Source: Streptomyces sp. NBC_00335 (GTDB lineage: Bacteria > Actinomycetota > Actinomycetes > Streptomycetales > Streptomycetaceae). From it: a DNA stretch of 64,000 bases. The notes under the pieces are model-generated. The model worked only from the letters and a program-made list of their open reading frames with translations. It searched no databases and was not told the origin of the DNA. How positions within the stretch are numbered: the stretch's first letter is position 1; every line of letters begins with the position of its first letter. Position numbers and translations under genes: made by a program. Below are positions 1-64,000 of this stretch, piece after piece. Where the stretch lies: positions 6,129,501-6,193,500 of the forward strand of contig NZ_CP108006.1 of assembly GCF_036127095.1 (NCBI RefSeq), written 5' to 3'.

Positions 1-683
1 GCGGCCTTGCCGTCGTCGTGCGCCCGCAGCACCTCCTCGATGACCTCGTCGGGGACCGGGTCGGTCAGCCCGTCGGTGCACACCAGGTAGCGGTCGCCCG
101 TGGACAGCGGGAAGGTCGCCACGTGGGGGGTGAGGACGTGCTCGGCGCGGCTCCCGCCGAGGGTCTGCGTCACCGCCGACGTGGTCCGCTGCCCGGGCGG
201 GAGCGGCGGGCTGTCGTCCACGCTGACCTGGCGCAGCCCGTCCTCCGCCACCCGGTAGACCTTGCTGTCGCCGACGTTGAACGCCAGCAGCGACTCCGGC
301 AGGACCAGGGCTCCGGCGACCGTGGTCCCCATGTCGGTCAGCTCAGGACGGCCTTCGGTGGCGGAGTGCACCGCGCGGTTGCAGAGGTTCAGCGCGCCCT
401 CGATCGCCTCGGCGCCGTCCAGCGTGGGTCCGAGCAGGGCGAGTTCCCGGACGGCCAGCTCGCTGGCAACCTCGCCGGCCGGCTGCCCGCCGAGCCCGTC
501 GGCCACGGCGACGACGAGCGGTCTGCCGAGCGGGAAGAGGAGCGTCTGCGGGCTCCGTGTCGTGGTCCCGCACAGCGTCCACGGCCCGATGACCAAGCTG
601 TCCTCGTTGTGCTCGCGGACCAGCCCGACATGACTCAGGGCGGTCACGGCTATGTACTCGACCACGAGGTCCCGCCTCTCCAC
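1..683 (-). CDS. PP2C-family protein serine/threonine phosphatase (3' end cut by window)
   Basis: Read on the minus strand, the frame gives a PP2C fold: an N-terminal HVGLVREHNEDS segment (the family's R-x-x-N-E-D metal motif), then VAVADGLGGQPAGEVAS (the DG-metal motif), MGTTVAGAL, FNVGDSKVY and VCTDGLTDPVPDE near the window edge. These conserved Asp residues bind the two Mg/Mn ions that hydrolyse phospho-Ser/Thr. The C-terminus lies beyond base 1. I chose a GTG at 683; a GTG at 665 is equally possible. A cytosolic role opposing Ser/Thr kinases is inferred from the family. It is transcribed in the same direction as the TetR gene upstream of it, across about 130 bases. Confidence 0.85.
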   Translation of the reverse strand, partial: MERRDLVVEYIAVTALSHVGLVREHNEDSLVIGPWTLCGTTTRSPQTLLFPLGRPLVVAVADGLGGQPAGEVASELAVRELALLGPTLDGAEAIEGALNLCNRAVHSATEGRPELTDMGTTVAGALVLPESLLAFNVGDSKVYRVAEDGLRQVSVDDSPPLPPGQRTTSAVTQTLGGSRAEHVLTPHVATFPLSTGDRYLVCTDGLTDPVPDEVIEEVLRAHDDGKA

Positions 684-816
684 GACGGCAGACGCGTCCT
701 TCCCCGCCCCATTCTCCTCTTCTCCTGCGGGGTCCGTCCCGCGGCGCCCGCCGTGCGCCCGCGGTGCGCCCGCCGTGCGCCCGCTGAGTACGCCTGCGCA
801 CCCCGACGTCTTTCCC

Positions 817-1434
817 CTACGCGTCCGCCCCCGCCCCGCCGCGCAGGCCCCGCCCGTACGCCAGGAACGCCGTCAGGCCCACCTCGAAGGCGGCCTCCGC
901 GCGGCCCGGGCCCTGCGCGGCCAGGGCCTGTGCGAGCAGGGGGGTGCCCGGGGTCGGCTCCCACATGGCGTCCGGGGCCGCGAGGTCCAGGGCCGAGCCC
1001 AGCACCAGGTTCTCCAGGGCCGTGAGCAGCGGCATCACCTGCTCGGCGGCGAAGCCGGCCCGCAGCAGGAGGGCGACCGCCCGTTCGTACTGCGCGAGCA
1101 CCGCGGGCGCCCGTACCGGGGTGGTCATCAGCAGCGGGATGGCCCGCGGGTAGGCGGCGAAGGCGGCCCGGTACGAGCGGGCCCAGGCCTCCAGCGCCCG
1201 GTCCCAGGGCTCCGCGGAGGACAGCGGGCCGCCGTCGATCCGGGCGCACACCCGCTCGCGGATCAGCTCGATCACCCCGGCCCGGCCGTCCACGTGGTGA
1301 TACAGCGACCCGGTCTGCACCCCGAGCGCACGGGCGATCTGCGGGACGCTGAACTCCCCCTGTTCAGCTAGCAGTTGCAGGGCGGCAGCGCCGATCCGCT
1401 CCCGGTCGAGCAGTGGGGTGCGTGGCCGCGCCAT
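817..1434 (-). CDS. TetR/AcrR-family transcriptional regulator
   Basis: A 205-residue protein. The N-terminal 60 residues are a TetR helix-turn-helix (RERIGAAALQLLAEQG, then VPQIARALGVQTGSLYHHV), followed by an all-helical ligand-binding domain. The ATG at 1434 was chosen because the HTH begins about ten residues later; longer readings run into the divergent promoter. It is divergent from the APC permease gene starting at 1556, and a 22-bp near-perfect palindrome sits between them. It is therefore likely a local repressor of the permease-amidohydrolase pair and of itself, with the transported or hydrolysed compound as possible inducer. The ligand cannot be told from the sequence. Confidence 0.88.
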   Translation of the reverse strand: MARPRTPLLDRERIGAAALQLLAEQGEFSVPQIARALGVQTGSLYHHVDGRAGVIELIRERVCARIDGGPLSSAEPWDRALEAWARSYRAAFAAYPRAIPLLMTTPVRAPAVLAQYERAVALLLRAGFAAEQVMPLLTALENLVLGSALDLAAPDAMWEPTPGTPLLAQALAAQGPGRAEAAFEVGLTAFLAYGRGLRGGAGADA

Positions 1435-1495
1435 CGTATTTCTCCCGCCGTCAGGTCTTCCCGTACGCCAAAACCGGAGGCTACATTGCCGCAAA

Positions 1496-1517
1496 CCGAA
1501 AGCCTTTAGGTTTTCGG
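1496..1517. promoter_or_regulatory. 22-bp palindrome, candidate TetR operator
   Basis: CCGAAAGCCT-TT-AGGTTTTCGG: ten-base arms with one mismatch around TT. It lies 62 bases from the TetR start and 39 bases from the permease start. Size and position suit a TetR dimer site. Operator identity is inference. Confidence 0.55.
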
Positions 1518-1555
1518 GTTCCCGCCGCCTGCCGTTCGCAGAAGGGTGCTCCCGC

Positions 1556-3091
1556 ATGCCCGAAACAGCCGAGCCGCCCCAGCCGCCCGAGCCGCCGAGA
1601 TCCGGCACCGGATCCGGCGCAGGAACCGGTACCGACCTGCGCCGCGGCGCGCTCGGTACCGCCGACATCTCCTTCTTCGTCGTCTCCGCCGCCGCCCCGC
1701 TCACCGTCATGGCCGGCGTCGCCCCCGTGGCGATCCTCCTCGGCGGCGTCGGAGCCCCCGCCGGCTACCTCCTCGCCGGTCTCACCCTCGCGGTCTTCGC
1801 CGTCGGCTTCACCGCCATGAGCCGCCACGTCCGCAGCGGCGGCGCCTTCTACGCCTACATCGCCCGCGGCCTCGGCAAGCGCGTCGGCATCGGCGCCGCC
1901 CTGCTGGCCCTCATCGGCTACAACGGAATGGAGATCGGCGTCTACGGGCTCCTCGGCACCACCACCGCCGACACCGGCCGGGCCCTCGCCGGCCTCGACA
2001 TCCCCTGGCTGCCCGTCTCCCTCGCCGGCCTCCTGCTCATCTGGTACGGCGGTTTCCGCTCCATCGACTTCGGCGCCAAACTGCTCGGCGTCCTGCTCGT
2101 CGCCGAGACCGGCATCCTCGTCCTGCTCGCGGGCGGCGTCCTGCTGGAGGGCGGCGCCCACGGCCTCTCCGCCGGCTCCTTCGCCCCCGGCGCGGTGCTC
2201 GTCCCCGGCACCGCCGCCGTGCTGGCCTTCGCCTTCGCCGCGTTCACCGGCTTCGAGTCCACCGTCATCTACCGCCGCGAGGCCCGCGACCCCGACCGGA
2301 CCATCCCGCGCGCCACCTACATCGCCGTGGCCTTCCTCGGCCTCTTCTACGCCTTCATCGTCTGGACCGTCATCCAGGCCTTCGGCTCGGAGGAAGTCCT
2401 CGCCGCAGCCGCCGAGGACCCCGCAGGTCTCTTCTTCACCGCCATCACCACCTACGTGGGCCCCTGGGCGGCCGACCTGATGCACGTCTTCATCGTCACC
2501 AGCGTCATCGCCTCCCTCCTCGCCTTCCACAACGCCATCAACCGGTACGCGCTCGCCCTCGCCGAGGAAGGCGTCCTGCCCGCCGCCCTCGGCCGGATCC
2601 ACCCGCGCCACGGCTCCCCGTACCTCGCGGGCGCGGCGCAGACCGCCCTCGGCGCCGTCGTCGTCCTCGGCTTCGCCCTCGCCGGAGCCGACCCGTACCA
2701 GCAGCTCCTGCTCTGGGTGAACACCCCCGGCATGATCGGCCTCATGGCCCTGATGCTGCTCGCCGCCATCGCCGTACCCGTCTACTTCAGCCGCGTCCGG
2801 CACGACGAGGGGCCCTGGCGGACCCTGATCGCACCCGTCGCCGCCGCCGTACTGCTGGCCGTCGCGATCTGCCTGGTCGTCTCCAAGGTGGCCCTCTTCA
2901 CCGCGGCCTCCACCTCCGTCAACACCGTCCTCGTGGCCCTGGTCCCCGCCGTCTTCCTCGCCGGGCTCGCCCTCGCCCAGCGCCTGAAGACCCGCCGGCC
3001 CGAGGTGTACGCGCGGTTCGCGGAGGAGCCGGCCGGGTCAGCGGCGCCCGCGGTGCACGCAGCGCCCGCAACGCCGGTAGCGAGCCCATAG
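1556..3091 (+). CDS. APC-superfamily amino acid/amine permease
   Basis: A 511-residue integral membrane protein with about twelve hydrophobic segments starting near residue 40. The APC hallmarks are visible: a glycine-rich first helix (DISFFVVSAAAPLTVMAGV), SGGAFYAYIARGLG after helix 2, and FAFAAFTGFESTVIYRREAR followed by DPDRTIPRATY, typical of the family's loop 6-7 region. It should import an amino acid, amine or related cation by proton symport. The ATG at 1556 lies downstream of the palindromic operator. The amidohydrolase gene follows after 60 bases on the same strand, suggesting import followed by hydrolysis of an amide or amine derivative. The C-terminal tail is Ala/Pro-rich and cytoplasmic. 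The substrate is unknown. Confidence 0.88.
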   Translation: MPETAEPPQPPEPPRSGTGSGAGTGTDLRRGALGTADISFFVVSAAAPLTVMAGVAPVAILLGGVGAPAGYLLAGLTLAVFAVGFTAMSRHVRSGGAFYAYIARGLGKRVGIGAALLALIGYNGMEIGVYGLLGTTTADTGRALAGLDIPWLPVSLAGLLLIWYGGFRSIDFGAKLLGVLLVAETGILVLLAGGVLLEGGAHGLSAGSFAPGAVLVPGTAAVLAFAFAAFTGFESTVIYRREARDPDRTIPRATYIAVAFLGLFYAFIVWTVIQAFGSEEVLAAAAEDPAGLFFTAITTYVGPWAADLMHVFIVTSVIASLLAFHNAINRYALALAEEGVLPAALGRIHPRHGSPYLAGAAQTALGAVVVLGFALAGADPYQQLLLWVNTPGMIGLMALMLLAAIAVPVYFSRVRHDEGPWRTLIAPVAAAVLLAVAICLVVSKVALFTAASTSVNTVLVALVPAVFLAGLALAQRLKTRRPEVYARFAEEPAGSAAPAVHAAPATPVASP

Positions 3092-3151
3092 CCCGCAGCC
3101 CGCAGCACCCGTACGGCCCGACCAGCCCGAACCCCCGCAAGGAGCAGAACC

Positions 3152-4753
3152 GTGCCCGCTGCCGACACCATCCTCACCGGAGCCCGCGTCCGCACCCTCG
3201 ACCCCGCCCGCCCCGAGGCCCAGGCGGTGGCCGTCCTCGGCGGCGAGATCGTCGCCGTCGGCGACGAGGCCGACGTCCGCGACTGGCGCGGCCCCGGCAC
3301 CGAAACCGTCGACCTCGGCGGAGCCACCCTCACCCCCGGCCTCACCGACGCCCACAGCCACCCCGTCTGGGGCATCGAGATGGCCGGCGGTACGGACCTC
3401 TCCGCCGTCACCGACCTGGAGCAGCTCCGCGCCGCCCTGCGCACCGCCGAGCGGGGCCCCGGCGGCTGGGTCACCGGCTTCGGCCTCGACCACAACGCCT
3501 TCGGCGGCCGCCCCGTCGACAAGGCCCTGATCGAGGAGGCCCTCGCCGGCGCCCCCGCCTTCCTGCGCCTCTACGACGCCCACTCCGCCCTCGTCTCCGG
3601 TGCGGCCCTGGCCGCCGCCGGCATCACGGGCCCGCGCTCCTTCGCCCAGCGCTCCGAGATCGTCTGCGACACCGACGGGCGCCCCACCGGCCACCTCGTC
3701 GAGCACGCCGCGATGGACCTGGTCGGCGCCCTCGTGCCGAAGCTCACGTCCGCCGAGCGCCGCGAGCGCCTCACCCGGCTGCTCGCCGACATGGCCACCA
3801 CCGGCCTGACCGCCGCCCACGTGATGGACCTCGGCGACGGAGACGTACCGGCCCTGCTCGCGACGGCGGAGTACGAGGGCGACCTGGCGCTGCGCCTGAA
3901 CCTGTCGCCCTGGTGCATGCCGGGCGTCGGCGCGGACGACCTGGACGAGCTGATCGGGCTCCAGCGGCTCGCCGGCCGCCACTGGAAGATCGGCGGGGTG
4001 AAGTTCTTCATGGACGGCACCGTCGAGGGCGGCACCGCCTGGCTGGAGCACGCCGACTGCCACGGCCAGGGCACCGAAGCCTTCTGGCCCGACCCGCAGG
4101 CGTACAGCGAGGCGGTACGGGTCCTCGACGCGGCCGGGGTGCGCACCGCGACCCACGCCATCGGCGACGCCGCCGTCCGCCACGTCCTGGACACCGTGGC
4201 CTCGCTGGGCGGGCGGGGGCGCATGCGGCACCGGATCGAGCACATCGAGACGGTCCCGGACGGCCAGCTGAAGCGGTTCGCGGAACTCGGCGTGATCGCC
4301 TCCATGCAGCCGCCGCACACCTCGTGCACCCGGGCCGACCACAGCGACGAGTGGTCCACGCGGCTGGGGGAGGAGCGGGCCGGCCACGCCTGGCGCTGCC
4401 GGGACCTGCGCGAGGCCGGCGCGGTGCTCGCCCTCGGCTCGGACTGGCCCGTCGCGCACTACGACGCCCGCCAGGTACTGGCGGACGCCCGCAGCCCGCA
4501 CGGCGCGGCCTCGGCCGGTACGGGGGCCTGGACCGGGGCGGCCCTGACCGGGCTGATGGCCCTGGAGGGCATGACCTCGCACGCCGCGCTGGCGGCGGGG
4601 GAGGGAGCGGTGGCGGGCCGGATCGCGGCCGGCTTCCGGGCGGACCTGACCGCCTTCGGCCTGGACCCGGTGGAGGCTCCGGCGGACGAGCTGGCCGGGG
4701 CGCCGGTCCGGCTCACCATGTCGGGAGGCCGGATCACCCACCGGGAGGGGTGA
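3152..4753 (+). CDS. Amidohydrolase family protein (YtcJ-like, Amidohydro_3)
   Basis: A 533-residue metal-dependent hydrolase. The N-terminal beta-sandwich (ILTGARVRTLDPARPEAQAV) is followed by the metal motif TPGLTDAHSHPVWG (HxH, residues about 65-75), a central GVKFFMDGTVEGG segment, THAIGDAAV, RHRIEHIE and a terminal LGSDWPVAHYD aspartate motif. These place it with cytosolic cyclic-amidohydrolase/TIM-barrel enzymes of the YtcJ type, which hydrolyse amide or N-formyl bonds. The GTG start at 3152 has AAGGAGC six bases upstream. It follows the APC permease closely and is probably co-transcribed with it, under the divergent TetR. The substrate cannot be assigned. Confidence 0.86.
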   Translation: MPAADTILTGARVRTLDPARPEAQAVAVLGGEIVAVGDEADVRDWRGPGTETVDLGGATLTPGLTDAHSHPVWGIEMAGGTDLSAVTDLEQLRAALRTAERGPGGWVTGFGLDHNAFGGRPVDKALIEEALAGAPAFLRLYDAHSALVSGAALAAAGITGPRSFAQRSEIVCDTDGRPTGHLVEHAAMDLVGALVPKLTSAERRERLTRLLADMATTGLTAAHVMDLGDGDVPALLATAEYEGDLALRLNLSPWCMPGVGADDLDELIGLQRLAGRHWKIGGVKFFMDGTVEGGTAWLEHADCHGQGTEAFWPDPQAYSEAVRVLDAAGVRTATHAIGDAAVRHVLDTVASLGGRGRMRHRIEHIETVPDGQLKRFAELGVIASMQPPHTSCTRADHSDEWSTRLGEERAGHAWRCRDLREAGAVLALGSDWPVAHYDARQVLADARSPHGAASAGTGAWTGAALTGLMALEGMTSHAALAAGEGAVAGRIAAGFRADLTAFGLDPVEAPADELAGAPVRLTMSGGRITHREG

Positions 4754-4765
4754 GGGGGCCGGGGC

Positions 4766-5671
4766 TCAGCGCCGGAAGCGGCCCAGCGCCGGATGGTTCA
4801 GGACGGCCGCCGCCACCGGGTGGCGGCCGGTCTCCTCGGGCCGGCGCGGCAGCCGGTGCGGGAGGGAGCCGTACCAGGCGCGGGAGACGGTGTAGCCGAA
4901 GGCCAGGCAGAGCATGCCGCCGACGGCGTCGAGCCAGAAGTGGTTGGCGGTGGCCACGATCACGACCAGCGTCGCCGTCGGGTAGAGCAGGCCCAGGATC
5001 CGGGCCCAGGGGGCGGAGGCGACCGCGAAGATCGTCAGCCCGCACCAGAGCGACCACCCTATGTGCATGGAGGGCATGGCGGCGTACTGGTTCGACATGT
5101 GCTTGAGGTTCCCCGAGGCCATGGAGCCCCAGGTGTGGTGGACCAGCACGGTGTCGACGAAGTTCTGCCCGTTCATCAGCCGGGGCGGCGCGAGCGGGTA
5201 GAAGTAGTAGCCGACCAGGGCCACGCCCGTGGTGGCGAAGAGGACGAGCCGCGTCGCCGCGTAACGCCCGGGATGAAAGCGGTAGATCCAGACCAGCACG
5301 CCGATGGTCACGACGAAGTGGAGGGTGGCGTAGTAGTAGTTCATGCCCACCACGAGCCAGGTCACCGCATTGACGGCGTGGTTGACCCTCTCCTCGACGG
5401 CGATGCCGAGCGCCTGCTCCGCCTTCCAGATCCAGTCGGCGTTCGCGAGCGCGGCCGCCTTCTGCTCGGGCACGGCGTTGCGGATCAGCGAGTAGGTCCA
5501 GTAGCTGACCGCGATCAGCAGGACCTCGAACCAGATCCGGGGTCGCCGGGGGACGCGCATCCTGGAGAGCAGTGCACGCTCGGACGACGCCGGGCGGTCA
5601 TGGCTCTCGGTCACGGGGGGTGACGAGACGTCCGTCCGGGTATCCAGTGTCTTCACGCTCGCTTCACCCAT
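4766..5671 (-). CDS. PAP2-superfamily membrane phosphatase/phosphotransferase
   Basis: A 301-residue membrane protein with six predicted transmembrane stretches. The PAP2 signature is split as in the inositol-phosphorylceramide-synthase-like (PAP2_3) branch: MPSMHIGWS (catalytic His after the Ser) near residue 200, and ATANHFWLDAVGG (second catalytic His and Asp) near residue 245. It should dephosphorylate a lipid phosphate or transfer a phospho-headgroup at the membrane. The gene converges with the amidohydrolase, leaving only 12 bases between stops. The ATG at 5671 has no clear ribosome site; the in-frame GTG at 5656 is preceded by GGTGAAG and may be the real start. Confidence 0.82.
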   Translation of the reverse strand: MGEASVKTLDTRTDVSSPPVTESHDRPASSERALLSRMRVPRRPRIWFEVLLIAVSYWTYSLIRNAVPEQKAAALANADWIWKAEQALGIAVEERVNHAVNAVTWLVVGMNYYYATLHFVVTIGVLVWIYRFHPGRYAATRLVLFATTGVALVGYYFYPLAPPRLMNGQNFVDTVLVHHTWGSMASGNLKHMSNQYAAMPSMHIGWSLWCGLTIFAVASAPWARILGLLYPTATLVVIVATANHFWLDAVGGMLCLAFGYTVSRAWYGSLPHRLPRRPEETGRHPVAAAVLNHPALGRFRR

Positions 5672-5796
5672 AGGAAAAGAGTCTGCCAGACGCGGACTCG
5701 CCTCCGATCATCCCTTGGGACGGTCTTGGCCGCAGCCCCTCCGCCTCGGGGACGAGGGGAGGCCTTGTGTCCCTAGGGGAAACGGCAGGGGCGCCC

Positions 5797-6867
5797 TCAG
5801 GGGCGTGCGGTCCCGCGGCCCTGCTGGGGGCCCGAAGCGGTCGAACCGCGGACGACCAGCTCGGGCAGGAACACGAACTCGCTGTGCGGGGCCGGCGTAC
5901 CGCCGATCTCCTCCAGCAGGGTCCGTACCGCGGCCTGGCCCATGGCCTGCACGGGCTGGCGGATGGTGGTCAGCGGCGGATCCGTGAACGCTATGAGCGG
6001 GGAGTCGTCGAAGCCGACCACCGACACGTCCTGCGGGACCTTGAGCCCCTGCTGGCGCGCCGCCCGGATCGCCCCGAGCGCCATCATGTCGCTCGCGCAC
6101 ACCACCGCGGTGCAGCCGCGCGAGATCAGCGCGGCCGCGGCGGCCTGGCCGCCCTCCAGCGTGTAGAGGGAGTGCTGGATCAGCTCCTCGACCTCTTCCT
6201 CGCCGAGCCCGAGCCGCTCCTTCATGCCGAGGCGGAAGCCCTCGATCTTGCGGAGCACCGGCACGAACCGCTTGGGCCCGACCGCCAGCCCGATCCGGGT
6301 GTGCCCGAGCGCGGTCAGGTGGGTCACCGCGAGCTGCATCGCGGCCCGGTCGTCGGGGGAGACGAAGGGGGCCTGCACCTTGTCGGAGAAGCCGTTGATG
6401 AGGACGTACGGGACGCCCTGTCCGCGGAGTTGGTCGTAGCGGCCCATGTCGGCCGTGGTGTCCGCGTGCAGCCCGGAGACGAAGATGATCCCGGAGACCC
6501 CGCGTTCGACGAGCATCTCCACGAGCTCGTCCTCCGTGGACCCGCCGGGCGTCTGCGTGGCCAGCACCGGGGTGTAGCCCTGCCGGGTCAGCGCCTGGCC
6601 GATGACCTGGGCGAGCGCCGGGAAGATGGGGTTGTCGAGCTCGGGGGTTATCAGGCCGACGAGTCCCGCGCTGCGCTGGCGCAGTCGTACGGGGCGTTCG
6701 TAGCCGAGCACGTCGAGGGCGGCCAGCACGGATTCACGGGTGCCTGCGGCCACACCGGGCTTGCCGTTGAGCACGCGGCTGACTGTGGCTTCGCTGACCC
6801 CCGCCTGGGCTGCGATGTCGGCTAGCCGTGCGGTCACGGGATTGGACTGTACCGGTCGGACGTTCAC
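5797..6867 (-). CDS. malR: LacI-family maltose regulator MalR (copy 1)
   Basis: A LacI/GalR repressor: N-terminal HTH (ARLADIAAQAGVSEATVSRV), hinge, then a periplasmic-binding-protein-like effector domain ending in GFDDSPLIAFTDPPLTTIRQP. It matches the Streptomyces MalR (Reg1) type that represses malEFG and amylase genes and responds to maltose or maltodextrins. The GTG at 6867 overlaps the TGA of the upstream alpha-glucosidase (GTGA), implying translational coupling. A second GTG at 6837 starts right at the conserved HTH and gives the usual MalR length of about 345 residues, so the start is uncertain. A paralogue with the same recognition-helix residues lies at 13646-14653. Confidence 0.88.
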   Translation of the reverse strand: MNVRPVQSNPVTARLADIAAQAGVSEATVSRVLNGKPGVAAGTRESVLAALDVLGYERPVRLRQRSAGLVGLITPELDNPIFPALAQVIGQALTRQGYTPVLATQTPGGSTEDELVEMLVERGVSGIIFVSGLHADTTADMGRYDQLRGQGVPYVLINGFSDKVQAPFVSPDDRAAMQLAVTHLTALGHTRIGLAVGPKRFVPVLRKIEGFRLGMKERLGLGEEEVEELIQHSLYTLEGGQAAAAALISRGCTAVVCASDMMALGAIRAARQQGLKVPQDVSVVGFDDSPLIAFTDPPLTTIRQPVQAMGQAAVRTLLEEIGGTPAPHSEFVFLPELVVRGSTASGPQQGRGTARP

Positions 6868-8522
6868 AATGACCACCACGTGCACGAATCCGGGGGAAGC
6901 CGGACGGTGCGGCCGTCCGTCTCCACCGGGGCACTGGACAGGACGGGGCGTCCGGGCGAGGGCATTTCGAGCGGGACCGGGCGTGTGTTGAGCGTGCACG
7001 CGAAGCCGGGGCGGGTGAAGAGCAGCGCCCCCTCGGGCGCGGGCAGCCACTGCATCCCCGGCTCCGCGGCCCCTTCCTGCGCCCCGCCCCCTTCCGCGTC
7101 CGGGAGCCCCGCCTCCGGTGCCCCGAGGCCCGGCATCGCGCGGCGCAGTTCCAGGGCTGCGCGGTAGAGCTCCAGGGTGGAGTGGGGGTCGCCGGTCTGC
7201 GCGGCGACGCTGAGCCCGCCCCAGCCGGCCGGCTGCGGGAGCCAGCTCCCGGCCGGCCCGAAGTCGTACGGGGGCTCCTCGCCGGACCACGGGATCGGCA
7301 CCCGGCAGCCGTCGCGCAGCCCGTCCTGCCCGGCGCTGCGGGTGAAGGCCGGGTCCCGGCGGGCGGAGTCCGGGAGGTCGGTCACCTCGGGGAGGCCGAG
7401 CTCCTCTCCCTGGTAGACGTACGCCGATCCGGGCAGGGCCAGCATCAGCAGCGCGGCCGCCCGCGCCCGGGCCAGGCTGCCGTAGCGGGTGCGGTGCCGT
7501 ACGACGTCGTGGTTGGACAGCACCCAGGTCGTCGGGGCGCCGACCGAGGCGGTGGCGGCGAGGGACTCGTCGATGACGGTCCGCAGTGCGGTGGTGTCCC
7601 AGGGGCAGTTCAGGAAGCGGAAGTTGAAGGCCTGGTGCAGTTCGTCGGGGCGGACGTAGAGCGCGAGCCGCTCGGAGGTGGGCGCCCAGGCCTCGGCGAC
7701 CCCGATGCGCGGGACCTCGTAGGAATCGAGCAGCCGCCGCCAGGAGCGGTGGATCGCGTGGACGCCGTCCTGGTCGAAGAAGGGGAGCGGCTCGATGCCG
7801 ATGAGGGTGGCCTGCGCGCCGCGGCCGATGTCCGGCAGGCCCGGGGCCTTGACCATGCCGTGCGCCACGTCCACCCGGAACCCGTCGACGCCGAGGTCGA
7901 GCCAGAACCGCAGGACGGCGGAGAATTCCTCGGCGACCTCCGGGTTCTCCCAGTTCAGGTCGGGCTGCTCGGGGGCGAAGAGGTGCAGGTACCAGGCGCC
8001 GTCCGGGGTCCGGGTCCAGGCGGGGCCGCCGAAGACCGACTCCCAGTCGTTGGGCGGGAGCTCCCCGGCGGGCCCCCGGCCCGGGTGGAAGTGGTAGCGG
8101 GCCCGGGCTCCCGGCTCCCCGGCCAGCGCCGCCCGGAACCAGACGTGCTGCTCGGAGGTGTGGTTCGGGACCACGTCCACGATGACCCGCAGCCCCAGTG
8201 CGTGTGCGGCGCGGATGAGGTCGTCGGCGTCGGCGAGGTCACCGAAGAGCGGGTCGACGGCCCGGTAGTCGGCGACGTCGTAGCCGCCGTCGGCCTGCGG
8301 GGAGACGTAGAAGGGGGTCAGCCACACCGCGTCGACCCCGAGCCGGGCCAGATGGGGCAGGTGCTCGCGGACCCCGCGCAGGTCCCCGATCCCGTCGCCG
8401 TCGCTGTCGGCGAAGGAGCGGACGTATACCTGATAGATGACGGCATCGCGCCACCAGCCGCCGCTCGCGGTGGCGTTGCTGGAAGCGCTTGCAAGCCGGG
8501 AGGCGGTCAACTCGTGGGTCAT
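6864..8522 (-). CDS. aglA: GH13 alpha-glucosidase AglA-like (copy 1)
   Basis: A 552-residue cytoplasmic GH13 enzyme of the oligo-1,6-/alpha-glucosidase subgroup, without a signal peptide. It opens with WWRDAVIYQVYVRSFADSDGDG. Catalytic positions are visible: nucleophile Asp in DGFRVDVAHG (about residue 213), acid/base Glu in GVAEAWAP (about 276) and the third Asp in LSNHDVVRH (about 335). It would release glucose from imported maltose and maltodextrins. It is divergent from malE and translationally coupled to malR copy 1. Compared with the second copy it has an extra Gly/Ala/Glu-rich insert of roughly 25 residues near residue 480. A LacI-type palindrome falls inside its first codons. Confidence 0.9.
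   Translation of the reverse strand: MTHELTASRLASASSNATASGGWWRDAVIYQVYVRSFADSDGDGIGDLRGVREHLPHLARLGVDAVWLTPFYVSPQADGGYDVADYRAVDPLFGDLADADDLIRAAHALGLRVIVDVVPNHTSEQHVWFRAALAGEPGARARYHFHPGRGPAGELPPNDWESVFGGPAWTRTPDGAWYLHLFAPEQPDLNWENPEVAEEFSAVLRFWLDLGVDGFRVDVAHGMVKAPGLPDIGRGAQATLIGIEPLPFFDQDGVHAIHRSWRRLLDSYEVPRIGVAEAWAPTSERLALYVRPDELHQAFNFRFLNCPWDTTALRTVIDESLAATASVGAPTTWVLSNHDVVRHRTRYGSLARARAAALLMLALPGSAYVYQGEELGLPEVTDLPDSARRDPAFTRSAGQDGLRDGCRVPIPWSGEEPPYDFGPAGSWLPQPAGWGGLSVAAQTGDPHSTLELYRAALELRRAMPGLGAPEAGLPDAEGGGAQEGAAEPGMQWLPAPEGALLFTRPGFACTLNTRPVPLEMPSPGRPVLSSAPVETDGRTVRLPPDSCTWWSL
8481..8496. promoter_or_regulatory. LacI-type palindrome inside the aglA copy 1 N-terminus
   Basis: GGAAGCGCTTGCAAGC contains the LacI-family core AAGCGCTT and a perfect GCTTGCAAGC palindrome (8487-8496). 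It lies within codons 9-14 of the minus-strand alpha-glucosidase. It shares the CTTGC/GCAAG half-site with the malE and amylase upstream sites. MalR binding is inferred. Confidence 0.5.
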
Positions 8523-8638
8523 ATCGGGTCAACGCGTGTACACACCCCCTGGTTGCGGGCCCGGACAGTCGAAGAGGGTTCGAACTAACAGCAAGCTGCG
8601 GCAACCGTCCGGACACGCAGATGTAACGATCACCCCTT

Positions 8639-8659
8639 CTTGCAGAAAGTTCCCGCAAG
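8639..8659. promoter_or_regulatory. Candidate MalR operator upstream of malE
   Basis: CTTGC and GCAAG half-sites separated by eleven bases form a 21-bp imperfect palindrome; eight of ten arm positions pair around a central G. It is 84 bases before malE and 117 bases from the divergent aglA start. The same half-sites recur before the alpha-amylase. It is therefore a good candidate for the site that makes malEFG maltose-inducible. Confidence 0.55.
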
Positions 8660-8742
8660 GTCTTTCGGTCGGCTTTCAGGCTTGTTACGTTCTCGGCAAC
8701 TCGGAACCGCGAGGCGCGGCCGGGATCATCGAAGGAGTTCAT

Positions 8743-10020
8743 ATGCGGCGTGGCATAGCGGCCACCGCGCTGGTCGCGGCTCTGGCGCTCGCGGCGACGG
8801 CTTGCGGCGGTGACACCAAGGACGGCGGCAACAGCGGCGCCAAGGCCGACGGGGAGCTCTCCGGCACGGTCACGTGGTGGGACACCTCGAACGACGCCGA
8901 GAAGGCGTCCTTCCAGAAGATCGCCGAGGCGTTCACCGCCAAGCACCCCAAGGTGACCGTCAAGTACGTCAACGTTCCGTACGGCGACGCGCAGAACAAG
9001 GTCAAGAACGCCTTCAGCAGCGGCTCCGAGGCCCCCGACGTGATCCGCGCCGACGTGGGCTGGGTCGCCGACTTCGCCTCCCTCGGCTACCTCGCCGAGG
9101 TCCCGGCGGACACGGCCAAGAAGGTCGACGCCGACTTCCTGCCCCAGGCCGCGGCCAGCGGCAAGTTCGAGGGCAAGACCTACGCCGTCCCGCAGGTCAT
9201 CGACACCATGGGCCTCTTCTACAACAAGAAGATGCTCGCCGACGCCGGCGTCGAGCCCCCGAAGACGCTGGAAGAGGTGAAGACCGCCGCCGCGGCCATC
9301 AAGGCCAAGACCGGCAAGGCCGGCCTCTACCTGCGCGGCGACGACTCCTACTGGTTCCTCCCCCTCATCTACGGAGAGGGCGGCGACCTCGTCGACGCGA
9401 AGACCAAGACGGTCACCGTCGACAACGCGGCGGGCGTCAAGGCCTTCAAGACCGCCCGCGACCTGGTCACCTCGGGCGCGGCGATCACCAACGCCACCGA
9501 CGGCTGGGCCAACATGCAGACCGCCTTCAAGTCGGGCGAGGCCGCGATGATGATCAACGGTCCCTGGGCCGTGGCCGACAGCTACGCGGGCGACCAGTTC
9601 AAGGACAAGGCCAACCTCGGCATCGCCCCGGTCCCGGCCGGCTCGGTCAAGGCGGGCGCCCCGCAGGGCGGCCACGACCTCGCCGTCTACGCGGGCTCCA
9701 AGAACATCGCCGCCGCGAACGCCTTCGTCGACTACATGACCTCGCAGGAGGTGCAGGTCCAGTCCGCCAAGGAGCTGAGCCTGCTCCCGACCCGGACGGC
9801 CGCCTACGAGCAGCCCGAGGTCAAGGCCAGCGAGATGGTGCAGTTCTTCAAGCCGGCCGTGGACAAGGCCGTCGAGCGCGCCTGGATCCCGGAGAACGGA
9901 TCCCTCTTCGCGCCGCTCCAGGTCGAATACACCAAGGCGATCACCGGGGCGTCGAGCCCGGAGGACGCGGCCAAGGCGGCCGGCGTCGAATTCCGCAAGA
10001 TCCTCAAGGGCTGGAAGTAA
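8743..10020 (+). CDS. malE: Maltose/maltodextrin ABC transporter substrate-binding lipoprotein
   Basis: A 425-residue family-1 extracellular solute-binding protein. Residues 1-20 are a lipoprotein signal with lipobox LAATAC, so Cys21 would be lipidated and the protein anchored outside the membrane. The mature part shows TVTWWDTSNDAEKASF, the VPQVIDTMGLFYNKKM hinge region and AMMINGPWAVADSY, typical of MalE. The ATG at 8743 has GAAGGAG seven bases upstream. It is the first gene of malE-malF-malG, followed by aglA and malR copies 2. The ATPase is missing here; in Streptomyces the shared MsiK ATPase usually serves such importers. The strongly Lys/Phe/Asn-containing, low-Arg composition suits an abundant secreted binding protein. 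Confidence 0.93.
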   Translation: MRRGIAATALVAALALAATACGGDTKDGGNSGAKADGELSGTVTWWDTSNDAEKASFQKIAEAFTAKHPKVTVKYVNVPYGDAQNKVKNAFSSGSEAPDVIRADVGWVADFASLGYLAEVPADTAKKVDADFLPQAAASGKFEGKTYAVPQVIDTMGLFYNKKMLADAGVEPPKTLEEVKTAAAAIKAKTGKAGLYLRGDDSYWFLPLIYGEGGDLVDAKTKTVTVDNAAGVKAFKTARDLVTSGAAITNATDGWANMQTAFKSGEAAMMINGPWAVADSYAGDQFKDKANLGIAPVPAGSVKAGAPQGGHDLAVYAGSKNIAAANAFVDYMTSQEVQVQSAKELSLLPTRTAAYEQPEVKASEMVQFFKPAVDKAVERAWIPENGSLFAPLQVEYTKAITGASSPEDAAKAAGVEFRKILKGWK

Positions 10021-10027
10021 CGAAACC

Positions 10028-11062
10028 ATGGCTGCTCACACCAGCCAGTCTGTGGCGAAGGCCGCGGGCGGCGAGACCGGTCCTGACACCGGTCCCGCCG
10101 CCCGCGGCCGGAGCCGCAGGACTGACAACAGGAACCGTCCCGGGTTGAAGCGGGCCCTCGCCACGCACTGGTACGCCTGGGCCATGATCACCCCCGTGGT
10201 GCTCGTGCTCGGCGTGATCATCGGCTGGCCCCTGGTCCGCGGCGTCTACCTGTCGCTGACCGACGCCACCGAACGCAACGTCAGCCGCACCATCGGCGCG
10301 AACCACATCGAGGCGACGTACGAGTTCATCGGACTCGACAACTACGCCGACGTCCTCGCCGACCCGGTGTTCCTGCAGCGGCTGGTGTGGACGGTCCTGT
10401 GGACCGTCGCCTGCGTCTCGATCACCTTCGCGCTCGGCCTGGGCCTCGCCACGGTGCTCAACCGCGAGTTCAGGGGACGCTCCGCCTACCGGATGGCACT
10501 CATCCTGCCCTGGGCCGTACCCGGATTCGTCTCCGTCTTCGCGTGGCGGTTCCTCTTCAACCGCGACAACGGCATCCTCAACAAGATCCTCGAAGGCGGC
10601 GGCATCTCCGCCGTCCCGTGGCTCGACGACCCGACCTGGGCCAAGATCGCGGTCATCTCCGTCAACGTCTGGCTCGGCGTCCCCTTCATGATGGTCGCCC
10701 TGCTCGGCGGCATGCAGTCCATCCCCGGCGAGCTCTACGAGGCGGCCGAGATGGACGGGGCGACCCCCTGGCAGCGGTTCCGCCACATCACCCTGCCGGG
10801 ACTGCGCACGGTCAGCATGACCGTGATCCTGCTCTCCACCATCTGGACCTTCAACATGTTCCCGGTGATCTTCCTGCTCACCCGGGGCGGCCCGGGTGAC
10901 TCCACCGAGATCCTGGTGACCCAGGCCTTCCGCGAGGCGTTCGTGTCGAGCCCGCGCGACTTCGCGGTCTCGGCGACCTGGGGCGTACTGATCCTCCTGC
11001 TGCTCACGATGTTCGCGCTGGTTTACCGGCGCTCGCTGCGCAAGCAGGGAGAGGTGTGGTGA
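10028..11062 (+). CDS. malF: Maltose ABC transporter permease MalF
   Basis: A 344-residue membrane protein with six transmembrane segments after a roughly 45-residue basic cytoplasmic N-terminus. The MalF-type binding-protein-dependent permease signature (EAA loop) is seen at about residues 237-256 as EAAEMDGATPWQRFRHITLP, the contact for the ATPase subunit. It pairs with MalG to form the translocation channel for maltodextrins. It starts eight bases after the malE stop, and its TGA overlaps the malG start, as expected for a tightly coupled operon. Confidence 0.93.
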   Translation: MAAHTSQSVAKAAGGETGPDTGPAARGRSRRTDNRNRPGLKRALATHWYAWAMITPVVLVLGVIIGWPLVRGVYLSLTDATERNVSRTIGANHIEATYEFIGLDNYADVLADPVFLQRLVWTVLWTVACVSITFALGLGLATVLNREFRGRSAYRMALILPWAVPGFVSVFAWRFLFNRDNGILNKILEGGGISAVPWLDDPTWAKIAVISVNVWLGVPFMMVALLGGMQSIPGELYEAAEMDGATPWQRFRHITLPGLRTVSMTVILLSTIWTFNMFPVIFLLTRGGPGDSTEILVTQAFREAFVSSPRDFAVSATWGVLILLLLTMFALVYRRSLRKQGEVW

Positions 11063-11973
11063 CCGTGACGACCAACTCCGCGAGTCCCGCGAGTTCCGAG
11101 AAGTCCGCGAGTGCCGCGAGTGCCGTGAAGGCGGCCTCCGTCCGCCCGCGCGGCAAGCGTTCCCCGCTCGCCTCCGCCGGGCTGCACGCCACCCTGGCCG
11201 TCGCCGCCGTGATCGCCGTCTTCCCGGTGCTGTGGGTCCTGCTGACCTCGCTCAAGCCCGCGAAGCACGCCATCTCCACGGACTTCGTCAAGGAACCCAC
11301 CCTCGACAACTACAGCTACCTGCTGGAGTCGACTTCCTTCCTGTCCTGGTTCGGCAACTCCGTCCTGGTCGCCGGCATCACCACCGTCCTCGGGGTGTTC
11401 ATCGCCGCCACCACCGGATACGCCGTCAGCCGCTTCAAGTTCCCCGGAATGAAGCCGCTGATGTGGACCCTGCTCATCACGCAGATGTTCCCGATGGCCA
11501 TCCTCATCGTCCCGCTCTACAACCTCATGGGCGACCTCGGGCTGCTGAACCAGCCGCTCGGCCTGGTGATCACCTACCTCACCATCGCCGTGCCGTTCTG
11601 CGCCTGGATGATGAAGGGCTTCTTCGACACCATCCCGGTCGAGATCGACGAATCCGGCCGTGTCGACGGGCTCAACCCCTTCGGCACCTTCTGGCGCCTG
11701 ATCCTGCCGCTCGCCAAGCCCGGCCTCGCCGTCACCGGCTTCTACGCCTTCATCACCGCCTGGGGCGAGGTCGCGTACGCCTCCGCCTTCATGGTCGGCG
11801 AAGAGAACCTCACGCTGGCCGGCGGCCTGCAGACCTTCGTCACCCAGTACACCTCCAACTGGGGCGCGATGAGCGCGGCTTCCATCCTCATCGCCATCCC
11901 CGCGGCCTTCTTCTTCCTCTTCGCCCAGCGTCACCTCGTCGCCGGGATGACGGCAGGCGCGACCAAGGGCTGA
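11059..11973 (+). CDS. malG: Maltose ABC transporter permease MalG
   Basis: A 304-residue MalG-type permease with six transmembrane segments. The EAA-type cytoplasmic loop is at about residues 194-216 (EIDESGRVDGLNPFGTFWRL), somewhat divergent from the canonical EAA motif, as usual for MalG proteins. The GTG at 11059 overlaps the malF TGA (GTGA) and has AGGGAGAGG just upstream; a GTG three bases earlier is also in frame. The N-terminal 25 residues are a Ser/Ala-rich low-complexity stretch before the first membrane helix. It completes the malEFG importer, and the second alpha-glucosidase gene follows after 74 bases. Confidence 0.92.
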   Translation: MTVTTNSASPASSEKSASAASAVKAASVRPRGKRSPLASAGLHATLAVAAVIAVFPVLWVLLTSLKPAKHAISTDFVKEPTLDNYSYLLESTSFLSWFGNSVLVAGITTVLGVFIAATTGYAVSRFKFPGMKPLMWTLLITQMFPMAILIVPLYNLMGDLGLLNQPLGLVITYLTIAVPFCAWMMKGFFDTIPVEIDESGRVDGLNPFGTFWRLILPLAKPGLAVTGFYAFITAWGEVAYASAFMVGEENLTLAGGLQTFVTQYTSNWGAMSAASILIAIPAAFFFLFAQRHLVAGMTAGATKG

Positions 11974-12047
11974 CCAGCCCCGCGCGCACGGGCCGACCAC
12001 CCGGTGCCTGCCCCCTCTCACCCCCGGCCCGATCTCCCAAGGACGAC

Positions 12048-13649
12048 ATGACCCAGCACCTCGCCGACGCCTTCCCCACCTCCACCGGCACCCAGCCCGG
12101 CTGGTGGAGAGAAGCGGTGATCTACCAGGTCTATCCGCGCAGCTTCGCCGACTCCAACGGAGACGGCATGGGGGACCTCGAAGGCATCCGCAGCCGACTG
12201 CCCTACCTCAAGGAACTCGGCGTCGACGCCGTGTGGCTCAGCCCCTTCTACGCCTCCCCGCAGGCCGACGCGGGCTACGACGTCGCCGACTACCGGGCCA
12301 TCGACCCGATGTTCGGCAGCCTCCACGACGCCGACGCCGTCATCCGCGAAGCCCACGCGCTGGACCTGCGGATCATCGTGGACCTGGTCCCCAACCACTG
12401 CTCCGACCAGCACGAATGGTTCAAGCAGGCGCTGCGCGAGGGCCCGGGGTCCCCGCTGCGCGAACGCTTCCACTTCCGCGCGGGCCAGGGCGACGGCGGC
12501 GCCCTGCCCCCCAACGACTGGGAGTCCATCTTCGGCGGGCCCGCCTGGACCCGAGTCGCCGACGGGGAGTGGTACCTGCACCTCTTCGCCCCCGAGCAGC
12601 CCGACTTCAACTGGGAACACCCCGCCGTCCAGGACGAGTTCCGCTCGATCCTGCGCTTCTGGCTCGACCTCGGCGCCGACGGCTTCCGCATCGACGTGGC
12701 CCACGGCCTGGTCAAGGCTCCCGGCCTGCCCGACCTCGGCCGCGGCGAACAGCTCAAGCTGCTCGGCAACCAGGTGCTGCCCTTCTTCGACCAAGACGGC
12801 GTCCACGAGATCTACCGCTCCTGGCGCCGGGTCCTCGACGAGTACGCCGGCGACCGCATCGGCGTGGCCGAGGCCTGGACGCCGAGCGCCGACCGGACGG
12901 CCATGTACCTGCGGCCCGACGAACTGCACCAGGCCTTCAACTTCCACTACCTGAACACCGGATGGGACGCGAAGGCGCTGCGCGCCACCATCGACGAGTC
13001 CCTGGACGCGATGCGCCCGGTGGGCGCGCCGACGACGTGGGTGCTGTCGAACCACGACGTCGTACGCCACGTCACGCGCTACGGCGGCGGGGCCGAGGGC
13101 CTGGCCCGGGCGCGGGCGGCCGCGCTGCTGATGCTGGCCCTGCCCGGTTCCGCGTACGTCTACCAGGGCGAGGAGCTCGGCCTGCCGGAGGTGCTGGACC
13201 TGCCGGACGGGGTGCGGCAGGACCCGGCCTTCGCCCGCGGCGCCGGGCAGGACGGGCTGCGCGACGGCTGCCGCGTACCGATCCCGTGGTCGGGCACCGA
13301 GGCCCCGTACGGCTTCGGCGAGGGCGGCAGCTGGCTGCCGCAGCCGGCCGAGTGGGCGGGCCTGAGCGTGGCCGCGCAGACCGGCGACCCCCACTCCACC
13401 CTGGAGCTCTACCGCGCCGCGCTGCGCCTGCGCCGTTCGCACCCGGAGCTGGGGGCCGGCGACGCGGTGGAGTGGCTCCAGGCTCCGGCCGGCGTCCTGG
13501 CCTTCCGCCGGGGGGACTTCACCTGCACGGTCAACACCACGGCCGAGCCGGTACGGATGCCCGCGCCGGGCACCGTACTGCTGGCGAGCGGGCCCCTGCC
13601 CGACCCGTCGGAGCTGCCGGCCGACACGGCGGTGTGGTGGCGGGGATGA
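12048..13649 (+). CDS. GH13 alpha-glucosidase AglA-like (copy 2)
   Basis: A 533-residue cytoplasmic GH13 alpha-glucosidase closely related to the copy at 6864-8522. The same order of motifs is seen: WWREAVIYQVYPRSFADSNG at the N-terminus, nucleophile region DGFRIDVAHG (about residue 211), acid/base GVAEAWTP (about 273) and LSNHDVVRH (about 333). The ATG at 12048 has AAGGACG upstream. It lies downstream of malG and its TGA overlaps the ATG of the next regulator gene (ATGA). Downstream-of-malG placement corresponds to the aglA position I recall from S. coelicolor; the flanking mirror copy suggests duplication. It hydrolyses imported maltodextrins to glucose. Confidence 0.9.
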   Translation: MTQHLADAFPTSTGTQPGWWREAVIYQVYPRSFADSNGDGMGDLEGIRSRLPYLKELGVDAVWLSPFYASPQADAGYDVADYRAIDPMFGSLHDADAVIREAHALDLRIIVDLVPNHCSDQHEWFKQALREGPGSPLRERFHFRAGQGDGGALPPNDWESIFGGPAWTRVADGEWYLHLFAPEQPDFNWEHPAVQDEFRSILRFWLDLGADGFRIDVAHGLVKAPGLPDLGRGEQLKLLGNQVLPFFDQDGVHEIYRSWRRVLDEYAGDRIGVAEAWTPSADRTAMYLRPDELHQAFNFHYLNTGWDAKALRATIDESLDAMRPVGAPTTWVLSNHDVVRHVTRYGGGAEGLARARAAALLMLALPGSAYVYQGEELGLPEVLDLPDGVRQDPAFARGAGQDGLRDGCRVPIPWSGTEAPYGFGEGGSWLPQPAEWAGLSVAAQTGDPHSTLELYRAALRLRRSHPELGAGDAVEWLQAPAGVLAFRRGDFTCTVNTTAEPVRMPAPGTVLLASGPLPDPSELPADTAVWWRG

Positions 13650-14653
13650 CCTCCCCGCTGCGGCTGACGGACATCGCCGCGCAGGCCGCGGTCAGCGAGG
13701 CGACCGTCAGCCGCGTGCTCAACGGCAAGGCGGGCGTGGCGTCCGGCACCCGGCACAAGGTGCTGGCCGCCATGGACCTGCTGGGCTACGAACGCCCGGT
13801 CCGGCTGCGCCGGCGCAGCAACGGGCTGGTGGGCCTGCTGACCCCGGAGCTCACCAACCCGATCTTCCCGGCGTTCGCCCAGGTCATCGAGCAGACCCTG
13901 GCGGGCCACGGCTACACCCCGGTGCTGTGCACGCAGACCCCTGGGGGAGCCACCGAGGACGAACTGGTGGAGCAGCTGGAGGAACGCGGGGTCACCGGCA
14001 TCGTGTTCCTGTCCGGGCTGCACGCGGACTCCTCGGCGGACCCTTCGCGCTACCAGCGGCTGGCGGCGCGGGGGGTCCCGTTCGTGCTGATCAACGGCTT
14101 CAACGAGCAGGTCCAGGCCCCCTTCATCTCCCCGGACGACCGCGCGGCGGCGGAGATGGCGGTCCGCCACCTGGAGGACCTGGGCCACCGCAGGATCGGC
14201 CTGGCCATCGGCCCTACGCGGTACGTGCCGTCGGCGCGGAAGGAAGCGGGTTTCATCGCCGCCCTCCCGTCGGCTGCGGCCGAAGGCCTGATCCAGCGCA
14301 CCCTGTTCACGGTCGAGGGCGGCCACGCGGCGGGCGGAGCCCTACTGGACCGGGGCTGCACGGGCATCGTCTGCGGCAGCGACCCGATGGCCCTGGGCGT
14401 CATACGAGCGGCCCGCGAGCGGGGGCTGCGCGTCCCGGAGGACATCTCGGTCGTCGGCTTCGACGACTCCCCGCTGATCGCCTTCACGGACCCCCCGCTG
14501 ACGACGGTCCGCCAACCGGTCCGCGCCATGGCCACGGCAGCGGTGGGCGCCCTCCTGGAGGCGGTCGCCGGCACCCCGGTCCAGCGGACCGAGTACGTGT
14601 TCCAGCCGGAGCTGGTGGTCCGGGGGTCCACCGGGCAGGGGCCGGGGGAGTAG
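13646..14653 (+). CDS. LacI-family regulator, MalR paralogue (copy 2)
   Basis: A 335-residue LacI/GalR repressor whose HTH (LRLTDIAAQAAVSEATVSRV) shares the recognition-helix segment with the other MalR in this window. The effector domain also aligns throughout (VLINGFNEQVQAPFISPDDR against VLINGFSDKVQAPFVSPDDR) but is a few residues shorter around residue 200. It is translationally coupled to the alpha-glucosidase copy 2 by an ATGA overlap. Because the recognition helices match, both repressors probably compete for or share operators, while effector preference may differ. It is the last gene before the inverted-repeat region, and no clear terminator separates them. Confidence 0.87.
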   Translation: MTSPLRLTDIAAQAAVSEATVSRVLNGKAGVASGTRHKVLAAMDLLGYERPVRLRRRSNGLVGLLTPELTNPIFPAFAQVIEQTLAGHGYTPVLCTQTPGGATEDELVEQLEERGVTGIVFLSGLHADSSADPSRYQRLAARGVPFVLINGFNEQVQAPFISPDDRAAAEMAVRHLEDLGHRRIGLAIGPTRYVPSARKEAGFIAALPSAAAEGLIQRTLFTVEGGHAAGGALLDRGCTGIVCGSDPMALGVIRAARERGLRVPEDISVVGFDDSPLIAFTDPPLTTVRQPVRAMATAAVGALLEAVAGTPVQRTEYVFQPELVVRGSTGQGPGE

Positions 14654-14701
14654 GGGAGGGGGGCTTGTGCTGCGGGTCGGTTGGGCTGCGGGCTGGGCGG
14701 T

Positions 14702-15155
14702 GGCTGCGTGGGGTTCCGGGGGGCGTCCCGGCAGTCCAGTGTCCTTTCGGTGTGGGCCGGTCCCTCAAGGGCGCTCCCTGCGGTCGCGTCGCTTCGCGAT
14801 GGCCTTCGGCCACCCTTGACCGACCGACCCACACCGAAACGCCACAAGACTTCCGGGATCCCCCCGGGGAATGGCCGGGGGAGGACCTTGGGAGGGGCGG
14901 CCTCGTCTGAGTTGCGCAGCCCCCTTTGGTCGGTGGGCATCTGTGCACGGATCCGGCAGGACCGTGAGCTCAGCCGGTACGGAGGCGCGGGGCGATCGGA
15001 GCATCCAGGGCCGGGCGTCTGGACACCCTTCCCGTGACCGTCGACCGCCACCCCGAGCGCAAGGACGCTCACAAGCCCCTCAGGGCCGGTGGGCGCGACA
15101 GATCGCTACGTACTCTCGCTCGGCTTAGCGACTAACGACCGTCTGTGGCTGATCT
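14702..15155 (-). repeat. Long inverted repeat, left copy (about 454 bp)
   Basis: The reverse complement of this stretch aligns end to end with 16062-16514. Long runs are identical: the outer end over 30 bases from AGATCAGCCACAGACGG, a GGTGGCGGTCGACGGTCACG block, and the hairpin core with GAAGGCCATCGCGAAGCG. Small substitutions are scattered elsewhere. No open reading frame with Streptomyces-like coding character is seen in it. It contains an internal imperfect hairpin (14745-14839). With the right copy it brackets the aminotransferase gene. Confidence 0.85.
14745..14839. repeat. Hairpin within the left inverted repeat
   Basis: Arms beginning TTTCGGTGTGGG and ending CCCACACCGAAA pair across a roughly 41-base loop, with several mismatches in the middle of the stem. 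The loop is the same as in the right copy and contains TGGCCGAAGGCCA and TCGCGAAGCGA mini-hairpins (seen on the minus strand). Confidence 0.75.
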
Positions 15156-15207
15156 GGAGAAGGTTCGAGGTCCGGGCGGACGAGGTGGTTGTGACAGCAT
15201 TGCGCGA

Positions 15208-15996
15208 GTGCTGAGCATAGAGATCAACGGTCTGCCCGCAGAGGTTGAGGACGTGCACCGGGTCGCGACGTGGAACTACGGGCACTTCACGTCGATGCAG
15301 GTCCGCGAGGGGGCGGTGCCGGGGCTGGAGCTCCACCTCCGACGGCTGGCCGGTGCCTCTCTGGAGCTCTTCGGCGAGGCGGCCGAGCAGGACGACGTCC
15401 GGATCCGCGCACTCATCCGGCACGGGCTCGGCGACCGGTCTGATGCGTCGGTGCGGGTGAGTGTCGTTCCCGCCGTCGGCTCAGCGGGTCGTACGGACGT
15501 CATGGTGTCGGTCTCGGACGCCGTGGCCGACAGCCCACGGCCGGCACTGCGCGTTCGCACGGCGACGTATGAGCGCGACCTGCCGCACCTCAAGCACGTG
15601 GCGACGATGGGGCTCACCTACGGGAGGCTCCAGGCCCGCGAGGCGGGTTTCGACGATGTCCTGTTCGTCGGCCGGGACGGGTTCGTCCGCGAGGGCTCGG
15701 TGTGGAACGCGTCGTTCTGGGACGGGGAGCAGGTGCTGTGGCCCGAGGCCCCCGTGCTGCCCGGCATCACCATGCAGCTGCTCCAGGCCGGCCTGACCCG
15801 TATCGGTGCCATGTGGTCGACCCGTCGGCTGACAGTCGACGACTTTCCGGCACTTCGAGCCGCCGCAGCGAACAACTCTCATTGCCCCAGCCAGCCTCTG
15901 GCCTCCATCGACCAATTCGTCTTCTCCGACGAGGGTTCGGTCCTGACCGATGTCCTCAACAGGGCCTGGGCCTCGGTCCCCTGGGACGTCATCTGA
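15208..15996 (+). CDS. Class IV aminotransferase family protein
   Basis: A 262-residue protein of the PLP fold-type IV family (branched-chain/D-amino acid aminotransferases and 4-amino-4-deoxychorismate lyases). The expected PLP lysine lies in RDLPHLKHVATM (about residue 132). The family's phosphate-binding segment appears as VLPGITMQLL, after GFVREGSVWNASFW (the usual E-G-S-x-x-N motif). The GTG at 15208 was chosen at the first conserved strand; upstream in-frame codons lie in the repeat. It stands alone between two inverted repeats, and codons such as ATA, TCT and GCA are more common than in neighbours. An accessory, possibly acquired gene is inferred. Substrate unknown. Confidence 0.82.
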   Translation: MLSIEINGLPAEVEDVHRVATWNYGHFTSMQVREGAVPGLELHLRRLAGASLELFGEAAEQDDVRIRALIRHGLGDRSDASVRVSVVPAVGSAGRTDVMVSVSDAVADSPRPALRVRTATYERDLPHLKHVATMGLTYGRLQAREAGFDDVLFVGRDGFVREGSVWNASFWDGEQVLWPEAPVLPGITMQLLQAGLTRIGAMWSTRRLTVDDFPALRAAAANNSHCPSQPLASIDQFVFSDEGSVLTDVLNRAWASVPWDVI

Positions 15997-16061
15997 CAGC
16001 CGTATCGTCGTCCCCACGTCGTCAGACCGACCACCACAGCCAAGTACCCATGCCCCCGTCT

Positions 16062-16514
16062 AGATCAGCCACAGACGGTCGTTAGTCGCTAAGCTGAGTG
16101 GGACTGTGTAGCGATCTGTCGCGCCCACCGCCCCTGAGGTCCTTCTCGTCCACCTTGCGCTCTGGGTGGCGGTCGACGGTCACGGGAAGGGTGCCCAGAC
16201 GCCCGGCCCTGGATGCCCGCATCGCCCCGCGCGTCCGTACCGGCTGAGGTCACGGTCCTGCCGGATCGGTGTCCAGATGCCCTCCGGCCGGAGGGGGCTG
16301 CGCATCTCAGACGAGGCCGCCCCTCCCCTCTCCTCCCCCCGGCCATTCCCCGGGGGGATCCCGGAAGTCTTGTGTTTTTCCGTGGTGGGACGGTCCGTCA
16401 AGGGTGGCCGAAGGCCATCGCGAAGCGACGCGACCGCAGGGAGCGCCCTTGACGGACCGTCCCACCACGGAAGGACGCTCGACTGCCGGGACGCCGCCCG
16501 GCACCCACGCAGCC
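16062..16514 (+). repeat. Long inverted repeat, right copy (about 453 bp)
   Basis: Inverted partner of 14702-15155, of nearly equal length (453 against 454). It starts with AGATCAGCCACAGACGGTCG 65 bases after the aminotransferase stop and ends with CACGCAGCC. Its perfect internal hairpin is at 16378-16472. It separates the aminotransferase from the amylase promoter and has no coding signal. Confidence 0.85.
16378..16472. repeat. Perfect 27-bp stem hairpin within the right inverted repeat
   Basis: TTCCGTGGTGGGACGG... (16378-16404) pairs perfectly with ...CCGTCCCACCACGGAA (16446-16472), leaving a 41-base loop. The loop itself holds TGGCCGAAGGCCA and TCGCGAAGCGA, both with GAA triloops. The stem differs in sequence from the left copy while pairing is kept, which suggests selection on structure rather than sequence. 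Confidence 0.8.
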
Positions 16515-16572
16515 AAGGACCGGCCCGCAGCCCAACCCACCCCCCACCCCCCGACCCCACCCGGAAACAATT

Positions 16573-16623
16573 CTGCAATCTCTTGCGCAAGGTCTTGCAG
16601 CGCCCCCGTCCGGCACCTACGGT
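16573..16623 (+). promoter_or_regulatory. Alpha-amylase promoter and MalR-type operator
   Basis: A CTTGCGCAAG palindrome (16582-16591) sits inside a 28-bp imperfect palindrome from CTGCAA to TTGCAG (16573-16600). TTGCAG (16595-16600), a 17-base spacer and TACGGT (16618-16623) form a plausible vegetative promoter whose -35 overlaps the operator. CTTGC/GCAAG half-sites match those before malE. Regulation by a MalR protein is inferred. Confidence 0.6.
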
Positions 16624-16695
16624 CGCTGCAATCCCCAACTCGGCCGTGACCGGTCCCCACCCGGTCCTGCGCCTCTCCGCCAGGAGGAACACCCC

Positions 16696-18444
16696 ATGCC
16701 CACCCGTGCCCGCGCCGCCAGAGCCGCCGCCGCGCTGCTCTCCGTATCCGCCGTCACCGCCGTGACCGCCCTCGCCCTCGTCGGGGGGTCCGCTCCCCAG
16801 GCCATGGCCGCCGCCCCGGGTGAGAAGGACGTCACCGCCGTCATGTTCGAGTGGCGGTTCGACTCCGTGGGGAAGGCCTGCTCGCAGAGCCTCGGGCCCG
16901 CCGGGTACGGCTACGTCCAGGTGTCGCCCCCTCAGGAGCACATCCAGGGGGCCCAGTGGTGGACCTCGTACCAGCCCGTCAGTTACAAGATCGCCGGACG
17001 GCTCGGCGACCGGACCGCCTTCAAGGCCATGGTCGACGCCTGTCACGCCGCCGGTGTGAAGGTCGTCGCCGACTCCGTCATCAACCACATGGCGGCCGGC
17101 GACGGCACCGGAACGGGCGGGAGTTCGTACACGAAGTACAACTACCCGGGCATCTACTCCGGCGCCGACATGGACGACTGCCGGTCCTCGATATCGAACT
17201 ACCAGGACCGCGGGAACGTCCAGAACTGCGAGCTCGTCCAGCTCGCCGACCTGGACACCGGCGAGGACTACGTGCGCGGGCGGATCGCCGGCTACCTCAA
17301 CGACCTGCTCTCCCTCGGTGTCGACGGCTTCCGCATCGACGCCGCCAAGCACATGCCCGCCGCCGACCTGGCCAACATCAAGTCGCGGATGACGAACCCG
17401 AACGCCTACTGGAAGCAGGAGGCGATCCACGGCGCCGGCGAGGCCGTCTCGCCCTCCGAGTACCTCGGCAGCGGAGACGTGCAGGAGTTCCGCTACGCGC
17501 GGGACCTCAAGCGGGTCTTCCAGAACGAGAACCTCGCCAACCTGAAGAACTTCGGGGAGGCCTGGGGGTACATGTCCTCCGGGCAGTCCGCCGTCTTCGT
17601 CGACAACCACGACACCGAGCGCGGCGGTGACACCCTCAGCTACAAGAACGGGTCCGCCTACACGCTCGCCAACGTCTTCATGCTCGCCTGGCCCTACGGC
17701 TCCCCGGACGTGCACTCCGGCTACGAGTGGACCGACCGCGACGCCGGCCCGCCCAACGGCGGCACCGTGAACGCCTGTTACACCGACGGGTGGAAGTGCC
17801 AGCACGCCTGGCAGGAGATCTCCTCCATGGTCGGCTTCCGCAACTCCGCGCGCGGCCAGGCCGTCACGGACTGGTGGGACAACGGCGGCGACCAGGTCGC
17901 CTTCGGGCGCGGTGCCAAGGCCTACGTGGCGATCAACCACGAGGGCTCGGCGCTGACCCGGACCTTCCAGACCTCCCTCGCGGGCGGCGACTACTGCGAC
18001 GTGCAGAGCGGCCGCACCGTGACCGTGGACTCCTCCGGGCGGTTCACCGCCACCCTCGGGGCCGGGACGGCCGTCGCCCTGCACGTGGGTGCCCGCAGCT
18101 GCGGCAGCGGCACGCCGAGCCCGACGCCGACCCCCACCACGACCCCCGCCACCGCCGGTGCCTCCTTCGCCGTCAACGCCACCACCGTCATCGGCCAGAA
18201 CATCTACGTCACCGGTGACCGCGCCGAGCTCGGCAGCTGGAACACCGGCGCCGCGCTCAAGCTCGACCCGGCCGCCTATCCCGTCTGGAAGCTCGACGTC
18301 ACGCTCCCGCCCGGCACCGTCTTCGCCTACAAGTACGTCCGCAAGGACGCCGCCGGGAACGTCACCTGGGAGAGCGGAGCCAACCGCTCCGCCACGGTCC
18401 CCGCCAACGGCAAGGTCACGCTGACCGACACCTGGCGCAACTGA
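16696..18444 (+). CDS. Secreted alpha-amylase, GH13 with C-terminal CBM20
   Basis: A 582-residue exported enzyme. Residues 1-39 form a signal peptide ending APQAMAA. The GH13 catalytic domain follows, with [11 protein letters not shown] (nucleophile Asp, about residue 212), FGEAWGY (acid/base Glu, about 287) and [11 protein letters not shown] (third Asp, about 304). After a [12 protein letters not shown] linker (about 472-485) comes a starch-binding CBM20 domain with [20 protein letters not shown]. It cleaves internal alpha-1,4 bonds of starch outside the cell. The ATG at 16696 has AGGAGG nearby. The pullulanase gene follows after 41 bases, presumably in one operon under the upstream CTTGCGCAAG operator. 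Confidence 0.93.
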
Positions 18445-18485
18445 CCCTCCCGCCCCACCCCGTCCCGCACCCGAGGAGATCCGCC

Positions 18486-23879
<5,394 letters not shown>

Positions 23880-23893
23880 GTCCGGCGGAGTGA

Positions 23894-23917
23894 GCCGGCC
23901 GGGTGAGCCCGGCCGGC
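23894..23917. terminator. Bidirectional hairpin between convergent genes
   Basis: GCCGGCCGGG-TGAG-CCCGGCCGGC: perfect ten-base arms, four-base loop, no T tract. It separates the pullulanase stop from the convergent acetyltransferase stop. Confidence 0.7.
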
Positions 23918-23924
23918 AGGCGGC

Positions 23925-24470
23925 TCAGGCCGAGTTGACCAGAGTGAGCTGGTCCAGCCGCTTCTCCAGCAGGATCACCCCGTACACCCGCCCGTCCTTG
24001 CCCTCCTTGTGGGGGAACTCCCCGACCACCCGGTAGCCCGCGGACTGGTAGTACGCGACCAGCCGGGGGTTGGTGGAGACGCAGTCCAGCCGCGCCCGTT
24101 CGCGGCCGGCCCTGGCGATGCGCCGCTCGAAGTGTTCGAGCAGCCGCCGGCCGGCCCCGGCGGGCGCGGCTTCGCGTTCGACCATGAGCCGGTGCACGTA
24201 GCCGGCCACGGGCGGCTGGATGCCCCAGGCGTCCTCGTCGGACCACCACAGCTCGTACGCCCCGACGGCGTGCCCGTTGCCGTCCGAGGCGAGCCACACC
24301 TCGCCCTCGCGCATGACCGCCCGGAAGTGCGCCGGGTCCTTCTCGCCGGGCTTCCACTGCTCGATCCCGTGCGCGGCCATCCAGCGGGCGGCCTGGTCGT
24401 ACAGCGCCACCAGCGTGCCGGCGTCCTTCTCCTCGGCCTGCCGGAGCACGATCCCGTCGTCAATGATCAC
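23925..24470 (-). CDS. GNAT-family N-acetyltransferase
   Basis: A 181-residue GNAT fold protein. N-terminal IVLRQAEEKDAGTLVALYD is the usual first strand and helix; YVHRLMVEREAAPAGAGRRLLEHFE carries motif A (the Q/R-x-x-G-x-G/A acetyl-CoA loop, here APAGAGRR); ARLDCVSTNPRLVAYYQSAGYRVVGEF is motif B with the typical tyrosine. It would acetylate an amine on a small molecule or protein in the cytosol; the substrate is not predictable. The start is GTG at 24470. It is transcribed with, or just after, the TetR gene 39 bases upstream. Confidence 0.85.
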   Translation of the reverse strand: MIIDDGIVLRQAEEKDAGTLVALYDQAARWMAAHGIEQWKPGEKDPAHFRAVMREGEVWLASDGNGHAVGAYELWWSDEDAWGIQPPVAGYVHRLMVEREAAPAGAGRRLLEHFERRIARAGRERARLDCVSTNPRLVAYYQSAGYRVVGEFPHKEGKDGRVYGVILLEKRLDQLTLVNSA

Positions 24471-24509
24471 GCGGGCATTATTGCGCGTTATTCGATCAAG
24501 GACGATCCA

Positions 24510-25238
24510 TCAACGCGGACCGGGCACCGAGGGGCCGGATCCCGTGGGAACCAGGGCCACCAGCCGCCCCACCAGCTCCCCGAACGGCCCGTCGGCCGGC
24601 TCGTCCACGAGGATCCGTACGAGGATTCCCGCCATCTCCGCGTCGTAGGCGGCGCTCACCGCGGCCAGCGCCGCGAAGTCGTGCACCAGCTGCAACTCCA
24701 GCTCGGCGCGCGGGATCCGCCGGCCGTCCAGCCAGATCAGCGCCGTCGACTCGGCCAGCGACACCCACGAGCGCACCACGAGTTCCAGCCGCGCGGGCGG
24801 GGCCTGCCGGTCGAGGCCCAGGTGCGAGAGGATCTGCTCGTACGCCGCCTGCCGCACCTCGTCGATCATCGCGTTGGCCCGGCTGCTGCCGACCGCCGGA
24901 CCGCCCCGCATCAGGGCCGAGAAGCCGGGCCCGTGGTCGTCGACGAAGGCGAAGAACCGCCCCATGACCCGGAGCAACCGGGCTCCGAGCGGCCCCTCCC
25001 GGGGCTCCACGAACCGCAGCGCGAGCTCGTCGGCGGCCCGCCGCAGCGCAGCCTCGTAGAGGCTCAGCTTGCCGGGAAAGTAGTGGTAGACGAGCGGCCG
25101 CGATATCCCCGCGGCCGCCGCGATCTCGTCGATGGACACGTCGTCGGGCGACCGGTGGCTGAACAGCTCCAGCGCCACCCCGATCAGCTGCTGCCGCCGC
25201 TCCTCGACACCCATCCTGCGCCGCACCCCGGTTGTCAT
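24510..25238 (-). CDS. TetR/AcrR-family transcriptional regulator
   Basis: A 242-residue TetR protein. The HTH is at residues about 10-55 (EERRQQLIGVALELF, then SIDEIAAAAGISRPLVYHYF), followed by a long helical ligand-binding domain. It is the third gene of a same-strand run (metal-dependent hydrolase, ferredoxin-type reductase, this regulator), 35 bases after the reductase, so it probably controls that unit. A 27-bp palindrome just upstream of the first gene at 27262-27288 is a possible target. In many actinobacteria such trios concern fatty-acyl or hydrophobic substrates, but that is only family-level guesswork. Confidence 0.87.
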   Translation of the reverse strand: MTTGVRRRMGVEERRQQLIGVALELFSHRSPDDVSIDEIAAAAGISRPLVYHYFPGKLSLYEAALRRAADELALRFVEPREGPLGARLLRVMGRFFAFVDDHGPGFSALMRGGPAVGSSRANAMIDEVRQAAYEQILSHLGLDRQAPPARLELVVRSWVSLAESTALIWLDGRRIPRAELELQLVHDFAALAAVSAAYDAEMAGILVRILVDEPADGPFGELVGRLVALVPTGSGPSVPGPR

Positions 25239-25273
25239 GCGGACACCCTACTGCGCAGCCCCTCGGCGGCCCC

Positions 25274-26323
25274 CTACAGGTCCAGGACCAGGCGCTCCGA
25301 GGCCGCGCGGGAGACGCACAGCAGCATGGAGTCCTCGCGTTCGCCGTCGGTGAGGAGGGTGTCGCGGTGGTCGATGTCCCCGGCCAGGACCCGGTGTTGG
25401 CAGGTGCCGCAGAAGCCCTGCTCGCAGGAGTACGGGGTACCGGGCAGCTCCCGGCGGACGGCGGTCAGGACGGATTCCGTCGCCGCCACCTCCACGACCC
25501 GCCCCGAGCGGTGCAGTTCCACCGTGAAGGCCTTCGCGTCCCCGCCCGCGGCCGCCGGGGAGAAGCGCTCCAGGTGGACCGGGGTGCCCGCCGGGGCGGC
25601 CGCCTCGACCGCCGCCATCAGGGGGGCCGGGCCGCAGCAGTAGACCAGGGTCCGCGGGCCCAGGGCGCCGAGCACGCTCAGGTCGGGGAGGCCCGCCTCG
25701 TCCTCGGGGACGACCGTGACCCGGTCCCCGTACCGGGCGAGTTCGGCAAGGAAGGGCATCGAGGCCCGCGAGCGGCCCCCGTAGAGCAGGGTCCAGTCCG
25801 CGCCGGCCGCCGTCGCCGCCCGGAGCATCGGCAGGACCGGGGTGATGCCGATCCCGCCCGCGACGAAGGCGTAGGACGGGGCCGGGACGAGCGGGAAGCG
25901 GTTGCGGGGCGGGCGGACCGGGAGCTCCGCGCCCTCCACCAGCTGGGCGTGCGCCTCGCGCGAGCCGCCGCGGCCGTCCTCGACGAGCCGGACCGCGATC
26001 GTGTAGCGGCCCAGGTCGGAGGGGTCTCCGCACAGGGAGTACTGGCGGACCAGCCCCGAGGGGAGCTGCACGTCCAGGTGCGCGCCCGGGGCCCACTCCG
26101 GGAGGTCCGCCGATTCCAGGGTCAGGGACAGCACCCCGTCCGCGGGCTCCGTACGGGAGACGATCAGTGCCGGGATCCACCGCCGCGGCGAGTACCCCGA
26201 GACCGGGGTCTCCAGCGCGGGCAGCGGCCAGAGGGGCGATCCGGAGTCGATGCGCCGGCCGATCGCCCGCTTCGCCAGCCATGCGGCGCCCGCGAGCGCG
26301 GTCACCGTGAGGGCGCGCCTCAT
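25274..26323 (-). CDS. PDR/VanB-type oxidoreductase (FAD/NADPH reductase with plant-type 2Fe-2S)
   Basis: A 349-residue reductase: short hydrophobic N-terminus (ALTVTALAGAAWLAK); flavin-binding beta-barrel with RQYSLCGDP (residues about 90-98); nucleotide domain with FVAGGIGITPVLPM and YCCGPAPLM; and a C-terminal 2Fe-2S ferredoxin domain with CEQGFCGTC and a later Cys in SMLLCVSRA, giving the four cluster ligands. It passes electrons from NAD(P)H through flavin to the iron-sulphur cluster and on to an oxygenase partner. The ATG overlaps the TGA of the metal-dependent hydrolase gene (ATGA), so that protein is the obvious partner candidate. Confidence 0.9.
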   Translation of the reverse strand: MRRALTVTALAGAAWLAKRAIGRRIDSGSPLWPLPALETPVSGYSPRRWIPALIVSRTEPADGVLSLTLESADLPEWAPGAHLDVQLPSGLVRQYSLCGDPSDLGRYTIAVRLVEDGRGGSREAHAQLVEGAELPVRPPRNRFPLVPAPSYAFVAGGIGITPVLPMLRAATAAGADWTLLYGGRSRASMPFLAELARYGDRVTVVPEDEAGLPDLSVLGALGPRTLVYCCGPAPLMAAVEAAAPAGTPVHLERFSPAAAGGDAKAFTVELHRSGRVVEVAATESVLTAVRRELPGTPYSCEQGFCGTCQHRVLAGDIDHRDTLLTDGEREDSMLLCVSRAASERLVLDL

Positions 26324-27243
26324 CCGCGGGCACCGCCGTTCGGGCCGTGGGAACCGCCGTTGGCGCCGGGCGAGGAGGCCAGGTAGGCGACGGCCTGCGC
26401 CGTGGAGCCCTCCTGCGAGGGGTGGTACGTACGCGAGAGGTAGGTCGGTATCGACTTCAGCATCGCGCCCGTGGACGGCAGGGTCCCCTTGCGGCCCGAG
26501 CGGTAGAACTGGCCCACCGAGGCCTTGGACCCGGGCGGGAGTCCGGGGTCGTGTTCCATGAAGTAGCGCGATCCGCGCTGCCACAGGAAGACCAGCGCGG
26601 TGAAGGCCGTGGCCCAGGTGCGCGCCCGGCGGCGGTAGTTGCCGTCCAGGTGCATGAACAGGTCGAAGGCCACCGACCGGTGCTCGACCTCCTCCGCGCC
26701 GTGCCAGCGCAGCAGGTCCAGCATCATCGGGTCCGCGCCGCGCCGGTCCAGCTCGTCCGCGTTGAGCACCCAGTTGCCCAGGAAGGCCGTGTAGTGCTCG
26801 ATCGCGGCGATCATCGCCACGCGCTCCATCAGCCACCACTTGCGGGGCTTGCCGGGCGGCAGGGTCCGGTCGCCGAGCATCTTCTCGAAGAGCCAGTCGA
26901 TCTGCGCCGTGTAGGGCGTCGGGTCCAGACCCAGCCGCTTGAGGTGGGGGAGCACGTCGTCGTGCGCGCTCGCGTGCATGGCCTCCTGGCCGATGAACCC
27001 GACGACGTCCTCGCGCAGTCGCTCGTCCGTGATGTACGGGAGCACCTGCTTGTAGACGTGCACGAACCAGCGCTCGCCCGCAGGGAGCAGCAGGTGCAGC
27101 ACGTTGATGGTGTGGTTGGCGAAGGGGTCGCCGGGCAGCCAGTGGAGCGGGGTGTCCTCCCAGGAGAAGGACACGTTGCGGGGCTTGAGATCCATGGGTG
27201 GAGACGCCACGGGGGCGGGCGACGCGGGCGGCGTATTAGACAT
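26320..27243 (-). CDS. Metal-dependent hydrolase family protein (PF10118-like), possibly di-iron
   Basis: A 307-residue mostly helical protein of the family annotated 'predicted metal-dependent hydrolase'. Conserved carboxylate/His motifs are visible: GFIGQEAMHASAHDD (about residues 85-99), MIAAIEHYTAFLG (about 145) and WHGAEEVEHRSVAFD (about 175-190). Their E-x-x-H spacing on helices recalls ferritin-like di-iron enzymes. The ATG at 27243 begins MSNTPP. It overlaps the reductase gene by four bases, and a TetR follows. I infer an oxygen-dependent metalloenzyme fed by the reductase; the family label does not establish a reaction. The Gly/Asn-rich C-terminal tail looks unstructured. Confidence 0.82.
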   Translation of the reverse strand: MSNTPPASPAPVASPPMDLKPRNVSFSWEDTPLHWLPGDPFANHTINVLHLLLPAGERWFVHVYKQVLPYITDERLREDVVGFIGQEAMHASAHDDVLPHLKRLGLDPTPYTAQIDWLFEKMLGDRTLPPGKPRKWWLMERVAMIAAIEHYTAFLGNWVLNADELDRRGADPMMLDLLRWHGAEEVEHRSVAFDLFMHLDGNYRRRARTWATAFTALVFLWQRGSRYFMEHDPGLPPGSKASVGQFYRSGRKGTLPSTGAMLKSIPTYLSRTYHPSQEGSTAQAVAYLASSPGANGGSHGPNGGARG

Positions 27244-27261
27244 GGCGTCAATGTACTGATG

Positions 27262-27288
27262 GGTAGAGGGGAGGGAAACCCCTCTACC
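27262..27288. promoter_or_regulatory. 27-bp palindrome upstream of the hydrolase-reductase-TetR unit
   Basis: GGTAGAGGGG-AGGGAAA-CCCCTCTACC: perfect ten-base arms around a seven-base spacer, 19 bases upstream of the ATG at 27243. It may be the operator for the TetR at 24510-25238, or a hairpin in the 5' leader. Confidence 0.5.
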
Positions 27289-27392
27289 GCCACTTCCTGC
27301 CGGCACCGGGCCGGGCTGGGAGCCGGGCCGGTGCCGGGCCCGTGCACGGGCCCGGTGCGGGGATGGGCGCGGGGATCGGCACGGGGCCGGGA

Positions 27393-29318
27393 CTACCTCA
27401 ACACCCCTGCCTTCGAGCCGTCCGTGAGCTTCCCCGTCAGCTCCACCTGCGCCCCGGCCGGAGCCTTCACCGCCAGCCGGTTGCCCACCGCGACCCCGCT
27501 CACCTGTCCGCCGCCCACGGTCAGCGAAGCGAACTGCGCACTGCCCGCCGCCAGTACGTACCACTGCCCGGCCTTCGACTTCCAGAGCACCCCGGCCAGC
27601 ACCCGCGGCTCCCGCGGCCCGCACGCCGGCGAGCCCTCGGCCTTCGCCGCCTGCGCCGCCAGCGGCGCGCCCGGGGCCAGGAACTGCGCCTGCACCCGGT
27701 CCGCCGTGCCCTGCCAGGTCTCCGCACGGGTGCACAGCCAGGTCGCCGTGCCGTCGCCCTCCGGCAAGGGCTGCTTCGCGTACGTCCACGCGTTGACCGT
27801 GCGCACCCCGTGCGAGCGCACCGAGGGCAGCAGGCACGCGATCCGCGACCAGTCGCCGAGCTCCGCGCCCTCCGTCACGTTCCGCTCGGCGCCCGGCGCC
27901 CCCGAGGTCAGCCGGGCCGGGGTCAGCTCGCCCAGGTCGGTGATCAGCCGGGTCGAGCCGTCGCCGGTCACGGCCAGGGCGTTCCAGCTCGTACAGGTGC
28001 CGTCCGGGGCGGGGCTCGGCACCGGCGGAGTGACCCCCTGCGGCGTCAGCTCCAGTCGGGTCGGGGCGTCCGCCGGCTTCAGCAGGTCCCGCCGGGTCAC
28101 GCCCTTCACCCACGGCGCCGCCAGATAGCGGACGTTGCCGTCGACCCGGCTGAGCACCAGGGCCGCCGCCGTGTCCGCCGAGGCGCCGTCGGTCCGGGCG
28201 AAGTCGAGGGCGGCGATATCGGTGCCGGAGAGCGGTTCGGCGTACCGCGCCACGCGCAGGCCGTCGTAGAGGAGCACCACGACGGCCTGGTCCACGGTCC
28301 CGGCGAACAGCAGCTGCGGGGGCCCCATCGGCGGCCCGGACGGGGTGCCCGGGGTGGCCGAGACCACGACCGAGCGGCCCGGCCGGGCCCAGACGGCCAG
28401 CGCCCGCCGCAGCAGCGCGGCATCGTCGACGCGGTCGCCGCGCGCGGGCCAGCCGGAGTAGTCGGTGCGGGAGGAGGTGCCCCAGACCGTGGGGGCGACC
28501 CGGACCAGCTGCCCGGGGTCCAGGGCCTGCTCCGCCGCCGCGTTCCTGGCGTAGAGCGGTGCGGCGGCCCCGTCGGACCCCCACCCGCCGCCGGGCAGCG
28601 CGAGCAGGACCCCGCACACGGCGAGGGCGACCCCGGCGGCGATCCCGGCCCGCACGAGCCGGCGGCGGCGCAGCAGGTCGGTGGGCCGGGCCTGGAGCAC
28701 GCAGGGGTCGAACTCGGGGGAGGCGAACAGCTCGTCGGTCGACGGATCCCCCGACTCCGCGACGGCGGCGGCCGGATTGGCCACGCCCGCCTCGGTCAGC
28801 ACCCGCAGCACCTCGGGCTCGGGCAGCCGCTCCAGCGCCCGCAGTACGCACGCGGCGCGGCCCGGCCCGTCGAGGGTGGCCAGCCACTGGTCGAGCGCCA
28901 GCTCCTCGGCCCCGCCCGAGCGCGGGAACAGCCGCAGCCCCCACACCTGGGGCAGCAGCGGAGGCAGTTGGGCCCGCCGGGGCAGCGCGCGGAACGTGAC
29001 CGGGATCCCGGCTTCGAGGGCGGAGCGCAGCACGCGCAGCCGCACGTACGCGTACCCGGACTCGGGCCCCGCCCCACCCCGCTGCCCCGGAACCCCGCCC
29101 TGCACCGCCGCCTGCGCGGCCGCCCCGTCCCGCCGCCCGCGCGGCAGGGCGCGCTGGGCCAGCGAGTGGGCGGTGAGCACCCGCCGGTTGCGGCCGAGGG
29201 CGGGCGGCAGCACCAGATAGGCCAGCCGCACCAGCCGCGGATAGTGCTCGACGATGGCGGCCTCGGCCTGCTCGACATCGGGCGGGAGGGGGCGGGTGGC
29301 GGTATCCGGCGCAGTCAC
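27393..29318 (-). CDS. Sigma-like N-terminus fused to a membrane-anchored C-terminal domain; function unknown
   Basis: A 641-residue protein of unrecognised function. The N-terminal part contains IVEHYPRLVRLAYLVLPPAL and LDGPGRAACVLRALERLPEP, which resemble regions 2 and 4 of ECF sigma factors but are degenerate. A basic patch LLRRRRLVRAG precedes one transmembrane helix (AGIAAGVALAVCGVLLALPG, about residues 230-250). The remaining 390 residues would be outside the cell, with no recognised fold and five or more Cys. The start is GTG at 29318 without a good ribosome site. The tyrosine phosphatase gene lies about 100 bases upstream on the same strand. A membrane-tethered, sigma-derived sensor or surface protein is speculative. 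Confidence 0.7.
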   Translation of the reverse strand: MTAPDTATRPLPPDVEQAEAAIVEHYPRLVRLAYLVLPPALGRNRRVLTAHSLAQRALPRGRRDGAAAQAAVQGGVPGQRGGAGPESGYAYVRLRVLRSALEAGIPVTFRALPRRAQLPPLLPQVWGLRLFPRSGGAEELALDQWLATLDGPGRAACVLRALERLPEPEVLRVLTEAGVANPAAAVAESGDPSTDELFASPEFDPCVLQARPTDLLRRRRLVRAGIAAGVALAVCGVLLALPGGGWGSDGAAAPLYARNAAAEQALDPGQLVRVAPTVWGTSSRTDYSGWPARGDRVDDAALLRRALAVWARPGRSVVVSATPGTPSGPPMGPPQLLFAGTVDQAVVVLLYDGLRVARYAEPLSGTDIAALDFARTDGASADTAAALVLSRVDGNVRYLAAPWVKGVTRRDLLKPADAPTRLELTPQGVTPPVPSPAPDGTCTSWNALAVTGDGSTRLITDLGELTPARLTSGAPGAERNVTEGAELGDWSRIACLLPSVRSHGVRTVNAWTYAKQPLPEGDGTATWLCTRAETWQGTADRVQAQFLAPGAPLAAQAAKAEGSPACGPREPRVLAGVLWKSKAGQWYVLAAGSAQFASLTVGGGQVSGVAVGNRLAVKAPAGAQVELTGKLTDGSKAGVLR

Positions 29319-29417
29319 GTTCAGCAGAACGAGCGAATGGTCGGATGGTCACCGGGTCCCAGCGCGCGTGTTCGGACCGGCTCTCCCGGCGCGGCCGGGA
29401 GGATCCCGCCGGAAGGC

Positions 29418-30233
29418 TCAGACGATGAGGCGGGCGCGCAGGGCCTCGACCGTTTCGTCGGGGACGCCGAGGCCCTCGCGCACGTACTTCTCCATCGAGC
29501 CGTAGCGCGTGTTCACCTCGTCCAGCGCGGCCTCCAGGTAGGAGGGGAAGACGCCGATCAGCGCCAGCGCGATGTCCGGGTCGCCGCCGGCCGCCGTGAA
29601 GCCCTCGATCATCGGGGCGAAGGCGATCCGCACCGCCGGGTTGACCGACAGGTACTCGCTCATCAGCGTCTCGTCGTCGGCGCCGAGCAGGGACAGGACC
29701 ACGGTCGCGCCCCAGCCCGTACGGTCCTTGCCCGCCGTGCAGTGGAAGAGCAGCGGCCCGGACCGCGGATCGGCGAGCTCGGTGATCAGCAGCCGGTACG
29801 CGGCCTGCGCGGAGGCGGAGCTCACCAGGGAGCGGTAGATGCCGGCGAACAGGGCCTGCGCCTTGCCGCCGCCCAGGTGCTCCTCCGCCACCACCGGGTC
29901 GGACAGGAGGTCCTTGAGCTGGGCGGCGGGAATCTTCCCCGGTCCGCCGTCGCCGGTGCTGTCGGCCGAGATCTTGTCGGCCAGGGCGTCGGCTATGAGC
30001 ACCCGGGCGCCGGCCGGTATCCGGTCGGGGTGATCGCCGCGCTCGACGGCGGAGCGGAAATCGACGACGGTGCCGATGCCCAGGGCGGCCACGGCCCGGT
30101 CGACGTCGAGGTCGAGCCGGTCGAGCTGGCCGGAGCGCAGCGCCAGGCCCGGGCGGACCCTGCGGCCGTCGGCGAGCGGGGTACCGCCGAGGTCCCGGAG
30201 GTTGGCGACGGTCGTGGCGGGGGTGGCGGTCAT
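29418..30233 (-). CDS. Tyrosine/serine protein phosphatase (PTP-like, PF13350 type)
   Basis: A 271-residue phosphatase. N-terminal TVANLRDLGG and RVRPGLALRSGQLDRL are the family's opening motifs. The catalytic P-loop is HCTAGKDRTG (about residues 163-172), a C-x5-R loop with the phospho-cysteine intermediate. Downstream IALALIGVFPSYLEAALDEVNTRYGSMEKY matches the family's C-terminus. It belongs to bacterial dual-specificity phosphatases acting on phosphotyrosine or phospholipids. The ATG at 30233 is preceded by three direct repeats of TGATCNGAGAA, possible regulatory sites. Confidence 0.88.
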   Translation of the reverse strand: MTATPATTVANLRDLGGTPLADGRRVRPGLALRSGQLDRLDLDVDRAVAALGIGTVVDFRSAVERGDHPDRIPAGARVLIADALADKISADSTGDGGPGKIPAAQLKDLLSDPVVAEEHLGGGKAQALFAGIYRSLVSSASAQAAYRLLITELADPRSGPLLFHCTAGKDRTGWGATVVLSLLGADDETLMSEYLSVNPAVRIAFAPMIEGFTAAGGDPDIALALIGVFPSYLEAALDEVNTRYGSMEKYVREGLGVPDETVEALRARLIV

Positions 30234-30248
30234 CGTGGCGGCTCCAAC

Positions 30249-30289
30249 TGATCGGAGAAATCTGATCAGAGAATCGAATGATCAGAGAA
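30249..30289. repeat. Three direct repeats TGATCNGAGAA upstream of the phosphatase gene
   Basis: TGATCGGAGAA at 30249-30259 and TGATCAGAGAA at 30263-30273 and 30279-30289, spaced 14 and 16 bases. They sit between the rhomboid-like gene stop (30299) and the phosphatase start. They may be regulator binding sites or a local duplication; the sequence alone cannot decide. Confidence 0.5.
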
Positions 30290-30298
30290 ATGGATGGC

Positions 30299-30931
30299 TC
30301 AGGACGAAGTGCGCTGGGTGACGCGTGTCATCCCTATGATTTTCGGAGATTTCGCTCCGGAAAGGTAATCGGCGGCCAGCGAGACCCCGAGGCCGAGCCC
30401 CAGTGCCACCAGGTGCCCGGCGTCGGTGAAGCTCCGCTCCCGCCGCAGTACCGGCCGGACGGCGAGCGCCAGCAGCCCGGCCCGGGCGGTGGTGCGCACC
30501 GGCCCGCGCGGGAGCGCCGAGGTCAGCGCCCCGAGCACGGTGTTGAAGCCGTAGCTGGTGCCCACGTCCACCGCTCGCCGGGTCCGGGGGCCGGCCGTCC
30601 GGCGGAGCACCCCGTAGACCAGGAGGGTGGCCGTGACGTGCCCGAACAGGAAGGCGGCCGCCGTCCACCAGGCACCGTAGGCGTACTCGGCGTACCCGAG
30701 GACGGCCGCCAGCAGGAGCGCGTACGCCAGCGGCATCGGCTCCTCGACGAGGAAGGCGCTGGCCGCCAGGGTCTCCCAGCGGCCGGCGTCCAGGTTCTCG
30801 GCGTTGGTGGAGCAGCGGCGCAGCAGCCGCTCCCGCGCCGCGGGATCCAGCCGCTCCAGGGCGTACGCCCCGAGCTGGACCGCGCCCGTGTACACCGTGC
30901 TCATCGGGACCGTCAACGGCAGGGGGCTCAT
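30299..30931 (-). CDS. Rhomboid-like integral membrane protein
   Basis: A 210-residue membrane protein with about five to six hydrophobic segments. GTSYGFNTVLGAL (about residues 130-142) sits where rhomboid proteases carry GxSG, and DAGHLVALGLGLGVSLA (about 175-191) where they carry the His helix with GH. The serine seems displaced or absent, so it may be a pseudo-protease. I chose the ATG at 30931; an upstream in-frame GTG at about 30949 is possible. It is divergent from the Met/His-rich membrane protein. Intramembrane cleavage or membrane-protein quality control are family-level ideas only. Confidence 0.7.
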   Translation of the reverse strand: MSPLPLTVPMSTVYTGAVQLGAYALERLDPAARERLLRRCSTNAENLDAGRWETLAASAFLVEEPMPLAYALLLAAVLGYAEYAYGAWWTAAAFLFGHVTATLLVYGVLRRTAGPRTRRAVDVGTSYGFNTVLGALTSALPRGPVRTTARAGLLALAVRPVLRRERSFTDAGHLVALGLGLGVSLAADYLSGAKSPKIIGMTRVTQRTSS

Positions 30932-30997
30932 CGGACCATGATCGGCCACGGGGGCGCCCTTTTGCGAGGCGGGGGGCCGTGGCAACATTCCCAGGTC

Positions 30998-31747
30998 ATG
31001 TCACACAGCCCCGCGCCGATGCGCGCCACCCGGGCCGCGGTATTCGCGGCGGTGGCCGTCGCACTGGGTGCGGCGGGGCATTCGTACATGTCCGGTACGG
31101 ACCTTCCCGCGCTGGTGCTTCTGTCCGCATTCGGGCTGACCGGAGGGCTCGCCTGGCTCTCCGCCGGGCGCCGGCGCGGACCGCTCCCCATCGCCGCGTC
31201 GCTGCTCGCCGTACAGGCGGTCCTGCACCTCCTGTTCTCCTCTTCCCCGGCCGGTGGACGGCATCGGGCGGATGCGGATGCGGGCGCGGGTATGGACATG
31301 GGCGCGAGTGCCGGTGCCGGCAGGGAGGCCGCCGACGCCCTGCACGGCGTGCACTCCGTGAGCGGCATGGAGGGCATGAGCGGTATGGCCGGCATGGGTG
31401 ACGTGGCCGCCGGCCACGCCCATGACGGGCTCGGCATGATCGCCGCGCACGCCCTCGCCGGGCTGTTCTGCGCGCTCTGGCTGGCCTGGGGCGAGGCCGC
31501 CGTCTTCCGGCTCGCCGCCGCCCTCGCGGCCGGGGCGCTGCTCGCCGCCCGGCCGCTCTCCCGGGTCCTCGCCCTACTCCGGGCGCGTGCGATCCCCGTA
31601 CCGCCGGCGCGGGCGTTCCCGCCCGCCGGGTACGAGCGGCCGCGCACCCTGCGCGGTGCCGTGCACGCGCACACCGCCGAGCGGCGCGGGCCGCCCGCGC
31701 GCGGACGGATCCGCATCACGGCCCCCGGCCGTCCTGCCCGCGCCTGA
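30998..31747 (+). CDS. Met/His-rich integral membrane protein, unknown function
   Basis: A 249-residue protein with about four to five hydrophobic helices. Between the third and fourth lies a striking Met/His/Asp-rich loop (about residues 85-145) with MDMGASAGAG, HGVHSVSGMEGMSGMAGMGD and AGHAHDG. Such Met- and His-rich extracytoplasmic segments are typical of copper-handling proteins. The C-terminus is Arg-rich and cytoplasmic. A PepSY-domain membrane protein follows 50 bases downstream, and this pairing recurs in Streptomyces near copper genes (from memory). A role in copper binding or uptake is inferred; no catalytic motif is seen. Confidence 0.75.
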   Translation: MSHSPAPMRATRAAVFAAVAVALGAAGHSYMSGTDLPALVLLSAFGLTGGLAWLSAGRRRGPLPIAASLLAVQAVLHLLFSSSPAGGRHRADADAGAGMDMGASAGAGREAADALHGVHSVSGMEGMSGMAGMGDVAAGHAHDGLGMIAAHALAGLFCALWLAWGEAAVFRLAAALAAGALLAARPLSRVLALLRARAIPVPPARAFPPAGYERPRTLRGAVHAHTAERRGPPARGRIRITAPGRPARA

Positions 31748-31797
31748 CCGAACGGCGCACCCCTGACCGGGGAGGCGAGACCTGGGGCCCCTCACCC

Positions 31798-33309
31798 ATG
31801 TCTTCGCCAACACCTAGGACACCCATGTCTCTCGAAGAGGTCGGGGAACTCCGCGCAGCGGACCCCGACGCCCCCGAAACCCCCCTGGCCGCGGCAGAAC
31901 CAGCCCCCGCCCGGACGCCCGGAACCTGGGCGGCCCTGCGGCCACTGCTCCTGCGCCTGCACTTCTACGCCGGGCTGCTGATCGCCCCGCTCCTGCTCGT
32001 CGCCGCCACCACCGGGTTGCTCTACGCCGGCTCCTGGCAGGCCGAGAAGATCCTCTACTCCGACGAGCTGACGGTCGACCGCGTCGGCGCGAGCGCGCAG
32101 CCGCTCGGCGCGCAGGTCGCCGCGGCCGTGAACGCCGCGCCCCAGGGCAAGGTGACGGCCGTATGGCCCGCGCCCGAGGCGGACGCCACCACCCGGGTGA
32201 TCATGGAGAGCCCGGGACTCGCCGAGGGCGAGACCCTCACCGTGTTCGTCGATCCGTATACGGCCGAGGTCCGCGGGAAGCTCACCACCGTCGGGGACGC
32301 GCTGCCGCTGCGGGCCTGGCTGAGCGAGTTCCACTCCAGCCTCCACCTGGGGGAGTTCGGCCGGAACTACAGCGAACTCGCCGCGAGCTGGCTGTGGGTG
32401 GTCGCGCTCGGCGGGCTCGCGCTGTGGATCGGCCGCAAGCGTGCCCGTAAGGCCGCCCTCGTAGCGCCCGACCGCACGGCGACCGGCCGCCGCAAGACCC
32501 TGTCCTGGCACGGCTCCGTCGGCGTCTGGATCGCGGTCGGCCTCGTCGGCCTCTCCGTCACCGGCCTGACCTGGTCGAGGTACGCCGGCGAGAACATCGG
32601 GGAACTCAAGGACGGCCTCGGCGGGGGCACCCCGGCCGTGGCCGCCAAGCTTCCCGGCGCCCCGGCCGCCGACGCGGGCGGCGAGCACGCCGGGCACGGC
32701 GCGGCCGGCGGTGACCAGGCGGCGATGCCCGCCCCGGTCGATGTCATCGGCATCGACGGAGCGGTGGCGGCGGCCCGGTCCGCCGGAGTCACCGAGTCGC
32801 TGCGGATCAGCCTGCCCACCCCGGGCAAGGGGTACGTGGTCAAGGAGCAGGACAAGCAGGTGCCGGTGCACCTGGACGCGGTCTCCGTGGACCCCGCAGA
32901 CGGCCGGGTCATGGACGAACTCCGCTTCGCCGACCACCCGCTGCTCGCCCAGCTGACCCGCTTCGGCATCGACCTGCACATGGGCCTGACCTTCGGGCTC
33001 GCCAACCAGCTGGCGCTGGCCGCGCTGGCGGTCCTGGTGATGTTCATGGTCGTCTGGGGCTACCGCATGTGGTGGCTGCGCCGCCCGACCAAGGAGCGCA
33101 CGCTCTCGGCCGGCCGCCCCCAGCCGCGCGGGGCGTGGCGGAAGCTGCCGGTGACGCTGCTGCTGCCGCTGGCCGCGGCGACGGCCGTCGTGGGCTGGTT
33201 CGTACCGATGCTGGGCATCAGCCTGCTGGTGTTCCTCGCGGGGGACCTGGCACTGGGCTTCGTCGCGTCGAGGCGCGGGGCCGGGGCCGGGGCCGGCGCC
33301 GAGGTCTAG
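31798..33309 (+). CDS. PepSY-associated transmembrane protein
   Basis: A 503-residue protein with four main membrane spans: FYAGLLIAPLLLVAATTGLLYAG near residue 60, LWVVALGGLALWIGRK near 205, SVGVWIAVGLVGLSVTGL near 240, and the pair at 400-480. The extracytoplasmic regions hold PepSY-type modules (TVFVDPYTAEVRGKL and VSVDPADGRVMDEL). A His-containing segment (AGGEHAGHGAAGG, about residue 295) lies in the outer loop. PepSY TM proteins are linked to siderophore reduction or metal homeostasis. It follows the Met/His-rich membrane protein, supporting a metal-related pair. A strong hairpin follows the stop. Confidence 0.85.
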   Translation: MSSPTPRTPMSLEEVGELRAADPDAPETPLAAAEPAPARTPGTWAALRPLLLRLHFYAGLLIAPLLLVAATTGLLYAGSWQAEKILYSDELTVDRVGASAQPLGAQVAAAVNAAPQGKVTAVWPAPEADATTRVIMESPGLAEGETLTVFVDPYTAEVRGKLTTVGDALPLRAWLSEFHSSLHLGEFGRNYSELAASWLWVVALGGLALWIGRKRARKAALVAPDRTATGRRKTLSWHGSVGVWIAVGLVGLSVTGLTWSRYAGENIGELKDGLGGGTPAVAAKLPGAPAADAGGEHAGHGAAGGDQAAMPAPVDVIGIDGAVAAARSAGVTESLRISLPTPGKGYVVKEQDKQVPVHLDAVSVDPADGRVMDELRFADHPLLAQLTRFGIDLHMGLTFGLANQLALAALAVLVMFMVVWGYRMWWLRRPTKERTLSAGRPQPRGAWRKLPVTLLLPLAAATAVVGWFVPMLGISLLVFLAGDLALGFVASRRGAGAGAGAEV

Positions 33310-33318
33310 ATCACCGTT

Positions 33319-33357
33319 CGTGGGCCCGGGCCTCCTCCCGAGGAGCCCGGGCCCACG
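33319..33357. terminator. Bidirectional terminator hairpin
   Basis: CGTGGGCCCGGG pairs with CCCGGGCCCACG, continued by CTCCT/AGGAG with one bulge around a CCCG loop. It lies between the convergent PepSY and kinase genes. Confidence 0.8.
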
Positions 33358-33360
33358 GCG

Positions 33361-35190
33361 TCAGCCGATCTTCCAGAGGGTGAGTGCGGTGACGTAGTCG
33401 GGCACGGGGCGGAAGCCCCCCTTCTTGGGCACCACCTCGGTGATGCGGAGCATCGCCAGGTTCCCGTCGCTGGTGACCGTGCACAGCACGGTGCCCTTCG
33501 TGAGCTCCTTGCCCCGCTCGAGCTGGTCGCTCGTCAGCTTGGAGGCCAGGGCGTTGGTGGCGACGGCGTCCTTGCACTCCTCCGGCGCGCTGCCCGTGCT
33601 CTTGCCCGTGGCCGTCTGGAAGACCAGGCCCGCGTCGCTCCAGTCGTGGTAGGTGAGCTCCATGTCCCGGTCCTCGCCGATCTCCCCGTTGGGAATGACC
33701 TTCGGAGCGTCCAGGTCGACGTGGGTTCCGGTGCTGGAGGAGGGTGCGCGCAGCGTCAGGGGCTTGTCCTGGAAGACCACCGTGTACGCGGTCTTCGGCG
33801 GGGCGGAGGCCGAGGGCGAGGTCTTCGGCGCGGAGGAGGCCTTGGCCGGATCCGGTGATCCGGGCACGGGAGCGGCCGGGGTCTCCTGCCGGGCGGCGGG
33901 TGCCTTCGCGTCGTCCTTGGAGTCGTCCTCGTCCAGCAGCCAGACCGTGCCGGCTCCCGAGAGGACGGCCGCGACGAGGGAGGCGGCGACGAGCCCGCCA
34001 CGGAAGCCCTTCCGAGCCGAAGCCGAAGCCGAAGCCGGAGCCGAAGCCGGAGCCGAAGCCGGAGCCGCGACCGAGACCGGCGGTACGGGCGTCGGGTGGC
34101 CCGGCCGCGGCGGCCCGGCGGGCCGGGGCGGCGCGAAGGCCGTGTCCGCGTCGTGGACCCCGCCGAAGGCACCGGAGGTCCCGGTCCCCGGTCCCGTACC
34201 GGCCGGGCCGAAGGCGCCACCACCACCGGCGGCCGCCGCCGCACCCGAGTCCGCCACCGTCGGCACCGGCGGATTCGCCGCGGCCTGCACCCGGCGGGCG
34301 ATCTCCTGCCCGACCGGCTCCGGGAGCCAGCCGTCGAAATCGTTCAGCGGCCGTTTGGCGAACAGTTCGCACAGCGCGGCGAGTTCGTCCGTGCCGATCC
34401 GCTCCGCCGGATCCGCCGTCAGGCAGCGCTCCAGCAGCGGCCGCAGTTCCAGCGGGTAGCCGCTCAGGTCCGGGGGCAGCCGGTCGGTGTTGGCGATCCG
34501 CACGCCGAGGGCGGTGGCCCCGCCCTCCCCGTAGGGATGCCGCCCGGTGGCCGCGACGGCGGCGATGAGCCCGACCGAGAACAGGTCGCTCGCGGTGGTG
34601 ACCTCGCCGCCCAGCGCGTGTTCGGGGGACATGTACTGCGGGGTGCCGATGACCCCGCCGGTGCGGGTGAGCTGCGTACTGTCGGCGGCCCGGGCGATCC
34701 CGAAGTCGATGACGTAGGGCCCAGCCGCGCCGAGCAGCAGGTTGGCGGGCTTCAGGTCGCGGTGCACGACCCCCGCGGCGTGGATGGAGCCGAGGGCCCG
34801 CGCCGTGCAGCCGATCAGCTGGAAGACGGCGCCCAGCGGGAGCGGACCGTAGGCGTTCAGGGTGTCGTGCAGCGACAGTCCCGGTACGAACTCCGAGGCG
34901 AGCCAGGGCAGGGCGCCCGTGGTGTCGTGGTCGAGGACCGGCACGAGGTGGTAGCCCTGCACCCGGCGCGCGGCCCGCACCTCCTGTTCGAACCGGCTCC
35001 GGAAGTCCGGGTCCTGCCCGAACTCCCGGCGGATCAGCTTCAGTGCGACCGGCTGCCCGCCGCGGGTGTGCGAGAGGTAGACGGTTCCCATGCCGCCCTC
35101 GCCGATCCGGGCGGTCAGCCGGTAGCCGGCGGTCTCGCGGGGGTCCTGGGGCTCAAGTGGGGCAAGTACGCTGCCGGTTCCGATGGTCAC
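33361..35190 (-). CDS. Membrane-anchored serine/threonine protein kinase (Pkn type)
   Basis: A 609-residue Hanks-type kinase. The kinase domain (residues about 20-285) shows the glycine loop IGEGGMGTVYL, VALKLIRREF (ATP-binding Lys), VVHRDLKPANLLL (catalytic Asp), VIDFGIARA (metal Asp) and GTPQYMSPEH. A Pro/Ala/Gly-rich linker with an Ala-Ser/Pro repeat follows, then one transmembrane helix (LVAASLVAAVLSGAGTVWLL, about 400), and an extracellular C-terminal domain without recognised homology (about 180 residues) that would sense a signal. The ATG at 35190 is followed within 25 residues by the kinase fold. It converges with the PepSY gene. Confidence 0.92.
   Translation of the reverse strand: MTIGTGSVLAPLEPQDPRETAGYRLTARIGEGGMGTVYLSHTRGGQPVALKLIRREFGQDPDFRSRFEQEVRAARRVQGYHLVPVLDHDTTGALPWLASEFVPGLSLHDTLNAYGPLPLGAVFQLIGCTARALGSIHAAGVVHRDLKPANLLLGAAGPYVIDFGIARAADSTQLTRTGGVIGTPQYMSPEHALGGEVTTASDLFSVGLIAAVAATGRHPYGEGGATALGVRIANTDRLPPDLSGYPLELRPLLERCLTADPAERIGTDELAALCELFAKRPLNDFDGWLPEPVGQEIARRVQAAANPPVPTVADSGAAAAAGGGGAFGPAGTGPGTGTSGAFGGVHDADTAFAPPRPAGPPRPGHPTPVPPVSVAAPASAPASAPASASASARKGFRGGLVAASLVAAVLSGAGTVWLLDEDDSKDDAKAPAARQETPAAPVPGSPDPAKASSAPKTSPSASAPPKTAYTVVFQDKPLTLRAPSSSTGTHVDLDAPKVIPNGEIGEDRDMELTYHDWSDAGLVFQTATGKSTGSAPEECKDAVATNALASKLTSDQLERGKELTKGTVLCTVTSDGNLAMLRITEVVPKKGGFRPVPDYVTALTLWKIG
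34016..34067. repeat. Short tandem repeat GCCGAA/GCCGGA in the kinase linker
   Basis: Repeated hexamers GCCGAA and GCCGGA over about 52 bases encode the Ala-Ser-Ala-Pro stretch before the transmembrane helix. Length variation by slippage would stay in frame, because the unit is six bases. Confidence 0.75.
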
Positions 35191-35305
35191 GACGGAAAAG
35201 CCTACGTCAGGGACCGGGCCTGATCAGCACGGATGTGCGAGGAAATCCCCTTTGTGATGGCCCGAGTTGGCCCGGTCCGGGCCGCGTGGTCCACCCCGCC
35301 CGGGC

Positions 35306-35339
35306 CGGGCCCGTACTCCCCCTCGTCAGTACGGGCCCG
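35306..35339 (-). terminator. Terminator hairpin after the winged-helix regulator gene
   Basis: CGGGCCCGTACT and AGTACGGGCCCG pair perfectly around a ten-base loop, 13 bases beyond the stop of the minus-strand regulator at 35352. Confidence 0.7.
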
Positions 35340-35351
35340 CCGTCGTCCCGG

Positions 35352-35945
35352 TCAGGGGGCGTACTTGTACCCCACGCGGCGCACGGTCTGGATCGCGCCG
35401 CGGTGGGCGGCGCCCAGCTTGCGGCGCAGCCGCGCGACGTGGACGTCGACCGTGCGGCCGTCGCCGACGTGGCCGTAGCCCCAGACGGTGGTCACCAGCT
35501 GGTCGCGGCTGTGCACCCGGTGCGGGTGCGCGACCAGATGGGCCAGCAGCTCGAACTCCAGGTACGTCAGGTCCAGAACCTCGCCGTCCACCTCGGCGGT
35601 GCGCTGCGCGGGGTCGATGCGGACCAGGGCGTCGCCGGTGACGGCCGCCGCGCCGGGGGTCGGGGCGGCGGGAACGGACTGCGGGGAGAAGGCGATCGGC
35701 GGCTGCTGGTCGGCCGGTACGAGCACCAGGTAGCCGACCATCGGCGGCTGGCCGGGGAGGGCCGGCAGGGTGTGCTGGGGAGCGGGCAGCCAGGTGGCGC
35801 CGGGCGGCAGGAAGTCCGCTACGCGGGCCACCTCATCGCGGTCCACGGCCCGCAGGCGGTGGCGCGGACTGGGCGGGAAGCTCGGGTAGGTCAGGGGAGA
35901 GGTCGCAGCGGAGGAGGCGGAAGCGAAGGAACGGGTGTTCGCCAT
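35352..35945 (-). CDS. OmpR/PhoB-type winged-helix DNA-binding protein lacking a receiver domain
   Basis: A 197-residue protein. The C-terminal 95 residues are a complete OmpR-type winged helix: LDLTYLEFELLAHLVAHPHRV, SRDQLVTTVWGYGHVGDGRTVDVHVARLRRKLG and IQTVRRVGYKYAP. The first 100 residues are Pro/Ala-rich with a VARVADFLPPGATWL segment and lack the Asp/Lys layout of a response-regulator receiver. It therefore cannot be controlled by ordinary phosphotransfer. The ATG at 35945 follows a long (over 300 bases) leader containing a 39-codon ORF. It probably binds direct repeats, as OmpR proteins do; targets are unknown. Confidence 0.85.
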   Translation of the reverse strand: MANTRSFASASSAATSPLTYPSFPPSPRHRLRAVDRDEVARVADFLPPGATWLPAPQHTLPALPGQPPMVGYLVLVPADQQPPIAFSPQSVPAAPTPGAAAVTGDALVRIDPAQRTAEVDGEVLDLTYLEFELLAHLVAHPHRVHSRDQLVTTVWGYGHVGDGRTVDVHVARLRRKLGAAHRGAIQTVRRVGYKYAP

Positions 35946-36063
35946 GAGTGGTCAGCTCTTTCACGCGGAGTAGTCGGCAGGAGACGTACGTAAAGGCGTC
36001 GTCTTGTGTCGTACCGCGCAGACCGAAGGCCTGGGGGAGGTCGTTTTCGAGGTCCCGGAGGCT

Positions 36064-36183
36064 TTAGAGGGCCGGCGCGTTCTTCGCGCGGCAACACACC
36101 CGGTCGAAATCGTGATCCTGACGGGAAGGCCAGAACGGCTCGAGGTCGCTGCGACCTGTCGAGGTGTACGAGTAACTGGCCAT
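36064..36183 (-). CDS. Possible 39-residue leader peptide with Cys-Cys motif
   Basis: A short ORF (39 residues) on the minus strand, about 120 bases upstream of the winged-helix regulator. It ends FERVCC-like: the segment DHDFDRVCCRAKNAPAL contains tandem Cys codons (TGT TGC), and PFWPSRQ lies before it. Most third positions are G or C, as in coding DNA. Tandem-Cys leader ORFs in actinobacteria can act as cysteine attenuators, but no clear terminator or antiterminator pair was found after it, and its ribosome site is weak. It could also be an independent small protein or chance. Confidence 0.4.
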   Translation of the reverse strand: MASYSYTSTGRSDLEPFWPSRQDHDFDRVCCRAKNAPAL

Positions 36184-36298
36184 GGCCCCATTCAAGCAGA
36201 TGCGCGGCCCCCGGGGCAGGCCCCGTCTCACTCTATGGATCGGAATCCCATATTCCGTGATCATGGCGTGAACGGACCATTGCAATCCCGACAATCCG

Positions 36299-37207
36299 TC
36301 ACCCGGCCAGCCGCTTCCTCCAGTCCATCTCCGTCACCCGTATCGCATCATGGGCGGATCCGTCCCACGACCAGGTCAGCCCCACCGCGTCCAGCGCCCG
36401 GGTGACCTGCCGGCCCACGGCGGCGGTGAGCTCCTCGCCCGGCGCGAAGCCCCCGTAGAGCAACCACAGGTCGCCCCCCGCCGCCGCGCCCTCGGTGCAC
36501 TGCGAGTGGAAGAAGACGAAGCCCCGGGCGTCCTCCCGGCCCGCGGCCCGGATCTCCGCGAGGCCGCAGTTGCGGCAGCACGCGAAGTTCTCCCGCGCGG
36601 TGATGCCGGCGGCATCGAGCGAGGCGAAGGCCCGCGCGAGCCGCTCGGGGTCGGTCTCGCCCACCCAGTGCGCCTGCTCCGCCAGCCGCTCCCGCCAGAG
36701 CCGGTCCACCAGGTGCTCGGCCTGCGCGCGCGACACCGGCCGGACCCCGCCCGAGACGAGGTACTCCTCGGCGTGCTCGCTCAGCACCGCCCGGTCGTCG
36801 TAACCGCACCGGAGCCCGTCCCGTACGAGCTCGGTCAGCTCCTCCTCCACCTCGGGGGCGAGCGGGGCCGGCTCCTCCACCGGAAACTCCAGTCGCTCCC
36901 AGGCCGGACCGAGGTCCCAGCCCTTCTCCTGGCGGGCCCAGCGGGCCATCACGTCCACCACCTCGGCCGCCGTGCCGACGAACGCCTGGAAGTGCCGGTC
37001 GGGGGCGCCGTCGCGGTGCTCCAGCTGGTAGTCCCCGCCGGTCTCGTGCCAGACCTGGGCGAACACATCCGGTTCGTCCGGCAGTCGCTCCACGATGAGG
37101 AAGTGGTCGCCGTCGGCGCCGATGCGCCCGACGAGTTCGGACAGCAGGGGCAGCGCGGGCCGGCGGTAGGTCTCGGCGGGCTCGGTGCGCAGGGTGACGG
37201 GCAGCAT
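36299..37207 (-). CDS. Conserved hypothetical protein (DUF6891-like)
   Basis: A 302-residue soluble acidic protein, present as a conserved hypothetical in Streptomyces to my knowledge. Visible features: an N-terminal RTEPAETYRRPALPLL region, a YQLEHRDGAPDRHFQAF segment, a central FACCRNCGLAEI with three Cys (about residues 205-216, possibly metal-binding), then DARGFVFFHSQC and GDLWLLYGGF typical of the DUF. No catalytic motif is recognised. The ATG at 37207 was chosen over GTG at 37231. It is transcribed in the same direction as glnII, upstream of it in sequence but downstream in transcription, after a terminator. Confidence 0.78.
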   Translation of the reverse strand: MLPVTLRTEPAETYRRPALPLLSELVGRIGADGDHFLIVERLPDEPDVFAQVWHETGGDYQLEHRDGAPDRHFQAFVGTAAEVVDVMARWARQEKGWDLGPAWERLEFPVEEPAPLAPEVEEELTELVRDGLRCGYDDRAVLSEHAEEYLVSGGVRPVSRAQAEHLVDRLWRERLAEQAHWVGETDPERLARAFASLDAAGITARENFACCRNCGLAEIRAAGREDARGFVFFHSQCTEGAAAGGDLWLLYGGFAPGEELTAAVGRQVTRALDAVGLTWSWDGSAHDAIRVTEMDWRKRLAG

Positions 37208-37240
37208 GGTCCACACGATGGCAGGCGCCACCGACAGCGC

Positions 37241-37276
37241 GGCGCCCGCCCTCCCCGAGGGGGGAGGACGGGCGCC
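37241..37276 (-). terminator. Terminator of glnII
   Basis: GGCGCCCGCCCTCCCC-GAGG-GGGGAGGACGGGCGCC: 16-base arms with one mismatch, 30 bases past the glnII stop, before the DUF6891 gene. Confidence 0.75.
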
Positions 37277-37305
37277 GGGGTGCTGTCAGGGGTGGCCGGC
37301 CGTGG

Positions 37306-38325
37306 TCAGACCAGGCCGTCCTTCTCCAGGGCGGTGCAGCAGGTGTCCGTGATGAGGCGGGTCACCACGTACGGGTCCACGTTCGCGTTCGGGCGGCGGT
37401 CCTCGATGTAGCCCTTGCCGTCCTTCTCCACCTGCCACGGGATGCGGACCGAGGCGCCGCGGTCCGAGACGCCGTAGCTGTACTCGTTCCACGGGGCCGT
37501 CTCGTGCAGGCCCGTCAGGCGCTCGTCGATGCCCGCGCCGTAGTTCTTGACGTGGTCCAGCGGCTTGCTGCCCTCGCCCAGGGACTCGGCCGCGGAGATG
37601 ATCGCGCGGTAGTCCTCGCGCATCGCCTTCGTGGAGAAGTTGGTGTGCGCGCCCGCGCCGTTCCAGTCGCCCTTGACCGGCTTCGGGTTCAGCGTCGCGG
37701 AGACGTTGAAGTCCTCGGCGGTGCGGTAGAGCAGCCAGCGCGCGATCCACAGCTGGTCGGAGACCTCCAGGGGGCCGACCGGGCCGACCTGGAACTCCCA
37801 CTGGCCGGGCATGACCTCGGCGTTGATGCCGGAGATCGCCAGGCCCGCCGCGAGGCAGTGGTCCAGGTGCTTCTCGACGATGTCGCGGCCGAAGATCTCG
37901 TCCGAGCCGACACCGCAGTAGTAGCCGCCCTGCGCGGCCGGGAAGCCGTTGACCGGGAAGCCGAGCGGGCGGGTGCCGTCGAAGAAGGTGTACTCCTGCT
38001 CGATGCCGTAGATCGGCTCCTGAGCGGCGAACTTCTCGGCGATCGGACGCAGCAGCGCGCGGGTGTTCGACTCGTGCGGGGTCATGTCGATGTTCAGGAC
38101 CTCGCACAGGACGAGGACGTTGTCACCGCCGCGGATCGGGTCCGGGCAGGTGAACACCGGCTGCAGCACGCGGTCGGAGGCGTGGCCCTCGGCCTGGTTG
38201 GTGCTCGAACCGTCGAAGCCCCAGATCGGCAGCGCGCCGCCGTCCGCCATGATCTTGGTCTTGGAGCGGAGCTTCGCAGTCGGCTCGGTTCCGTCGATCC
38301 AGATGTACTCAGCCTTGTAGCTCAC
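37306..38325 (-). CDS. glnII: Glutamine synthetase type II (eukaryotic-like)
   Basis: A 339-residue GlnII enzyme making glutamine from glutamate, ammonia and ATP in the cytosol. Motifs include KAEYIWIDGTEP at the N-terminus, LPIWGFDGSSTNQAEG (ammonium/glutamate site), the metal-binding EQEYTFFD, AEVMPGQWEFQVG and GDWNGAGAHTNFST with the active-site His, and a late ASVRIPWQVEKDGKGYIEDR. It is smaller than type I and not adenylylated. I chose the GTG at 38325, which has AAGGATGGGG upstream and matches known GlnII N-termini; an ATG at 38334 is in frame. Streptomyces carry GlnII plus GlnA, both here about 18 kb apart. GlnR control is expected, but the site is less clear than for glnA. Confidence 0.94.
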   Translation of the reverse strand: MSYKAEYIWIDGTEPTAKLRSKTKIMADGGALPIWGFDGSSTNQAEGHASDRVLQPVFTCPDPIRGGDNVLVLCEVLNIDMTPHESNTRALLRPIAEKFAAQEPIYGIEQEYTFFDGTRPLGFPVNGFPAAQGGYYCGVGSDEIFGRDIVEKHLDHCLAAGLAISGINAEVMPGQWEFQVGPVGPLEVSDQLWIARWLLYRTAEDFNVSATLNPKPVKGDWNGAGAHTNFSTKAMREDYRAIISAAESLGEGSKPLDHVKNYGAGIDERLTGLHETAPWNEYSYGVSDRGASVRIPWQVEKDGKGYIEDRRPNANVDPYVVTRLITDTCCTALEKDGLV

Positions 38326-38493
38326 GGGCCCCATCCTTCGGTGCGTCGCTCCGGCGCAGACTCTGCGGGTGCTGCGTTGCGTCCTGCGGATCGCGTACGG
38401 CGGTTCACGTCCCTGTGGCTCGCGTACTGCGAATTCGTTCTGCGGTGTAGACCGCAGCGTGCCCGCTCGCGATTTCTCTTCCGTTGCCCGTAT

Positions 38494-38520
38494 GTGAACC
38501 CCGTGTTACCGAGGTTTACT
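38494..38520 (-). promoter_or_regulatory. Weak GlnR-like motif upstream of glnII
   Basis: Read toward glnII: GTAAAC, then GGTAACA, then GTTCAC. These resemble the GTnAC half-sites of GlnR boxes but do not keep the regular six-base spacing or a clean GAAAC. The location about 170 bases upstream is plausible. Confidence 0.3.
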
Positions 38521-38586
38521 CCGCAGGTGGGCGCGGTCGAGAGGGTTGGCGTCAGAGCGCCCGTCCGGGTGGGGCAGACTGGGCGG

Positions 38587-39534
38587 GTGAGCATTTCGTA
38601 CGATTTGACGTCCGCCGGAGATGCCGCCGCAGAGGCCGCTTCCGGGCCCCGCCCCCGGGTCGGCCTGCTGGGCACCGGCCCCTGGGCCCACCGCACGCAC
38701 GCCCCCGCCCTCGCCGCCCACCCCGGCTCCGAGTTCGCCGGAGTCTGGGGCCGGCGCCCCGAAGCCGCGGCCGAACTGGCGCGCGAGTACGGGGTGAAGG
38801 TGTACGAAGACCCCGACGCGCTGTTCGCCGACTGTGACGCCGTGGCCTTCGCGCTCCCGCCCGACGTGCAGGCCCCGCTCGCCGTGCGCGCGGCCGCCGC
38901 CGGCTGTCACCTGCTGCTCGACAAACCCGTCGCCACGACCCCGGCCGACGCCCGCGCGGTCGCCGAGGCCGTCGCCGAGCACCGGGTCGCCTCCGTCGTC
39001 TTCCTCACCCTGCGCTTCGCCGAGCCGACCGCCGGCTGGGTGGAGGAGCAGGCGGAGCGCACGGGCTGGTTCACCGCCGCCGCGCACTGGCTCGGCGCGG
39101 TCTTCCCGCCCGACGGCGAGCCCAGTGCCTACGCGGACTCGCCCTGGCGCAAGGCCAAGGGCGGACTGTGGGACGTGGGCCCGCACGCCTTGTCCGTACT
39201 CATTCCGGTCCTCGGCGACGTCACCGAGGTCAGCGCCACCCGCGGCCCCGCCGACGTGGTCCAGCTGGCCCTGCGCCACAGCTCCGGCGCGGCCAGCACC
39301 GCCGTGCTCAGCCTCGGCTCCCCGCGCGCGGCCGCCGGGGTGGGACTGGAACTGCGCGGGACCGCCGGGGTCTTCGGCCTGCCGGAGTGGAGCGACGTAC
39401 CGGGGGCCTACGGCCGCGCCCTGGACGCACTCCTCACCTCGGCCCGCACCGGGGTGCCGGACGTACGGGGGGCGGAGTTCGGAGCCCGGCTCACGGAGAT
39501 CCTGGCGGAGGCGGAGGGGCAGCTGCCCCGATAG
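38587..39534 (+). CDS. Gfo/Idh/MocA-family oxidoreductase
   Basis: A 315-residue NAD(P)-dependent dehydrogenase. The Rossmann fold starts with VGLLGTGPWAHRTHAPALA (G-x-G-x-x-x fingerprint), followed by GVWGRRPEAAAELAREYGV and AGCHLLLDKPVATTP (the family's E/D-K-P motif, with Lys in the active site). The C-terminal alpha/beta dimerisation domain contains GGLWDVGPHALSVL (catalytic His region). It would oxidise or reduce a sugar or cyclitol-type substrate; which one is unknown. The GTG at 38587 is divergent from glnII. A strong hairpin follows. Confidence 0.87.
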   Translation: MSISYDLTSAGDAAAEAASGPRPRVGLLGTGPWAHRTHAPALAAHPGSEFAGVWGRRPEAAAELAREYGVKVYEDPDALFADCDAVAFALPPDVQAPLAVRAAAAGCHLLLDKPVATTPADARAVAEAVAEHRVASVVFLTLRFAEPTAGWVEEQAERTGWFTAAAHWLGAVFPPDGEPSAYADSPWRKAKGGLWDVGPHALSVLIPVLGDVTEVSATRGPADVVQLALRHSSGAASTAVLSLGSPRAAAGVGLELRGTAGVFGLPEWSDVPGAYGRALDALLTSARTGVPDVRGAEFGARLTEILAEAEGQLPR

Positions 39535-39566
39535 CGCCCGACGCCCTCGGGCACCCGGGTCCGGGT

Positions 39567-39596
39567 GACGCCCCCGCCGTGCGCGGCGGGGGCGTC
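39567..39596. terminator. Bidirectional terminator hairpin
   Basis: GACGCCCCCGCCG-TGCG-CGGCGGGGGCGTC: perfect 13-base arms with a four-base loop. It overlaps the stop codon of the convergent membrane-protein gene by two bases. Confidence 0.8.
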
Positions 39597-40176
39597 ACTT
39601 GATCACCGCGTTGGCCACGATGATGGCCAGCCCGATCGTGGCGTCGGCGACCCCGATGAGCAGCGCCGAGCCGAGCTTGTAGCCGACCCGGAGGGCCACG
39701 AAGGCGCCCCAGGCGAACAGCAGCGCGGTGTTCACGCCGAGCCCGATGGCAGTGACCCCGTGCGAGTCCCAGTCGGTGAGCCCGGCGACGAGCAGGAGCA
39801 GCACCGTGGGCAGGGTGGCCGCGATCATGGGCCACTCGTTCCACAGCGCCCGGCCCAGGATCCGCCACCGGTGGCCCGCGGAGCCGGCCTGATGGGTGCT
39901 CATGTGGTGCGAGTACCCGTGCGCGAGCCCGGCCGTGGCGGCGGTGACGAGCACCCAGCTGGCATCGTAGAAGGGGGTGTACTCCCCGCCCTTCTGGTCG
40001 AGCGCGGCCAGCAGCCCGGACGCCAGGACGGTCCCGTACACCCCGCCGAACATCCAGTCGGCGCCGCGGCGGGGCGGGGGGAGCGGGGGGAGCGCGGGCA
40101 CCGGGAGCTCCGGCGGCACCGGCGGCACCGGAGCCTCGCCGGGCATGGTGGGCCTCGGGTGCTGCTGCTCGTTCAC
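39595..40176 (-). CDS. Hypothetical integral membrane protein
   Basis: A 193-residue protein with a Pro-rich cytoplasmic N-terminus (about 38 residues; PGEAPVPPVPPELPVPALP) and four or five hydrophobic helices: FGGVYGTVLASGLLAAL, SWVLVTAATAGLAHGYSHHM, MIAATLPTVLLLLVAGL, ALLFAWGAFVALRVG and a last span ATIGLAIIVANAVIK. The pair of adjacent His in GYSHHMSTHQ is notable. I do not recognise a functional family; similar proteins are conserved across Streptomyces as unknowns. The stop lies inside the shared terminator stem. Confidence 0.75.
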   Translation of the reverse strand: MNEQQHPRPTMPGEAPVPPVPPELPVPALPPLPPPRRGADWMFGGVYGTVLASGLLAALDQKGGEYTPFYDASWVLVTAATAGLAHGYSHHMSTHQAGSAGHRWRILGRALWNEWPMIAATLPTVLLLLVAGLTDWDSHGVTAIGLGVNTALLFAWGAFVALRVGYKLGSALLIGVADATIGLAIIVANAVIK

Positions 40177-40339
40177 GATGGATCCTTTGGTGCGGTACGT
40201 CCCCTTTGTGCTGGACCCACCCTACGAGGCGCGGGGTGGGGCCGAGGTGAAGGGGTGGGGCCGCGACGGTCGCGGGGACGCCTCGCCGCCGGTGGCGCAG
40301 CGGCGGAATACCCCGGATCGCGGGCGACTTGAACCCCGC

Positions 40340-41047
40340 ATGGCAACTCTTGGACTCATCGGAAGCGGCAATATCGGAAGCACCCTCGCGCGGCTCGCCG
40401 TGGACGCGGGGCTGGACGTGGTCCTCAGCAATTCCAGGGGACCGGAGACGCTGGACACCCTGGTCGCCGAGCTCGGCCCGCGGGCCCGGGCCGCCACCCC
40501 CGCCGAGGCGGCCGCGGCCGGCGACTGGGTCGTGGCCACCATTCCGCTCAAGAACTACCGCGAGCTGCCCGCCGACGTCCTGGCGGGCAAGGTCGTGCTC
40601 GACACGCTCAACTACTACCCGCAGCGGGACGGGGTCTTCCCCGCCCTGGAGGCGGAGGAGACCACCACCAGCGGGCTCGTCCAGGAACACCTGTCCGGGG
40701 CGCAGGTCGTCAAGGCGTTCAACAACATCTACTTCAAGCACCTGCTCTCCCTCGCCCGCCCGGCCGGCTCCCCGGACCGCTCGGCCCTGCCGATCGCGGG
40801 CGAGGACCCGGCCGCCCGCGCGTCCGCCACCCGCCTCCTCGACCTGCTCGGCTACGACGCGGTCGACGCGGGGACGCTCGCCGAGAGCTGGCGCTTCCAG
40901 CGCGACACGCCCGTGTACGTCCTCCCGTACGCCGAGGACACGGACGGCCCGGGGGGATTCCGCGAGGCTCCGGGGGCCGTTGCCGGTGCGGCGTCCGTCC
41001 GCGCCGCCCTGGCCGAGGCCGTCCGGCCCGCGGGCGGCGCCGGATGA
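40340..41047 (+). CDS. NADPH-dependent F420 reductase-like (NAD(P)-binding) protein
   Basis: A 235-residue Rossmann protein. TLGLIGSGNIGSTLARLAVDAG is the GxGxxG fingerprint and VVLSNSRGPETL the NADP-selective loop (the F420-dependent NADP reductase motif). DWVVATIPLKNYRELP, VLDTLNYYPQRDG and VVKAFNNIYFKHL fit the family. These enzymes move hydride between NADP and coenzyme F420, or act as related imine/ketone reductases; F420 use is not proven by sequence. Its stop overlaps the next gene (ATGA), so it is translated with the ketopantoate-reductase-like enzyme. Confidence 0.82.
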   Translation: MATLGLIGSGNIGSTLARLAVDAGLDVVLSNSRGPETLDTLVAELGPRARAATPAEAAAAGDWVVATIPLKNYRELPADVLAGKVVLDTLNYYPQRDGVFPALEAEETTTSGLVQEHLSGAQVVKAFNNIYFKHLLSLARPAGSPDRSALPIAGEDPAARASATRLLDLLGYDAVDAGTLAESWRFQRDTPVYVLPYAEDTDGPGGFREAPGAVAGAASVRAALAEAVRPAGGAG

Positions 41048-41967
41048 GGATCCTGACGGTCGGAGCCGGAGCCGCGGGCGGCTACTTCGGCGCGCGCCTC
41101 GCCCGGGCCGGCCGGGACGTCACCTTCCTGGTGCGCCCCCGGCGGGCCGAGGCCCTGCGGGCGCGCGGGCTGCGGGTGAGCGGGCCGGGGGAGGAGATCG
41201 CCCTCGACCCGCAGCTCGTGACCGCCGACGCGCTGGCGCCGAAGTACGACCTCGTCCTGCTGTCGGTGAAGTCCACCTCCCTCGAAGCGGCCGTCCGGGA
41301 CCTCGCCCCGGCGGTCGGTCCCGGCACGGTGATCCTCCCCCTGCTCAACGGGATGGCCCACCTCGACCGCCTCACGGACCGGTTCGGGGAGGCGGCGGTG
41401 CTCGGCGGGGTGGCCAAGGTGGTCACCACCCTGAACGAGCACGGCGACATCCTCCGGCTGGCCCCGCCCACCGTGCTGCTCACCGGCGAACTCGACGGCC
41501 GTCCCTCGGCGCGGGTGGACGCCGTGCGCGAGGTGCTGGCCGGGGCGGGCATCGACACCCCCGAAGTGCCGGACATCGTGGGCGCCATGTGGCACAAGTG
41601 GGTCTTCATCACCAGCCTGGTGGCGGTCACCTCCCTGGCGCGCGGAGCCGTCGGAGAGGTCAACGCCGTACCCGGCGGGACCGAGTTCGGCCTCGCGGTC
41701 CTCTCGGAGGCGGCCGCCGTGTCGGCCGCCGCCGGGCATCCGGTGCCGGAGTCCGAACTCGCCTTTACCGCACGGACGCTGGCCGCGCCGGGCTCGCCGC
41801 TGACCCCGTCGATGTACCGGGACCTGGTCGCCGGTCACCCGACCGAGGTCGAGCACGTGCTCGGCGACCTGACCGCCAGGGCCCGCGGCCTCGCCGTACC
41901 CACGCCGCTCCTCGATCTCGCGGCCCTCCAGCTGCGGGTGCACCAGCGCCGGGTGGCGGGGGCGTAG
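41044..41967 (+). CDS. 2-dehydropantoate 2-reductase-like (ApbA/PanE family)
   Basis: A 307-residue enzyme with N-terminal TVGAGAAGGYFGARLARAGR (GxGxxG), VTFLVRPRRAEAL and KYDLVLLSVKSTSLEAAV, the family's NADPH-binding segments. MWHKWVFITSLVAVTSLARGAVGEV carries the catalytic Lys of the C-terminal helical domain, followed by SPLTPSMYRDLVAGHPTEVEHVLGDL. It would reduce 2-dehydropantoate to pantoate (coenzyme A synthesis) or a related 2-oxo acid; bacterial genomes often have several copies with other roles. It starts with ATG overlapping the preceding stop. Confidence 0.85.
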   Translation: MRILTVGAGAAGGYFGARLARAGRDVTFLVRPRRAEALRARGLRVSGPGEEIALDPQLVTADALAPKYDLVLLSVKSTSLEAAVRDLAPAVGPGTVILPLLNGMAHLDRLTDRFGEAAVLGGVAKVVTTLNEHGDILRLAPPTVLLTGELDGRPSARVDAVREVLAGAGIDTPEVPDIVGAMWHKWVFITSLVAVTSLARGAVGEVNAVPGGTEFGLAVLSEAAAVSAAAGHPVPESELAFTARTLAAPGSPLTPSMYRDLVAGHPTEVEHVLGDLTARARGLAVPTPLLDLAALQLRVHQRRVAGA

Positions 41968-42143
41968 GGCGGAGGGGGCGGAGGGGGTGTAGGGCTGTGG
42001 CCGGCAGGCCTCAGGGTCTGCCCACCCGGCCCCTTCGGGGTGGCCTCGGGGTGGGGTCAGGGTGATCACCGATGGGCAACGCGCGGTGGCTGGAGGAGTG
42101 TTGGTGTCAGAGCCCACCGAGCCGCCTTCTCCAGGAGCCACCG

Positions 42144-43247
42144 ATGAACGCACGCCCCCGCACCGCCCGCAGGATCGCCGTCACCGGCATCGCCTTCGCG
42201 GTCCTTGCCGTGGGTGCGGGTGCCCCGGCCGCACTGGCGGCGACCGGCGGGTCCGACGGCTCCGCCGCCACCCCGGCGTACGCCCGGCAGGCGGTCACCC
42301 GCGATCCCGCCGCACTGCGGGCCTTGCTGGTCTCCCTGCCCGACGGGATCTCGACGGGGGCCCTGGTGCGGCTGTCCGGCGAGGGGCTGCGCACGCCGTG
42401 GACCGGGACCGGCGGGCCCGTCGCCGCGGACGCGGAGGTCCCGATCGGCAGCGTCACCAAGCTGTTCACGAACGCCCTGGTGCTGCGGCTCGTCGCGGAG
42501 CACCGGATCGAGATCGACGCGCCGGTGCGCCGCTACCTGCCCGACCTGATACCCGAGGCCTACGCCGAAGTCACCGTCCGGCAGCTCATGGACCACACCG
42601 CCGACCTGCCGAAGGCCGGCAGCGATTCCGCCGACCCGCGCACCCTCGTGCTGGAGACGTTCGCGACGGAGGCGGCCACCGGCTCGGGCCGCACACCGGC
42701 CCCGGGCACGGTCCAGCAGTACAACGGGACGAACACCTTCGTCGCCGGCCTGCTCGTGGAGCGGATAACCGGCCGGACCTACGCGGAGGAGCTGCAGCGC
42801 CGCATCCTGCGCCCCCTGGGGCTGCGGCAGACCCGGATGTCGACGGATCCCCGGATGGCCAGGTTCTGGGCGGAGGGCGGCCTGGTCTCCACCGCGGCCG
42901 ATCTGGACCGCTTCATGGGCGCACTGCTGGGCGGCCGACTGCTGCCGCCCGCCCAGCAGCGGCACCTGTACGAGGTCCCGGACGTGCCCAACGCCGCGGA
43001 GAACAAGTGCCTGTCGCCGAAGGCCTGCTTCAGCGCGGCCGGCTTGATGCGCCACGAGACGGCCGGCACCACGGTCTGGGGCAAGACGGGCTTCGGCCCC
43101 GGCTGGTCGACCGGGGTGTTCGCGACCGAGCACGCCGGCCGCCGGCTCGTCTTCGCCCACAACCCGGTGCCCGGTACGACCGGGAAGCAGCAGACGGGGC
43201 GCGCCGTGGAGTTCGTGAACGCGGGCCTCGCGGGTCTCGCGGGCTAG
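42144..43247 (+). CDS. Secreted serine hydrolase (beta-lactamase/DD-peptidase fold)
   Basis: A 367-residue exported protein. Residues 1-32 form a signal peptide ending APAALA. The catalytic Ser-x-x-Lys is SVTK in PIGSVTKLF (about residues 102-110), the second motif is QQYNGTN (Tyr-x-Asn, about 191-195), and GKTGFGPGW carries the Lys-Thr-Gly-like third motif (about 313). This is the class C/DD-carboxypeptidase (Beta-lactamase, PF00144) layout. It may act on peptidoglycan peptides or esters. The ATG at 42144 has CCAGGAGC upstream. Its TAG shares CTAG with the convergent ArsC-like gene stop. Confidence 0.87.
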   Translation: MNARPRTARRIAVTGIAFAVLAVGAGAPAALAATGGSDGSAATPAYARQAVTRDPAALRALLVSLPDGISTGALVRLSGEGLRTPWTGTGGPVAADAEVPIGSVTKLFTNALVLRLVAEHRIEIDAPVRRYLPDLIPEAYAEVTVRQLMDHTADLPKAGSDSADPRTLVLETFATEAATGSGRTPAPGTVQQYNGTNTFVAGLLVERITGRTYAEELQRRILRPLGLRQTRMSTDPRMARFWAEGGLVSTAADLDRFMGALLGGRLLPPAQQRHLYEVPDVPNAAENKCLSPKACFSAAGLMRHETAGTTVWGKTGFGPGWSTGVFATEHAGRRLVFAHNPVPGTTGKQQTGRAVEFVNAGLAGLAG

Positions 43248-43615
43248 AGCGTGCGCGAGAGGGCTTCGCGGACGGCCTCCTCCGAGCGGGCCACCACCGC
43301 CGTGCCGTCCTCGGCGGTGATGATCGGGCGCTGGATCAGCTTCGGGTGCGCCGCCAGGTGGCTGATCCAGGCCCCGCGGGCCTCTTCGGTCTCCTCGCGC
43401 GGCAGGTCCCGTACGCCGGTCACCTTGGCCAGGGGATCCGAGGTGCGGGTGATGTCCCAGGGCTCCAGGCCGAGGCGGCCCAGGACCTCGCGGATCTCGG
43501 CTTCGGAGGGCACGTCCTCCAGGTAGCGGCGGACGGTGTACTCGGCGCCCTCCGCGTCCAGGAGCGTCAGCGCGCTACGGCACTTCGAGCAGGCGGGATT
43601 GATCCAGATCTCCAT
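43244..43615 (-). CDS. ArsC/Spx-like glutaredoxin-fold protein
   Basis: A 123-residue small protein with the ArsC fold. MEIWINPACSKCRSALTLLD has the N-terminal CxxC-like Cys pair (Cys9 and Cys12) that in arsenate reductases attacks arsenate. Later RYLEDVPSEAEIREVLGRLG and the LIQRPIIT segment (Arg near the active site) follow the family. It may reduce arsenate with glutaredoxin or act as a thiol reductase; arsenic genes are absent nearby, so the latter is open. The ATG at 43615 was taken; a longer reading would cross the next promoter. Convergent with the serine hydrolase. Confidence 0.85.
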   Translation of the reverse strand: MEIWINPACSKCRSALTLLDAEGAEYTVRRYLEDVPSEAEIREVLGRLGLEPWDITRTSDPLAKVTGVRDLPREETEEARGAWISHLAAHPKLIQRPIITAEDGTAVVARSEEAVREALSRTL

Positions 43616-43721
43616 GCTCGAAAGCTTAGCCAGGTGCTGTCTGGCCAGGTCCTTTGTCAGTGGTCGCCGGTAAAATTCAAGGAGAAGGACAGGACGCCAA
43701 CTTGCCTTTGGGAGGCTGTAG

Positions 43722-43985
43722 ATGGCCACTGCCATGACCCTGCGCACCATCGATCCCGTCAAGAAGAAGCCGCTGCCGGCGGGACTGCCGCGCGAGTGGT
43801 ACGAGAGCCACAACCGGCGGCTGAAGGCCATGCGACTGGCGATATCGCTGCTCGACTCGGGTACGTATGACGCTCAGCGCGCCACCAACCGCAAGATCCG
43901 CACGATGGCCGTCCGGACGGGCATCCGCCGGCCGTCGAACGTGACCTGCAAGCTGGTCCGTTCCTTCATCCGCGACGCCGGGTAG
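43722..43985 (+). CDS. Conserved small basic protein, unknown function
   Basis: An 87-residue basic protein (many Arg and Lys) with ATG at 43722 and GGGAGG eight bases upstream. It contains LPREWYESHNRRLKAMRLAIS and LLDSGTYDAQRATNRKI, and a Cys in SNVTCKLVRSFIRD. I do not recognise a family; GC-biased third positions and the good ribosome site support it as a real gene. High charge suggests nucleic-acid or protein binding. It stands alone between the ArsC-like gene (divergent) and the convergent deacetylase. Confidence 0.7.
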   Translation: MATAMTLRTIDPVKKKPLPAGLPREWYESHNRRLKAMRLAISLLDSGTYDAQRATNRKIRTMAVRTGIRRPSNVTCKLVRSFIRDAG

Positions 43986-44031
43986 GCGCGGCGGGCGGGG
44001 GGCGGGCCGGGCGGGCCGGCGGGTCTCAGCC

Positions 44032-44817
44032 TCAGCCCGCCTCGGGGATCTTGGGGAAGCTGAAGCCGTAGCCCTGCTCCTTGAGCCACGGCAGCAGCTT
44101 TTCGAGGGCCTCGACGGACTGGGAGCGGTCGCCACCCCCGTCGTGCATGAGGATCGTCGGCCCCTTGGTCTTCAACTGGTCCTGCACGGTGCTGACGATC
44201 CTGTCCGCGCCGGGCCGGTTGAAGTCGCCGGGGTCGACGTTCCAGCCGAGGTTGGCCATGCCGTTGCGGGCGGCGATCTCGCGGCTCTCGGGGGTGAAGG
44301 CGCCGCCGGGGGCGCGGTAGTACCAGATGCGGGCGGAGCCGCTCGCCTCGTCGATCATCCGCTTCGCGTCCATGATCTCCCTCTCCTGGTACGCGACGTC
44401 TTTCTTGTTCATGGCCGTGTCGTGGCTGACCGCGTGGTTGCACAGGCGGTGGCCGGCCGAGGTGATCTCCTTCACCAGGTCCGGGTGCTTCTTCGCGTTC
44501 GGCCCGGTCAGGCAGAAGGTGGCCTTCGCGCCGTGGGCCTTGAGGAGTCCGAGCGCCTTCGGGGTCCACCTCGGGTCCGGGCCGTCGTCCAGGGTGAGGT
44601 TGACGACCTTGCCCCCGTCCTCGGCCGCGCGCACCAGGGCCGAGCCCACCTGGAGCGGGGCGGGGGCCTCGATCTGCTGGTGCTGCGCCGAGTCCGGGTC
44701 CGCCGCCGCCTCTTCCCCGGCCAGGCCCACCACGATCGCACCGGTGATCAGGGCGACGGCTCCGGCCGCCGCGATGATCGCGCTGATCCGCTGGTTGTGT
44801 TTGTACGGTGCGCGCAT
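44032..44817 (-). CDS. Polysaccharide deacetylase (NodB-domain) exported protein
   Basis: A 261-residue carbohydrate esterase 4 enzyme. Residues 1-35 hold a transmembrane/signal segment (ISAIIAAAGAVALITGAIVV), probably an N-terminal anchor. NodB motifs are in order: VNLTLDDGPDPRWTP (catalytic and metal Asp), CNHAVSHD (metal His pair), YYRAPGGAF (motif 3, with Arg and Pro), and TILMHDGGGDRS (motif 5 His). It removes acetyl groups from chitin oligomers, peptidoglycan or related N-acetylglucosamine polymers at the cell surface. The ATG at 44817 has GAGG upstream. Confidence 0.9.
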   Translation of the reverse strand: MRAPYKHNQRISAIIAAAGAVALITGAIVVGLAGEEAAADPDSAQHQQIEAPAPLQVGSALVRAAEDGGKVVNLTLDDGPDPRWTPKALGLLKAHGAKATFCLTGPNAKKHPDLVKEITSAGHRLCNHAVSHDTAMNKKDVAYQEREIMDAKRMIDEASGSARIWYYRAPGGAFTPESREIAARNGMANLGWNVDPGDFNRPGADRIVSTVQDQLKTKGPTILMHDGGGDRSQSVEALEKLLPWLKEQGYGFSFPKIPEAG

Positions 44818-44928
44818 CGTAGGGGCCTCGATTTCCGTGCTCGGGGGGCTGGAAAACCCGAGCAAAACACGGAAATTGACCCAAATGGGCGATGGTCATC
44901 GTTTGGTCACGTGATCAGTACTGCGTGG

Positions 44929-46047
44929 TCACCGGGCCCCGGGGACCTCACCCGTCGCCCCCTCCGGCTCCGGTGACAGGGACAGCACCAGCAGGGCCAC
45001 GTCGTCGCGCGGCCCGCCCCCGCTGAAGGACCGCAAGTCCCGCCACACCGCCGAGGCCAGGCCCGCCGGATCCGTCGCCAGTGCGGGCACGCGCGCGGCC
45101 AGCGGGTAGAAGTTGCCCGCCGCGTCACGGGCCTCCGTCACCCCGTCCGTGTACATCACCAGCCGGTCCCCGGGCAGCACCCGGAGCTCGGCCGGCACGG
45201 CCGGGGTGGGGCCGGCCAGGCCCAGGCCCAGCGGAGGCCCCGGGTCCACCTCGACTTCCGAGACCGTGAAACCCCGTAGCAGCAGGGGCGGGGGATGCCC
45301 GCACGACACGATCCGTACGAGGTCCAGCCCGGGCGGGAACTCCAGCAGCACCGCCGTCGCGAAGAGCTCCGCGTGCGCCACCGACTCGGCCGCCGAGTCC
45401 GCGAGCAGCCGCCGGTCCAGCCGGGCCGCCACCGTCGTGAGCTCCGCGTCGTCCAGGACCCCCTCCCGGAAGGCGCCGAGCAGCGAGGCCACGGTGCCGA
45501 CGGCGGCCAGGCCGTGGCCCTGGACGTCGCCGACCAGCGCGCGCACGCCGTAGGGCCCGACCCGTACGTCGTACAGGTCGCCGCCGACCAGGGTGCCCTG
45601 CTGGGCCGCCCGGTAGAGGCCCGCGCAGCCGACCGCGCCGACCCGTTCGGGGACGGGCGGCAGGACCGCGAGCTGCGCCGCCTCCGCGACGGTGCGCACG
45701 CTCACCAGCTGGGCGTCGCGGCGTTTTCGGACCCAGGCGACCACCACGCTGAGCAGGCCGATCACGGCGACGGTCGCGAGGTCGGAGCCCCGGGCATGGG
45801 CGATCCCGAGCGTGGGCAGGCCGATGAGGACCAGCACCACCGCGGCGAAGACGGCCGTCCCGGCGGCCCCGTAGGCGAAGGCGGCGACCGGGGGGAGTCC
45901 GGCCAGGAAGTAGCCCAGCTCGACGTCGCCCGGGGTGATGCGCTGGACGAACACCAGCACGACGAGGGCCACCGCGGGCGCGAGGCGGGCCCAGCGCGGC
46001 GGCGGCGCCCCGCGCAGCCAGCCCGGCTCCTCGCGTCGGCGTCTCAC
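44929..46047 (-). CDS. SpoIIE-type PP2C serine phosphatase with membrane sensor region
   Basis: A 372-residue protein. The N-terminal 105 residues hold three to four membrane helices (LAPAVALVVLVFVQ, LPPVAAFAYGAAGTAVFAAVVLVLIG, LATVAVIGLLSVVVAWV). The SpoIIE/PP2C domain follows: VRTVAEAAQLAVLPPVPE, GGDLYDVRVG (metal Asp), ALVGDVQGHGLAA (second metal Asp), IVSCGHPPPLLL and VMYTDGVTEARD, then GGGPRDDVALLVL. Such phosphatases dephosphorylate anti-anti-sigma factors in Streptomyces stress and development circuits. The GTG at 46047 has GGTGGAGGGG upstream. Divergent from the VIT-family transporter. Confidence 0.9.
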   Translation of the reverse strand: MRRRREEPGWLRGAPPPRWARLAPAVALVVLVFVQRITPGDVELGYFLAGLPPVAAFAYGAAGTAVFAAVVLVLIGLPTLGIAHARGSDLATVAVIGLLSVVVAWVRKRRDAQLVSVRTVAEAAQLAVLPPVPERVGAVGCAGLYRAAQQGTLVGGDLYDVRVGPYGVRALVGDVQGHGLAAVGTVASLLGAFREGVLDDAELTTVAARLDRRLLADSAAESVAHAELFATAVLLEFPPGLDLVRIVSCGHPPPLLLRGFTVSEVEVDPGPPLGLGLAGPTPAVPAELRVLPGDRLVMYTDGVTEARDAAGNFYPLAARVPALATDPAGLASAVWRDLRSFSGGGPRDDVALLVLSLSPEPEGATGEVPGAR

Positions 46048-46123
46048 CCCTCCACCCTGATCCCGGCACCGAAGGCGCGCACGCCGGGTGGCTCCGTAGG
46101 GCTGGGGCCGCCACAGTGGTGGC

Positions 46124-46831
46124 GTGACGGAAGCGGATGGTGCGGCGGGGCAGAGCGCGGCGATCAGTACCCGGCTGAACTGGCTGCGCGCGGGGGTGCT
46201 CGGCGCGAACGACGGGATCATCTCCACGGCGGGCCTGGTCGTCGGCGTCGCCGGGGCCACGACCTCGCGCACGGCGATCCTGGCGGCTGGCGTCGCCGGG
46301 CTGCTGGCGGGCGCGCTGTCGATGGCGGCGGGGGAGTACGTGTCGGTCAGCTCCCAGCGGGACTCGGAGAAGGCGGCGCTGGACCTGGAGCGGCGCGAGC
46401 TGGAGGAGTCGCCGCAGGAGGAGCTGGAGGAACTGACGGGGCTGCTGGTCGGCAGGGGACTGAGCGAGTCGGTGGCCCGGGAGGCGGCGGAGCAGCTGAC
46501 GGAACGGGATGCGCTGCGGGCGCACGCGCGGGTGGAGCTCGGGATCAACCCCGACGAGCTGGCCAACCCCTGGCACGCGGCGGCGGCGAGCCTGGTGGCG
46601 TTCACGGTCGGGGCGCTGCTGCCGCTGCTGGCGATCGTGCTGCCGGGGGCGTCCTGGCGGGTCCCGGTGACCGTGGTCGCGGTCCTGCTGTCCCTGACCC
46701 TGTGCGGGGTGCTCAGCGCACGGCTGGGCGGGGCGCCGGCGGCCCGGGCGATCCTGCGCAACGTCGCCGGCGGAGCCCTGGCCATGGCGGTGACCTACGC
46801 GGTGGGCACCTGGCTGGGCACCGCCACCTGA
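46124..46831 (+). CDS. VIT1/CCC1-family membrane protein (metal transporter-like)
   Basis: A 235-residue membrane protein of the vacuolar iron transporter family. N-terminal LNWLRAGVLGANDGIISTAGLVVGVAGA is the family signature (first helix), then LLAGALSMAAGEYVSVSSQRDSE (second helix with conserved Met/Glu/Tyr), an acidic cytoplasmic helix rich in Glu (LERRELEESPQEELEELTG) that in plant VIT1 binds metal, and three C-terminal spans. Likely exports iron or manganese. The start is GTG at 46124. Followed by a long non-coding stretch. Confidence 0.9.
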   Translation: MTEADGAAGQSAAISTRLNWLRAGVLGANDGIISTAGLVVGVAGATTSRTAILAAGVAGLLAGALSMAAGEYVSVSSQRDSEKAALDLERRELEESPQEELEELTGLLVGRGLSESVAREAAEQLTERDALRAHARVELGINPDELANPWHAAAASLVAFTVGALLPLLAIVLPGASWRVPVTVVAVLLSLTLCGVLSARLGGAPAARAILRNVAGGALAMAVTYAVGTWLGTAT

Positions 46832-47510
46832 CGGCCGGGCCCCCTGACGGTCCGCCCGCGGCTCGGGCGCCGGTACGCTCCTGCGGCCTGACGGGCCCGG
46901 GGCCCGACGGGCCCGGCCGCCTGACGGTCCCGCCCGCCGGTCCCGCCCGCCCGCCGGTCCCGCCTGCCGCCGGTCCTGCCTGCCGCCGGGCGGGCCTGCC
47001 ACCGGCACCGCCGGCCACGACCTGCGGCGCGCCCGCCACCTGAGGCGTCCGCCGCCTGACGGGCCAGTCGTCCGAGGGGCCTGCCGCCGCTGCCCGGGCC
47101 TGCCGCAGGCCGCCCGGGCCCGCTGCCGACGCCTCCGGCCCGCGGCCGAGCCACCTGCGGCCGGGGGAGCCCCCGCCGCGAAGATCAGGGGTCCCCTACC
47201 CGCCCTTCCTCCGTTCCCCGGGCTCCGCCCGGACCCGGTGTTCACCCACCGGACGGGCCGACGGCACGGCCTTCGGGGCTCGCCCGCGCGGGCCCGGCGG
47301 TGCGCGTCCCGTGACGGTGCGGCCCGGCGGCCCCGGCCCGGGAGCGCGCGGTCTGGAGGTACGCGCGCCCGGGACCGTGCGGCCCGCGGCCCCGGCCCGG
47401 GAGCGGAAGTGCGCGGCCCTGGACCGTGCGGCCGGCGACAGGGCGGCCGGGAAAGCGTGCGGCCCGGGTCGCCGGGGCCGTCGGTGCGGGGGCGCTGCCA
47501 AGATGGGGCC
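46832..47510. other. 679-bp G+C-rich non-coding stretch with degenerate repeats
   Basis: No supported gene. The first half repeats CCTGACGG five times (46827-46834, 46843-46850, 46887-46894, 46920-46927, 47055-47062) among CCGCCGGTCC-like runs. The second half has a 30-base unit GTGCGGCCC...GGGAGCG at 47317-47346 and again at 47377-47405. Frames across it lack Streptomyces-like codon bias. Probably decayed or expansion-prone spacer. Confidence 0.7.
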
Positions 47511-48404
47511 ATGCGTATCGCAGTCACGGGGGCCACTGGGCTCATCGGCAGCGCCCTCGGGCGGTCACTGAAGGCCGACGGACACGAGGTCGTCCGGTTC
47601 GTGCGGCGGGAGCCGGCCGGGCCCGGCGAGGCGCGGTGGGACCCCGCGCGCGGGTACGTGGACCCGGCCGGGCTCGCCGGCTGCGGGGCCGTAGTGCACC
47701 TCGCCGGGGCCGGAGTCGGAGACCACCGCTGGACGGCCGCCTACAAGCGGGAGATCCGCGACAGCCGGGTCAAGGGCACGGCCGCCATCGCCTTTGCCGT
47801 CGCCGCCATGGACGAGCCGCCCGCGACGCTCGTCTGCGGATCCGCCATCGGGTACTACGGGGACACGGGAGACCGGACGGTCGACGAGGATTCCCCGGCC
47901 GGGGAAGGGTTCCTCCCGGAGGTCTGCGTGCAGTGGGAGGCGGCCGCCGCGCCCGCCCGGGACGCCGGGGTCCGGACCGTGTTCGCCCGTACGGGACTGG
48001 TCGTCGCCGCCGAAGGCGGGGCCTGGGGGAAGCTGTTCCCGATCTTCAAGGCCGGCATCGGCGGCCGCCTGGGCAACGGCCGACAGTACTGGTCGCACAT
48101 CTCGATGCACGACGAGATCGCCGCCCTGCGCCACATCATCGACACCTCCGCCCTGACCGGGCCGGTGAACCTGACCGCCCCCGAGCCCCTGACCAACCGC
48201 GAGGTCACCGCCGCGATGGGCCGGGTCCTGCACCGCCCGGCGGTGTTCGCCGTGCCCGCGCCGGTCATGCGCGTGGTGCTCGGGGAGTTCGCCCAGGACG
48301 TGCTGGGCAGTCAGCGGGTGCGTCCCGCGCGGCTGCTGGAGTCCGGGTTCGTCTTCCGGTACCCGGGGATCGAGGAGTCGATCAGGGCCGCGCTGGAGGC
48401 CTGA
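47511..48404 (+). CDS. TIGR01777-family NAD-dependent epimerase/SDR protein
   Basis: A 297-residue extended-SDR protein. MRIAVTGATGLIGSALGRSL is the TGxxGxxG fingerprint. VVHLAGAGVGDHRWTAAYKREIRDSRVKGT, SAIGYYGDTGDRTVDEDS (with the YYGD signature) and FARTGLVVAAEGG follow, and WSHISMHDEIAALRHII is the family's hallmark W-x-H-I-x-D/H. This is the YfcH/SulA-type protein group; reaction undefined, possibly an NAD(P)-dependent sugar epimerase-like role. The ATG at 47511 follows the G+C-rich stretch with GGGGCC before it. Confidence 0.85.
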   Translation: MRIAVTGATGLIGSALGRSLKADGHEVVRFVRREPAGPGEARWDPARGYVDPAGLAGCGAVVHLAGAGVGDHRWTAAYKREIRDSRVKGTAAIAFAVAAMDEPPATLVCGSAIGYYGDTGDRTVDEDSPAGEGFLPEVCVQWEAAAAPARDAGVRTVFARTGLVVAAEGGAWGKLFPIFKAGIGGRLGNGRQYWSHISMHDEIAALRHIIDTSALTGPVNLTAPEPLTNREVTAAMGRVLHRPAVFAVPAPVMRVVLGEFAQDVLGSQRVRPARLLESGFVFRYPGIEESIRAALEA

Positions 48405-48612
48405 AACGGCCCGGCGCTCCGGGCCTGAAAGCCCCGGGGCTCCGGGGGAGCGCCCCGGCGCACGCGCGCGACCGTTCGTGAGCCGAATGCGACCGCCGTG
48501 CGACCGGAGTTGACCGCATTACCCGTAAAGGCACGTGCAACTCGGGTTCCGCCGGACCGCGTTGGGGGAAGGAGGTTCCCCACACAGCCGGGCCGACCTC
48601 GGGGAGGGGCAC

Positions 48613-49863
48613 GTGCTCAACAGCGCACACGCACACCATGCGGACGTGGTCATCGTAGGAGCCGGAGTCTCCGGACTCGCGGCAGCGCACCACCTCATCG
48701 CGGCCGGAGTCACGGTCATCGTCCTGGAGGGCGCCGACGATCCGGGCGGCCGGATGGCCACCGAGACCGTCGACGGCTTCCGGCTCGACCGGATCGGCCA
48801 GCTCCTCAACACCGCCTACGCCGAACCGGCCCGTACCCCGGGCCTCGAAGGCCTGGTCCTCAAGCCCTTCGCGCCCGGCGCCCTCGTCCACAGCGACGGC
48901 AGAACGCTGCGCGCCGGCGCCCTTACCCCCGCCCGCGCCCTGACCAGCGGCTCCCTCGACCAGGCCAGGGTCGGCGCGGCGCTCGCCCGCCTCGCCGCAC
49001 TGCCCGAGGAACGCCTCCTGGCCCGCCCCGAGCGCACCGCGCACGCCGCCCTGAGCTCCAGGAGCCTCGGTACGACGCTGCGCCCGCTCCTCGCCGCGCT
49101 CCTGCGCGACCCCGCACTCACCACCTCCAGCCGCGTCGCGGACCTGGCCCTGCGCACCTTCGCGCGCGGCCGCCTCGCCGTACCCGAGGGCGGCGCCGCC
49201 ACCCTGCCCGGACTGCTCGCCGCCGCGCTGCCGCCCGGCACCGTACGGACCGGGGTCCGGGTCCGCTCCCTCGCCACCAACCTGGTCACCACCGAGGGAC
49301 ACGGCGACTTCAGCTGTCGCTCGGCGGTCCTGGCCACCGGCGCCCGGGCCGCCGCCGAACTGCTCCCGGGCCTGCGCGTGCCCGCCTTCCACCAGGTGAC
49401 CGTGATGCACCACGCCACCACCACCCCGCTCGCCTGGGACGGCTCGCTGCTCCTGGACGGGGACCCGGACTGGCCCGTCGCCCACACCGCGGTGATGAGC
49501 GCGGTCGACCCGACGCGCGCCCCCGCCGGCCGCAGCCTCGTCACCACCACCGTGCTCGGCCCGCCGCCGCCCACCCGGACGGTCGCCTCGCGCCTGGCCC
49601 GGCTCTACGAGACCGCGACCCGGGACTGGGAGCTGCTGGCCGTCCACCACACCCCGGAGGCCGTCCCCGCCATGCCACCGCCGCAGGACACCCGGCGCAC
49701 CGTCCGGGTCCTGGCCGGCCTCTACGTGTGCGGCGACCACCGGGACACCAACACCGTCGAGGGAGCCCTGCGCTCGGCCCGCCGCGCCGCGGCCGCGCTC
49801 CTGCGCGACTTCGGCATCCCGGTCCCGGCCACCCGGAAAACCGCCCTCCCGGTGGCGGCCTGA
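48613..49863 (+). CDS. FAD-dependent amine oxidase/desaturase-like oxidoreductase
   Basis: A 416-residue flavoprotein. VVIVGAGVSGLAAAHHLIAAG is the dinucleotide-binding GxGxxG, followed by VIVLEGADDPGGRMATETVDGFRLDRI, the FAD-binding R-x-G-G-R-like motif typical of the amine oxidase/phytoene desaturase superfamily. The C-terminal LYVCGDHRDTNTVEGALRSARRAA is the second FAD contact. It would oxidise an amine or unsaturated chain; substrate unknown. The GTG at 48613 has GGGGAGGGGC three bases upstream; an ATG 26 codons earlier gives a longer, less likely form. A 19-bp hairpin terminates it. Confidence 0.85.
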   Translation: MLNSAHAHHADVVIVGAGVSGLAAAHHLIAAGVTVIVLEGADDPGGRMATETVDGFRLDRIGQLLNTAYAEPARTPGLEGLVLKPFAPGALVHSDGRTLRAGALTPARALTSGSLDQARVGAALARLAALPEERLLARPERTAHAALSSRSLGTTLRPLLAALLRDPALTTSSRVADLALRTFARGRLAVPEGGAATLPGLLAAALPPGTVRTGVRVRSLATNLVTTEGHGDFSCRSAVLATGARAAAELLPGLRVPAFHQVTVMHHATTTPLAWDGSLLLDGDPDWPVAHTAVMSAVDPTRAPAGRSLVTTTVLGPPPPTRTVASRLARLYETATRDWELLAVHHTPEAVPAMPPPQDTRRTVRVLAGLYVCGDHRDTNTVEGALRSARRAAAALLRDFGIPVPATRKTALPVAA

Positions 49864-49897
49864 GCCAACCACCCACCCGGACCGGCAGGACAGCGCC

Positions 49898-49942
49898 GCC
49901 CTGCGGGCAACCACCCACCTCGGGGGTGGTTGCCCGCAGGGC
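49898..49942. terminator. Perfect 19-bp terminator hairpin
   Basis: GCCCTGCGGGCAACCACCC at 49898-49916 pairs with its reverse complement at 49924-49942 across a seven-base loop. It lies 35 bases after the FAD oxidoreductase stop; the next gene is convergent. Confidence 0.85.
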
Positions 49943-50099
49943 AACATCAACCCGGCTGGGAACACCCGCAGCCAACATCAGCCCCGTCGGCGTTTGAGGC
50001 GCGGGGTCCGGGGCGGAGCCCCGGGAGCGGACCCGCAGGGGCACCACGGCGCGGCCCCCCACCGGGCCCGGGGGCCGACACCGCAGCCGACCCGCAGGG

Positions 50100-51599
50100 T
50101 CACGACAAGGCGGCCACCCGGTCCCGGTACCCCCGCACCGCAGACGCGTCCCGGTACGGCTCCAGCCGCCGCTCGAAGTCCCGTACGTACTCCACCGCCC
50201 GCACCGACCGCATCTCCATCGCCTGCTGCGCCGCCTCCGCGCCCAGCGCGCACGCCTGGTCCAGCTCGCCCAGCCCCAGCCGCGCCGTGGCCAGCACCAC
50301 CCGGCAGAACAGCCGCGAGCGCGCGTACGAGGGCGCCCGCAGCTGCAGGGACCGCTCGGCGTGCTGCGCCGAGGCCCGGTACTGCTGGAGGTCCCGGTGG
50401 CAGTGCCCGAACTCGTCCGCGAGCTGCGCCTCGTCGTAGTCCCGCGCCCAGTGCGGTACGTCGTCCCCCGGCCGGGCCGCTCCCAGCGCCCGCTCGGCCC
50501 GCACCAGCGAGGCCGTCGACGCCCGGACCTCCCCGAGCACCGCGTGCCCCCGCGCCTCCGCCGAGTGCAGCAGCGCCTGCACCACCGGCGGCGGCCCGGA
50601 GCCGACGCCCTGCTGGGCCACCCGGGCCAACTGCACCGCCTCCCGGCCGTGGCCGAGGTAGACCGCCTGCCGGCTCATCGTGATCAGCACGTACGCCCCG
50701 TACGGCCGGTCCCCGGCGGCCTGGGCCAGCCGCAGCGCCTGGACGAAGTACCGCTGGGCGAGCCCGTGCGCGGCGATGTCGTACGAGGTCCAGCCCGCGA
50801 GCCGGGTCAGATCGGCGGCGGCGGAGAACAGCCGGCGCCCGGTGGTCTCCCCGTAGGTGCCGCGCAGCATCGGCTCGGCCTCGTGCTCCAGGTACCGCAC
50901 CAGGGCCTGGCGGGCATGGCCGCCCCCGTAGGCGTGGTCCAGGGTGCGGAACAGCTCGCCCACCGATCTGAGCGCCGCGATGTCACCGCCCGTCACCCGC
51001 TGCCCGGGACCGCGGTCGATCTGCCGCTGCCGGGGCACCGAGGCCCGGCCGGGCAGGGGGCGGCCCAGCTCGGGACGGCCCGGCTCGGGACGGCCCAATT
51101 CGGGACGGCTCTGCTCAGGCACCCGCGAGGCCGCCTGCTCCGCGCCCCGGCCGACCCGCTCGTCGGCGCGCCCGATCAGCCAGTCGCGGCTGGGCACCAC
51201 CAGCCCGGCCGGGGTGAAGGCGATCTTGCGCAGCTCGGCGTGCGAACCGGAGTCCTTGCGCCACAGCCCGCTCGCGATGTCGACGGCCTCCTCGGGGGTG
51301 GCCGCGAACTCCAGCCCCGCGTACACCGGGGCGCACGCGTCCAGGCCCAGGTCCTGGGCGGACAATCGCCGCCCCAGGCGCCGGGTGAACACCTCCGCGA
51401 TCAGGGCCGGGGTGGTGCCGCGCGGCTGCTGCCCGCGTAGCCAGCGGGTCACGGAGGTCTTGTCGTACCGCAGATCCAGACCGTGCTCCAGACCGAGCTG
51501 GTCGACACGGCGGGCGAGCCCGGCGTTGGAGAACCCGGCCTCGGCGATCAGTGCCGAGAGCTGCCGGTTGGGGACACGCTGGGCAGGTCGTTCCGTCAT
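50100..51599 (-). CDS. NsdA-like HTH regulator with TPR-type C-terminus
   Basis: A 499-residue protein. The N-terminus (VPNRQLSALIAEAGFSNAGLARRVDQLGLEHG, then LRYDKTSVTRWLRGQQPRG) is the HTH seen in Streptomyces NsdA-type regulators, which restrain sporulation and antibiotic production. A DNA-binding/oligomer segment (LGLDACAPVYAGLEFAATPEEAVD) follows, then a Gly/Arg/Pro-rich repeat (PELGRPEPGRPELGRPLPG, about residues 165-183) and a long C-terminal array of helical pairs resembling TPR repeats. Gene symbol not assigned, because several paralogues exist. The ATG at 51599 has GGAG upstream. Divergent from a small zinc-ribbon protein gene. Confidence 0.82.
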   Translation of the reverse strand: MTERPAQRVPNRQLSALIAEAGFSNAGLARRVDQLGLEHGLDLRYDKTSVTRWLRGQQPRGTTPALIAEVFTRRLGRRLSAQDLGLDACAPVYAGLEFAATPEEAVDIASGLWRKDSGSHAELRKIAFTPAGLVVPSRDWLIGRADERVGRGAEQAASRVPEQSRPELGRPEPGRPELGRPLPGRASVPRQRQIDRGPGQRVTGGDIAALRSVGELFRTLDHAYGGGHARQALVRYLEHEAEPMLRGTYGETTGRRLFSAAADLTRLAGWTSYDIAAHGLAQRYFVQALRLAQAAGDRPYGAYVLITMSRQAVYLGHGREAVQLARVAQQGVGSGPPPVVQALLHSAEARGHAVLGEVRASTASLVRAERALGAARPGDDVPHWARDYDEAQLADEFGHCHRDLQQYRASAQHAERSLQLRAPSYARSRLFCRVVLATARLGLGELDQACALGAEAAQQAMEMRSVRAVEYVRDFERRLEPYRDASAVRGYRDRVAALS

Positions 51600-51772
51600 C
51601 GGCTCCACGGTCTCCTGACGTGACGGACCGGAGTCCCGGCCCTGTGAACGGCGTGAATGTAGCGGCGAACCTCGCCCGTACCGCCCTCTCTGTCCCACAT
51701 TCATCCGATCGTGTGCAGAACCGGTGGGTCTCTTTACGGACCGACCCCCTCCACCCGCGTACGCTGCGCCCC

Positions 51773-52117
51773 ATGACCCGCCGGCCCACCGGGGAACCTC
51801 CCCCCGGCAGCTGCGAGCGCCCCGACGGCGACGGCAGCCACGCAGAGTCCTCCACGGCCCCGCCGTACGTGCCCGAGCTGGCCGCGCCCGAGCTGACCGA
51901 GGCGGAGTGCCGGCGGTGCGGGACCTACATCGCGGGGCTCGACGGGCGCTACGCGTGCGGGGTCTGCGGCTGGGTGAACGACCACTCCGAAGGCCACCGC
52001 CGGCTGCCCCGGGCGGATGAGGACCCGGACCGGCCGCCGAAGGGCCGCAGGCGGCCGAAACAGCTCCCGGGACCCCCGGATCCAGGTCTCTGGGCGGTGT
52101 CCGGGACGGGCGCCTGA
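51773..52117 (+). CDS. Small zinc-ribbon hypothetical protein
   Basis: A 114-residue protein with a four-Cys zinc ribbon [21 protein letters not shown] (about residues 42-62), a basic C-terminal [12 protein letters not shown] stretch and an acidic/Pro-rich N-terminus. No enzyme motif. Four-Cys ribbons of this type often bind nucleic acids or partner proteins. The ATG at 51773 (CCC CATG ACC) is divergent from the NsdA-like regulator; lipB follows 88 bases downstream on the same strand. Confidence 0.72.
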
Positions 52118-52205
52118 CGGGGCGCGCGGGGGCCGCCGTACCCTTGCCTGGTGCGATAGGTGCACACAGCAAGTTCGTCGGCAGGTTCAACGAGGAGGCG
52201 CCGCG

Positions 52206-53003
52206 GTGGCTGAGCTTGGGTTTGTCCGCATGGGCTTCGGCCCGGAAGCCGTCGAGTACACGGTGGCCTGGGAAGAGCAGCGCCGGGTGCACGCGGCCCG
52301 CTTCGCGGACGAGATCGAGGACACCTGCCTGCTGCTGGAGCACCTTCCGGTCTACACGGCCGGCCGGCGCACCGCCGAGAACGAGCGCCCCCTCGACGGC
52401 ACGCCCGTCGTGGACGTGGACCGCGGCGGCAAGATCACCTGGCACGGCCCGGGCCAGCTGGTCGGCTACCCGATCATGAAGCTGCCCCGCCCCGTGGACG
52501 TGGTCGCCCACGTCCGCCGCCTGGAGGACGCGCTGATCCGCACGGCCGCCGAGTTCGGCCTGGAGACCACCCGCGTCGAGGGGCGCAGCGGGGTCTGGGT
52601 GCTCGGCGACCCGGTGGAGGAGCGCCCGAAGATCGGCGGGCTCTCGCTGGACTTCGACCCGAGGCTGCACGACGAGGAGTTCGACCCCCGGCTGAACGGC
52701 CCCGAGTACGCCCCGTCCAACGCCGGCCAGCGCCGCGAGGACCGCAAGCTCGCCGCCATCGGCATCAGGGTCGCCAAGGGCGTCACGATGCACGGCTTCG
52801 CGATCAACGTGAACCCCGACAACACCTGGTTCGACCGGATCGTCCCCTGCGGGATCCGCGACGCCGGTGTGACCTCGCTCTCGTACGAGCTGGGCCGCGA
52901 GATCACCATCGCCGAGGTGCTGCCGGTGATCGAACGGCACCTGAAGGACGTGCTGGAGCAGGCGGAGCCGAAGCCCAGGGAGATAGAGCCCGTCGCGGGC
53001 TAG
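52206..53003 (+). CDS. lipB: Octanoyltransferase (lipoate biosynthesis)
   Basis: A 265-residue LipB that moves octanoyl groups from acyl-carrier protein to lipoyl domains of 2-oxoacid dehydrogenases. [35 protein letters not shown] holds the family signature (RGG-x-x-T-x-H-G-P-G-Q). [21 protein letters not shown] has the catalytic Lys, and [14 protein letters not shown] the catalytic Cys (about residue 215). The GTG at 52206 has ACGAGGAGG upstream. lipA follows 110 bases later, and aceE with an E2 acyltransferase lie about 6-11 kb on, giving a functional neighbourhood. Confidence 0.95.
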
Positions 53004-53113
53004 TTCGCGCGGGAATGGGTCGGGCCGCCCGCAGGTTGGCCGACGTAAGAGCGTATGAAATTACGGGCGTACCCTGGTGGGCGCCGAAGAATCGAAGTCA
53101 CAGGGAGCCGGTC

Positions 53114-54061
53114 GTGTCCGCAGTCGCACCCGACGGACGCAAGATGCTGCGCCTAGAGGTCCGTAACGCCCAGACGCCCATCGAGCGCAAGCCCGAGTGG
53201 ATCAAGACGCGGGCCAAGATGGGTCCCGAGTACACCAAGATGCAGGCCCTGGTGAAGGGCGAAGGACTGCACACGGTGTGCCAGGAGGCCGGATGTCCGA
53301 ACATTTACGAATGCTGGGAGGACCGCGAGGCCACCTTCCTCATCGGTGGCGACCAGTGCACCCGGCGCTGTGACTTCTGCCAGATCGACACGGGCAAGCC
53401 CGAGGCGCTGGACCGCGACGAGCCCCGCCGCGTCGGCGAGTCCGTCGTCACCATGGACCTGAACTACGCCACCATCACGGGCGTCGCGCGCGACGACCTG
53501 GCGGACGGCGGAGCCTGGCTCTACGCGGAGACCGTGCGCCAGATCCACCAGCAGACGGCGGGCCGCGAGAGCGGTCACACCAAGGTCGAGCTGCTCGCCC
53601 CGGACTTCAACGCGGTCCCGGAGCTGCTGGAAGAGGTCTTCGCCTCCCGCCCCGAGGTCTTCGCCCACAACATCGAGACGGTGCCCCGCATCTTCAAGCG
53701 GATCCGCCCCGGCTTCCGCTACGAGCGCTCGATGGACGTCATCACCCGGGCCCGCGCCTACGGCCTCGTCACCAAGTCCAACCTGATCCTGGGCATGGGC
53801 GAGGAGCGCGAAGAGGTCAGTCAGGCGCTGAAGGACCTCCACGAGGCGGGCTGCGAGCTCATCACCATCACGCAGTACCTGCGGCCCTCGCCGCGCCACC
53901 ACCCCGTCGAGCGCTGGGTCAAGCCGGCCGAGTTCGTGGAGCTGGCGCAGGAGGCCGAGGAGATCGGCTTCTCCGGAGTCATGTCCGGTCCGCTGGTCCG
54001 GTCCTCGTACCGTGCCGGCCGCCTCTACCAGCAGGCGATGGAGAAGCGCGCGACGGTCTGA
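53114..54061 (+). CDS. lipA: Lipoyl synthase
   Basis: A 315-residue radical-SAM enzyme that inserts two sulphurs into octanoyl chains bound to lipoyl domains, completing lipoate. CTRRCDFC (about residues 82-89) binds the SAM cluster; the auxiliary cluster Cys are in [14 protein letters not shown] (about 55-67) and a C-terminal serine in [45 protein letters not shown] and [19 protein letters not shown] match the family. The GTG at 53114 has GGGAGCCGG upstream. Forms a pair with lipB. Confidence 0.95.
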
Positions 54062-54189
54062 ACGCGCGCGGAGTGACGCGTGGTGCGGGAGGTATGTGAA
54101 CTCGCGCACAAAGTCTTACTTACGGGTAACACCGCATTGATGCGGCCCCTAGGCTCTTTCCAGTAAGAGTCCTGGTGGGCCGCATCAAG

Positions 54190-54229
54190 GTTTCATCACT
54201 GTTTGACCAGTCGGTCATGCCCTGGTAAC
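54190..54229 (+). promoter_or_regulatory. GlnR-like half-sites upstream of the SCO2195-type gene
   Basis: GTTTC (54190-54194), and GTCAT, six bases, GTAAC (54214-54229) give half-sites with GlnR-type spacing. They lie 80-120 bases upstream of the small gene at 54310. Less perfect than the glnA double box. Confidence 0.4.
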
Positions 54230-54309
54230 ACCAGTCAGTGACGATTGTTCGACGCACCGCACACACGCTTGGCAACCCCCGACGTGAGCTCCGTGAAAGG
54301 GTCGACACC

Positions 54310-54507
54310 ATGCAGGCCGCGCCCGTACGCGCCATCGCCATCCCGTCCTTCACCGACGCCGTCCGCGGCCTGGAGTCGCTGCTCATGAGCGGCGCCCGCC
54401 GCAACGCCTGGACGGCCGTCCTCGAAGACCGCCGCAGGGCCCAGGACCGGGTCGAAACCGAGCACGTACTCGAGGCCGCGGCGACCCGGACCGAGAAGGC
54501 CACGTAA
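54310..54507 (+). CDS. SCO2195-family small GlnR-regulated protein
   Basis: A 65-residue protein: APVRAIAIPSFTDAVRGLESLLMSGARRNAWTAVLEDRRRAQDRVETEHVLE, matching a family that I recall is named for S. coelicolor SCO2195 and described as GlnR-regulated. Function unknown. The ATG at 54310 has GAAAGGG upstream; an upstream GTG at 54238 would overlap the regulatory region. The DUF4191 gene follows in ten bases, likely in one transcript. GlnR-like half-sites are upstream, and glnA is 1.4 kb away. Confidence 0.85.
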   Translation: MQAAPVRAIAIPSFTDAVRGLESLLMSGARRNAWTAVLEDRRRAQDRVETEHVLEAAATRTEKAT

Positions 54508-54517
54508 ACTTCGCTGC

Positions 54518-55216
54518 ATGGCGAGGAAGTCAAACGCAGAGACTGCTGCGAACCCCGGGCGACTGAAGCAGATCGCCCTGACGTACAAGATGACGCGCAA
54601 GGCCGACCCGAAGGTCGGTCTGATCGTCGCGGGCGTGGGAATCGTCACCTTTGGTGTCTTTCTTGCGATCGGCTTCCTGATCGACCACCCGGTCTACCTG
54701 GGCATCCTGGGCTTCCTGGTGGCGTTCCTGGCGATGGCGATCATCTTCGGACGGCGAGCCGAGACGGCCGCCTTCGGACAGATGGAGGGACAGCCGGGCG
54801 CGGCCGCGGCCGTACTGGACAACGTGGGTCGGGGCTGGACCACCACCCCCGCCGTCGCGATGAGCAAGCAGCAGGACATCGTCCACCGTGCCGTGGGCAA
54901 GGCCGGCGTGGTCCTGATCGCCGAGGGCAACCCGAACCGGGTGAAGCCGATGCTCGCGAACGAGAAGAAGAAGCTGGCCCGGATCATGCCCGACATCCCG
55001 GTCCACGACTTCATCGTGGGCAAGGGCGAGGGCGAGGTGCCGCTCAAGAAGGTCCGTACGACCCTGATGAAGCTGCCCCGCGTGCTCTCCGGGCCCCAGA
55101 TCACCCAGGTCAACGACAAACTGCGGGCCATGGGCGACTTGCTGAGCAACATGCCGATCCCGAAGGGCCCGATGCCCAAGGGGATGCGCATGCCGCGCGG
55201 CGGAAAGATGCGCTGA
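54518..55216 (+). CDS. DUF4191-family membrane protein
   Basis: A 232-residue protein with two adjacent membrane helices (VGLIVAGVGIVTFGVFLAIGFLI and PVYLGILGFLVAFLAMAIIFG) in residues 30-85, followed by a cytoplasmic domain: AVLDNVGRGWTTTPAVAMSKQQDIVHRAVG, GVVLIAEGNPNRVKPMLANEKKKLARIMPD and a basic Met/Pro/Gly tail (PIPKGPMPKGMRMPRGGKM). This is a conserved actinobacterial family of unknown role. The ATG at 54518 lies ten bases after the SCO2195-type gene stop, suggesting an operon. A 22-bp hairpin follows. Confidence 0.88.
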   Translation: MARKSNAETAANPGRLKQIALTYKMTRKADPKVGLIVAGVGIVTFGVFLAIGFLIDHPVYLGILGFLVAFLAMAIIFGRRAETAAFGQMEGQPGAAAAVLDNVGRGWTTTPAVAMSKQQDIVHRAVGKAGVVLIAEGNPNRVKPMLANEKKKLARIMPDIPVHDFIVGKGEGEVPLKKVRTTLMKLPRVLSGPQITQVNDKLRAMGDLLSNMPIPKGPMPKGMRMPRGGKMR

Positions 55217-55242
55217 TCCGCTTTTCGTATACGACACGTGCG

Positions 55243-55289
55243 ACACAGAGGGGCGCCCCGGGCCGATGGCCCGGGGCGCCCCTCTGTGT
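55243..55289. terminator. Perfect 22-bp bidirectional terminator
   Basis: Arms 55243-55264 and 55268-55289 (ACACAGAGGGGCGCCCC... pairing) are exactly complementary around GAT. It separates the convergent DUF4191 and RDD genes. Confidence 0.88.
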
Positions 55290-55304
55290 GTTCGTTCCTT
55301 CGTC

Positions 55305-55772
55305 TCAGATCCTGACCTGTACGGCGCGGCTGAGGCGGTCGTGCAGTCCGCGGCCGTCGCGGTCCCAGACGAGGGCCGGGATCAGCAGGGCGAGCAGGGC
55401 GGTGCGCAGCACCACGCGGCCGAAGCCGAGCCGGCCGCCGTCCTGCGAAACGACCCGGAGGCCCAGCATCCGCTTCCCGGGGGTGAAGCCCACGGTGCCG
55501 ACCGTCAGGATCACCAGGGCGACGAAGACCGCCAGCGTCCAGTTCCCCGAACCGTTCCAGTCACGGCCCGTGATCAGGCCGTACGCGATCAGCTGGCAGC
55601 CCAGCCAGTCGATGGCCACGGCGCCGAGCCGGCGGCCGAAACGGGCCACCGAGCCGGGCCCCTGCTGCGGCAGGCCGAGCTGTTTGCCGGGGTACCCGAA
55701 GTCGGCACCCATCTCCTCGGCGGCCTCGCGGGGGCCGGAGAGCCAGGATCCGATTGCTTGCCTCTTGTCCAC
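55305..55772 (-). CDS. RDD-family membrane protein
   Basis: A 155-residue membrane protein with three hydrophobic spans. RFGRRLGAVAIDWLGCQLIAYGLI has the family's first Arg/Asp (R and D) positions, LAVFVALVILTVGTVGFTPGKRMLGLRVVSQDGG the second (the G-x-x-P-x-K-x-x-L-G motif), and GRVVLRTALLALLIPALVWDRDGRGLHDRLSRA the third. RDD proteins may transport ions or small molecules; role unknown here. It is transcribed away from glnA, sharing the upstream spacer that holds the GlnR double box, so GlnR might affect both. Confidence 0.87.
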   Translation of the reverse strand: MDKRQAIGSWLSGPREAAEEMGADFGYPGKQLGLPQQGPGSVARFGRRLGAVAIDWLGCQLIAYGLITGRDWNGSGNWTLAVFVALVILTVGTVGFTPGKRMLGLRVVSQDGGRLGFGRVVLRTALLALLIPALVWDRDGRGLHDRLSRAVQVRI

Positions 55773-55819
55773 CCGAACACGGTACCCGTGCCGCTCGGCG
55801 CCGTTCCGGCGGGACCCTG

Positions 55820-55858
55820 GTTAACTTGTGCGAAACAAATGGGTCATGCTTGAGAAAC
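55820..55858 (+). promoter_or_regulatory. Double GlnR box of the glnA promoter
   Basis: GTTAAC (55820-55825), six bases, GAAAC (55832-55836), six bases, GTCAT (55843-55847), six bases, GAAAC (55854-55858): an a-b-a-b series with the regular spacing of GlnR sites on Streptomyces glnA promoters. GlnR activates under nitrogen limitation. The gene starts 98 bases on. Confidence 0.88.
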
Positions 55859-55956
55859 CCCGTCTGCTTATGGTCGGGTCAGCGTGCGGCACCGCACTGA
55901 CGCACCACTAGCTATAAAGCCCGCCCTGCCCCGGGGTCGGGAGTAGGAGGAGTTGG

Positions 55957-57366
55957 ATGTTCAAGAACGCCGACGAAGTGACGCAGTACATCCAGGACAA
56001 CGACGTCAAGTTCGTAGACGTCCGCTTCTGCGACCTGCCTGGTGTGATGCAGCACTTCACCATCCCGGGGCGCGTCTTCGACCCGAACGAGGAGCTGGCG
56101 TTCGACGGCTCCTCGATCCGCGGCTTCCAGGCGATCCACGAGTCCGACATGGCGCTGCGTGCCGACATCACCACCGCGCGCCTGGACCCGTTCCGCAAGG
56201 ACAAGACGCTCAACATCAACTTCTTCATCCACGACCCGATCACGGGCGAGGCCTACAGCCGTGACCCGCGCAACGTCGCGAAGAAGGCCGAGGCGTACCT
56301 GGCCTCGACCGGCATCGCCGACACCGCGTTCTTCGGCCCCGAGGCCGAGTTCTACGTGTTCGACAGCGTGCGCTTCGCGACCACCGCGAACGAGAGCTTC
56401 TACCACATCGACTCCGAGGCCGGCGCCTGGAACACCGGTTCCGAGGAGAACAACCGTGGTTACAAGGTCCGCTACAAGGGTGGTTACTTCCCCGTAGCCC
56501 CGGTCGACCACTTCGCCGACCTGCGCGCCGAGATCTCCCTCGAGCTGGACGCCCAGGGCCTCCAGGTCGAGCGTCAGCACCACGAGGTCGGCACCGGTGG
56601 CCAGGCCGAGATCAACTACAAGTTCAACACGCTGCTCGCCGCGGCCGACGACCTGATGCTCTTCAAGTACATCGTGAAGAACGTCGCGTGGAAGAACGGC
56701 AAGACCGCGACCTTCATGCCGAAGCCGATCTTCGGTGACAACGGCTCGGGCATGCACGTGCACCAGTCGCTGTGGGCGAACGGCGACCCGCTGTTCTACG
56801 ACGAGGCCGGCTACGCGGGTCTGTCGGACATGGCGCGCTACTACATCGGCGGCATCCTCAAGCACGCCCCGTCGCTGCTGGCCTTCACCAACCCGACGGT
56901 GAACTCGTACCACCGCCTGGTCCCGGGCTTCGAGGCGCCGGTCAACATGGTGTACTCGCAGCGCAACCGCTCCGCCGCGATGCGCATCCCGATCACGGGC
57001 TCGAACCCGAAGGCCAAGCGCGTCGAGTTCCGCGCCCCGGACCCGTCCTCGAACCCGTACCTGGCGTTCTCGGCCCTCCTGCTGGCCGGCCTCGACGGCA
57101 TCAAGAACAAGATCGAGCCGATGGAGCCGATCGACAAGGACCTCTACGAGCTCTCCCCGGACGAGCACGCGAGCGTCCCGCAGGTCCCGACCAGCCTTGA
57201 GGGCGTCCTCAAGGCCCTGGAGGAGGACCACGAGTACCTCCTGGCCGGCGGTGTCTTCACCCCCGACCTGATCGAGACCTGGATCGACTACAAGCGCACC
57301 CACGAGATCGCCCCGATCGCGCTGCGCCCGCACCCGCACGAGTTCGAGCTCTACTTCGACCTCTAA
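55957..57366 (+). CDS. glnA: Glutamine synthetase type I
   Basis: A 469-residue GSI making glutamine from glutamate, ammonia and ATP; it forms dodecamers in the cytosol. [19 protein letters not shown] (Asp-50 loop), AEFYVFDSV and [16 protein letters not shown] (metal ligands), [24 protein letters not shown] (glutamate site) and the adenylylation site Tyr397 in [11 protein letters not shown] (base 57145) are all present. Thus control by adenylyltransferase is expected. The ATG at 55957 has AGTAGGAGGAG upstream, with the GlnR double box in front. A strong hairpin follows. Confidence 0.97.
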
Positions 57367-57401
57367 GCCGTGCCGCGGTCGTGCTGACGCACTGATCGAA
57401 C

Positions 57402-57440
57402 GAAGCCCCGCCCCCTTCATCGAGAGGGGGGCGGGGCTTC
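57402..57440. terminator. glnA terminator hairpin
   Basis: GAAGCCCCGCCCCC (57402-57415) pairs with GGGGGCGGGGCTTC (57427-57440), loop of about 11 bases. It lies 35 bases after the glnA stop, before the convergent TetR gene. Confidence 0.85.
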
Positions 57441-57472
57441 TGCGTGGGGCGGCCCCACCGTGATGGGCGCGC

Positions 57473-58126
57473 TCAGCGCATCAGCGGCATCGCGCCCGTG
57501 AGGTCGCGCAGGCAGCGGACCGCGAGTTCCGCGGGGGAGCCGGGGCCCGAGGGCGGGGTGTCCGTGGTGGACCACAGCTCCAGGGAGATGCGGATCGCGT
57601 CCGTGGCCGCCGCCGCGAGGAGGCGGACGGCGAGGGGTTCGGCGTCCGGGCCGGCGAGCCGGGCGACGACCGGGACCAGGCGCTCCTCGGAGTCCTGGTT
57701 GACCCGGTACCAGACGGCCCGCAGGGCCTCGTCGGTCGTGGCGGCGCGCAGCAGGCCGCGGGTGACCCCCAAGCCCTCCTCGAGGGCCTGGGGGTCCGTG
57801 AGGGAGCGGGTGACGGCGCGCTCCAGGGCCTCGGTCAGCGGGGTGCCGGGGTCCTCCTCGGCGAGCAGGGCGCGCCAGGCGTCGCCGCCGCCCGCGAGCA
57901 GGGGGGCGACGGCCTCCTGCTTGTTGCGGAAGTAGCGGTAGAACGTGCGCAGCGCCACGCCCGCGCGGTGGGCGATGTCCTCGGCGGTGGTGCCGTCGGG
58001 GCCGTGCTCGGCGAAGAGTTCGCAGGCGGCGCGGGCGATGTCGAGCTGGGTGGCCGCCTTGCGGCGCTCGTTCAGCGACTGGGCTCCGGGGCCGGCCTGG
58101 GGAGAGTACGGACGAGGGGATCTCAC
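57473..58126 (-). CDS. TetR/AcrR-family transcriptional regulator
   Basis: A 217-residue TetR protein. The HTH is at about residues 20-70: SLNERRKAATQLDIARAACEL, GTTAEDIAHRAGVALRTFYRYFRNKQEAV. The rest is an all-helical effector domain. The GTG at 58126 (GTG AGA TCC CCT) gives an 18-residue lead-in; a longer form would run into the divergent SDR gene. It is divergent from the SDR gene, with a 27-bp palindrome in the shared spacer, so it likely represses that gene and itself. Ligand unknown, possibly the SDR substrate or an alcohol/ketone. Confidence 0.87.
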   Translation of the reverse strand: MRSPRPYSPQAGPGAQSLNERRKAATQLDIARAACELFAEHGPDGTTAEDIAHRAGVALRTFYRYFRNKQEAVAPLLAGGGDAWRALLAEEDPGTPLTEALERAVTRSLTDPQALEEGLGVTRGLLRAATTDEALRAVWYRVNQDSEERLVPVVARLAGPDAEPLAVRLLAAAATDAIRISLELWSTTDTPPSGPGSPAELAVRCLRDLTGAMPLMR

Positions 58127-58160
58127 CGGGGAAGGATACCCCGGCCCCCAGAGCGAAATG

Positions 58161-58187
58161 CATGTTTTGACAGGGTGGCAAAACGTG
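58161..58187. promoter_or_regulatory. 27-bp imperfect palindrome, candidate TetR operator
   Basis: CATGTTTTG at 58161-58169 faces CAAAACGTG at 58179-58187 (one mismatch), around nine bases. It lies between the divergent TetR and SDR starts, 24 bases from the SDR ATG. Confidence 0.6.
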
Positions 58188-58211
58188 TCATCGCGGGAGT
58201 ACGCTCCCCCC

Positions 58212-58982
58212 ATGAACCGTTACGAAGGACGTCGCGTCCTCATCACCGGCGGCGGCTCCGGCATCGGCCAGGCCACCGTCCACCGCATCCTCTCCGAGGG
58301 CGGCCGCGTCCACACCGTGGACGTCAACGAAGCCGGTCTCAAGGCCACCGCCGACCAGGCCGCCGCAGACGGTCACGCGGACCGCCTCACCACCGCGGTC
58401 CTCGACATATCCGACGAGGCGGCCGTCAAGACGGGCGTGGCCGCCGCGGTCGACGCCCTCACCGGAATCGACGTACTGGTCAACGCCGCGGGCATCCTGC
58501 GCTCCGCGCACACCCACCAGACCACGCTCGAATTCTGGAACAAGATCATCGCGGTGAACCTGACCGGTACGTTCCTGGTCATCCGCGAGTCGCTCCCGGC
58601 GCTGCTGGCGGGCGACCAGCCGGTCGTCGTCAACTTCAGCTCCACGTCGGCGTCCTTCGCGCACCCGTACATGTCCGCCTACGCGGCCAGCAAGGGCGGC
58701 ATCCAGTCCATGACCCACGCGCTCGCCGCCGAGTACAGCAAGCAGGGGCTGCGCTTCGTCGCCGTCGCGCCGGGCTCCATCGAGAGCGGCATGACCACCG
58801 GCACCGGCCCCGGCCTGCCCGAGGACACCGACTGGAGCCTGTTCGCCAAGCTCGCCCCGGCCCTCGGCCAGGGCTTCGCCGGCCCGCAGACGGTCGCCGG
58901 CGTCGTCGCCATGCTGGGCTCCGAGGACGGCGCCTTCATCACCGGCACGGAGATCCGTATCGACGGCGGCACGCACTACTGA
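58212..58982 (+). CDS. Short-chain dehydrogenase/reductase (classical SDR)
   Basis: A 256-residue classical SDR. RVLITGGGSGIGQATVHRIL is the TGxxxGxG cofactor motif, followed by VHTVDVNEAG (Asp39-like, so NAD preferred), VLVNAAGIL (NNAG-like), and the catalytic triad Ser in NFSSTSASF, Tyr in YMSAYAASK and Lys (about residues 142, 157 and 161). A C-terminal GSEDGAFITGTEIRIDGG closes the family. It oxidises a secondary alcohol or reduces a ketone; substrate unknown. The ATG at 58212 sits 24 bases past the palindrome. It is probably controlled by the divergent TetR. Confidence 0.9.
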   Translation: MNRYEGRRVLITGGGSGIGQATVHRILSEGGRVHTVDVNEAGLKATADQAAADGHADRLTTAVLDISDEAAVKTGVAAAVDALTGIDVLVNAAGILRSAHTHQTTLEFWNKIIAVNLTGTFLVIRESLPALLAGDQPVVVNFSSTSASFAHPYMSAYAASKGGIQSMTHALAAEYSKQGLRFVAVAPGSIESGMTTGTGPGLPEDTDWSLFAKLAPALGQGFAGPQTVAGVVAMLGSEDGAFITGTEIRIDGGTHY

Positions 58983-58998
58983 CGCGACGGCGGGGGCC

Positions 58999-59517
58999 TC
59001 AGCCCCTGAAGCGGTCCCACAGCCGGGGGAAGCGCTCCGCGAGCACGGCTTCGTTCTCGAAGTCCAGCGCAGCGCCCTCCGGCTCCGCCGCCTGCAGCGG
59101 GATCCCCAGATCCGGCGCCACCGACCCGGTCAGCTGCTCGTACGCCTCGTCCGCCGCGTACCCCAGCTCCTCGCCGTCCCCGTCGATCTCCTCGTCGAAC
59201 TCGTCGAGGAGCTCCGCGAGCTGGTCCGGATCGTGCACCCCGCCCTCGAAGACCTCCCGGCCCTGGCCGATCAGCCAGCACCGGAAGTAGTCGAACGCGT
59301 CGTCGCTGGCCCCGTCGAGCAGCACCCACGCCGCGCCCCACAGGTCCCAGGTGTACGCCCGGTTGTACCGCGACTCGAAGTGCCGCGCGAAGTCCAGGAC
59401 GGAGTCCGGGTCGAGCTGAGCCAGCCGCTCCACGAGCAGCTCGGCGTGTTCCTCGGGGTCGCCCTCGGCGGCCTCGCGGGTACGGTCGACCATCTCCCAG
59501 AACTCAGTCTCGTCCAT
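58999..59517 (-). CDS. DUF4240-family protein
   Basis: A 172-residue, strongly acidic protein matching DUF4240: MDETEFWEMVDRTREAAEGDPEEH at the start, LDFARHFESRYNRAYTWDLWGAAWVLLDGASDDAFDYFRCWLIGQG in the middle (conserved aromatic and Asp), then a Glu/Asp-rich helix. Function unknown; related proteins occur beside contact-dependent or toxin-immunity-like genes in some bacteria, but no such partner is visible here. The ATG at 59517 has TGGAGC upstream. It converges with the SDR gene with 16 bases between stops. Confidence 0.85.
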   Translation of the reverse strand: MDETEFWEMVDRTREAAEGDPEEHAELLVERLAQLDPDSVLDFARHFESRYNRAYTWDLWGAAWVLLDGASDDAFDYFRCWLIGQGREVFEGGVHDPDQLAELLDEFDEEIDGDGEELGYAADEAYEQLTGSVAPDLGIPLQAAEPEGAALDFENEAVLAERFPRLWDRFRG

Positions 59518-59650
59518 CACCGCTCCAGCATCACGGGTCCACCCCCTCGCCGCCACCGCGCATGCCGCGAAAGGCCGGTGCACGCCCCCGCACGGCCGCA
59601 TCCTCGGACCGGGAGCCGGATCGCGCAGCCGTCGGGGTGGGGGCAGGGGT

Positions 59651-59740
59651 ATGCGGGGAGAACTACTCGAAGGCCGGTACCGGCTGGAGGAGCGTCTGGG
59701 CGCCGGCGGCACGGGCGAGGCCGGGGCCGGCGAGGACGTA
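59651..59740 (+). pseudogene. Remnant of a Ser/Thr kinase N-terminus
   Basis: From ATG 59651 the frame reads MRGELLEGRYRLEERLGAGG, the exact style of a Pkn kinase start and glycine loop, then TGEA in place of the usual MGEVW. After that it continues into unrelated residues (AGEDVRMHVGAG...) and ends at 59857 inside the aceE terminator region. No kinase continues in any frame. A decayed copy or a truncated duplication is inferred; the good ribosome site (GCAGGGGT) remains. Confidence 0.55.
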
Positions 59741-59783
59741 CGGATGCACGTAGGGGCCGGGGAAGTCCCCGGAAGCCGCAACG

Positions 59784-59825
59784 CCGTGAGGCGGCCCGCC
59801 CCCGAAGGAGCGGACCGCCTCACGG
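59784..59825 (-). terminator. Terminator of aceE
   Basis: CCGTGAGGCGG (59784-59794) pairs with CCGCCTCACGG (59815-59825), with further imperfect pairing inside. It lies 20 bases beyond the minus-strand aceE stop at 59845. Confidence 0.7.
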
Positions 59826-59844
59826 TCGCCGAAGAACGCGGGGC

Positions 59845-62529
59845 CTACAGGCCGTAGCGCTCCCGGGCCTCCTTGATGGAGGACGCCGGGACCTCGCCGC
59901 GGCGGGCGAGCTGGGCCAGCGCGGCCACCACGATCGACTGGGCGTCGACACCGAAGTGGCGGCGGGCGCCCTCGCGGGTGTCGGAGAGGCCGAAGCCGTC
60001 CGTGCCCAGCGAGGTGTAGTCCTGCTCGACCCACTGGCTGATCTGGTCCGGGACCTGACGCATCCAGTCGGAGACGGCGAGCACCGGGCTGGTGACGCCC
60101 TCCAGGGCGCGGGTGACGAACGGGGTGCGCATCTCCCCGCGCAGCAGCGCCTCGTCGCACTCCAGCGCGTCGCGGCGCAGCTCGCCCCAGGAGGTGGCGG
60201 ACCAGACGTCGGCGGCCACGTTCCAGTCGGCGGCGAGCAGCTTCTGCGCGTCCAGCGCCCAGTGGATGGCCGTACCGGAGGCCATCAGCTGGATCTTCGG
60301 GGCGTCTGCGGCCGGGGTCGCCTCCGCGAGGTCCGCCGCCGTGTTGAAGCGGTAGAGACCGCGCAGGATGCCCTCTTCCACGCCTTCCGGCATGGCGGGC
60401 TGCGGCTTCGGCTCGTTGTAGACCGTCAGGTAGTAGAAGACGTCTTCCGGCTTCTCGCCGTACATCCGGCGCAGACCGTCCTTGACGATCACCGCGATCT
60501 CGTACGCGAAGGCCGGGTCGTAGTTGAGCGACGCCGGGTTCGTGGACGCGATCAGGTGCGAGTGGCCGTCCGCGTGCTGCAGGCCCTCACCCGTCAGGGT
60601 GGTGCGGCCGGCGGTGGCGCCGACGATGAAGCCCTTGCCGAGCTGGTCGGCGAGCTGCCACATCTGGTCGGCGGTGCGCTGCCAGCCGAACATCGAGTAG
60701 AAGATGTAGAACGGGATCATCGGCTCGCCGTGCGTCGCGTACGACGTACAGGCGGCGATGAAGTCGGCCATGGCGCCGGCCTCGGTGATCCCCTCGTTGA
60801 GGATCTGGCCGTCCTTGGCTTCCTTGTAGTACATGAGCTGGTCGCGGTCGACCGGCTCGTACGTCTGGCCCAGCGGCGAGTAGATGCCGGCCGACGGGAA
60901 GAGGGACTCCATACCGAAGGTGCGGGCCTCGTCGGGGACGATCGGCACCCAGCGCTTGCCGGTCTCCTTGTCCCGCATCAGGTCCTTGACGAGCCGGACG
61001 AAGGCCATGGTGGTGGCCATCTCCTGCTTGCCGGAGCCCTTGAGCAGCGGGGCGAAGGAACGGTCCGCCGGAGCCGGCAGGGCCACGTGCTTGACCTTGC
61101 GGGCCGGGGCCGGGCCGCCGAGCGCCGCGCGGCGCTCGTTCAGGTACTGGACCTCGGGGCTGTTCGCGCCCGGGTGGCCGTACGGGACCTGGCCGTCGGC
61201 GAAGGCGCTGTCCGGGATCGGGAGGCCAAGGAGGTCACGCATGTCCTTGAACTCGTCGATCGTCAGCTTCTTCATCTGGTGGTTCGCGTTCTTCGACTCG
61301 AACCCGGCGCCCAGCGTGTAGCCCTTGACGGTCTGCGCGAGGATGACCGTCGGAGCACCCTTGTGCTCCAGGGCGGCCTTGTACGCGGCGTAGACCTTGC
61401 GGGGCTCGTGGCCGCCGCGGGAGGTGTGGAAGCACTCGGCGATCTTCGCGTCGGAGAGCACACCGGCCAGCTGCACGAGCTCGGCGTTGGCGCCGAAGAA
61501 GTGCTGGCGGATGTAGGCCACGTCGCGGGTCGCGTACGTCTGGAACTGCGCGTCGGGTACCTCGCGCAGGCGGCGTACCAGGGCGCCCGTGGTGTCGAGC
61601 TGGAACAGCTCGTCCCAGGCGGAGCCCCACAGCGACTTGATGACGTTCCAGCCGGCGCCGCGGAACTGGGCTTCCAGCTCCTGCACCACGCGGAAGTTCG
61701 CGCGGACCGGACCGTCGAGGCGCTGCAGGTTGCAGTTGATGACGAAGGTCAGGTTGTCGAGCTGCTCGCGCGAGGCCAGGGCCAGGGCGGCGGTCGACTC
61801 GGGCTCGTCCATCTCGCCGTCGCCCAGGAAGGCCCAGACGTGCGAGTTGGCGGTGTCCTTGATGCTCCGGTTCTGCAGGTAGCGGTTGAAGCGCGCCTGG
61901 TAGATCGCGGAGAGCGGGCCGAGGCCCATGGAGACCGTCGGGAACTCCCACAGCCACGGCAGGCGCCGCGGGTGCGGGTAGGACGGGAGACCGTTGCCGC
62001 CGGCTTCCTGGCGGAACTTGTCGAGCTGCTGCTCGGAGATCCGGCCGTCGAGGAAGGCACGGGCGTAGATGCCGGGGGAGGCGTGGCCCTGGATGTAGAG
62101 CTGGTCGCCCGATCCGTCGGCCTCCTTCCCGCGGAAGAAGTGCTGGAAGCCGGTCTCGTACAGCCACGCGGCGGAGGCGAAGGTGGCGATGTGGCCGCCG
62201 ACGCCGTACTTGGAGCCGCGGGTCACCATGGCGGCCGCGTTCCAGCGGTTCCACGCGGTGATCTTGGCTTCCATCGCCTCGTCGCCGGGGAACTCCGGCT
62301 CCGCGGCGGTGGGGATGGTGTTGACGTAGTCCGTCTCAAGGAGCTTCGGCAGCGCGAGGCCGGCGGCCTCGGCGTGCTGAAGGGTGCGACGGAGCAGGTA
62401 TTCGGCGCGGCGCGTACCGGCGGCCTTGGCGACGGCGTCGAGCGAGGCCGCCCATTCGGCGGTCTCCTCGGTGTCGCGGTCCGGGAGCTGGTCGAGCTCG
62501 CTCGGAAGCTTTCCTACGGGGTCGGACAT
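59845..62529 (-). CDS. aceE: Pyruvate dehydrogenase E1 component, homodimeric type
   Basis: An 894-residue E1 that decarboxylates pyruvate with thiamine diphosphate and transfers the acetyl group to lipoyl domains of the acyltransferase. TPP motif: AFLGDGEMDEPEST followed by LDNLTFVINCNLQ (about residues 230-265). Other family segments: KYGVGGHIATFASAAWLYETGF, GHASPGIYARAFLDGRI, SRGGHEPRKVYAAYKAAL, ARTFGMESLFPSAGIYSPLGQTY and TTLTGEGLQHADGHSHL. The ATG at 62529 follows a 244-base upstream spacer with two palindromes, beyond which is a GntR regulator gene. Homodimeric AceE is the usual type in actinobacteria. Confidence 0.96.
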   Translation of the reverse strand: MSDPVGKLPSELDQLPDRDTEETAEWAASLDAVAKAAGTRRAEYLLRRTLQHAEAAGLALPKLLETDYVNTIPTAAEPEFPGDEAMEAKITAWNRWNAAAMVTRGSKYGVGGHIATFASAAWLYETGFQHFFRGKEADGSGDQLYIQGHASPGIYARAFLDGRISEQQLDKFRQEAGGNGLPSYPHPRRLPWLWEFPTVSMGLGPLSAIYQARFNRYLQNRSIKDTANSHVWAFLGDGEMDEPESTAALALASREQLDNLTFVINCNLQRLDGPVRANFRVVQELEAQFRGAGWNVIKSLWGSAWDELFQLDTTGALVRRLREVPDAQFQTYATRDVAYIRQHFFGANAELVQLAGVLSDAKIAECFHTSRGGHEPRKVYAAYKAALEHKGAPTVILAQTVKGYTLGAGFESKNANHQMKKLTIDEFKDMRDLLGLPIPDSAFADGQVPYGHPGANSPEVQYLNERRAALGGPAPARKVKHVALPAPADRSFAPLLKGSGKQEMATTMAFVRLVKDLMRDKETGKRWVPIVPDEARTFGMESLFPSAGIYSPLGQTYEPVDRDQLMYYKEAKDGQILNEGITEAGAMADFIAACTSYATHGEPMIPFYIFYSMFGWQRTADQMWQLADQLGKGFIVGATAGRTTLTGEGLQHADGHSHLIASTNPASLNYDPAFAYEIAVIVKDGLRRMYGEKPEDVFYYLTVYNEPKPQPAMPEGVEEGILRGLYRFNTAADLAEATPAADAPKIQLMASGTAIHWALDAQKLLAADWNVAADVWSATSWGELRRDALECDEALLRGEMRTPFVTRALEGVTSPVLAVSDWMRQVPDQISQWVEQDYTSLGTDGFGLSDTREGARRHFGVDAQSIVVAALAQLARRGEVPASSIKEARERYGL

Positions 62530-62634
62530 CGGTGTGCGCCGCCTTCCGGACAAAGGAGAGGTGGTGAAGAAATCCCTGACGGGCAGGACAGGGTCGTTGG
62601 ACCCGGGTGGGGTCCGCGGATGACTGTAAGGCGC

Positions 62635-62651
62635 TGATCGATGATCGATCA
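62635..62651. promoter_or_regulatory. 17-bp perfect palindrome upstream of aceE
   Basis: TGATCGAT-G-ATCGATCA, about 106 bases before the aceE start. Palindromes with TGATC ends suit GntR/FCD dimers, so the adjacent regulator at 62774-63400 is the likely ligand. Could also be a chance repeat of GATCGAT. Confidence 0.55.
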
Positions 62652-62689
62652 AATGAAAGTGACGAAGAAACGTCAATCTGACAAAAGTC

Positions 62690-62724
62690 GGCACCGGGTG
62701 CCATGAAAATAGGCACCCAGTGCC
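62690..62724. promoter_or_regulatory. Pair of 13-bp palindromes GGCACC-N-GGTGCC upstream of aceE
   Basis: GGCACCGGGTGCC (62690-62702) is self-complementary; GGCACCCAGTGCC (62712-62724) is nearly so. They are separated by nine bases (ATGAAAATA). The AT-rich centre suggests promoter overlap. A single regulator binding two sites is a reasonable inference; which regulator is not known. Confidence 0.55.
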
Positions 62725-62773
62725 GGGCAAATCGGGACGAGACGGGCGGCCCGGCGGGTCTCGAAGGGCGAGA

Positions 62774-63400
62774 TCAAGCCCGCGGCGCGCAGCCCAGAAC
62801 GTGCCGCTTCACGAGCAGACCGATGTCCGGGTCCTGATTGCGGAAGGCGTCCACCAGGGCCTCGTGCTCTTCGGCGTAGGACTTTTGGACGGTTCCCAGC
62901 CACCGGATGGACAGGGCCGTGAAGACCTCGATGCCCAGGGATTCCCAGGTGTGCAGCAGCACGCTGTTCCCGGCGGCCCGCACCATCTCCCGGTGGAAGC
63001 CCACGGTGTGCCGCACCTGGGCCGTGCCGTCCGCGCTGCGGTCGGCGTCCCACAGGCCCGCCACGTGCGGCTCCAGGGCCGAGCAGTCGGCCGCCAGCCG
63101 GGGCGCGGCCAGCTCGGCCGCGATCTGCTCCAGGCCCGCCCGGACCGGATAGATCTCCTCCAGGTCCGCCGCCGACAGGTTCCGTACGCGCACGCCCTTG
63201 TTCGGCGCCGACTCGATCAGGCGCAGCGTCTCCAGCTCGCGCAGGGCCTCGCGCACGGGCGTCTGGCTGACCTCCAGCTCCACCGCGATCCGGCGCTCCA
63301 CGATCCGCTCACCGGGCTTCCAGCGCCCGCTGACGATCCCCTCCACGATGTGCTCGCGGATCTGCTCGCGCAGCGAGTGCACGACGGGTGGGGTGATCAT
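62774..63400 (-). CDS. GntR-family transcriptional regulator with FCD domain
   Basis: A 208-residue GntR protein. N-terminal winged helix (HSLREQIREHIVEGIVSGRWKPGERIVERRIAVELEVSQTPVREALRELE) is the GntR signature. The C-terminal FCD domain has an Asp/His metal layout (FHREMVRAAGNSVLLH and AYAEEHEALVDAFRNQD-like helix). FadR-subfamily regulators respond to organic acids; PdhR-like control of pyruvate dehydrogenase is a known pattern. It precedes aceE on the same strand, 244 bases upstream, with palindromes in that gap. The ATG at 63400 lacks a strong ribosome site. Confidence 0.88.
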   Translation of the reverse strand: MITPPVVHSLREQIREHIVEGIVSGRWKPGERIVERRIAVELEVSQTPVREALRELETLRLIESAPNKGVRVRNLSAADLEEIYPVRAGLEQIAAELAAPRLAADCSALEPHVAGLWDADRSADGTAQVRHTVGFHREMVRAAGNSVLLHTWESLGIEVFTALSIRWLGTVQKSYAEEHEALVDAFRNQDPDIGLLVKRHVLGCAPRA

Positions 63401-63551
63401 CGGGGCTTCATCTCCTGGGGGGTGTGCAGGGGTATGCGGGGCCTTGATGCGTAGACAATACGGCGGCTCCGCTCGTCGCGATGCGTTCCTGGTCAGAGGC
63501 GCAGCGTGAGGCTGGTTACAGCCGCCGACCGAGGGGGCCAGGGTACGACGA

Positions 63552-63595
63552 CGGCGCCCCCGCCCGGGACGTGCATCCCGGGCGGGGGCGCCGTG
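63552..63595. terminator. Perfect 19-bp terminator hairpin
   Basis: ACGGCGCCCCCGCCCGGGA (63552-63570) pairs exactly with TCCCGGGCGGGGGCGCCGT (63577-63595), six-base loop. It lies 34 bases after the minus-strand acyltransferase stop. Confidence 0.88.
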
Positions 63596-63628
63596 CGCGG
63601 CAGTCGTGAACCGCTGCCGCGAAGAGCC

Positions 63629-64000
63629 TTACAGGCCGAGCTCGACCTCGAACTCGCCGGCCTCGAGGATGCCCTTGACGGCCGAGAGGTACCGGGCCGC
63701 GTCCGCGCCGTCCACCAGGCGGTGGTCGTAGGACAGGGTCAGGTACGTCATGTCGCGGATGCCGATGTTCGTGCCCTCGGCGGTCTCGATGACCACCGGG
63801 CGCTTGACCGTCGCGCCGATGCCCAGGATGGCGACCTGGTTCGGGGGCACGATGACCGTGTCGAACAGCGCACCGCGCGAGCCGGTGTTGCTGATGGTGA
63901 AGGTCGCGCCCGACAGCTCGTCCGGCGTGATCTTGTTGCCGCGGACCTTGGAGGCCAGGTCGGCGGTCGCCTTGGAGATGCCCGCCAGGTTGAGGTCACC
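63629..64000 (-). CDS. Lipoyl-dependent 2-oxoacid dehydrogenase E2 acyltransferase (5' end cut by window)
   Basis: The last 123 residues of a dihydrolipoamide acyltransferase. DLNLAGISKATADLASKVRG, SGATFTISNTGSRGALFDT, PPNQVAILGIGATVKRPVV and YLTLSYDHRLVDGADAARYLSAVKGIL contain the catalytic domain's end, with active-site His and Asp in SYDHRLVDG. It transfers acyl groups from lipoyl-lysine to CoA. Whether acetyl (AceF) or succinyl (SucB) type cannot be told from this part; in S. coelicolor the neighbour in this order is SucB-type, to my recollection. Its N-terminal lipoyl domains lie beyond 64000. Confidence 0.9.
   Translation of the reverse strand, partial: GDLNLAGISKATADLASKVRGNKITPDELSGATFTISNTGSRGALFDTVIVPPNQVAILGIGATVKRPVVIETAEGTNIGIRDMTYLTLSYDHRLVDGADAARYLSAVKGILEAGEFEVELGL

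Follow-up and report, generated by a model that had tools for sequence, protein, structure and literature searches.

The window, a stretch of 64,000 nucleotides from Streptomyces sp. NBC_00335, may well hold one copy of a dispersed, non-autonomous, foldback-like family, here termed bracket elements, whose homogenised arms provide a common homology that lets the interior be exchanged or retained; we judge this reading about as probable as its opposite. In the genome of the window (G000, 9.0 Mb) and its relatives, the arms form a repeat family, pair facing outward, cluster by genome and recombine with one another. The contents between them turn over, and at one site they bracket a resident gene.

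The first-pass annotation had described a long inverted repeat around exactly one gene, and the repeat is real. The arms are 88% identical and enclose a class IV aminotransferase gene (Table 1). The exact alignment that the annotation called for pairs 485 with 484 nt at 87.9% identity (blastn). The repeat search finds 448 nt of 88% complementarity (14711-15158 and 16059-16506) and an outer extension, a 39-nt pair of 87% (14674-14712 and 16504-16542); the longest exact run common to both arms is 56 bp. A chance origin is excluded because the arm matches ten other places of the genome, nearly at full length, with E values of 1.7e-161 or better. The longest aminotransferase ORF (15145-15996) opens inside the end of the left arm, and the GTG at 15208 is the likely start. 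The ORF matches Pfam Aminotran_4 (E=4e-24) and the NCBIfam subfamily PRK09266 (E=9e-80). Its slightly different codon use holds, since third-position GC is 0.86 compared to 0.95 and 0.96 in the neighboring genes and 0.95 in the upstream coding stretch. The placement of the block between a regulator and an amylase is likewise borne out by Pfam.

Table 1. Features of the window locus (window coordinates) and arm sites in the genome of the window (Mb).
Feature	Position	Strand	Description or contents	Basis
Left flanking gene	13649..14653	+	LacI-family regulator (named maltose regulator in the first-pass annotation)	Pfam LacI / Peripla_BP_3
Left arm	14674..15158	+	type 1 head outward, inner tail towards gene	repeat search, blastn, arm alignments
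Left head	14716..14868	+	150-base foldback, three small hairpins at tip	repeat search and folding
Left inner tail	15088..15158	+	conserved motif AGATCGCTAC...CTCGGCTTAGCGAC, end GTGGCTGATCTGGA	arm alignments
Bracketed gene	15208..15996	+	class IV aminotransferase (PRK09266 subfamily)	ORF list, Pfam, NCBIfam
Right arm	16059..16542	-	type 2 head outward	repeat search, blastn, arm alignments
Right inner tail	16059..16129	-		arm alignments
Right head	16349..16501	-	foldback, halves 16349-16404 / 16446-16501	repeat search
Right flanking gene	16696..18444	+	alpha-amylase with starch-binding domain	ORF list, Pfam
Site A	2.55 Mb		encloses protein without Pfam match; flanks GNAT and mycothiol-S-transferase	Pfam (flanks)
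Site B	3.93 Mb		encloses weak GH88-like protein; flanks acyl-CoA dehydrogenase and MFS	Pfam (flanks)
Site C	4.88 Mb		encloses two GNATs, ORF without Pfam match, DUF6069 protein; one flank LysE	Pfam (flank)
Site D (window)	6.14 Mb		encloses aminotransferase; flanks LacI-family regulator and alpha-amylase	
Site E	7.07 Mb		encloses glyoxalase-like protein; flanks rsmB and rpe	Pfam (flanks)
Site F	4.85 Mb		single arm, GNAT beside; one flank P450	Pfam (flank)

An invertible switch, in which recombination between the arms flips the aminotransferase gene on or off, had been suggested. The 88% identical, 485-base arms with their 56-base exact run could pair, but the block contains no recombinase ORF, and the same bracketed gene keeps one orientation at site B, with and without arms (17 of 17 genomes with a homologue), and at site E in two species (G000 and Streptomyces sp. 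AP-93). Phase switching was rejected, as no second orientation occurs at these testable sites, and we regard it as barely credible.

Beyond the view of the first-pass annotation, each arm carries its own 150-base foldback. An arm measures ~450 bases in all and comprises a ~150-base foldback head facing outward, a nearly genome-specific middle, and an inner tail with a conserved motif, which ends near GTGGCTGATCTAGA in 7 of the 11 G000 arms (alignment). The left window head folds as single-stranded DNA at -58.8 kcal/mol, compared to -32.0 (sd 3.3) for shuffles (z -8.2). Across 29 distinct heads, drawn from 39 matched and 55 anchored heads among 74 arm pieces, head-stem pairing reaches 0.983 and exceeds all 500 column shuffles (maximum, 0.968). 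Such very stable, well-paired heads would suit static regulatory brackets, with heads acting as bidirectional terminators, paired arms insulating the gene or clamping its mRNA, and pairing kept by selection; several arms, judged by eye, also start within tens of bases of a stop codon. Head pairs changed on both sides, however, number 6 and show no excess over shuffles (mean, 4.4; maximum, 6), some brackets enclose no gene-like ORF, and contents and presence vary between close species, which makes a static role quite improbable. A known structured RNA family was rejected, as both Rfam matches in window positions 14300-17000 score well short of the gathering threshold. Many arms are bordered on the outside by G-rich runs, with a C-rich mirror at the other end; examples are window positions 14654-14673 and 16543-16560 and positions 7110-7190 of region L021. 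At site E of AP-93, an IS110-family element (Pfam DEDD_Tnp_IS110, NCBIfam IS110; positions 3743-5108 of region L205) lies inside the head of the right arm and splits that arm at arm position 147.

Of the 11 near full-length arms of G000, ten form five inverted pairs, each around a different gene set, and one stands alone. The window arm, searched against 100 genomes including G000 with the best 6 candidates per genome scored (up to 40 in later arm searches), finds matches at an E value of 1e-3 or better in 26, many of them in the head only. An arm of G054 matches at least 9 of 12 further genomes among the matches listed. The relatives include Streptomyces sp. AP-93 (G295), TBY4 (G316), H27-H1, CB00455, and S. 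roseus ATCC 31245. The same arms are present around other genes in the genome itself and in related genomes, the latter being what the first-pass annotation had proposed to look for. The cores of three pairs in G006, ~670 bases each, are similar to one another and include internal repeats, and the window arm matches this genome in the head only. A head piece of ~37 to 56 bases occurs in other actinobacterial families (G085, G091, and G092) and in a plasmid of Candidatus Mycobacterium methanotrophicum; the head hairpin is therefore wider spread than the arms. A phage origin was rejected, with no match in phage records and no viral contig containing the inner motif, as was a plasmid origin, with nothing longer than a head in three plasmid records.

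Among the matches listed, all 45 close arm pairs in nine genomes face outward and none inward or in tandem (G000, 5; G121, 7; G054, 6; G237, 8; G172, 6; G038, 7; G307, 3; G012, 2; G265, 1), a close pair being neighboring arm matches of at least 100 bits with starts less than 3.6 kb apart; the chance of outward facing is 1/4 per pair. The count leaves aside AP-93, TBY4, G247, G046, G039, G042, G041, and G004 (drafts or few candidates scored) as well as G006 and G263 (head-sized matches only). Two independent arm insertions, for which either orientation is expected, are ruled out by this uniform facing. The same nine genomes contain at least 26 single arms at the cutoff used. According to the first-pass annotation, fixed orientation together with solo arms would speak against a cassette or a switch. 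The outcome is mixed: orientation is indeed kept where it can be tested, and some arms stand alone, but it is common for paired arms to surround different genes.

Self-comparison of 47 regions adds further pairs, seven of them with cores of 224 to 287 bases. Some cores are short and without a gene-like ORF; others contain one to four ordinary genes. Gene-bearing cores in relatives encode MarR with a weak polyketide-cyclase-like protein, aldo/keto reductase with TetR, a SnoaL-like protein, DUF3089, a glycosyltransferase, or GNAT with a methyltransferase. Gene-bearing brackets can be outnumbered outside G000, with 2 of 6 in G054 (core lengths among the matches listed). Gene-free units with similar cores recur in G054 (three places) and in G121 (four). 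As had been claimed for the block in the window, no transposase occurs among the genes enclosed by G000 arms, nor was one seen in the cores examined in G000 and relatives (Pfam on 20 of the other cores' ORFs).

Trans-mobilised cassettes are a serious rival, although one we consider somewhat unlikely. Here, the arms would form the long termini of a non-autonomous transposon, arms and gene would jump together via a transposase encoded elsewhere, and armless gene copies would result from arm decay. Inverted repeats at both ends with no transposase inside match the MIC or TIME type of element, and the 45 outward pairs and the recurring gene-free units fit as well. So does the make-up of the pairs, which usually have one head of each of two types (read from alignments: 4 of 5 in G000 and, among the rows listed, 5 of 7 in G121). 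The lack of a transposase in the cores examined stands against it, and at the armless sites B and E no target-site duplication is definable by eye, the flanks being too diverged and G-rich.

The relationships of the arms bear on the same question. A tree was built from 46 of the 74 arm pieces (at least 290 bases, without CB00455, G038, and one duplicate). On this tree, genome labels need 8 changes (minimum, 7), compared to a shuffled mean of 27.3, with the arms of G000, TBY4, AP-93, and H27-H1 needing two changes each. The 15 G121 arms and the 6 G046 arms form clades (100/100 and 100/99), although the brackets share sites, and arms from a common site do not fall together. One AP-93 arm from site D falls among the type 2 arms of G000, a tentative placement. 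Orthologous-site arms are found in several species, each with its own arm sequence, a point against the transposon. Incompatible column pairs amount to 0.671 in G000, 0.525 in G121, and 0.284 in G046, and they are rarer among neighboring columns than in any of 2000 shuffles in all three. Judged from these alignments, the arms recombine with one another within G000, G121, and G046. One site B arm of G000 has the outer end GCGTTGAC, like that of G121, and looks as if it had escaped homogenisation. Alternatively, independent bursts of recent date at preferred sites could underlie the grouping of arms by genome.

Comparison of the same site between species, with flanking genes that differ by 4 to 11% among the matches listed, shows changing contents. 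After rsmB (site E), the arms enclose a glyoxalase-like gene in G000 and AP-93, and GNAT plus a DNA-alkylation-repair-like gene in H27-H1. The G000 bracket lies directly between rsmB and rpe. The arm starts 28 bases (AP-93) and 23 bases (H27-H1) after the same WYL-regulator gene, so this edge is common to the two; on the far side, H27-H1 shows no rpe in the 2.4 kb covered. The rsmB-rpe gap is short in G247 and G046, contains RidA-like and WYL-regulator genes in AP-93 and H27-H1, and has other sequence in G054. Neither the gene nor arms occur at site E in G247 and G046, a point for the transposon.

Downstream of the regulator at site D, 7 of the 10 genomes examined have an arm or arm piece (G000, AP-93, TBY4, G121, G012, G046, and G038). 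The other three, G247, G054, and G039, have no arm beside the regulator and answer the call of the first-pass annotation for strains without the block; G042, whose contig ends there, was left out of the count. The amylase follows beyond the arm in G000, G121, and G046, lies in TBY4 on another contig that begins inside an arm, and does not occur in the stretch covered in AP-93, G012, and G038. In G121, about 270 bases separate a single arm from the amylase, too few for a gene; G046 combines one arm with a DUF2867 gene, and G247 shows another gene together with a 32-base arm-like scrap. In several relatives, only one side of sites D and E is shared.

The four genes of site C in G000 contrast with an empty bracket beside LysE in G046; AP-93 and TBY4 have one or two of the G000 genes and no arms. 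The GNAT that lies beside the single arm of site F in G000 sits between arms close to that flank in TBY4 and between arms at site E in H27-H1, and this bracketing of one gene at two sites in different species is in keeping with bracket exchange and with a transposon alike. Site A speaks for a transposon: the gene occurs without arms in G046, and gene and arms are both absent, leaving a short gap, in G247 and G012 (less than 20 bases between matches) and G121 (156 bases). At this site, AP-93 has ~0.5 kb without an arm match and TBY4 a partial arm. Also in line with a transposon is the bracketed aldo/keto reductase and TetR pair of G054: in nine other genomes of the genus, which were not picked as its closest kin and of which G008 has a contig end near this place, no match to the pair was reported next to the conserved right flank.

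Site B differs. The same two genes, for acyl-CoA dehydrogenase and MFS, flank its gene both where arms are present (G000 and G121) and where they are missing (AP-93, TBY4, G247, and G012). A homologue is present in 17 of 150 genomes of the genus, with both neighbors in 16 (only the MFS gene in G042), and only G000 and G121 have arms. Same neighbors, with arms or not, imply that the arms came to the gene and that nothing was swapped there; by this comparison, the bracketed gene is an ancestral resident, bracketed in place. Such a genus-wide resident tells against a transposon that carries its gene along, and simple cargo delivery at every site is ruled out.

When 14 armless loci were searched with 39 arms, 9 were blank and 5 showed a scrap of 22 to 41 bases (E values of 1e-3 to 5e-7). 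Four scraps lie at the gap or its edge (AP-93 B and C, G121 A, and G247 D), as arm decay would leave them under bracket exchange or transposition, and the fifth (TBY4 B) lies inside a gene. The scraps hint that some arms decayed, and only hint, because the search had no shuffled control and the gaps are GC rich.

Around the aminotransferase homologues of G247, G046, G313, and G012, no arms were found, only matches of 14 to 41 bases with E values near 0.01. The loci share only ~430 to 830 bases, the gene itself, and those of G247, G046, and G313 are at non-syntenic places; the gene therefore changes place without visible arms too. The G012 homologue (C1:8806401-8806832) is a partial match with one internal stop. 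Of the mobile cassette that the first-pass annotation had considered, one part stands, with the same arms around other genes and contents that differ between species; the other does not, as the site B gene is an ancestral resident and relatives have site D arms without the aminotransferase. The description of the arms as a cargo cassette is too simple.

In the bracket-element reading, arms at different loci would exchange sequence by homologous recombination or gene conversion. This exchange would keep the arms alike within a genome and so supply the common homology for replacement of the interior and for moves between brackets, and the interior would be kept when arms decay. The bracket beside the regulator most likely existed before the aminotransferase gene came into it, and new pairs perhaps arise through an enzyme that recognises the foldback heads in trans. 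Site B stands against bracket exchange, as it needs two arms to appear around a resident gene, and no mechanism for this is at hand. The single arms, the few gene-bearing brackets of G054, the one-sided sharing of sites D and E, and comparisons that run between species rather than between strains of one species weigh against it as well. A broader version, which we hold to be unlikely, is an integrase-free cassette exchange in Streptomyces, where gene-converted, hairpin-headed arms would serve as docking brackets scattered over the chromosome, single genes or small operons would be swapped between brackets and species through homologous recombination in the arms, and the gene would stay as its arms decay. 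Streptomyces often gain and lose single genes, for the most part by routes that are unclear; an arm family with changing contents would be a concrete, testable route. Brackets are detectable by one simple search, exchange would be visible in strain comparison, and the foldback heads offer a defined substrate for seeking the enzyme that founds new copies.

A full-text literature search, with most subscription papers outside its scope, returned no description of such gene-bracketing arm elements. Nearest to them are TIMEs, MICs, and foldback elements. TIMEs are short non-autonomous repeat units, two copies of which can flank and mobilise DNA, and they have Tn3-type ends and target duplications. 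Both TIMEs and bracket elements are non-autonomous repeats flanking DNA, but no Tn3-type ends were found here, and no target duplication was definable. The bracket arms further differ in their ~450 bases, their foldback head, and their outward facing in all close pairs counted. MICs carry a passenger gene between inverted repeats, without a transposase, and their short ends match a known insertion sequence. Bracket elements share the passenger gene between inverted repeats and the lack of a transposase; their arms, in contrast to the short, insertion-sequence-matching ends of MICs, are long. To our knowledge, neither a parent element of the bracket arms nor a transposase for bracket elements is known. 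The foldback (FB/Galileo) elements of insects have long inverted repeats, internal subrepeats, and variable middles. Bracket elements resemble them in all three features, but are bacterial and homogenised within each genome. TIMEs are Tn3-derived inverted-repeat miniature elements (PMC4133298) and MICs are mobile insertion cassettes (PMC3913671).

REPs and other palindromic intergenic repeats (PMC4681348 and PMC1525189) are, like the bracket arms, intergenic, hairpin forming, and present in many copies. PMC4681348 treats palindromic transcripts in general. Insertion sequences are reported to target REPs, to which the IS110-family element in one AP-93 arm may be compared. The bracket arms differ from REPs in being much longer, paired, and gene enclosing. 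Integron gene cassettes are single ordinary genes exchanged at common recombination sequences; bracket elements resemble them in holding single ordinary genes and differ in having two long inverted arms instead of one site.
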